Source of the DNA: a virus
IMG/VR virus record: IMGVR_UViG_3300032073_006207
Location: 1 to 26,458 of that record
DNA length: 26,458 bases
Strand: one strand, 5' to 3'
The notes beneath the pieces are model-generated. The model searched no databases. It saw only the letters and a program-made list of their open reading frames with translations, and was not told the DNA's origin. Positions 1-26,458 of this stretch are shown piece by piece. Made by a program: the position numbers and the translations under genes. Every line of letters starts with the position of its first letter. Position 1 is the stretch's first letter.

Positions 1-614
1 CAGAGGCCCTTATTATAGCCGAAGAATGGCAAGGGCTAGATGATGTATGTTTAATTTTAGGGGATAATATTTTCACAGGTATAGAACCATTTACAGAAGA
101 TGCAGTAGGTTGTGGTGCGCATGTAGTAGGTTATAGGGTTTCTAATCCTAGAGACTACGGAGTAATAGAGACCGGTATTGCACAGCCTCATAATCGAAAA
201 GTTGTAAAATCCATCGAAGAAAAACCAGAAGATCCGAAAAGTAATATTGCTGCGACCGGTATATATTTTTATGATAATACTGCAGGAACTCGAGCTAGAG
301 ATTTAACTCCATCTTCCCGAGGTGAACTAGAAATTACTGATTTGAATAAAAGCTATTTAAACACTAACTCGTTGTGTTATAGGGAGTTAGATAGTAACTA
401 CGCTTGGTTTGATACTGGTAATCCTGACGATTTATTTGCGGCTTCTATGTATGTTAAATCTATTCAAGACAGAACACAAACTATGATTGGTTGTATAGAA
501 GGAGAAGCGTACAAACAAGGTTTTATAACTCACGAGGAATTTATAAAAATTAAAGATGATATGCCTAGTTGTAGTTATAAGACGAATATGGTAATGAGTT
601 ATTGTCTTGATTAG
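1..614 (+). CDS. rmlA: Glucose-1-phosphate thymidylyltransferase (RmlA-type), 3' part only
   Basis: The reading frame is open from base 3 to the TAG at 612-614, and its 5' end lies outside the window. RmlA joins dTTP and glucose-1-phosphate into dTDP-glucose, the first step of dTDP-rhamnose synthesis. Family landmarks are visible in order: LGDNIF, DYGVIE, SIEEKP, TGIYFYD, RGELEITDLN, AWFDTGNPDD and IGCIEGEAYKQGFI. The N-terminal nucleotide-binding GGxGTRL loop is missing because the window starts inside the gene. The C-terminus is complete. It ends tail to tail with the tail-tube gene, overlapping by 4 nt. RmlB- and RmlD-type genes lie about 8-10 kb away on the other strand, so the pathway is present but split. 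No RmlC was seen here. A related sugar-nucleotide transferase is possible, but the motif set is that of RmlA. Confidence 0.9.
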   Translation, partial: EALIIAEEWQGLDDVCLILGDNIFTGIEPFTEDAVGCGAHVVGYRVSNPRDYGVIETGIAQPHNRKVVKSIEEKPEDPKSNIAATGIYFYDNTAGTRARDLTPSSRGELEITDLNKSYLNTNSLCYRELDSNYAWFDTGNPDDLFAASMYVKSIQDRTQTMIGCIEGEAYKQGFITHEEFIKIKDDMPSCSYKTNMVMSYCLD

Positions 615-1180
615 ATCAACTTTGCCTCTATACGAGTAAATTCGAAACTTGCAGATGCTCCAATTTCCTCTGCATTATTATAGTTCCATTGAATCTCTGA
701 TAAACCTGTAGGAAAAGCGCCAATGTAATCCCATTGTATTTTTCTATTCTCATATTCATCCAAACCAAATACTGTTAAGTTGGAAGAATATATTGGCATA
801 ACTTTACCGGGTTGGTGAAATTTTATAATTTCATCTTCGTTTACTGTCCCTTTTTTAACATCATTAAGAACATCTAACCATTTATATATAGCCCAATAGT
901 TATTGTATTCGCTATCTATCTTAAATGTAATGTTTAAAGAGGAGTAAGCAGGTCTAGCATGCGAGCTTATTTTAATACTCTGTGAACCATATGGTACGGT
1001 TTGCTCTGGGACACTTATTGCAGGAGTGACTGCACCAGCGATACTGATTTCAAAATTGTTGGGCATGACTCTATTATTATTACGAGTCTGATTATCAGTA
1101 ATATTTTTTATACCTTCTGGTAAATTCAATACTAAGATGAATTTATCTTGTCTATTTTTATTAAGTGGTGCTTGATTCAT
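611..1180 (-). CDS. Tail tube protein, gp19-like
   Basis: 189 aa, soluble, no signal peptide or membrane segment. The pattern matches the T4 gp19 tail-tube fold: an N-terminal strand region with a PAISVPEQ segment (like the tube proteins' loop before a long beta-hairpin), a central LNITFKIDSEYNNYWAIYKW stretch, and a C-terminal FPTGLSEIQWNYNN followed by the SFEFTRIEAK strand. The last part parallels the gp19 'WPTNVGELQLDWDSNN...FEVTL' region. By family knowledge such proteins stack as hexamers to form the inner tube of the contractile tail. The ATG overlaps the terminase stop (ATGA), so translation is probably coupled to gp17. T4 gp19 is about 163 aa, so this version is somewhat longer. A paralogous tube-fold protein (tube initiator or gp54-type) cannot be excluded. 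Confidence 0.7.
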   Translation of the reverse strand: MNQAPLNKNRQDKFILVLNLPEGIKNITDNQTRNNNRVMPNNFEISIAGAVTPAISVPEQTVPYGSQSIKISSHARPAYSSLNITFKIDSEYNNYWAIYKWLDVLNDVKKGTVNEDEIIKFHQPGKVMPIYSSNLTVFGLDEYENRKIQWDYIGAFPTGLSEIQWNYNNAEEIGASASFEFTRIEAKLI

Positions 1181-2883
1181 ACGCGCGTGTAACCTTCAGC
1201 TTCTAATAGATCCATATCACTAGGACCATCATTACCAAAAATATTTATGTCTTCAAAATGAACTGGGTGAGGGTTCCAATTATTATCTATATCTTGTAAA
1301 TTATAATCTTGTAAAAAATTACTGAATTTTTGATCAACATAAGCCCCTAATTCAAGCTTAGCAGGCCGCTGATTACCATCGATCTCTAACACATTATAAT
1401 AACGCTGAACTAAAGTGTTATCTAATATTAATAATGCCCATGTTAGAGCCATTACTCGATCATCAAACTCATAACCCGGTTGGGCAGCCCACGAACCATT
1501 AGGGTATCTAACAAAGTTTTTTAACTCTTCTATTGTTTTTTCTGATCTAAAACTAACACATTTAAGTTCATTAACCCAGTACCTCATATTAGTAATACCT
1601 TTATATTTTGTATTAGTATGAGCATATACTCCTAATCTATCATATTTTACTTGACCTACCTTAGGAGAATAATTAACAATATTTCTATAATTGTATTGAT
1701 GAAATAAGTTATCTACTACCTGGCCTCCACAGTTATTTCGTTCTATTAATACAGGAGGCGTTCCCCAGTGATAACATATATCTCTTACTTTAGTAGTAAA
1801 CTCAAAAGGGTTAATTTGATTACTAGCATATTCTGCAACTTGAGTTATGTTCTGTAAATCCGTAATATCTAGGACTTGAATCGCGCTAAAATTTTGTTGG
1901 ACTCCTTCAGCAACATCTACCCCTATAGTATATAAATGTTCGTTATTTGGTTCATCCCATATACTATAACAACCATCATCAAACAAATGCTTAGGGTCTC
2001 TTGTCTCACTGGCGAGCTTAGTATAGAATACCTCATCAATAAAAGAGTCGCCCGTATCAAGAAACTTACATTCAAACTCTTGCGCAAAGGCTTCCTCACT
2101 ACCTATCGATTGTATAGTATCCTTCTTCCATGCTTCGTCTCTTCCTGGTATTTCATCCCATAAAATCTTTTCAGCTCTCCAGTTACTCTTACCATTATCT
2201 GCATCTGTATACAGGTTATAAAATAAGTTATTACTACCATTAGGGGTTGAAGCGACAAAAATTTTAGATTTTTTAGAACTTGAAATAATCGGATAAACAG
2301 ATTTCCAGAAACTATCAACTAAGTTGTTAGGAATGAACGCTAGCTCGTCTAGAATTAATACGTTACAAGAATCACCACGACCAGCATCTGAACTTGTAGT
2401 ACTAATACCTATACTACTACCGTTAGCTAATTTCATTGATGTTTTACCGTACTCTAAAACCCCAGGTTTGAGATAGTTAGGTAATTTTTCATACGCGGTA
2501 CGAACACGAGAGAATATATTAATAGCGGTTTGTTCTTTGTTAGCTACTATTAATATACGCTGGTCGTCTTGGAAGCATGCGATCCAAAGTGCGTAAATTG
2601 TCATCATTGTAGTTTTTCCAGTCTGTCTAGAAGCTAAACAAGCCACAAATCTATTGTCTCTCAAACTACGTAAAACTCTCTTTTGACATGCATAAAGTTC
2701 TATTTTAATTTTACCTCTATCTAGATTAACTATATAAAAGTAATTCTCTGCAAAATAAAGAATATTTTGTTTTGCTTTCTTAAGATTCTTTACCATTTCC
2801 GGAGTCCATTCAAACTCCATATTAGCATTAGGTAAATCTTTATTACCTAAATAGAACTTATCCTCTTTTTTTTGGCGCGGCAT
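1177..2883 (-). CDS. 17: Terminase large subunit (gp17), DNA-packaging ATPase/nuclease
   Basis: 568 aa from the chosen start. It packages DNA into proheads and cuts the concatemer. The ATPase half shows Walker A SRQTGKTT (about residues 85-92), Walker B NVLILDELAF (about 174-183) and the coupling motif ASTPNG (about 211-216). The RNase H-fold nuclease half shows three acidic sites: GVDVAEG (D about 323), VLIERNN (E about 381) and a C-terminal FDDRVMALTWA. The full set is diagnostic of T4 gp17. An ATG 13 codons upstream (2922) is open, but MPRQKKEDKF at 2883 is preferred because the upstream ATG lies inside the divergent gene and the late-type box sits just before 2883. It is followed by the tail-tube gene in a 4-nt overlap. 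T4 order (16-17-18-19) is not kept, since gp16 and gp18 are not here. Confidence 0.95.
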   Translation of the reverse strand: MPRQKKEDKFYLGNKDLPNANMEFEWTPEMVKNLKKAKQNILYFAENYFYIVNLDRGKIKIELYACQKRVLRSLRDNRFVACLASRQTGKTTMMTIYALWIACFQDDQRILIVANKEQTAINIFSRVRTAYEKLPNYLKPGVLEYGKTSMKLANGSSIGISTTSSDAGRGDSCNVLILDELAFIPNNLVDSFWKSVYPIISSSKKSKIFVASTPNGSNNLFYNLYTDADNGKSNWRAEKILWDEIPGRDEAWKKDTIQSIGSEEAFAQEFECKFLDTGDSFIDEVFYTKLASETRDPKHLFDDGCYSIWDEPNNEHLYTIGVDVAEGVQQNFSAIQVLDITDLQNITQVAEYASNQINPFEFTTKVRDICYHWGTPPVLIERNNCGGQVVDNLFHQYNYRNIVNYSPKVGQVKYDRLGVYAHTNTKYKGITNMRYWVNELKCVSFRSEKTIEELKNFVRYPNGSWAAQPGYEFDDRVMALTWALLILDNTLVQRYYNVLEIDGNQRPAKLELGAYVDQKFSNFLQDYNLQDIDNNWNPHPVHFEDINIFGNDGPSDMDLLEAEGYTRV

Positions 2884-2897
2884 CAATAAATATTTAC
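2884..2897. promoter_or_regulatory. Divergent late-promoter junction between gp17 and the acidic head-type gene
   Basis: Only 14 bp separate the two divergent start codons. On the plus strand AATAAATA (2885-2892) is followed by 5 nt and then the ATG at 2898, matching the T4 late consensus TATAAATA with the start codon where transcription is expected to begin. On the minus strand TGTAAATA overlaps the same bases and ends 7 nt before the gp17 ATG at 2883, a weaker match. The shared core TAAATATTTA is a perfect 10-bp palindrome. No Shine-Dalgarno sequence can fit on either side. Confidence 0.55.
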
Positions 2898-3860
2898 ATG
2901 ACCGGAAAAGATTTCGACACATTAAATGAAGCTTACAGAACTAAAGTAAGTGAAGGCTTGCCTGCACTAGCTATCCGCGCGCTAGCGCCCGTGGCAGCTA
3001 AGAAAGTAGGTCAAGAATTATCTAAACGTTTTAAGAAAGATGAAGAAGTAGAAGAAGGTAAACATGAAAAGCCTGACTATCTAGATGCTGATGGAGATGG
3101 TGATAAAAAAGAACCAATGAAGAAGGCTTTAAAAGATAAGAAGAAAAAACCTATTAACGCAGCCCATTGTAATGAGAAGGCTACTGATCAGCGACCTAAA
3201 GATGAAGTAAAGTCTGATGATATTGAAGAGGGTGGTTGTGAACAAGTACATGACGAATTACAAGAACCAGTTGATGGATCTGAAAAAGAAGAGAAAAAAT
3301 CCAAAAAAACTGCGAAAGAGAGCATAAATAATTCTAACAAAGGTAATATTATGTCTGAAAATAAATCAACATTTGACGAGCTCTACGAGAGCGTAATGAG
3401 TGAAGACGAAGATTTTGAACTTGGTCTTCCGAACGATGACGAAACTGATGGGCTCGAGCTCGGAGATGACGAAGGTGGGGATGTAACAGTAACACTGTCA
3501 CAAGCTCACGTTGATTGTCTCAAAGAGATTCTCGATCAAGTCGGCGGCGGTGACGAAGAAGGTGGAGAAGAAGATCCAGGTGATGAGCCAGATCCGCTCG
3601 AAGCTGGTTATCACGAAGACGCAGGGGTAACTGAAGAAGATACCAAACACACTAAAGACGGTTCTAAAGTGGGTCACGATCCATCAGACGGTGGTGGTAA
3701 AACGACTGAACCAGCTGGCGACAGTTTAGGTGGTAAATCATCAGGCGATGGTTCCCAACCAGTAACTGACGAAATCGACGGTGGTAAAGATACTGGCGAA
3801 GGTAAGAAGGTCGGTCACACTAAAGCAAAAGGCGTAGGTAAAGCCAAACTTGCTGTATAA
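2898..3860 (+). CDS. Acidic, low-complexity virion or prohead-core-type protein
   Basis: 320 aa, very rich in D, E, G and K, with no enzyme motif. The N-terminus (MTGKDFDTLNEAY) resembles the short head-targeting peptides of T4 internal proteins, with an L-x-E site (LNE) that the T4 gp21 prohead protease could cut. Residues about 58-81 contain KPDYLDADGDGDKKEPMKKA, a motif recurrent in structural proteins of T4-like marine phages and similar to a calcium-binding loop. Residues about 152-320 form a Gly/Asp-rich tail with distinctly higher G+C than neighbouring genes. An in-frame start at 3351 has its own promoter and ribosome-binding site, so this may be two overlapping products. A strong terminator follows. 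Function is inferred from composition and location beside terminase and neck genes; it could be a scaffold, prohead-core or internal protein. Confidence 0.6.
   Translation: MTGKDFDTLNEAYRTKVSEGLPALAIRALAPVAAKKVGQELSKRFKKDEEVEEGKHEKPDYLDADGDGDKKEPMKKALKDKKKKPINAAHCNEKATDQRPKDEVKSDDIEEGGCEQVHDELQEPVDGSEKEEKKSKKTAKESINNSNKGNIMSENKSTFDELYESVMSEDEDFELGLPNDDETDGLELGDDEGGDVTVTLSQAHVDCLKEILDQVGGGDEEGGEEDPGDEPDPLEAGYHEDAGVTEEDTKHTKDGSKVGHDPSDGGGKTTEPAGDSLGGKSSGDGSQPVTDEIDGGKDTGEGKKVGHTKAKGVGKAKLAV
3323..3343 (+). promoter_or_regulatory. Internal late promoter with leader and ribosome-binding site for the start at 3351
   Basis: CATAAATA (3323-3330) matches the NATAAATA late box. The expected transcription start is about 6 nt downstream, leaving a leader of roughly 15 nt that contains AAAGG (3339-3343), 7 nt before the ATG at 3351. 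This is the only place in the window where a late box, leader and Shine-Dalgarno-like sequence line up in the classical T4 way. The site lies inside the coding region of the 320-aa protein. Confidence 0.55.
3351..3860 (+). CDS. Nested in-frame product: C-terminal 169 aa of the acidic head-type protein
   Basis: This start is in the same frame as the 2898 gene (Met152). Reasons to think it is used: it is preceded by a late box and AAAGG; the peptide after it (MSENKSTFDELYESVMSEDEDF) looks like a natural N-terminus of a head-targeted protein, with an LYE protease-type site; and base composition rises in G+C shortly after it. The product would be an acidic, Gly/Asp-rich protein without recognisable domains. 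Either it is a second, shorter form made from the same gene, or the long gene arose by read-through fusion of two adjacent genes. Not recognised as a named T4 protein. Confidence 0.45.
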   Translation: MSENKSTFDELYESVMSEDEDFELGLPNDDETDGLELGDDEGGDVTVTLSQAHVDCLKEILDQVGGGDEEGGEEDPGDEPDPLEAGYHEDAGVTEEDTKHTKDGSKVGHDPSDGGGKTTEPAGDSLGGKSSGDGSQPVTDEIDGGKDTGEGKKVGHTKAKGVGKAKLAV

Positions 3861-3887
3861 GACAATAATTAAAACAACCTTTGAAAG

Positions 3888-3917
3888 AGCCCTCTGTGGA
3901 AGCAGAGGGCTTTTTTT
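3888..3917 (+). terminator. Rho-independent terminator
   Basis: Perfect 8-bp stem GCCCTCTG / CAGAGGGC with a 6-nt loop (3897-3902), followed directly by seven T residues (3911-3917). It lies 28 nt after the stop of the acidic protein gene and 14 nt before the next start, so it ends the first late transcript. Confidence 0.92.
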
Positions 3918-3931
3918 ATTAAATAATTAAA
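3918..3931 (+). promoter_or_regulatory. Late-type promoter box before the 3932 gene
   Basis: ATTAAATA (3918-3925) is followed by 6 nt and then the ATG at 3932. It differs from TATAAATA at two positions but keeps TAAATA. It comes straight after the terminator T-run, so the downstream genes need their own promoter, and this is the only candidate. There is no room for a leader with a ribosome-binding site. Confidence 0.45.
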
Positions 3932-4252
3932 ATGTTTAAGAAGTTATTCCTAGAAGCGCTTAAACGGCCTCAAAATCTATTAGCTAGTAGAAAGTTTAAA
4001 GGAAGTACAGGCATGGGCAGAAAAAAACAAAACCTTCTGCCACAAATGTATAAAACAGATCCTAACTATCCAGATAAGTTAGCTCGTCTCAAAAGTATGG
4101 ATTCTGGATCTTTTTTATTAACTGGATCAGAAGTAGAGACTATTAAGTCTTTATATAATATAACTGACTTAGAACAGCGTATAACACGCAATTTAGGTAA
4201 TACTGGTATTACCATTTTTATTAACGATAATAACTACTATATTAAAAAATAA
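3932..4252 (+). CDS. Small basic protein of unknown function, in the structural block
   Basis: 106 aa, not recognised. The N-terminal half is basic (KRPQNLLASRKFKGS, GRKKQ) and would suit nucleic-acid or acidic-partner binding. The C-terminal half is more neutral and ends with a predicted beta strand pair (TGITIFINDNNYYIKK). No signal peptide, membrane segment or Cys pair. Its stop codon TAA overlaps the ATG of the gp14-like gene by 1 nt (TAATG), so the two are co-transcribed and probably translationally coupled. This suggests a role in head completion or virion structure, but that is inference from position only. Confidence 0.6.
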   Translation: MFKKLFLEALKRPQNLLASRKFKGSTGMGRKKQNLLPQMYKTDPNYPDKLARLKSMDSGSFLLTGSEVETIKSLYNITDLEQRITRNLGNTGITIFINDNNYYIKK

Positions 4253-4983
4253 TGGGTGCCTTTTTAACAGAAAATATAGAGGCTGTAAAGTATTTTAGCG
4301 ATGCTGAACAGACTATTCGTTTTAATTTAAAATCAAATACCGTAAGCGAAAGGGCTCAGACTTACAAACGCTGGTGGAAAGAACAAATACGTCTGTACGG
4401 CACTAAAATAGACTATTATGTTCGTAATTTTGCTTTGAGCGCTACAGATAAAGTATACGGAGAAAATACCCATCAAGGTTATCACCCTAAAGCTTCTTTT
4501 GTAATGCTAATGGACTTAACTGATGGTTCGTTAACTTATTCCCAATATGGGTTAGTATCTGATGATGAATTAACCGCCATAATAGATATAGAAACATATA
4601 AACAATCTTTATCTACATACTATGCCGACGCAGACAATACCGAACCAAACGCAGGAGACGTGTTTCAGTTAATAGAATATGGAGACGACCGCCCACGTGG
4701 GCGGAATGGGAAAATATTTGAAATAACTGAAAGACTAGATCAATCTATAAATGAAATAAATCAGCTTCAAGGCCATTACGTCTTTAGATTGAGAGCGCGC
4801 AGAAACGACCATGCATTCCTACCTGGTTTAACCCCAGAGGCTGGTTCTACACAAGTAACAGATACCTCAGGGGTTGGATCACTAACAGCGATTGAAACTG
4901 GTTATATTAATGACTTAGATACCGATCAATCAAGTTATTTCAATTACGGTTCTAATGATGACGTGTATGGGGATTATTACTAG
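4252..4983 (+). CDS. Neck/head-completion protein, gp14-like
   Basis: 243 aa; T4 gp14 is 256 aa. The order of conserved patches parallels gp14: an early helix with IRLYGTKIDYYVRN (compare gp14 'MRGVECYYVPREY'), then a D/G-rich segment with KVYGEN, a hydrophobic SFVMLMDL strand, SQYGLVSDDELTAIIDIETY, PNAGDVFQLIEYG followed by KIFEITERLDQS (compare gp14 '[23 protein letters not shown]'), and GHYVFRLRARR. By family knowledge gp14 closes the filled head and connects it to the tail with gp13. The C-terminus is acidic and Tyr-rich. It overlaps the convergent small gene by about 32 nt. A 16-bp GC-rich palindrome lies inside it (4689-4704). Assignment rests on pattern similarity, not on a catalytic motif. 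Confidence 0.6.
   Translation: MGAFLTENIEAVKYFSDAEQTIRFNLKSNTVSERAQTYKRWWKEQIRLYGTKIDYYVRNFALSATDKVYGENTHQGYHPKASFVMLMDLTDGSLTYSQYGLVSDDELTAIIDIETYKQSLSTYYADADNTEPNAGDVFQLIEYGDDRPRGRNGKIFEITERLDQSINEINQLQGHYVFRLRARRNDHAFLPGLTPEAGSTQVTDTSGVGSLTAIETGYINDLDTDQSSYFNYGSNDDVYGDYY
4689..4704. repeat. Perfect 16-bp GC-rich palindrome inside the gp14-like gene
   Basis: CCGCCCAC directly followed by its reverse complement GTGGGCGG with no loop. 14 of 16 bases are G or C in an otherwise A+T-rich gene. It encodes part of a DDRPRGRNGK segment. It may be a binding site or processing hairpin, or simply a codon accident. Confidence 0.8.
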
Positions 4984-5179
4984 CAGCAATTTCATGCTCT
5001 AGGTCTTTAAGTAAAGAAGGAAATCTTTCATTTATATATTTGCTAATAGGGATTGGTTTTAAACAATCCTTCGCATCTTTAGAGCCCATCTTATCGGCTT
5101 TTTCCGAAATAATATTTACGGCTTCGTATAAGCACAACCATCGTGCTAGTTTTGAGTAATCAGTTTTATTATTTGTCAT
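4952..5179 (-). CDS. Small protein of unknown function
   Basis: 75 aa, not recognised. It is mostly helical by composition (SKLARWLCLYEAVNIISEKADKM, then PSLLKDLEHEIA), with two cysteines that do not form a metal motif. The ATG overlaps the end of the preceding membrane-protein gene by 11 nt, the tight packing typical of phage operons, which supports it as a real gene. Its 3' end overlaps the convergent gp14-like gene by 32 nt. It is last in a three-gene minus-strand unit (5901 to 4952). Confidence 0.55.
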   Translation of the reverse strand: MTNNKTDYSKLARWLCLYEAVNIISEKADKMGSKDAKDCLKPIPISKYINERFPSLLKDLEHEIAASNNPHTRHH

Positions 5180-5558
5180 AAATAGGTTTTGTTGGTAATA
5201 CAGTTGAGAAGTCTATATTAATTTTATTATTAGCGCCACAATTAACGCACTCGAAATTATTTTCTGCAGTCAAATCAATATCAATACTATTTGTAGTTTT
5301 ACATCCTTGACACTCAACAAGTATTTTATTTCTCTCAGCGAGTTGTGCTAGGAGGAGAGTTTCTTTTTCGAGATTAAGGCGAGCTATATATCTTAATACA
5401 TTATTATAAAGTAAAAAGAATAATATTTGTACGCATGCCGCTAGGACAAATGCCTTGAGAAAATTTTCAAAACTAGCTGTGAAGAAATAATAAATTCCTC
5501 CTACACAACTTGAAGTTAAAGTTAATATTAATAAACTACGAATTATCTGAGCCATCAT
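5169..5558 (-). CDS. Small membrane protein with a zinc ribbon, unknown function
   Basis: 129 aa. Two hydrophobic segments (about residues 5-26 and 34-51) form a helical hairpin that should sit in the cytoplasmic membrane. A charged helix follows (about 56-80), then a treble-clef or ribbon-like metal site with C83xxC86 and C104xxC107 (ECQGCK ... ECVNCG). The soluble part most likely faces the cytoplasm. It is not recognised as a T4 core protein. Two consecutive Met codons are available at the start. It overlaps both neighbours, so the three genes are probably co-expressed. Membrane proteins are uncommon in a head/neck block; possible roles include assembly at the membrane, host takeover or lysis timing, but none is shown. 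Confidence 0.6.
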   Translation of the reverse strand: MMAQIIRSLLILTLTSSCVGGIYYFFTASFENFLKAFVLAACVQILFFLLYNNVLRYIARLNLEKETLLLAQLAERNKILVECQGCKTTNSIDIDLTAENNFECVNCGANNKINIDFSTVLPTKPIYDK

Positions 5559-5901
5559 GATCTAAATCGTTCGTTATCGATTTTATAAGATCCTGAATTT
5601 TTTGCAACTTTAAATTTACGGATTTTTGAGTTTTATCCTGACTCTTTACAGTCGGGTTTTCAAATAGTTGGTTTAGCAAATACTGCGCGTCAGAAATACT
5701 TTTAAAGGCACTACCTAATTGTTCTACGGCATGATCTCCAGGAAACGGAACGAGGTCAGCCTTTACTTTGTTATATGTTTCTGGGCTGGCTTTGGCGATG
5801 TCAGCTAAGGTCTTTGTAGTTGGTCGAACATGTCGAGACTTTACGTCTTTCCAGTACTTGTTCGTGTACATGTATAAATCTTCAAAAAGTATGCCTTTCA
5901 T
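5536..5901 (-). CDS. Small helical protein of unknown function, late-type promoter
   Basis: 121 aa from the second of two adjacent ATG codons. That ATG (5899-5901) is chosen because a late-type box ends 6 nt before it; the first ATG (5904) adds one Met only. It is soluble and mainly helical, with a long Lys/Asp-rich C-terminal helix (KLQKIQDLIKSITNDLD). The N-terminus MKGILFEDLY contains an L-x-E site like those processed by the T4 prohead protease. Not recognised. First gene of a three-gene minus-strand unit, divergent from the acidic protein at 5926. A virion or head-assembly role is suggested only by location. Confidence 0.55.
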   Translation of the reverse strand: MKGILFEDLYMYTNKYWKDVKSRHVRPTTKTLADIAKASPETYNKVKADLVPFPGDHAVEQLGSAFKSISDAQYLLNQLFENPTVKSQDKTQKSVNLKLQKIQDLIKSITNDLDHDGSDNS

Positions 5902-5903
5902 CA

Positions 5904-5924
5904 TAAGTATTTAATAAATACTTA
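5904..5924. promoter_or_regulatory. Palindromic divergent late promoter
   Basis: A perfect inverted repeat with 10-bp arms, TAAGTATTTA and TAAATACTTA, around one central A. The right arm gives AATAAATA (5913-5920) on the plus strand, 5 nt before the ATG at 5926. The left arm gives ATTAAATA on the minus strand, 6 nt before the ATG at 5901. One short element therefore carries late boxes in both directions, each placed so that transcription would start at or next to a start codon. Confidence 0.6.
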
Positions 5925-5925
5925 C

Positions 5926-6318
5926 ATGGGAAAGTTTGAAAATAAATTTTTATCTTTACTTAAGGAAGATGAAATTCCAGCAATTAGTGCGGAACCTGGT
6001 GATGACCAAGCAGCACTCGCAAATACTTTAGACGATCCAGCCACTGCTGGAGACTTAGAAGACGTACAAGATAATCAACCAAACACTTCAAGAGAGTTAG
6101 AAATGTTGCAGGATTGGGTAGGTAATTTAGATGAAATTATTGATTATCTTAATGGCGGTACTGATAGTGTGCTAGGGGTATTAAGAACTGATAACAAAAT
6201 TGGAACAATATTTGATGGTATCTCCGACGCGACTAAATCTGAAATATTAGATGTTTGTGAAAGATTAGCAAGTCTTAATCAAATCTTTAAGAACCTTTAC
6301 TTAGAAAAGCATAAATAA
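5926..6318 (+). CDS. Acidic head-type protein, possible prohead-core or internal protein
   Basis: 130 aa, strongly acidic in its first 65 residues (DEIPAISAEPGDDQ, DDPATAGDLEDVQDNQ), then helical (ELEMLQDWVGNLDEIIDYL, ICERLASLNQIFKNLYLEK-like pattern). No cysteine metal site and no membrane segment. The N-terminus MGKFENKFLSLLKE resembles T4 capsid-targeting peptides and ends in LKE, an L-x-E site of the type cut by gp21 protease. It has a late-type box at 5913-5920 and no Shine-Dalgarno sequence. A second late box overlaps its stop and serves the next gene. Small acidic proteins next to head genes recall the T4 prohead core proteins gp67/gp68, but sequence identity is not evident. Confidence 0.55.
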   Translation: MGKFENKFLSLLKEDEIPAISAEPGDDQAALANTLDDPATAGDLEDVQDNQPNTSRELEMLQDWVGNLDEIIDYLNGGTDSVLGVLRTDNKIGTIFDGISDATKSEILDVCERLASLNQIFKNLYLEKHK

Positions 6319-6322
6319 TATC
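6310..6322 (+). promoter_or_regulatory. Late-type promoter box before the 6323 gene
   Basis: CATAAATA (6310-6317) is followed by 5 nt (ATATC) and then the ATG at 6323, the same 5-nt spacing as at 2898 and 5926. The box overlaps the last codons and stop of the preceding gene, so some of the match is coding-constrained. Confidence 0.5.
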
Positions 6323-6535
6323 ATGGGACTATTTGACGATAAAACTAAAGACGAGTTAGAAGTAATTGCTGAAAAAGAAGAAGCTGAAGCGAAAGCAGCC
6401 CGTAAAGCTGCTGATGCAGCTGAAGCAAAAGCAGCGAAAAAATCTACGAAGAACGAAAGTGGTACAGGAACGCCTGGAGTTAATGCTCATCCACGTAATG
6501 GTCGTAGAGGTGGAGCTGATCGTAGATTTTGGTAA
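6323..6535 (+). CDS. Small Ala/Lys/Glu-rich coiled-coil protein
   Basis: 70 aa. Residues about 8-40 form a highly charged alanine-rich helix (ELEVIAEKEEAEAKAARKAA, then DAAEAKAAKK), a likely coiled coil. The rest is a Gly/Arg-rich flexible tail ending GGADRRFW. Not recognised. It has its own late-type box 5 nt before the ATG and lies 4 nt after the previous stop, so it is a late gene of the head block. An IAE triplet near the start fits a T4 prohead protease site. The +1-frame overlap on the same strand (6366-6578) is a shadow of this composition. It could be a prohead core or DNA-associated internal protein; function unknown. Confidence 0.55.
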   Translation: MGLFDDKTKDELEVIAEKEEAEAKAARKAADAAEAKAAKKSTKNESGTGTPGVNAHPRNGRRGGADRRFW

Positions 6536-7561
6536 TTACATTCTACTCAATAACAGCTTTCCCTTAAGTTCGTTATAACTATTACTAGCAATAAACCGTG
6601 ATGAGATTTCGTCACGGTTTGTTTTTTGGCATATTTCGTTAAAATCTTTAAACAATTTTAAACCCTCAGGCCATATAAAACATTGTTCCCCCATACTGAG
6701 AAGAGATAAAGTCTTTTCTTTTGCTGTTTGATCTAGATACTGATTATCTAATACCCATACTCTTTTATGAAAAGGTTTCTGTTGTATTTGTTGTTCTTGT
6801 CGTTTAGTAAAGCATGACCGGCCTTTACTGATACCACCAACAGCGACTCCGTTCTTTACAAAAAAACTATCAATTGGTCCTTCAAATATAAAAATATAAC
6901 CTAAATTGTCCTCAACAGTATTAATGTTGAATATAGTTTTATCTGCTCCAATTTTAGAAAGGTATTTTGGTTTTGTGTCTTTTTTGTTACCTTCTAATTT
7001 TCTGGATTGATAGAATGTAATATTATTATTTTCATAGAATGGTATAATTATTCTATTTTTATGTACGTAATCATTTCTACAAAACCATAAAGATTTTGGC
7101 TTATTACTTGCGGTAAATAATTTACGTTTGTTACATATTTCTACAGCTCGTTTTACCATCGGTTCATGCATGTAATAAGTATATTGAGATTTATCATACA
7201 AATTAATACAATCTCCGGGAAGAGAAGGTGGTTGTTTTTCTTCTTCTTTTATTTCTTTCTTCTCAGCAGGGGCAATAAACGAACTAAAGGATTTACATTC
7301 CTCAACAATTTCTAAATAATTTTTCCCAGTAACTTCTTGTACCCACTTTACTGGAGATCCAGACCAACCGCAGTTGTGACAAAATATATAATTATCTTTT
7401 ACTACATAATATAATCGCCTTTTTTTACCCCATGATTTACCTTCTCGACAAGTAGGGCAACCACCTTCATATACATTATTGTATTTTTTATATTTGGGGT
7501 ATCCTGCGTATTGGTAGAATTTTTCAGCTACATAACCTTCAGGGATTATTTCATTTATCAT
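6536..7561 (-). CDS. 61: DNA primase, gp61-type
   Basis: 341 aa; T4 gp61 has about the same length. It makes RNA primers for lagging-strand synthesis with the gp41 helicase. N-terminal zinc finger: C35-P-T-C38 and C61-H-N-C64 (GGCPTCREG ... IFCHNCGWSG). TOPRIM catalytic domain: IFIFEGPIDSFF with E227 and VWVLDNQYLDQ with D272. The basic segment between (SKPKSLWFCR, HKNRIIIPFY) fits the RNA polymerase basic domain of primases. It is the last gene of the long minus-strand block and overlaps the preceding 59-aa gene by 11 nt. Unlike T4, it is not adjacent to the helicase gene but about 7.5 kb away. A plus-strand terminator is embedded in its 3' end. Confidence 0.93.
   Translation of the reverse strand: MINEIIPEGYVAEKFYQYAGYPKYKKYNNVYEGGCPTCREGKSWGKKRRLYYVVKDNYIFCHNCGWSGSPVKWVQEVTGKNYLEIVEECKSFSSFIAPAEKKEIKEEEKQPPSLPGDCINLYDKSQYTYYMHEPMVKRAVEICNKRKLFTASNKPKSLWFCRNDYVHKNRIIIPFYENNNITFYQSRKLEGNKKDTKPKYLSKIGADKTIFNINTVEDNLGYIFIFEGPIDSFFVKNGVAVGGISKGRSCFTKRQEQQIQQKPFHKRVWVLDNQYLDQTAKEKTLSLLSMGEQCFIWPEGLKLFKDFNEICQKTNRDEISSRFIASNSYNELKGKLLLSRM
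6593..6627 (+). terminator. Plus-strand terminator embedded in the 3' end of the primase gene
   Basis: Perfect 9-bp stem AAACCGTGA / TCACGGTTT (6593-6601 and 6612-6620) with a 10-nt loop, then G and six T (6622-6627). It lies 58 nt after the last plus-strand late gene and inside the convergent primase coding region. Read from the minus strand it lacks a clean U-run, so it should act mainly on plus-strand transcripts. Confidence 0.7.
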
Positions 7562-7730
7562 CTATCTTACGAACAGAGACAGGAATTTTAGTTATAAATT
7601 GACCTGTGTTTGGATCAGTATAATGTGCCTCTGTGCGTATCTCATCCCCTACTTTAATTTGTTTGATTTGAGGTCGAACAGTAGCGCCAGATGGCCCGAT
7701 AATATTTCTAGGTTGATTAGGTGTGTGCAT
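7551..7730 (-). CDS. Small protein of unknown function between RNase H and primase
   Basis: 59 aa. The ATG (7728-7730) lies within the end of the RNase H gene, overlapping it by 14 nt, and the TGA overlaps the primase start by 11 nt. It fills an otherwise empty 155-nt gap exactly. The sequence reads as a real protein: a start MHTPNQPRNIIGPSG, then TVRPQIKQIKVGDEI and AHYTDPNTGQFITKIPVSVRKIDD, which suggests a small beta-sheet fold. It is not recognised. The tight double overlap with replication genes suggests an accessory role there, which is inference. Confidence 0.65.
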   Translation of the reverse strand: MHTPNQPRNIIGPSGATVRPQIKQIKVGDEIRTEAHYTDPNTGQFITKIPVSVRKIDDK

Positions 7731-8667
7731 GTTGTATAGCCTTATTAATAGTATTTAATACGTTTTCGTTAGTATTAAACGACTCTCTCCAAGAAGTACT
7801 ATTTCTAATAACAGACCAGAGATCGTACTCTTTAGCTTTATCTAAAAACTTTATAAAGTTACTTTTATGTAAATTTAAATCCTCGAGCTGTTGTTTATAA
7901 GCAGGTACTTCATCATCATAGTAGTTATAACCTACCTCTAAATTCATTAGTCCCCAATTGCGCTTATAGATATCAAACTGCTCTTCTGTTATTGAATCAC
8001 CATGTATTAGAGCGATTCGATCCTCACCATTCATAGTTACAATCTTATGCTCTAATTTTAGAAATCTTTTTATACCAAACCTAGGAAAACCTTGAATATT
8101 ATCAGACTTATCCCCAGTAACAACTCTATAAGACATATAGTATTCTCTTCTAACTCCAGTATACTCTTCGAAGTTATCTAGCGTTACTTCTTTCTTCTTG
8201 ATAGGATTATAGACTGTAATCTTTCGATTAATAAGTTGTAGTAGGTCTTTATCTGTAGTAACAATTACATTCTTACCTTCTAGATTTCTAGCAAGCCAAG
8301 CCATTAAATCGTCAGCTTCCATTCGTTTAGGGTAAATATTTTTGACTCCTAATAAGGAGATTGTCTCAATAATTTTATCTAAAAACTCAAATACATCTTT
8401 AAACTTATCGTCATCTCGACCAGCTTTATATTCTACTCCTGCAGCTTCTTTACGGAAATTAGTTGATGGCCAATCAAGCTTTTTATCCCAAGTACAATAA
8501 ACGTTTTTTGCTTGAAACTTATCTACATAGGATTTTAAAGCTCTTAAGAATAAAAAAATCTGACCCGGAGAATCAGATTCATTTATTTTAAAGTTACTAG
8601 TCCAGAAGATACGGTATAGCAAATTATTGCCGTCGATTATTATGTTATCTTTCCCACCAGTTTTCAT
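7717..8667 (-). CDS. rnh: RNase H / 5'-3' exonuclease (FEN-like)
   Basis: 316 aa, close to T4 RNase H (305 aa). It removes RNA primers and 5' flaps during Okazaki-fragment processing. Acidic metal-binding sites in order: IIIDGNNLLYR (D12), RMEADDLMAWLA (117-120), VIVTTDKDLLQL (137-141) and VTGDKSDNIQGFPRFG (185-198), the last leading into the helix-three-turn DNA-binding region. The YKAGRDDD stretch corresponds to the arch region of these nucleases. The ATG lies inside the last codons of rmlB (23-nt overlap); no later ATG precedes the first catalytic Asp, so this start is required. A DNA polymerase I-type 5' nuclease is the only close alternative and has the same chemistry. Confidence 0.9.
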   Translation of the reverse strand: MKTGGKDNIIIDGNNLLYRIFWTSNFKINESDSPGQIFLFLRALKSYVDKFQAKNVYCTWDKKLDWPSTNFRKEAAGVEYKAGRDDDKFKDVFEFLDKIIETISLLGVKNIYPKRMEADDLMAWLARNLEGKNVIVTTDKDLLQLINRKITVYNPIKKKEVTLDNFEEYTGVRREYYMSYRVVTGDKSDNIQGFPRFGIKRFLKLEHKIVTMNGEDRIALIHGDSITEEQFDIYKRNWGLMNLEVGYNYYDDEVPAYKQQLEDLNLHKSNFIKFLDKAKEYDLWSVIRNSTSWRESFNTNENVLNTINKAIQHAHT

Positions 8668-9649
8668 ATTCTTGATACCACATTATAGTGTATCTCAAAT
8701 CATCGGCAAATGTTTTCTCCGTTCCAGGCAGAACTAATTGTTGATGATTTGCAGCCATTATACGTCTGTAATTAGAGTCTCGTAGACAATATTTTAAATC
8801 ATGACCTTTCCTATCTTCAACAAAATTAATTAAACTCTCTGGTTTGTGAAGTATATCTAAAATATCTTTCACTAGACTAATATTATTAATTTCACCGTAG
8901 TCATTATTATTATAATTAGGAGCTAAATTATAAACTTGACCACTCTCTCCAAACTTTAAGACGTTAAATATCTTCTCACAATGATCTTTAACATAAATCC
9001 ATTGTCGTATATTTTTACCAGTACCGTAAACTGGTATTTTTTCATCTGCTAGAGCCTTTTTAACTACTACCGGTATTAGTTTTTCTGGATATTGTCTTGG
9101 ACCGAAATTATTAGTACATCGTGTTACAATAACATCTCTTTTATATGTATGGTAATAAGAAAGGGTAATTAAATCTGCCGCGGCTTTTGTAGCTGAATAG
9201 ATGGATGATGGTTCTAGTCTATCAAAATCTTCACTTGGTGAACTCTCAAGCTCCAAGCTACCATATACTTCATCTGTACCTATTTGAATAAATCGTTGAC
9301 CTTCTCTGAGTTGATTAAGTAAATGATAAGCCCCAACTATATTTGATTCAATAAATGGATCACCGTTTTCAATACTATTATCAACGTGAGATTCAGCTGC
9401 AAAATTAATAACATAATCATATACAGCGACTTTATTAAATTCGTGTATAGGTTTAAATTCAATTTCTAGTTTATTCTTTTTATCTAAGAAGAGATCCCAT
9501 AATAAGTTCTCTGTTCTCTCAGATACACTATAATTATAACTATCAACAATTGTTATTTTGCAGTTATCACATTCTTTGTGTAATAGTTCTACAAAGTGAC
9601 TACCGATAAAACCTAAACCACCGGTAACTAAAATATGCTTATTCTTCAT
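8645..9649 (-). CDS. rmlB: dTDP-glucose 4,6-dehydratase (RmlB-type)
   Basis: 334 aa, typical for the family. It converts dTDP-glucose into dTDP-4-keto-6-deoxyglucose using NAD+. Rossmann fold with VTGGLGFIGS (8-17), the NAD ribose site IVDSYNY (34-40), the active-site triplet T-D-E in QIGTDEVYG (125-127) that is specific to the 4,6-dehydratases, YSATK (Y151, K155) and NNFGPRQYPEKLIP. The T-D-E triplet separates it from simple 4-epimerases. Its ATG overlaps the end of the RmlD gene and its 3' end overlaps RNase H, so it is built into the replication operon. The substrate would come from the RmlA gene at the left edge of the window, on the other strand. Sugar genes like this are known from marine T4-like phages. 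Confidence 0.92.
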   Translation of the reverse strand: MKNKHILVTGGLGFIGSHFVELLHKECDNCKITIVDSYNYSVSERTENLLWDLFLDKKNKLEIEFKPIHEFNKVAVYDYVINFAAESHVDNSIENGDPFIESNIVGAYHLLNQLREGQRFIQIGTDEVYGSLELESSPSEDFDRLEPSSIYSATKAAADLITLSYYHTYKRDVIVTRCTNNFGPRQYPEKLIPVVVKKALADEKIPVYGTGKNIRQWIYVKDHCEKIFNVLKFGESGQVYNLAPNYNNNDYGEINNISLVKDILDILHKPESLINFVEDRKGHDLKYCLRDSNYRRIMAANHQQLVLPGTEKTFADDLRYTIMWYQEYENWWER

Positions 9650-10538
9650 TAAATAAAATTCTCTCTAAAGACTCTCTTTCAGAAGGCATTTCAATATTGT
9701 ATAGCTTACTCTTTTCTGTAGAAAGCTTACAATTAGATCTATTTACCTTAATATGGTTTTTAAGTTCTTTATAGTCTATAAATTTCCAATGCGGATTCCA
9801 CATACCTACCTTGTCTAAAATCTCTGTTACTTCTTTTGTACTAAGTGGGTTTGGATTTACACAATTATAGGCTCCTGCTGGTAGCTCTTCTAGATTAGTA
9901 ATCCGATGTATAACATTAATCAGGTCTTCAATAACAGTTTTAGAGTTAGTTTCTTCCAATAAGTTATTGTACTTGAGAACCTTTGTCAGGTAGTTTTTTC
10001 TTGCGTTAAAGTCGTTACATATGGGCATACGTATTCTAAGGGTATACACATTAGGAAAAGCATTTAGACTAAGTTCTGCTGCATGTTTAGCACGACTATA
10101 CCAACTACTATCCTTACTATCTAATCCAAAGTCTGGCCAATCATCTTCATTGTAGTTTTTCGGACCGTCATATACACAACCTGTACTAACTGTAATGAGT
10201 TTAATATTATTTTGTAAACAATAATTCGCTAGTAAGATAGGAAATGTAACATTAAGTTTCCAGCATTTTTCTTTTTCGTCCTCGCACGCGTCTACGTTAG
10301 GATTACCAGTGTAACCTACACAATTAACAACCCACGGTCGATCCGCTGGATCTTTGAAACCAGGGCTGTTCGCGTATCGAATTTCATTACCAACTATAGA
10401 GTTAAATTCTAGTGCCAGCTTTTCTGGATTCTCGTAACTCAAACCACTTACTACTGCTATCTCATCTACTCGGGAAGATAATTGCTTTTTAATTTTCTGT
10501 CCGATATAGCCATTACCAATTACAACTAATTTACTCAT
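9639..10538 (-). CDS. dTDP-4-dehydrorhamnose reductase-like SDR enzyme (RmlD-type)
   Basis: 299 aa. Start MSKLVVIGNGYIG at 10538 is chosen; the longer frame to 10577 begins with TTG. Short-chain dehydrogenase fold with GNGYIGQK (8-15), VVNCVGYTGNPNVDACE (like RmlD 'INAAAYTAVDKAE'), LNVTFPILLANYC, STGCVYDG (118-124), and catalytic Y147 and K151 (WYSRAKHAAE). The C-terminal VNRSNCKLSTEKSKL resembles the RmlD 'RPxNSxLxTxK' ending. It would reduce the 4-keto group of a dTDP-deoxysugar. Its ATG lies in the end of the upstream unknown gene (ATGAGTAA) and its stop overlaps rmlB, so all are translationally linked. Because RmlC is not in the window, the end product may be rhamnose or another 6-deoxysugar. 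Confidence 0.75.
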   Translation of the reverse strand: MSKLVVIGNGYIGQKIKKQLSSRVDEIAVVSGLSYENPEKLALEFNSIVGNEIRYANSPGFKDPADRPWVVNCVGYTGNPNVDACEDEKEKCWKLNVTFPILLANYCLQNNIKLITVSTGCVYDGPKNYNEDDWPDFGLDSKDSSWYSRAKHAAELSLNAFPNVYTLRIRMPICNDFNARKNYLTKVLKYNNLLEETNSKTVIEDLINVIHRITNLEELPAGAYNCVNPNPLSTKEVTEILDKVGMWNPHWKFIDYKELKNHIKVNRSNCKLSTEKSKLYNIEMPSERESLERILFNEE

Positions 10539-10824
10539 TGCTATCTGGATTGTTTTTTTGTTCTTGTGTTGTGTCAAAAAAATCTATTTTTCCTACACGT
10601 CGTAGTAAGGTTTCAATTGCGTCGTAATCTTGCGGGGTCTTACCTGCGATAATTACTACACTTTCTCCTCTAGTGTCATAACCGAGTAAAACAAAGCTCT
10701 TAAGAAATTCAGAAAGGTAATCATTCATTACCGATAAATCTTGCTCGTTGTTCTCAGTAGATTCTGCAGCACTAATACTAGATTTTAATAAACTATCAAA
10801 GTCTTTTTGGGTTTTTTTATTCAC
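10531..10824 (-). CDS. Small protein of unknown function
   Basis: 97 aa, GTG start overlapping the previous stop (GTGA). The N-terminal third is polar and probably disordered (SSISAAESTENNEQD). The central part looks folded (LSEFLKSFVLLGYDTRG, SVVIIAGKTPQDYDAIETLLRRV), and the C-terminus is a polar tail. Not recognised, and no catalytic or metal motif is visible. It is part of the unbroken chain gp45 - 99 aa - this gene - rmlD, so it is certainly co-transcribed with clamp and sugar genes. Confidence 0.65.
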   Translation of the reverse strand: MNKKTQKDFDSLLKSSISAAESTENNEQDLSVMNDYLSEFLKSFVLLGYDTRGESVVIIAGKTPQDYDAIETLLRRVGKIDFFDTTQEQKNNPDSNE

Positions 10825-11120
10825 TTAATTGGCCTTATGTTTCGTTCTAAAAGTTTTGTTATAATAACTTCCATACTATCTGTTTTAAGCTGTAGATTTT
10901 TAAATTGATTACCGTTATTGAATTCGAACATAAGATCTCCGTACCAATCTTTATTCATGTAACATGTAATATACAATGCTGCCTCTTTCGGTTCTAGCAT
11001 TACTGTCCATCTACGAGGATCTAAAGTACTATACTCGCTAAAAATTCTATTTACTATATAACCGTTATCTCTTAATCGTTTAATAAAATAACCGCAAGTT
11101 GTTACTTTGTTCTTTTTCAT
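10821..11120 (-). CDS. Conserved-looking small protein downstream of the clamp, unknown function
   Basis: 99 aa with a compact alpha/beta look: CGYFIKRLRDNGYIVNRIF, DPRRWTVMLEPKEAALYITCYMN, WYGDLMFEFNNGNQF, then a C-terminal helix (MEVIITKLLERN). The density of aromatic and strand residues suggests a folded domain. The family resembles small conserved proteins of marine T4-like phages, but no function is known to me. Its ATG overlaps the gp45 stop (TAATG), so it is translationally coupled to the sliding clamp. It might assist the clamp or clamp loader; this is inference from position. Confidence 0.65.
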   Translation of the reverse strand: MKKNKVTTCGYFIKRLRDNGYIVNRIFSEYSTLDPRRWTVMLEPKEAALYITCYMNKDWYGDLMFEFNNGNQFKNLQLKTDSMEVIITKLLERNIRPIK

Positions 11121-11863
11121 TAACTTTTAAAACTTGTACTTACAAACGTTAAGTCACAACCATCAATTATAATGTTTAGCTTGAGCATCTTGAACTCATT
11201 ATTTATATATACTTTACATTCATCAAAGTTCAATGTAGATATAAGTCTAAACAGCTCTGCATCTAAGATTAACTCTCCAGGGATTGATTCCCCTGTAAAG
11301 TTAGTTCCAATCGTAGTAGTGTAGCTATCAACGTTTTGTAGTTTTTTATCAGTTAGTTCTGCGTGTACTTCTTTGTTTTGACTAGAGAGGTAAATTTTAC
11401 TATTTTCAGTAACAAACGGTAAAGCTTTAAGAATAGTATTATTACTTTCTCTCGTGAGAGTAAATTCAGACCAATTTTCAATTTTTTTGATTCTATCAAA
11501 ATCAAACGGACTTTTTAATGACAAGCTGTCGTCAAATAAATGATACCTAAATTTACTACCCTTACCACTGTTGTAAGTAATACAGTTATTTTCATATGTT
11601 AAATTAAAGTCATCTTCATTCAGACAAGATAAAATCTTAATTAATTTTACAGTATCTGGTAAACATAATAAGCATCCTTCCGAAGAGCTGTTTTTTATTT
11701 GATAGCTCGCTTTGAGAAAAATATTTGAATTATTATGTACTACAGTAGATATTTCTTCTAATTTCTCATCTTGTACTGTAAGAGTACAATTAGTAGCTAA
11801 TCTCGATATAGGATTAAGGAAACTCTTAATGAAGTTATCTCTATTTTGAATCGGTAGAATCAT
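11120..11863 (-). CDS. 45: Sliding clamp (processivity factor), gp45-like
   Basis: 247 aa; T4 gp45 is 228 aa. Sliding clamps tether the polymerase to DNA and, in T4, also activate late transcription. There are no catalytic motifs, so the call rests on the clamp-like pattern of two repeated alpha/beta domains. The first has CLLCLPDTVKLIKILSCL followed by CITYNSG and YHLFDD. The second has WSEFTLTRESNNTILKALPF, SKIYLSSQNKEVHAELTDK, NVDSYTTTIGTNFTGE, LILDAELFRLISTL and KMLKLNIIIDGCDLTFVSTSF. Position in a run of replication genes next to gp32 supports it. The start lies inside the preceding gene (23-nt overlap). A clamp is the best fit, with gp45 identity to be checked structurally. Confidence 0.72.
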   Translation of the reverse strand: MILPIQNRDNFIKSFLNPISRLATNCTLTVQDEKLEEISTVVHNNSNIFLKASYQIKNSSSEGCLLCLPDTVKLIKILSCLNEDDFNLTYENNCITYNSGKGSKFRYHLFDDSLSLKSPFDFDRIKKIENWSEFTLTRESNNTILKALPFVTENSKIYLSSQNKEVHAELTDKKLQNVDSYTTTIGTNFTGESIPGELILDAELFRLISTLNFDECKVYINNEFKMLKLNIIIDGCDLTFVSTSFKS

Positions 11864-12251
11864 TATTTTCGTTTAATTTGATTCTTATAGTAATCTCTTT
11901 TGCGTTTTTTGCAACATTACGTTCAATTAGATTTACAAACTTAGTCACTTGTTTTTCTAGATTAGTAACTCTGTCAATCAACGGAGATAAATCTTGTTGT
12001 TCGATTTGTTGCACGGGTTGCGGAGCTATGTGGTCAGTAGCTGGCAATGGTTCCGGGATTGGCGCTGGTGGTGGTGGAGGTGCTGGCGCTGGTTGGTTGT
12101 TATTATAAATTTCTTTATTTAAATGTACCTCTCCCATAGTAGCAGTTTTTTGTACAATACCTTTATTAAGGCTATAAGCTTGAGCATTTAAAGCGTGAAG
12201 TAATTGTTTTTCGCGTACTTGGTCTAGTTGTTGTTTTTGTTCTGGAGTCAC
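11841..12251 (-). CDS. Proline-rich, coiled-coil protein between gp32 and gp45
   Basis: 136 aa from a GTG start (MTPEQKQQLDQVREKQLL). The frame is open further up to 12320, but only to a TTG inside gp32, and a transcription-terminator-like hairpin would fall within the coding region; the GTG start avoids this. Domains: N-terminal Gln-rich helix, a proline-rich linker (PAPAPPPPPAPIPEPLP), then a C-terminal heptad-type coiled coil (LSPLIDRVTNLEKQVTKFVNLIERNV) that is probably oligomeric. Not recognised. Lying between the ssDNA-binding protein and the clamp, it could be a connector in the replisome or merely a passenger. The 3' end overlaps the gp45 start by 23 nt. Confidence 0.6.
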   Translation of the reverse strand: MTPEQKQQLDQVREKQLLHALNAQAYSLNKGIVQKTATMGEVHLNKEIYNNNQPAPAPPPPPAPIPEPLPATDHIAPQPVQQIEQQDLSPLIDRVTNLEKQVTKFVNLIERNVAKNAKEITIRIKLNENNDSTDSK

Positions 12252-12282
12252 AATATTAAGTAAAGGGGAGGTTACCCTCCCC
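12252..12282 (-). terminator. Hairpin after gp32, weak terminator or attenuator
   Basis: On the minus strand a 7-bp stem GGGGAGG / CCTCCCC with a GTAA loop lies 21 nt after the gp32 stop, followed by TTTACTT. The stem is strong but the U-run is interrupted, so it may only partly terminate or may protect the gp32 mRNA 3' end. It ends 13 nt before the proposed GTG start of the next gene. Confidence 0.6.
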
Positions 12283-12303
12283 AATATATTTTTAATTATT
12301 TTT

Positions 12304-13152
12304 TTAGTCCAATGTATCAAGTAGTTCCTTCACTTTATCGGAATCTACACTCTCGTCTTTAGATGAAGTACCTACATCACCAAAATCCAGATCATCATCG
12401 TCATCATCATCTACTGCTGCCGTGGTCGTACCAACAGGTTCTGGTGCTGCTGTATCATCTTTACCATAGTAATGCTCATTAAGCATCGTTACAAGTTCAT
12501 CGTAAGACTTAACAGGGTATACTTTATCAAGCTCAAAAGCCTGATCGTACACCGCGGTTACCGCATCACCAGTAACACCAGGTATATCAGATGGACTGGC
12601 AAATCGTGAAGTAACATAACTCGGATAACCTCCCTGCTCTTCAACTTTAATACGAAGATTACAACCAGTAGGGTATGAGAATATTTTCTCCCCAAACTCA
12701 TCCGCGTCATCTCCTTCAATAGCTTCCATAATAATTTTATGTAGCTGCTTACCAAAGCGAAGAATCTTAACCTTACCTTCATTTTCAGGATTTTCTGGAT
12801 CTTTAACTACATAAACATTTATCAACCATTGCTCTCGACGAGTTAATACTTTAGCTTTTTCCTTCTCTTCTTCAGTACCTGTTCTCATGATCCTAAAACG
12901 CGCTTCTGCGATCGGATCGCGTTCACCCCAAGTTTGAGGGCTAATAGAGCTTTGGAACTGACCAGTAGCTTCACTTACCCAACCATGAGAGAAATAATGA
13001 AAGAACGTTTTACTAGGTTCTGGTGTATAAGGTAACAACCTAACTGTATATGTGTTACCGGTTTTCAACCGCATAATATTGCTAGTTGTACTGCTTGACT
13101 GCGCTGGCTTAGCTAACGAGTCCTTTATTGATGCAAACATGCTATTTGTCAT
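12304..13152 (-). CDS. 32: Single-stranded DNA-binding protein, gp32-like
   Basis: 282 aa; T4 gp32 is 301 aa. It coats single-stranded DNA in replication and recombination. The N-terminal LAKPAQSSSTTS and NIMRLKTGNTYTVRLLPY region leads into the OB-fold core (FFHYFSHGW, SPQTWGERDPI, QWLINVYVVKDPENPENEGKVKILRFGKQLHKII, SYPTGCNLRIKVEEQGGYPSYVTSRF). The C-terminus is a strongly acidic tail with seven Asp in a row, as in SSB tails that recruit partner proteins. Unlike T4 gp32, the Cys-rich zinc site is absent: the whole protein has a single Cys. The start overlaps the preceding gene (ATGA); a second ATG four codons later is possible. A hairpin follows the stop. Confidence 0.92.
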   Translation of the reverse strand: MTNSMFASIKDSLAKPAQSSSTTSNIMRLKTGNTYTVRLLPYTPEPSKTFFHYFSHGWVSEATGQFQSSISPQTWGERDPIAEARFRIMRTGTEEEKEKAKVLTRREQWLINVYVVKDPENPENEGKVKILRFGKQLHKIIMEAIEGDDADEFGEKIFSYPTGCNLRIKVEEQGGYPSYVTSRFASPSDIPGVTGDAVTAVYDQAFELDKVYPVKSYDELVTMLNEHYYGKDDTAAPEPVGTTTAAVDDDDDDDLDFGDVGTSSKDESVDSDKVKELLDTLD

Positions 13153-13787
13153 TTTCTTAATATTTTGTTTATAGTTTTTATTAATTTTATACTCAACGGT
13201 TTGATTTTCTTCGAAAAAACGAGTCTCGATCTCAAACTGCTCAAAAGATTATAGAAGTTTTTACAAACAAATTCAACTGTATTTTTTTCTAGATTTATAC
13301 TTTTTTCAGATAAACCTAAGCTAAGCAAGGAGTAATAACAAATACGACCGTCTTTCAAGTCGAGTATATATTGAGGGTAGAGACCTTTTTCTATCTTGAG
13401 ATAATCATTACAATCTTTAAGTTTACGATCAAAACAAACTTGAAATATGTGTTTAAAGCTATTTCTTAATTGAGTTATATTATAGTTATGATCTGGTTCG
13501 GTAAGCTGTATAGACTCTATATATTTTTTATATGAGCTAATTGCGTTAAAGGTTGTAAAGAATTTTAAATTAATGTATTCCTCTGAATACATTTTATAAG
13601 GAGCAGTAAAATACATATGAGGGTCAATCTTTTTATTGCTCAGAATATGACTTATTTTCTTTATGTAGGTAAATTTCTCGTCTGAGAGATTGTCGAAATT
13701 TTTGCGATATCGGAAGCCTTTACCGTCGCGAGAAACCTTTAAGAAAGTATTATAAATGTTTTGTTCATATACTGATAACTCGGTCAT
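13149..13787 (-). CDS. Protein upstream of gp32; candidate gp59-type helicase loader
   Basis: 212 aa, basic and helical; T4 gp59 is 217 aa and lies just before gp32 as here. Visible features: YEQNIYNTFLKVSRDGKGFRYRKNFDNLSDEKF, then YFTAPYKMYSEEYINLKFF, AISSYKKYIESI, and a basic C-terminus (RSRLVFSKKIKPLSIKLIKTINKILRK). The order of a Y-x-x-Y...K start, a helix-rich middle with a 'YKKYI' segment and a basic end resembles gp59, but I see no diagnostic residues. Treat the function as a synteny-based suggestion. It overlaps both neighbours by 4 nt, so it is translationally coupled to gp32. Confidence 0.4.
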   Translation of the reverse strand: MTELSVYEQNIYNTFLKVSRDGKGFRYRKNFDNLSDEKFTYIKKISHILSNKKIDPHMYFTAPYKMYSEEYINLKFFTTFNAISSYKKYIESIQLTEPDHNYNITQLRNSFKHIFQVCFDRKLKDCNDYLKIEKGLYPQYILDLKDGRICYYSLLSLGLSEKSINLEKNTVEFVCKNFYNLLSSLRSRLVFSKKIKPLSIKLIKTINKILRK

Positions 13788-14059
13788 AAAGATATAGAAT
13801 GCTTTTTAAGATATTTTGTTATGTATTTGCTTTTATACAGATACGGCTCATGCTGTAAAAATAACTTAACTAAGTCAAAATTACTTTCTAATAATAATAT
13901 ATCTTTAAATAGATTTCTATATTTTTTTTCTTTAAGAATTAATAAAAAAACATTCGCTAAATTTATTTTTTTATTTTCGCAAATAGAAATAAAACTACAC
14001 AAACTTAAAAACTTGTGAGTTAAATCTTTTTGCTCTAATAATGTATACGGATTATCCAT
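13784..14059 (-). CDS. Small helical basic protein of unknown function at the gp33 position
   Basis: 91 aa, very rich in Leu, Lys and Phe (FLSLCSFISICENKKINLAN, LLILKEKKYRNLFKDILLLE, LVKLFLQHEPYLYKSKYITK), predicted all-helical. In T4 the order is 33-59-32, so position would suggest the late-transcription coactivator gp33, but I see no sequence resemblance to gp33. The ATG overlaps the stop of the DHH gene and its TGA overlaps the next start, supporting it as a real coding gene. Extremely A+T-rich. Function unknown. Confidence 0.5.
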   Translation of the reverse strand: MDNPYTLLEQKDLTHKFLSLCSFISICENKKINLANVFLLILKEKKYRNLFKDILLLESNFDLVKLFLQHEPYLYKSKYITKYLKKHSISL

Positions 14060-14951
14060 CTACTGGTACAAATTCTTTACTTAATGTCAGTATGACATCG
14101 TTTAACACCCCGCCAGCTGCGTACTCGTGACCACCTCCGTCGCATACTTTTTTAGCAAACTTACCCAAGTCTAAGTCTATGTTTCTATTTTTACGAAAAT
14201 AAACTCGCTTATTGTTTAAGTTTATTAACATACAAACATCACAACCTGAATTATCGATTATATGCTGACCTATATCGTTTACATATTGATCTACAAACGC
14301 GCTTACAAAAGTATATTTCTTTTTGTTCACAGGTAAATCACATGTAAATAATTGCAGTTTTTCTATTATTTTTTTAAATTTATAAAAATGATAACTAATT
14401 ATTTTATTTTGTTCATTATTAAAGCCATGAAAACCATGCTCAAAATCATTAACAAAATTTTGTAATTTGTTACCATTCTTATACCAAAACAAAAAGTTTA
14501 ACTTATTACTTTCCGGAAATTTTAATTCATAACAATCATAATCATTAACTAGAGCGACAAGATGTTTTTGTTCAACAGTAAGATTACCTAGCAACTCTCT
14601 AGTATTGTAATGCTTATATAGGAGCTTACTACATGATTCCGCTTTATGATCAATATAATACTCTGCAGTTTTATATATATTTGCGTTATGGGTTTTATGG
14701 TGATCAAAAACACACACATTCTTTTTATCAATAAGGTCGTGGATCTCAGTAGTGTCTAAATCGAAAAAATATACTCGTTTATAATCTTCAAGCTTATTAT
14801 GGTTTAACCAGCTTAAAAACTTTTCGCGAATATTACTAACCTTAAGCGTTTTGACTTTTGGTTTTTTTTGTTGAGACCAACTATGTACTAGATAACTACA
14901 AGCACCATCTAGATCCATATCGGTAAAGACTATTTCTTCACTCATTACCAT
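14052..14951 (-). CDS. DHH-family phosphoesterase
   Basis: 299 aa. DHH enzymes are metal-dependent nucleases or phosphatases (RecJ, NrnA oligoribonuclease, pyrophosphatases). All motifs are present: FTDMDLDGACS (9-19), FFDLDTTE (62-69), VFDHHKTH (81-88) and NDYD (136-139), then a linker and a DHHA1 substrate-binding domain with GGGHEYAAGG (272-281). The length and two-domain layout fit small NrnA-like oligoribonucleases or cyclic-dinucleotide phosphodiesterases rather than the larger RecJ. Start: ATG at 14951, or the third codon ATG at 14945. It is not a T4 core gene, so it is a lineage-specific addition between gp41 and gp32. Possible jobs are recycling short RNA/DNA, degrading nucleotide alarm signals, or repair; the substrate cannot be read from the sequence. 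Confidence 0.85.
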   Translation of the reverse strand: MVMSEEIVFTDMDLDGACSYLVHSWSQQKKPKVKTLKVSNIREKFLSWLNHNKLEDYKRVYFFDLDTTEIHDLIDKKNVCVFDHHKTHNANIYKTAEYYIDHKAESCSKLLYKHYNTRELLGNLTVEQKHLVALVNDYDCYELKFPESNKLNFLFWYKNGNKLQNFVNDFEHGFHGFNNEQNKIISYHFYKFKKIIEKLQLFTCDLPVNKKKYTFVSAFVDQYVNDIGQHIIDNSGCDVCMLINLNNKRVYFRKNRNIDLDLGKFAKKVCDGGGHEYAAGGVLNDVILTLSKEFVPVDG

Positions 14952-15087
14952 CTTTCTTTTTTTCTAGAATATTACCATAATGAGGCCAGCAGTAATCATG
15001 AGCAGTTTCACTTACATACCTCCACCGAACAATCCCGGTATCTGGGTTCCGTTCGTATATTTTAGGTTTGTCTCTTTTTACCTGCAT
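14938..15087 (-). CDS. Small protein of unknown function between gp41 and the DHH gene
   Basis: 49 aa, filling the gap after gp41. The ATG (15085-15087) is 9 nt after the gp41 stop; the TGA lies inside the DHH start (14-nt overlap). The protein is basic and aromatic: MQVKRDKPKIYERNPDTGIV, then RWRYVSETAHDYCWPH and a Lys-rich end. The 'RNPDTGxVRWR' phrase looks like a small conserved beta-hairpin module, supporting a real gene. TGTAAATA lies 6 nt before the ATG, a possible weak late-type box, but it overlaps the upstream stop. Function unknown. Confidence 0.6.
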   Translation of the reverse strand: MQVKRDKPKIYERNPDTGIVRWRYVSETAHDYCWPHYGNILEKKKDGNE

Positions 15088-15096
15088 TATTAGTAT

Positions 15097-16449
15097 TTAC
15101 ACCTGTCTACCGAATTGTACAGCGTCGTTTTCCGCAGCGTTAATCTCATCGTTTACATTTAAGTCATTATTTTCTTCAAGAGTTAAAGTTGTATAGTCAA
15201 TACTCATACGAGTTGATCCAGTATTAGCTCCAAACCTATTTTTAATAATACCTATATGTAACGCATTATCTTCTTCGTCTTGCTCAGTTCGCCAAATACT
15301 AACTATAGCATCAGCGGTAGCTCCTAAACCATAACTCTCTCCTATCGACTCCAAGCCAGGCCCACCAGCATCATTATTGTTACCATAGCCAGTACGGTTT
15401 ACCTGAGTAGCAGATATAATAGGGCATTCAAATGTATAAGACATTGCTCTCACCTGTTCTGATATATTTTTAATACGTTCATATGAGTTATTACCATATG
15501 TCGCCCCCATAAGGTTTAGATAATCTAATACGATAATATCGGGCTTAAATCCTTTATTGGTAAGTTTTTTAATATACCCTTCAAGTTGCGGTGGTGTAAT
15601 AGAGTTAGGTGGGAACTCTTTAATTAACATTTTACTATCGGGATGCAAAGATTTAAATGTATTAACCTTTTCCTTTAAAGTTTCAACATGATCTTGTAAT
15701 CTATTAATTGGAAGCCCTGTAAGCTTTGATGTAATACGTTTACTATAAATCATCTCTGACATTTCTAAGGACACGACGAGTACTTTTTTACCAGCTTCAG
15801 CTGCGTTAGTTGCAACATTACTAAGAAAAATCGACTTACCTACGTTTGTCGGTCCAGCAAATATATACATCGACCTACCATCTTCTAAGAAACCACCATC
15901 TAGCCTTTCATCTAACCAGTCCCACCCAGTCTTAATAGTAGTTTGTCTAGTAGTTAGGTCACTAATATGTTGTTCTATATCTTCGAAATAATCGTGACCA
16001 ATATTACTATTAATAGATATGTTACAAGCTTTATTAAATTTCTCATGAATAGTTTTTACATCTCGTTCTTTACTATCAACAATTTCTAAGAATGTATTAA
16101 ATACAGCTTGTTCTTGGAGAAATTTTTCTGTATATAAAAATAACTGTTCGTCATTTAAATCAGAGTTAATATCATTAGTTATAACTTTAGTTTTTTCATA
16201 ATGCTCTTTTAATTGATCAGTATTAAGATATAATTCTAGTTCTGTTCTAGAAGGTCTTCTCTTATTTTTCTTATACAGTGCTTGAATTATTTTTATAATC
16301 TGCTGAAAGTCTTTATTCTTAAAAAACTTATAGTTCAGATTATCAATTATAGAGTTTAAGTATATTTCATCTTCAAGACAGTTCTTAAAGACAATACGCT
16401 CTAAATAATCAAGATCTATATCGAGGTAGTTACTTTCGCTTGTTAGCAT
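15097..16449 (-). CDS. 41: Replicative DNA helicase, gp41 (DnaB-type)
   Basis: 450 aa; T4 gp41 is 475 aa. It is a hexameric 5'-3' helicase that unwinds the fork and recruits primase. The RecA-like core has Walker A FAGPTNVGKS (about 197-206), EMSEMIYSKRI (the catalytic Glu of DnaB helicases lies in this SLEMS segment), Walker B PDIIVLDYLNLM (about 303-314), and downstream ISATQVNRTG, ESIGESYGLGATAD and KNRFG, which form the DNA-binding loops and arginine-finger region. The N-terminal region is helical, as in the DnaB N-terminal domain. The start MLTSESNYLDIDLDYLE is preferred; the frame upstream begins with TTG inside the glycosyltransferase gene, and this ATG still overlaps that gene by 20 nt. 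Confidence 0.95.
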   Translation of the reverse strand: MLTSESNYLDIDLDYLERIVFKNCLEDEIYLNSIIDNLNYKFFKNKDFQQIIKIIQALYKKNKRRPSRTELELYLNTDQLKEHYEKTKVITNDINSDLNDEQLFLYTEKFLQEQAVFNTFLEIVDSKERDVKTIHEKFNKACNISINSNIGHDYFEDIEQHISDLTTRQTTIKTGWDWLDERLDGGFLEDGRSMYIFAGPTNVGKSIFLSNVATNAAEAGKKVLVVSLEMSEMIYSKRITSKLTGLPINRLQDHVETLKEKVNTFKSLHPDSKMLIKEFPPNSITPPQLEGYIKKLTNKGFKPDIIVLDYLNLMGATYGNNSYERIKNISEQVRAMSYTFECPIISATQVNRTGYGNNNDAGGPGLESIGESYGLGATADAIVSIWRTEQDEEDNALHIGIIKNRFGANTGSTRMSIDYTTLTLEENNDLNVNDEINAAENDAVQFGRQV

Positions 16450-17134
16450 ATGTCGTGAGGGTATTATATAGGTAATCCTCTGATAATGCAAATTCTTCTG
16501 TGTAGTTAGTTAAACCCGGGGAGTCGTGAATAACTTGTATTGGCGCGGTAGTCAATTTCATACCAGCTACGTGACAGTCAAAACAAAATTTAAGATCATA
16601 ATGATGAAATCCTTTTATTTTTTCATCAAACCGTACTTGGTGTAAAGCTAAAGATTTTGTTTTGACAGCTAAAAATAAACCATCTAGTAGTACTACTTCA
16701 CGAGGGGTTGGTCCGAATAATGTTTGATAATATTCTGTTTTATTTTTATAATGGGCAACTATTCCAGACAATGATTCTGGTTTACACATAAGATGCCATA
16801 GACATGGTTTCTTAACTTGGAGCTTACTTCCTCCCGCCAGACCAACTACGTCATAACCTAGTTTAAACTGCTCTCGTATACACGTGAGAAAGTTAACGCT
16901 ATCTATATGTAGATCATCATGTACAAATAAAATACAATCGTATTTTTTTAAATTATCTTTAGTAATGTATCGATTGTATACTGAGCACAACCCTTCTTTA
17001 TTTTCATATGTAGGTTTTAAGGTATATGAAACTATAGATTGTTTTTCTCGATGGAGGGCTAAACTTTTTGATAGTCTAGTATTCTTGAAATCACTCGCAG
17101 TATGCTTTGTAGCAGTTACTATTAAGGTTTTCAT
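16430..17134 (-). CDS. GT-A type glycosyltransferase-like protein
   Basis: 234 aa. The fold is inferred from a Rossmann-like start (MKTLIVTATKHTASDF), a nucleotide-sugar/metal site CILFVHDDLHI (68-77) with the Asp pair, VVGLAGGSK, VVLLDGLFLAVKTKSL (the 'DGxFLA' acceptor strand) and GFHHYDLKFCFDCHVAGMKL followed by IQVIHDSPG. The last part is the 'YDxDFCLRAxxAGY...V.H.S' pattern of small family 2-like glycosyltransferases. The acceptor is unknown. It overlaps the amidotransferase gene by 4 nt and the helicase gene by 20 nt. It could modify virion or host surface polysaccharide, or, more speculatively, a phage DNA base; the neighbouring 7-deazaguanine genes make the latter worth considering. 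Confidence 0.75.
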   Translation of the reverse strand: MKTLIVTATKHTASDFKNTRLSKSLALHREKQSIVSYTLKPTYENKEGLCSVYNRYITKDNLKKYDCILFVHDDLHIDSVNFLTCIREQFKLGYDVVGLAGGSKLQVKKPCLWHLMCKPESLSGIVAHYKNKTEYYQTLFGPTPREVVLLDGLFLAVKTKSLALHQVRFDEKIKGFHHYDLKFCFDCHVAGMKLTTAPIQVIHDSPGLTNYTEEFALSEDYLYNTLTTYANKRK

Positions 17135-17769
17135 AAAAAAAACGGAGTAGAATTTAGTTTAAACTTATCTATTTCATTAAAATTATTGTTTGTAAAGTTA
17201 TATTCTAATATATTACCCTCGTCTATATATTTATAATCCGGTATAGCTGTAGATGTAAAATTACCTCTATAATGATGTAATGTACTCCCGGATCTGAAAA
17301 TACGTAAACTACCATTTTTTGCGTCATAATACCAACAAGCAAATGTACCCTCTAGAGTTTCTAAAGCCCTTTTAAATCCTATCGTTTCCATCAACGGTAG
17401 AATTACACTGCTATCTACATTACTACAATTATCTAATTTATGTTCTTTAATTAATTCTCTATCATTACCAAGTACCCCATTGTGCGCTAAATACCTTTCA
17501 TTTAGAGTAAACGGATGAGAAGTCTCTTCATCAAACTCCCTTACCTCTGACGTTGGAGATTGAACATGACCAAGATAATAGATACAAAACGGACTCTCTA
17601 TTATCGGTTTATTAAAATCAGTTACGTGGGTAGTTTTTACTAAGGTACCACTCTGTAAACCTTGTGGAAATAATTGTGTAATACTACGTACAAAATTACC
17701 TCGCTCTGTGTTCTTCGCACAAAGCTCTCTAAATTCTTCTATATTATTTGATCCAAAAATACCGCACAT
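17131..17769 (-). CDS. Stand-alone class II glutamine amidotransferase, Gat partner of QueC
   Basis: 212 aa, about one full Ntn-hydrolase amidotransferase domain with nothing attached. It starts MCGIFGSNN, so the catalytic nucleophile Cys2 becomes N-terminal after Met removal. Other glutaminase landmarks: R23 region, YYLGHVQSPTS (65-74, corresponding to 'GHxRxxT'), LAHNGVLGN (94-102, with the oxyanion Asn/Gly), VDSSVI (118-123) and EGTFACWYYD. It releases ammonia from glutamine for a partner enzyme. The gene starts 11 nt after queC, and fusions of this domain to QueC (Gat-QueC) are known to act in archaeosine-type chemistry from preQ0, including in phages. Here the two are separate genes in the order queC then gat. 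Alternatives such as an asparagine synthetase or sugar aminotransferase fragment lack a partner domain here. Confidence 0.82.
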   Translation of the reverse strand: MCGIFGSNNIEEFRELCAKNTERGNFVRSITQLFPQGLQSGTLVKTTHVTDFNKPIIESPFCIYYLGHVQSPTSEVREFDEETSHPFTLNERYLAHNGVLGNDRELIKEHKLDNCSNVDSSVILPLMETIGFKRALETLEGTFACWYYDAKNGSLRIFRSGSTLHHYRGNFTSTAIPDYKYIDEGNILEYNFTNNNFNEIDKFKLNSTPFFL

Positions 17770-17780
17770 AATTATAAATG

Positions 17781-18500
17781 TTAAGAGTTTTTCATATCTA
17801 AATCAACTATTCTTACCCATGGAATATCTTCTCGTTTATACTCTACTGGGTCAATAAGTTTATTTTGTAAAAATCCCTGTATACGAGAGCTACAAGCAGT
17901 ACAGTAACCGCATGCTTTATCTTCTCCCTCGTAACACGTCCAGGTATTTTCAAATTTAACACCATTAGTAATACCTATATTAATAATTTCTTTTTTAGAT
18001 AGTTTAATTAACGGAGCTTCTATTTTAATTTTATTTTTTCTATTTAAAGCAGCAACGTTGTTTATCTCTGCGAGGAACTCTTTACTACCATCCCAATAAC
18101 CAGCTTGGCTATCTACTAAAGCAGACCCGTGATATACTGTATCAGCTCCAACAGCTTCGGCGTACGAACATGCAATTGATAACATCATCATATTCCGAAA
18201 TGGTACATAATTTACTGTTTGAGCGTCTCCAAGCACATCACGGGCGTGAGCTACTTTAATATTGTCGTTAGTAAGAGAAGAGGTTGGCGCTATATCCTTA
18301 AAGAAACTTATATCAATAATTTTATGCTCTTCAATATTATTATATTCATCAATTTGAAGACCTGCATATAATATTTCTTTATTATGCTTTTGTCCGTAAT
18401 TATAAGTTAGTGCGTAAACTTCTTCATGAACGCTTGCCGCTAAACTTAAAATTACTGAACTATCTAAACCCCCTGATATAGGTACTACTGCTTTACTCAT
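17781..18500 (-). CDS. queC: 7-cyano-7-deazaguanine (preQ0) synthase QueC
   Basis: 239 aa, typical for QueC. It converts 7-carboxy-7-deazaguanine to preQ0 using ATP and ammonia. The PP-loop SGGLDSS (9-15) binds ATP. VNYVPFRNMMMLSIA (97-110) is a QueC signature, and zinc ligands C189, C197, C200 and C203 lie in TCYEGEDKACGYCTACSSR. All key residues are intact. PreQ0 is the precursor of queuosine and of 7-deazaguanine DNA bases in some phages. The ATG overlaps the uvsX end (ATGAGTAA), so it is coupled to the recombinase. The upstream steps (FolE, QueD, QueE) and a DNA transglycosylase (DpdA) are not in the window; they may lie elsewhere in the phage genome or be supplied by the host. Confidence 0.95.
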   Translation of the reverse strand: MSKAVVPISGGLDSSVILSLAASVHEEVYALTYNYGQKHNKEILYAGLQIDEYNNIEEHKIIDISFFKDIAPTSSLTNDNIKVAHARDVLGDAQTVNYVPFRNMMMLSIACSYAEAVGADTVYHGSALVDSQAGYWDGSKEFLAEINNVAALNRKNKIKIEAPLIKLSKKEIINIGITNGVKFENTWTCYEGEDKACGYCTACSSRIQGFLQNKLIDPVEYKREDIPWVRIVDLDMKNS

Positions 18501-19581
18501 CTTCTTGTTCTAATATAGCTACTTCATTAAGAGACTTACCATACCGGTACTTCTCACTTATAGAAGATTCTAACTTAGGTAACACAGAATTCCACGTTTC
18601 TTCATCATTGCGCCAATTCTTATAATAACCTAGCTTTTTATCTCCCATACTATACGTAGAACCATTTTGCTGTATAATTCCATGAGATACAGCAATATCT
18701 TTAAGTCCTGAATATTTCTCTAATCCAGTCTTAAAGTTGAGATAGGCTTCCCCTTGCAAGAAGGCAGGAATAAACCTATTTTTTACAGTTAGCATACGAA
18801 GAGTAACGCCGGAATAGTTACGACTTTCAGTAAGAGCTTCGTCGTTCGTATTACCAGCATCAGTTCTCTCTTTTTTTGCTGCCATTTGTACTAAGATAGA
18901 CGCCATGTACACAGGACCAGACCCACCAGCTTGTTGCTTAACTAAGGTAGGATGGAGTGCACCAGGGTCAGCGTACGTATGATTACTAGCAATTACAGTT
19001 GTACCTGTAACTGCTGCTTTATATGTAATTATACGCATCATGGATTTGAGCTGCTTGGCTCTGAGACCCATGTCCATGGCGCCTTTATTAGCACCAGCAT
19101 CATTTATTTCTTTCTCTGATGCTAAATTACCGAGGGAATCAATAGAAATAATAAACTTACCATGTAGTTCCGGTTCTTTTTCTACTTCATCTAAAAATGT
19201 CATAATCTGATTTCGACAACTTTCTACTGTATCTACAGGTACGTATTTTACATTAGATGTATCTAAACCGACATTTTCAGCTCCCTCGTTTTCTACTGCT
19301 ACCTCTGTATCAAAGATAACAGGTACCATGCCTTTTCGTTGTGCATGCGCTAAGATCTTATTCAAGATAAAAGTCTTACCACAACCCGACTCTCCTGCAA
19401 AAATAGTAATTCTACCTTTAGGTACCCCGCCATATAGAGAACCCGAAATAATAGAGTTTAACACTAAACAACCAGTATCAATCCAATCAGTAACATTACT
19501 GAGGGTATTTTTTTCTAACGTTGTGGCGTTATTGTTTAGTTTTTGCAGTTTAGCAAATGCTTTATCAACGAGACTAGACAT
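18493..19581 (-). CDS. uvsX: UvsX recombinase (RecA family)
   Basis: 362 aa; T4 UvsX is 391 aa. It forms filaments on single-stranded DNA and drives strand exchange and recombination-dependent replication. Core motifs: Walker A FAGESGCGKT (61-70), VIFDTEVAVENEGAENVGLD, Walker B KFIISIDSLGNL (about 141-152), ASNHTYADP and QQAGGSGPVYMAS. The set matches the phage-type RecA. It ends in an acidic, polar tail (NEVAILEQEDE) as usual for RecA-like proteins. It begins 3 nt after the Sm-like gene and overlaps queC by 8 nt. It is the second gene after a proposed sigma70-type promoter at 19945-19972. Confidence 0.95.
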   Translation of the reverse strand: MSSLVDKAFAKLQKLNNNATTLEKNTLSNVTDWIDTGCLVLNSIISGSLYGGVPKGRITIFAGESGCGKTFILNKILAHAQRKGMVPVIFDTEVAVENEGAENVGLDTSNVKYVPVDTVESCRNQIMTFLDEVEKEPELHGKFIISIDSLGNLASEKEINDAGANKGAMDMGLRAKQLKSMMRIITYKAAVTGTTVIASNHTYADPGALHPTLVKQQAGGSGPVYMASILVQMAAKKERTDAGNTNDEALTESRNYSGVTLRMLTVKNRFIPAFLQGEAYLNFKTGLEKYSGLKDIAVSHGIIQQNGSTYSMGDKKLGYYKNWRNDEETWNSVLPKLESSISEKYRYGKSLNEVAILEQEDE

Positions 19582-19584
19582 ATA

Positions 19585-19938
19585 TTAATCTTCAAATAGG
19601 GTTACTTCTGGGACCTTTTCTCCTAATTTCTCTACAACTGGCTCTGGGTTTGCTTCACCGTTTGTGTTAATCTTAGCACTATAGTGTTTCAGGATTTTAT
19701 CTGAAATATCAACTTCAATTTCAATGTACTGACCTGCTTTATAAATAAAGACCGGTTGTGCGCCCTCAGAAAACTCTGTAAAGAATAAAGGCATAACATC
19801 TACCTTCATATTATTAGGGTCGTTAGGTGTAACCATGATCATCGCTGGAGCTTTGACCTTTACGTGTTCGGTTGTCTTTTCGACAACTTCCCCGAAACAC
19901 GTCCTACCAATCGTATCAACGTATGTAATTATATCCAT
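19585..19938 (-). CDS. Small Sm/Lsm-like protein upstream of uvsX, unknown function
   Basis: 117 aa. The pattern is a small beta barrel: YVDTIGRTCFGEVVEKTTEHVKVKAP, AMIMVTPNDP, KVDVMPLFF, then FIYKAGQYIEIEV, and a polar acidic C-terminal tail. The phrase 'xGxxxxGEVVExTxxxVxVKxPxMIxVTPxxP...xxxPLF' resembles small Sm-fold proteins common in marine T4-like phages, which is the basis of the call. A function is not known to me. It lies directly between gp43 and uvsX, has a predicted promoter with the -10 box 6 nt before the ATG, and is 3 nt from uvsX, so it leads the uvsX-queC-gat transcript. Confidence 0.65.
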   Translation of the reverse strand: MDIITYVDTIGRTCFGEVVEKTTEHVKVKAPAMIMVTPNDPNNMKVDVMPLFFTEFSEGAQPVFIYKAGQYIEIEVDISDKILKHYSAKINTNGEANPEPVVEKLGEKVPEVTLFED

Positions 19939-19944
19939 GTGAGT

Positions 19945-19972
19945 ATTATACTATGTAAAAATTAATTTGCAA
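19945..19972 (-). promoter_or_regulatory. Sigma70-like promoter before the Sm-like/uvsX/queC genes
   Basis: On the minus strand TTGCAA (19972-19967), a 16-nt spacer and a perfect TATAAT (19950-19945), then only 6 nt to the ATG at 19938. The predicted transcription start coincides with the start codon, so the message would be leaderless. The -35 box matches the consensus at 4 of 6 positions and lies in the last codons of gp43. Confidence 0.55.
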
Positions 19973-22619
19973 CTTCTACTTTAAAGAAATCAAATAAATC
20001 TGTGTTTAATGCTTCACCTGGTTTAAACGACTTCCAACCTGCATTAATATAGAATCTATCTATTACACTAAACACGATCTTTTCGAACATTTTTTCGTAG
20101 TCTATTTTAAAATCTTTATTAAATTCATCAGGCAAACCATACTTAAAGCCTAGGGAATTTAAACCAAACTTGTTCGGGGTCATTGTGTAAAAATATCTAA
20201 TTTTATCCCCTGATGAAATAGGTTCGTTCTTACTAGATATACCGTAATGCTCTAGTAGTTTATTATAATATATAGCAGATTTAACATGTATAGGGGTACC
20301 TTTTTTAACCTGCCAATCCTTAGCATATATACTATACTTTTCGTATTCTTTGATGCCCATAACAAAAGCAATATCGTTAATAGGTAGGGATTTAAATATG
20401 TCATATGTCTCTTCAAACATCTCGTTAGTAGATGCTCTGTCTTCTGTCATAATCATATGCTCAATAATCTTTTTTACATATGGTTTGATAGCATTAGGCA
20501 TTGTAGTTCTAACTACTTCTACCCCAGTATACTTAAACTTATTACAAGCAACACCCTCATCATCAAGCTTATGAAGTACGTATCTTTTCTTCTGTAAGAA
20601 ATAACCTCTATCACAAATAGACTCTCTCTTAAAAACAAACCTAGGATCTTTAGTTAATAAGGTGTCGCGAGCCCATTTTTCAATATTCTCATTTAAGTCG
20701 TCTTCTATATCTTGTACTAGATCTAGTACCTCAGGTGTTACTACATTATTAGTATGAAGAGGTATTTTCATATATTCTAATAATTGCGTTATAGTACAAT
20801 AGGAACTATCTGTATCGTTATATACAATAGGGTCTCGTCTTTCTAAATCCTTATCAGAAAGACCAGTTCGTTTCTTAATATAATTACGTAAAATAATATT
20901 ACTCTGTTTAATTACATCCCGACCAGTTAAGGTAATTGAACGAGCAATGTCACCGTCTCCCATTTGAGATATTTTATTACCAAAGTAACCATAAATACGG
21001 TTAATAAGAATTTTTAAAGTAAATTGCCAAATCCATAACTGATCAATTTTATATTGAGTTTTTTTGATTTCTTTCTCAAGAAAGTTCTTCTCTTCTTGAG
21101 AGGTATATTGCTTTAATTTAATTTCTAATTTATGGAGTTTTTCTCGTTCAGTAGTCCATTCGGCTTTCTTACCTTTTCGTATATCATAAAAATGATCTGT
21201 AATGCGAGGAAATATACCTTTAGTTTTTTGGGAGAATAATTTAGAAGCTCTAGTAACGCATATTTCATTCTTCTCACACCACCTGCTAAAGTCTGCATAA
21301 GACATCTCAATATCTTTATTGTTTACAGTCTTAATATATATCTTACCGTTATCTCTACCTACAATACTACCTACCTTTGTTTCCGGGCTCAAGTTAAGAG
21401 TTACCATCACGCTAGGGTATAGAGAGTTCGCATCAAATGATATTACATTATCTTGAAAGCCTCGTTGCGGTTCTCCTACATACGCCCCCTCATACTTTTC
21501 TGTTCTATCATCTCCCTTCACGAACGTAGGTATAACTCTCGGCGGATCTTGTTTCCGAGCTTCAACTATTGCTCTTCCGTTAACAGTACTAATTGTACCT
21601 AAAGCAGCATTAAAAGGTGTGAGACCAATATACGACAACATCCTAGCTAAATCCATATACATGAGTTTAGCTTCTAAGCGTACAAGTAACCGAACATCGT
21701 GAATATTATAATCCACAAACTTGTCCCAATCTTTAATAGATAGCTCTGCTAGGTTAGTTTCTCCTATATCTACCTTGTTCTCTCCAAGTTCTATATAAGC
21801 TATATTGTCTAACTTATAACTATCTCTCATACCCATGCTGAAGGTCTTATACACATCAAGATAATCTAGCATAGAAACACCTTCTACTACATATTTTGAA
21901 GTTTGTTGACCGAAATTACCACGATATACTCTTTGGTAAATAGGCTTCATAATCTCATTATGTACTGGAGAAAATAATCTCGTCGCCTCCTCTCCAAGAA
22001 GATTTCTTACACGATTAATTACGTAAGGTATATCAAATATTTCACTATTCCAGCCTGATAAAATATCTGGTCTATCTTCACAATAAAAATCTAAAAACCG
22101 CTGTAAGAGCTCTCCTTCTGATTTGCAATGAAAATAAGTTATATCTTCTGATTTTGGAGTATATGGATTAATGCCCCAAGTATAATAGTGTTTATGAGCA
22201 GTATCATAAACAGTAATTACATTAATCATGTGACTAGCTTCTTCTGGTTTCGGGAATTCGTCTGGGGAATATGTTTCTATATCAAAAAACCACACCTTTA
22301 ATGGAAATTGTTGAAACTCATCTGTCTCGTTTACTTGCCAGAATCTATCTACTAGGAATTGTTGATAAGGAGAGATATTTTCAAAGATTCTATGATCATT
22401 AAGATCTTCAATCTTTTTACGACGATCTAACTCACTAGTCGCGAAATGCTTTCGTAACTTCGTACCATAGAGAGAAATCCCATCGGGTTTGTTATTGTTT
22501 GTCTCACTATAAAAATAGGGACGATACGGACAATCAGTCTCAATACGGTTACCTTCTTCATCCCAGGTATAAAGCCGCATGACACGTTGATTCGGTATGT
22601 AAGCTAAGTTCCTATACAC
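19962..22619 (-). CDS. 43: DNA polymerase, family B (gp43)
   Basis: 885 aa; T4 gp43 is 898 aa. All family B motifs are intact. The 3'-5' exonuclease has FDIET (112-116), SGWNSEIFDIPYV (188-200) and YNIHDVR (304-310). The polymerase domain has ISFDANSLYPSVM (393-405), ILINRIYGYFGN (537-548) and YNDTDSSY (600-607) with the catalytic Asp pair. The start is a GTG; the N-terminal strands MYRNLAYIPNQRVMRLYTWDE are expected for the family and would be lost at the next Met (residue 14). A near-consensus sigma70-type promoter ends 7 nt before this GTG. No intein or split is present. It is preceded by a glycosyltransferase and followed by the Sm-like gene. Confidence 0.97.
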   Translation of the reverse strand: MYRNLAYIPNQRVMRLYTWDEEGNRIETDCPYRPYFYSETNNNKPDGISLYGTKLRKHFATSELDRRKKIEDLNDHRIFENISPYQQFLVDRFWQVNETDEFQQFPLKVWFFDIETYSPDEFPKPEEASHMINVITVYDTAHKHYYTWGINPYTPKSEDITYFHCKSEGELLQRFLDFYCEDRPDILSGWNSEIFDIPYVINRVRNLLGEEATRLFSPVHNEIMKPIYQRVYRGNFGQQTSKYVVEGVSMLDYLDVYKTFSMGMRDSYKLDNIAYIELGENKVDIGETNLAELSIKDWDKFVDYNIHDVRLLVRLEAKLMYMDLARMLSYIGLTPFNAALGTISTVNGRAIVEARKQDPPRVIPTFVKGDDRTEKYEGAYVGEPQRGFQDNVISFDANSLYPSVMVTLNLSPETKVGSIVGRDNGKIYIKTVNNKDIEMSYADFSRWCEKNEICVTRASKLFSQKTKGIFPRITDHFYDIRKGKKAEWTTEREKLHKLEIKLKQYTSQEEKNFLEKEIKKTQYKIDQLWIWQFTLKILINRIYGYFGNKISQMGDGDIARSITLTGRDVIKQSNIILRNYIKKRTGLSDKDLERRDPIVYNDTDSSYCTITQLLEYMKIPLHTNNVVTPEVLDLVQDIEDDLNENIEKWARDTLLTKDPRFVFKRESICDRGYFLQKKRYVLHKLDDEGVACNKFKYTGVEVVRTTMPNAIKPYVKKIIEHMIMTEDRASTNEMFEETYDIFKSLPINDIAFVMGIKEYEKYSIYAKDWQVKKGTPIHVKSAIYYNKLLEHYGISSKNEPISSGDKIRYFYTMTPNKFGLNSLGFKYGLPDEFNKDFKIDYEKMFEKIVFSVIDRFYINAGWKSFKPGEALNTDLFDFFKVEVAN

Positions 22620-22626
22620 TTCTTAT

Positions 22627-22655
22627 AGTATAGGAAAAAACAGGAAGTTTATCAA
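22627..22655 (-). promoter_or_regulatory. Sigma70-like promoter of gp43
   Basis: On the minus strand TTGATA (22655-22650), a 17-nt spacer and TATACT (22632-22627), then 7 nt to the GTG at 22619. Each box matches the sigma70 consensus at 5 of 6 positions with ideal spacing. The -35 overlaps the stop of the upstream glycosyltransferase gene. The expected transcription start is at or one base before the GTG, leaving no room for a ribosome-binding site. Confidence 0.72.
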
Positions 22656-23881
22656 CTGATTCCGTTGCGGAGGTTGATTAATTTGCGTCTATCATCTGCA
22701 TACGGGAAAGAATATAACTCTTTATACTCATCGATATTGGTTTCCATCCATCGCCTTTTCATATATTCTCTAGCGCGCTTTGACTCTTTAACATATCTCT
22801 TATGATCACTAGTTAGAGCTTCAATCTTAGAGATTAGTTCATCTCCGGTCTTAAATTTATGGAATGCGCTTTCATACGTGCAAAGATCTTGCATTATACT
22901 AGGTATACCAAAAGCACAAGCCTCAATAAATTTAAGATCACTCTTTGCTTTATTGAAATTACTATCTTCTAAAGGAGCATAAAACAATGTAGCGTTTAAT
23001 TTGCTGATTGCACTAGGATAATCTACAAGGTTCGTCCATTCGTGGAATTCAATTTTTCCAGCCTTTATTAAATCTCTTAACGATAATGGAAAACCACCGA
23101 CAAATACCCATTGAAACTTATCTACAGTTTTGCGAATTACATCATTTACATGATAGAAATCGTCTTTTTGTTTTATTCTATTATCAATATCAAAATGAGC
23201 ACCGCTACCACAATAAACAACTCGTGGTTTTTTACTATATTTCTGGAAATTCTCTTTAATTGTAGTTAAATCAGAAAACCTATCCATCCAAAACTTTGGA
23301 ATAAAATTAGGTATTACTGTTATATTTTGATTACCAGTTTTCTCTGTATAGTAATCTTTCATGAACTTGTTTGTAACTGTAATTTCGTCACAAAGTTGCA
23401 TGATCTCCATACTTGTTCTTCTGATATTTGGATCTTCGAATGCAAATTTGAATTTATTATAATCCGGGATATCTTCTTTAAAAATTAAATCATCAATTTC
23501 ATATATAATATTAAATTTAGCTTCTTCTTGTACAGTTTTGAGCCACTTAATAAAATTTAATTGCTGTTCTGTGGCTTGTCTCTGAATCCGGATTGTAGTT
23601 AAACCCTTATAGAAATTTTTATCTCCAATCATTACCGTACCGCCTTGTATATTAGCTTTACCGTAACAGTTAAGAAGTTTTTCAGGCCAAATCATTCTCC
23701 AATGACCACACCCAGAATAATCAGCATAAAAATTTAACGCGCGAGGGAGGTCTGGCAGCTCATGACCGGGTTGCTGTTTTGGTTGTACCGGGGTTAATCG
23801 TGGTACATTTAGCATCGGGTTTACTGTCGGTGCTGCAGCAAAAGGTAATGGTGTTGGTCGGACTCCAAACGGCGTAATCAT
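22652..23881 (-). CDS. GT-B fold glycosyltransferase
   Basis: 409 aa. The N-terminal 45 residues are Pro/Ala-rich and probably disordered (VRPTPLPFAAAPTVNP, LTPVQPKQQPG). The rest reads as a two-domain GT-B enzyme: acceptor domain with FYADYSGCGHWRMIWPEKLL, FNIIYEIDDLIF, CDEITVTNKFMKDYY and VIPNFIPKFW, then the nucleotide-sugar domain with RVVYCGSGAHFD, FQWVFVGGFP, IEFHEWTNLVDYPSAISKLNATLFYAPL, DSNFNKAKSDLKFIEACAFGIPSIM (the conserved donor-binding 'NxxKSxLKxxExxAxGxP') and a C-terminal helix. Donor and acceptor are unknown. It lies between gp46 (12-nt gap) and gp43. A surface or virion sugar role, together with rmlA, rmlB and rmlD, is the simplest inference. Confidence 0.82.
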   Translation of the reverse strand: MITPFGVRPTPLPFAAAPTVNPMLNVPRLTPVQPKQQPGHELPDLPRALNFYADYSGCGHWRMIWPEKLLNCYGKANIQGGTVMIGDKNFYKGLTTIRIQRQATEQQLNFIKWLKTVQEEAKFNIIYEIDDLIFKEDIPDYNKFKFAFEDPNIRRTSMEIMQLCDEITVTNKFMKDYYTEKTGNQNITVIPNFIPKFWMDRFSDLTTIKENFQKYSKKPRVVYCGSGAHFDIDNRIKQKDDFYHVNDVIRKTVDKFQWVFVGGFPLSLRDLIKAGKIEFHEWTNLVDYPSAISKLNATLFYAPLEDSNFNKAKSDLKFIEACAFGIPSIMQDLCTYESAFHKFKTGDELISKIEALTSDHKRYVKESKRAREYMKRRWMETNIDEYKELYSFPYADDRRKLINLRNGIS

Positions 23882-23893
23882 TATATAAATTTA

Positions 23894-25717
23894 TTAAAGT
23901 TCTTCTATAAAATCCACTCTCGTAGTTATACCATTTTGTTTTTGTAACGTTATAACTTCTCCAGTTGCCGCTTTTGCAGACTCTTTACGATGAGAGATAA
24001 TATAGATATTTTCTTTGTATGTATCAACTCTTTCATTGAGTAGGCTAAGAACTAACTCTACCCCTTTTTCGTCTAGAGAACTATCTAACAACTCATCAAA
24101 TATAACTACATTATAAGCTACATCACCTTGAAGTCGGCGCATATCCATAAAGGTAAATAGTATCGCTAGGTCAATATTTTTACGCTCTGCTCCAGAAAAA
24201 TTAAAGTAAGAGCATATTTCTCCCTTTTCATTAATAATATTCTCTTCAAAAAATTCATTAAACGAGCACATACAATTTGCATCCATTTTTTGAAGGTAAT
24301 AAGCTAGTCTATTGTTTAATACATCTAGTATTTTTTTAACAATGAATGATTTAACGCCTTCTTCTGATAGAATATATTTTACAACATTTAAGGTTTCTAA
24401 ATCTCTGTGTATATTATTTGTATTATTTTCTAATTCTTCAACCTCTAGGAGTTTATTTTTAATTTTAGACTCAAGATCTTGAACCTCTACACTTGTTTCT
24501 TTTTCTTCTAAAGCCTTAAGGTTGTTATTATTAGACTCAAGATCGTTGTTTAAATTTTTAATATACGACTTAGCAAGCTTATTATTGTTTGCAGTATTTT
24601 TAACGTTAGCAATATAATCATTAATCTTATCTTTTACATCTAAATTCTTTCTTTTGAGTTCTTTTAAACTACTCTCTTGATTTGTAAGACTTATAATATC
24701 TTCTCTTCTGTTAGAAATATCTTTAGAAATTTTATCTTTCTCATTGTGAATATGTTCTCTATCATTACTTGTTATATTATGTAAGCATGTAGGACATACA
24801 TCACTATTAGTACCTATCTTCTTTACTTGCTCTTCGTAAAACTTAATTTCTGTATCATGTCGAGTGACATTAGTTTTAATGTTAGATATTTTAAGAGAAA
24901 TATCTTCAAGTTTTTCATTTATTTGAATAATTTTCTCTCGTGTTCTTTCAACAAGATCTTTATCAATAGATTTAATTTTGTTTTTATTATCTGTTATCTC
25001 TCTCTCAATTATCTTTACTCGTTCAATAATTTTTTTCTTCTGCTCAACAACAGAGGCTACTATATTTTCTTTTTGATCGCTTAATAGAGTTAGAATATTG
25101 TTTGAGTGATCAAAGTCTTTGTGAGCGTGTTCATATTTTTTTTGTACTTCATTATATTCAGCCCGGGCTTTATTAAGCATTTCAGAAAATATTTCTAGAT
25201 TAAGAATACCTTCGATAAATTTACGCTTCTCTACTTTACGCTGCGCCATAAAAGGTAAAGTTGTATTGAGAGACATAATAACACAATTCTGAAATACCTC
25301 AGGAGAACCAGAAACAATTTTTTTAATCTTTTTGTTTGTGTTAGGTATAGTACTCTCGGTAAGATCAACATCATCAACAAGCAAATAACATTTCGTAGGT
25401 TTTAGTTTGCGTACGATTTTATATTTCTTTATATTATTATTTTCGTTAACACTAAAATTAAGCTGAACAACAGTATTCTTTTTGTTTATAGCATTAACAA
25501 TAAAGTCTTTTGATAGCTCTCTAATAGTCTCTCCAAAAATAGCAAAGTGTATAGCATCAGCTACTGTAGATTTACCTACACCGTTTCTACGATCTTGTTT
25601 ATCTTTATTAATACCAGTAATGATATTAAGACCGTGCTTAAAATCTATCTCTACTTCTTCATTACCGATAGAGAGAAAGTTTTTTATTTTTATAGTATCA
25701 AAATTTACGTACTTCAT
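23894..25717 (-). CDS. 46: Recombination endonuclease subunit gp46 (SbcC/Rad50-like ATPase)
   Basis: 607 aa; T4 gp46 is 560 aa. With gp47 it resects DNA ends for recombination-dependent replication. Layout: N-terminal ABC half with GINKDKQDRRNGVGKST (Walker A about 45-51), a long coiled coil, the zinc-hook CPTC (308-311) in the middle, a second coiled coil, then the C-terminal half with the signature FNFSGAERKNIDLAILFTF and Walker B YNVVIFDELLDSSLDEKG, and a final ISHR switch. All functional motifs are intact. Its ATG overlaps the gp47 stop (ATGA), which matches the physical partnership. It is the second gene of the visible minus-strand chain. Confidence 0.96.
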   Translation of the reverse strand: MKYVNFDTIKIKNFLSIGNEEVEIDFKHGLNIITGINKDKQDRRNGVGKSTVADAIHFAIFGETIRELSKDFIVNAINKKNTVVQLNFSVNENNNIKKYKIVRKLKPTKCYLLVDDVDLTESTIPNTNKKIKKIVSGSPEVFQNCVIMSLNTTLPFMAQRKVEKRKFIEGILNLEIFSEMLNKARAEYNEVQKKYEHAHKDFDHSNNILTLLSDQKENIVASVVEQKKKIIERVKIIEREITDNKNKIKSIDKDLVERTREKIIQINEKLEDISLKISNIKTNVTRHDTEIKFYEEQVKKIGTNSDVCPTCLHNITSNDREHIHNEKDKISKDISNRREDIISLTNQESSLKELKRKNLDVKDKINDYIANVKNTANNNKLAKSYIKNLNNDLESNNNNLKALEEKETSVEVQDLESKIKNKLLEVEELENNTNNIHRDLETLNVVKYILSEEGVKSFIVKKILDVLNNRLAYYLQKMDANCMCSFNEFFEENIINEKGEICSYFNFSGAERKNIDLAILFTFMDMRRLQGDVAYNVVIFDELLDSSLDEKGVELVLSLLNERVDTYKENIYIISHRKESAKAATGEVITLQKQNGITTRVDFIEEL

Positions 25718-26458
25718 ACGAACTGATTATAAAATCCTATAGTTCTTTTTGTAACTTCTAGTTTATTATCAATATCAAGAGAATCAATATATTCTACCAT
25801 ACATTGTTTTATATTCAAATCTCCTAAATCATTAGATATGTTTATATTATCTCCAATACTAAACTGATGTAGGTAATCAGTAGTAAGAGAAAACGGTCCT
25901 TCAAAATTTATTGAACTAATAATTTTATCTAAAAGATTAATTTTTATATCTTTATCAATTATAACTTTAATTGATAGATTGGACCAACCTCTTTTTTTAG
26001 CTATCGGTTTAAGAGTTTCTAAATCTGTTAGATTAACTTTAACATGTATCGGGGTAATATTATTCTCAAAAAAATCATAGGTAATATTTTCCGATTCAAA
26101 GTCTAATATATAGTAACCTTTCTGATCGTTAATATCATTAAAATCCATCTCAAACGGATTACCAGCGTATATAATAGTTCCATTATCAAATTTACGCTGT
26201 TGTCTTTTATGAAAGTGACCTGTAAAAATTAATTTCGATTTTTTAAGTATGTCAGAAGATTTCATACCCTCTTCACACACCTTATGGTTATTAAAATTAA
26301 AGTTTTCTAGCTCAAAGTGCCCGACTATTAATTCACAATCTGTTGGTACGTCATCAATTGAGGTACCCCAAGGACAAAAACCTACTTGTTTACCTGCTAG
26401 ATTATATGATATAGGATTATCGAAGATCTTAATATTATGTCTATTATTTAAAATAGAA
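25714..26458 (-). CDS. 47: Recombination endonuclease subunit gp47 (SbcD/Mre11-like), 5' end missing
   Basis: The frame stays open to the window edge (base 26457), so the N-terminus with the first metal-binding motifs is outside; a GTG at 26280 is internal and not the start. Visible parts: CELIVGHFELENF (the 'xxGHFE' metal motif of phage gp47), a helix with DILKKSKLIFTGHFHKRQQ (the final 'GHxH' phosphoesterase motif), IYAGNPFEMDFND and GYYILDF, then the capping domain. About 247 codons are present compared with 339 aa in T4 gp47. It is a Mn-dependent nuclease working with gp46, whose gene starts in its stop codon. Confidence 0.93.
   Translation of the reverse strand, partial: SILNNRHNIKIFDNPISYNLAGKQVGFCPWGTSIDDVPTDCELIVGHFELENFNFNNHKVCEEGMKSSDILKKSKLIFTGHFHKRQQRKFDNGTIIYAGNPFEMDFNDINDQKGYYILDFESENITYDFFENNITPIHVKVNLTDLETLKPIAKKRGWSNLSIKVIIDKDIKINLLDKIISSINFEGPFSLTTDYLHQFSIGDNINISNDLGDLNIKQCMVEYIDSLDIDNKLEVTKRTIGFYNQFV

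Follow-up and report, generated by a model that had tools for sequence, protein, structure and literature searches.

In most bacteria QueC uses free ammonia and has no Gat partner; the E. coli enzyme likewise works without a glutaminase and carries the substrate motif YPDC. Among the closest described systems that include a glutaminase are the fused Gat-QueC proteins of phage 9g and archaea, in which a class II glutaminase is joined to the QueC ATPase and which belong to the archaeosine pathway. According to PMC6884629, fused Gat-QueC together with DpdA yields dG+. Here we describe a phage locus in which QueC and a class II glutaminase (Gat) are encoded by separate, neighbouring genes, and we propose that the two proteins probably form a two-subunit, glutamine-dependent QueC in which Gat supplies the ammonia and which feeds phage DNA modification. 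If so, QueC, described as an ammonia-using enzyme, would also exist in phages and bacteria in a form that depends on glutamine.

The queC-gat locus and its two proteins

The window, that is, the whole stretch of DNA analysed here, is an entire IMG/VR record of 26,458 bp rather than part of a larger one, and is a fragment of a phage genome. We regard the phage as T4-like because the window carries terminase, family B polymerase, gp46/gp47, gp32 and UvsX-like genes. A minus-strand operon runs in the order uvsX-queC-gat-glycosyltransferase-dnaB. The uvsX recombinase gene (18493-19581; phrog_97, 5.8e-59) overlaps queC (17781-18500) by 8 nt, and a spacer of 11 nt (17770-17780) separates queC from gat (17131-17769). 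The glycosyltransferase gene (Glyco_tranf_2_5; 16430-17134; PF13712, 5.9e-13) overlaps gat by 4 nt (ATGA) and is translationally coupled to it, and a DnaB-like replicative helicase (15097-16491; PF03796, 1.1e-28; phrog_19, 7e-78) lies downstream in the same operon. The coordinates, profile matches and catalytic residues thus agree with the original prediction, made from the DNA alone, that an 11-nt gap separates queC from a free-standing class II glutaminase with an intact Cys2 downstream of it. Elsewhere in the window, adjoining genes encode a nucleotide-sugar epimerase (8645-9649) and an RmlD-like protein (9639-10577), and a link to two glycosyltransferases is possible.

QueC (239 aa) matches PF06508 (Pfam; 5.2e-59, score 199.7 against a cut-off of 22) and exceeds the cut-off of TIGR00364 (NCBIfam; 171.8 against 150.3 bits). 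We used the QueC motif list of PMC13329287 and located the motifs by alignment on E. coli QueC, with which the window protein shares 34% identity. SGGxDS (SGGLDS, 18459-18476), YxQxHxxE (YGQKHNKE, 18375-18398), VPxRN (VPFRN, 18192-18206) and the zinc-binding C..CxxCxxC (CYEGEDKACGYCTAC, 17892-17936) are all present, as in the E. coli enzyme. The same alignment shows no YPDC in the window protein, which has YWDG (18087-18098) at that place; the essential Tyr and Asp are retained and the Pro and Cys are altered, as they are in the QueC partners of other separate Gats. One QueC subclade (L056, L059, L062, L064) lacks three of the four zinc-binding cysteines and keeps YxQxHxxE, VPxRN and YWDG where the sequence is complete.

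Gat (212 aa; GATase_6, PF13522, 2.3e-10) has the N-terminal nucleophile Cys2 (17764-17766), the Asn-Gly oxyanion hole (Asn97/Gly98, 17476-17481), Asp119 (17413-17415) and the Ntn fold of class II amidotransferases. Its AlphaFold (AF2) model (pLDDT 92) resembles the glutaminase domains of GlmS, PurF and AsnB, with a Foldseek value of 6.6e-9 against that of GlmS and VIA Z scores of about 20-21 against PurF and GlmS. It has no Arg at the position of GlmS Arg73, the residue that binds the glutamine carboxylate; the window protein has Gln70 there (17560-17562). Gln occupies this position in nearly all phage Gats, and Arg is found in L067 and in two of three Anaerolineae proteins. Consequently, phage Gats may bind glutamine differently or use another amide donor.

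Conservation and descent of the pair

A scan for QueC gave 68 viral loci, and wherever an IMG/VR locus reaches far enough past queC, gat is found downstream of it, with the exception of the distant L069. In the relatives gat is nearly always followed by the same glycosyltransferase, conserved in this position across IMG/VR, and dnaB. From the other direction, a Gat-profile scan returned more than 500 candidate stretches; among the best 80, which were examined, queC precedes gat in 51 of the 52 loci with room upstream, and the sole exception (L235) starts within an intervening gene. The locus sets of the two scans overlap. Since the same order recurs in more than 60 viral loci, the pairing is not a matter of chance.

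The intervening gene encodes a protein of ~318 aa and stands between the pair in roughly half of the relatives (L016:10686-11642; L046:12676-13731; L061:10708-11733); it is absent from the window. Its product is a GMP reductase homologue, with 7.8e-95 against NF003966 as opposed to 2.6e-48 against IMP dehydrogenase, an identity that was thereby ruled out, and the L046 homologue exceeds the GMP-reductase cut-off. Our guess is that it recycles the guanine displaced by a transglycosylase.

Vibrio phages nt-1, F86, 6E35.1a and 1.081.O, like Pseudomonas phage pf16, carry the pair too, in their case within a cluster that contains DpdA2 and, except in nt-1, QueF; in 6E35.1a the order is queD-folE-DpdA2-queF-queC-gat. 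For 1.081.O the gat product is annotated as a nucleophile aminohydrolase and for the other phages as a hypothetical protein, and the available parts of the papers on KVP40-like phages make no mention of a Gat beside queC. The earlier view that the pair sits in a replication operon and not in a preQ0 cluster holds for the window, where the genes lie behind uvsX; the pair is not restricted to such operons, since in the Vibrio and Pseudomonas phages it lies inside a preQ0 cluster. In Vibrio phage 2.275.O, gene 468 (L071:6537-8327), near queF, yhhQ, queC and gat, encodes a hypothetical protein that contains the motifs DSGGFQ and YDSSS, matches the DpdA2 profile weakly and is possibly a divergent transglycosylase. 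The record named Acinetobacter phage MD-2021a (L287, CAKLQH020000006.1) has bacterial housekeeping genes flanking queC and looks chromosomal. Two other proteins, which carry GlmS-like or Gat/QueC annotations, were rejected: gp41 of Pseudoalteromonas phage HP1 lacks QueC motifs, and gp48 of Bacillus phage BSTP12 is QueC alone.

In phylogenies, the QueC partners of separate Gats group in one clade (support 100/97), characterised by YWD in place of the canonical YPD (HWD in L067); outside it stand fused Gat-QueC and the Gat-less QueC proteins, that of E. coli included. The separate Gats likewise group in a clade of their own (95/87), which excludes fused Gat, AsnB and GlmS, and no grouping with amidotransferases of unrelated pathways was seen, an outcome that had been named beforehand as counting against a role in this pathway. 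In neither tree does the pair cluster with fused Gat-QueC, which was represented by two proteins, both from phages; the deeper placement is modestly supported and some branches are long. Because both proteins belong to clades separate from the fused ones, the description of the pair as a split Gat-QueC fusion has to be given up, and queC-gat looks like an old two-gene module rather than a broken fusion.

The pair is not confined to viruses. In an Anaerolineales assembly, a genome scan located gat next to queD and queE, on a contig whose start lies 61 bp ahead of gat; a full-length QueC was not found elsewhere in that assembly. Among 249 genomes of the class searched, two further cases appeared, G192 (queC-gat-queD-queE, next to a mutS-like ORF) and G176 (queC-gat, next to a sigma-factor-like ORF), which makes three in total, all draft assemblies. 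All three genomes encode QueA and TGT. Archaeosine in tRNA is not known from bacteria. Since queC-gat accompanies QueA and TGT, the Anaerolineae pair appears to serve tRNA queuosine, which needs no archaeosine.

The rest of the 7-deazaguanine pathway

As had been noted from the DNA alone, FolE, QueD and QueE are absent from the 26 kb window, and so are QueF and DpdA of the types tested. Since the window is the whole record, we looked for the missing pathway genes in its relatives. We found folE in 14 and queD in 13 of the 22 relatives that have long contigs; most of these contigs are partial, so the absence of a gene is no evidence of its loss. One relative, G005 (200,819 bp), is near complete and apparently circularly permuted, because its end sequences are neighbours in G003 and G011. 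It encodes folE, queD, queE, queF, a single queC, gat, GMP reductase, two AAA_28/dNK-like kinases, a formyltransferase and a TGT-fold transglycosylase, with the pathway genes scattered over the genome. The genes that the original prediction had proposed to look for outside the window (folE, queD, queE and a dpdA- or tgt-like gene) are thus all present in this relative, and FolE, QueD, QueE and a DpdA-type transglycosylase are also found in G003 and G004. These complete sets support the original prediction's proposal that a T4-like phage has a pathway for 7-deazaguanine modification of its DNA.

In G005, a distance of about 13-16 kb separates queC from folE, queD and queE, which are located upstream of it beyond sbcD; if this order is shared, the same genes would lie past the end of the window. 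The relative G001, whose QueC is 89% identical to that of the window, has queD and, by tblastn, queE and a kinase upstream of queC, and folE was not found in G001. QueF co-occurs with the pair in G003, G004, G005, pf16, 1.081.O, F86 and 2.275.O. The QueF proteins of pair-bearing phages have ESKSxK in those checked and SNCxVTxQPDW/F in most, which we take to be nitrile-reductase features. Judging by these relatives, the window's phage would belong to a complete 7-deazaguanine DNA-modification pathway, with the remaining genes presumably located outside the 26 kb record.

The transglycosylase was recognised by inspecting the ORFs around queF in G005. Profile searches had given no TGT (PF01702) in the 22 relatives and three named phages, only weak matches to DpdA1 (phrog_887) in the relatives, within a glycosyltransferase, and no DpdA2 (phrog_10773) in the relatives; the DpdA1 and DpdA2 profiles matched nothing credible among all ORFs of five relatives. 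Nucleoside deoxyribosyltransferase (PF05014) was also absent from the relatives, and a nucleotide-level route through this family was therefore dropped. The protein beside queF (L081:12799-13617, 272 aa), present in relatives but not in the window, has no significant match in Pfam or NCBIfam, and a formyltransferase-like gene also adjoins queF there. Its AF2 model (pLDDT 88.9) has TGT structures as its first Foldseek matches, with DpdA 7ui4 also among the matches, and DpdA 7ui4 at rank 1 in VIA-align (Z 18.6). With a TGT-type fold and invariant Asp57, Asp88 and Asp215, it belongs to the DpdA/TGT superfamily.

The protein is 46% identical to the annotated DpdA of Flavobacterium phage immuto, whose gene there precedes those for a formyltransferase, a kinase and QueF. 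The same four genes occur together in the window's relatives (G003, G004, G005 and most of the IMG/VR loci L155-L188; the contigs G008 and G011 end inside queF), whereas the region around the immuto cluster contains no queC-gat pair. Cui et al. reportedly described, in NAR in 2023, a subfamily DpdA3 as well as formyl-preQ1 as a base and DpdN as a formyltransferase; we take the relatives' transglycosylase to be DpdA3-like, and adopt the name formyl-preQ1 on the same assumption. AAA_28/dNK-like kinases are encoded beside the transglycosylase cluster (L081:11333-11908) and beside queE (L089:13054-13812); base exchange requires no nucleotide kinase. Replacement by dADG is reportedly complete in Campylobacter phage DNA. 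Of the 15 Campylobacter phage records with a match to the 272 aa protein, 14 encode a hypothetical protein of ~40% identity (28% in CC_R7), and PMC6884629 describes the DNA of Campylobacter phages as highly modified by dADG. One of these proteins, the Firehammervirus hypothetical protein gp056 of Campylobacter phage CP220 (L190:6995-7771; ~41% identity), is encoded next to a thymidylate-kinase-like gene.

The role of Gat and comparison with known systems

In the proposed pathway, FolE, QueD and QueE would produce 7-carboxy-7-deazaguanine. Gat would hydrolyse glutamine to release ammonia, presumably within a physical complex with QueC, which would use this ammonia and ATP to convert the acid to the amide and then to preQ0. 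QueF would reduce preQ0 to preQ1, and the DpdA3-like transglycosylase would exchange guanine in the phage DNA for preQ1. The formyltransferase encoded beside it may formylate the inserted base, and DNA carrying the modified base would be protected from restriction.

The original prediction had considered as its first option that Gat converts preQ0, either free or within DNA, to archaeosine by amidation and so gives dG+ in the DNA, as does the fused Gat-QueC of phage 9g. Such a reaction would fit the trace of dG+ in phage nt-1, which carries the separate pair together with an ArcS-like protein and for which PMC6884629 gives dPreQ0 at 0.11%, dADG at 0.035% and dG+ at 0.02% of G. We consider it unlikely here, because in Vibrio phage 6E35.1a, which has the separate pair and QueF, a base whose mass is that of dPreQ1 makes up 15% of dG by mass spectrometry, as given in PMC12028318. 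The distinct clades of the separate and fused proteins, the repeated company of a QueF with nitrile-reductase motifs and the presence of the pair in bacteria with tRNA-queuosine genes also argue against archaeosine.

It is likewise doubtful that Gat merely travels with queC and has a role of its own, such as providing ammonia to the adjacent glycosyltransferase or forming another amide. The overlap of the glycosyltransferase gene with gat, their joint conservation and the Gln at the Arg73 position are consistent with such a role, but the Vibrio and Pseudomonas phages and the Anaerolineae have queC followed by gat without this glycosyltransferase, and the QueC proteins with a separate Gat all belong to one clade, marked by the YWD signature. 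That the QueC homologue modifies a protein rather than making preQ0 is very improbable: QueC-family proteins (Cap9/QatC) of type IV CBASS and Qat systems carry out protein deazaguanylation, according to PMC13279940 and PMC13329287, but the window QueC passes the equivalog cut-off and retains YxQxHxxE, VPxRN and the zinc motif, the G005 protein is the only QueC found there and stands alongside folE, queD, queE and queF, and no CD-NTase or Qat partner is present among the window proteins scanned.

A glutaminase that feeds ammonia to QueC, which had been offered as the second option for this locus, is the reading that these observations favour. If Gat is a QueC subunit, a gat adjoining queC no longer indicates archaeosine, queF and the transglycosylase determine the product, and predictions of phage DNA bases change accordingly. 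More broadly, we lean towards the view that YWD-type QueC with a separate Gat represents a second, heteromeric and glutamine-dependent form of QueC, feeding a preQ1-type and possibly formylated DNA modification in phages; it would be common to many marine T4-like phages, KVP40-like phages and some Anaerolineae, and would have descended apart from both ammonia-using QueC and fused Gat-QueC.

The mechanism would be analogous to that of GMP synthetase, AsnB and related enzymes, in which a glutaminase gives ammonia to an N-type ATP pyrophosphatase, although the substrates of GMP synthetase and AsnB differ, the glutaminase of GMP synthetase is of class I, and AsnB, like GlmS, stands outside the separate-Gat clade. 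The window pair shares with fused Gat-QueC the coupling of a class II glutaminase with a QueC ATPase and a place in a phage 7-deazaguanine pathway; it differs in that the genes are separate with QueC first, in its YWDG motif (YPDN in phage 9g) and in the presence of QueF in the window's relatives, of which G005 yielded no ArcS. The KVP40-like Vibrio phages (nt-1, 6E35.1a) and pf16 have the same pair, QueC clade and YWD signature as the window, but keep the two genes with DpdA2 in a preQ0 cluster, queD-folE-DpdA2-(queF)-queC, whereas the window has them behind uvsX and its relatives encode a DpdA3-like transglycosylase elsewhere in the genome.
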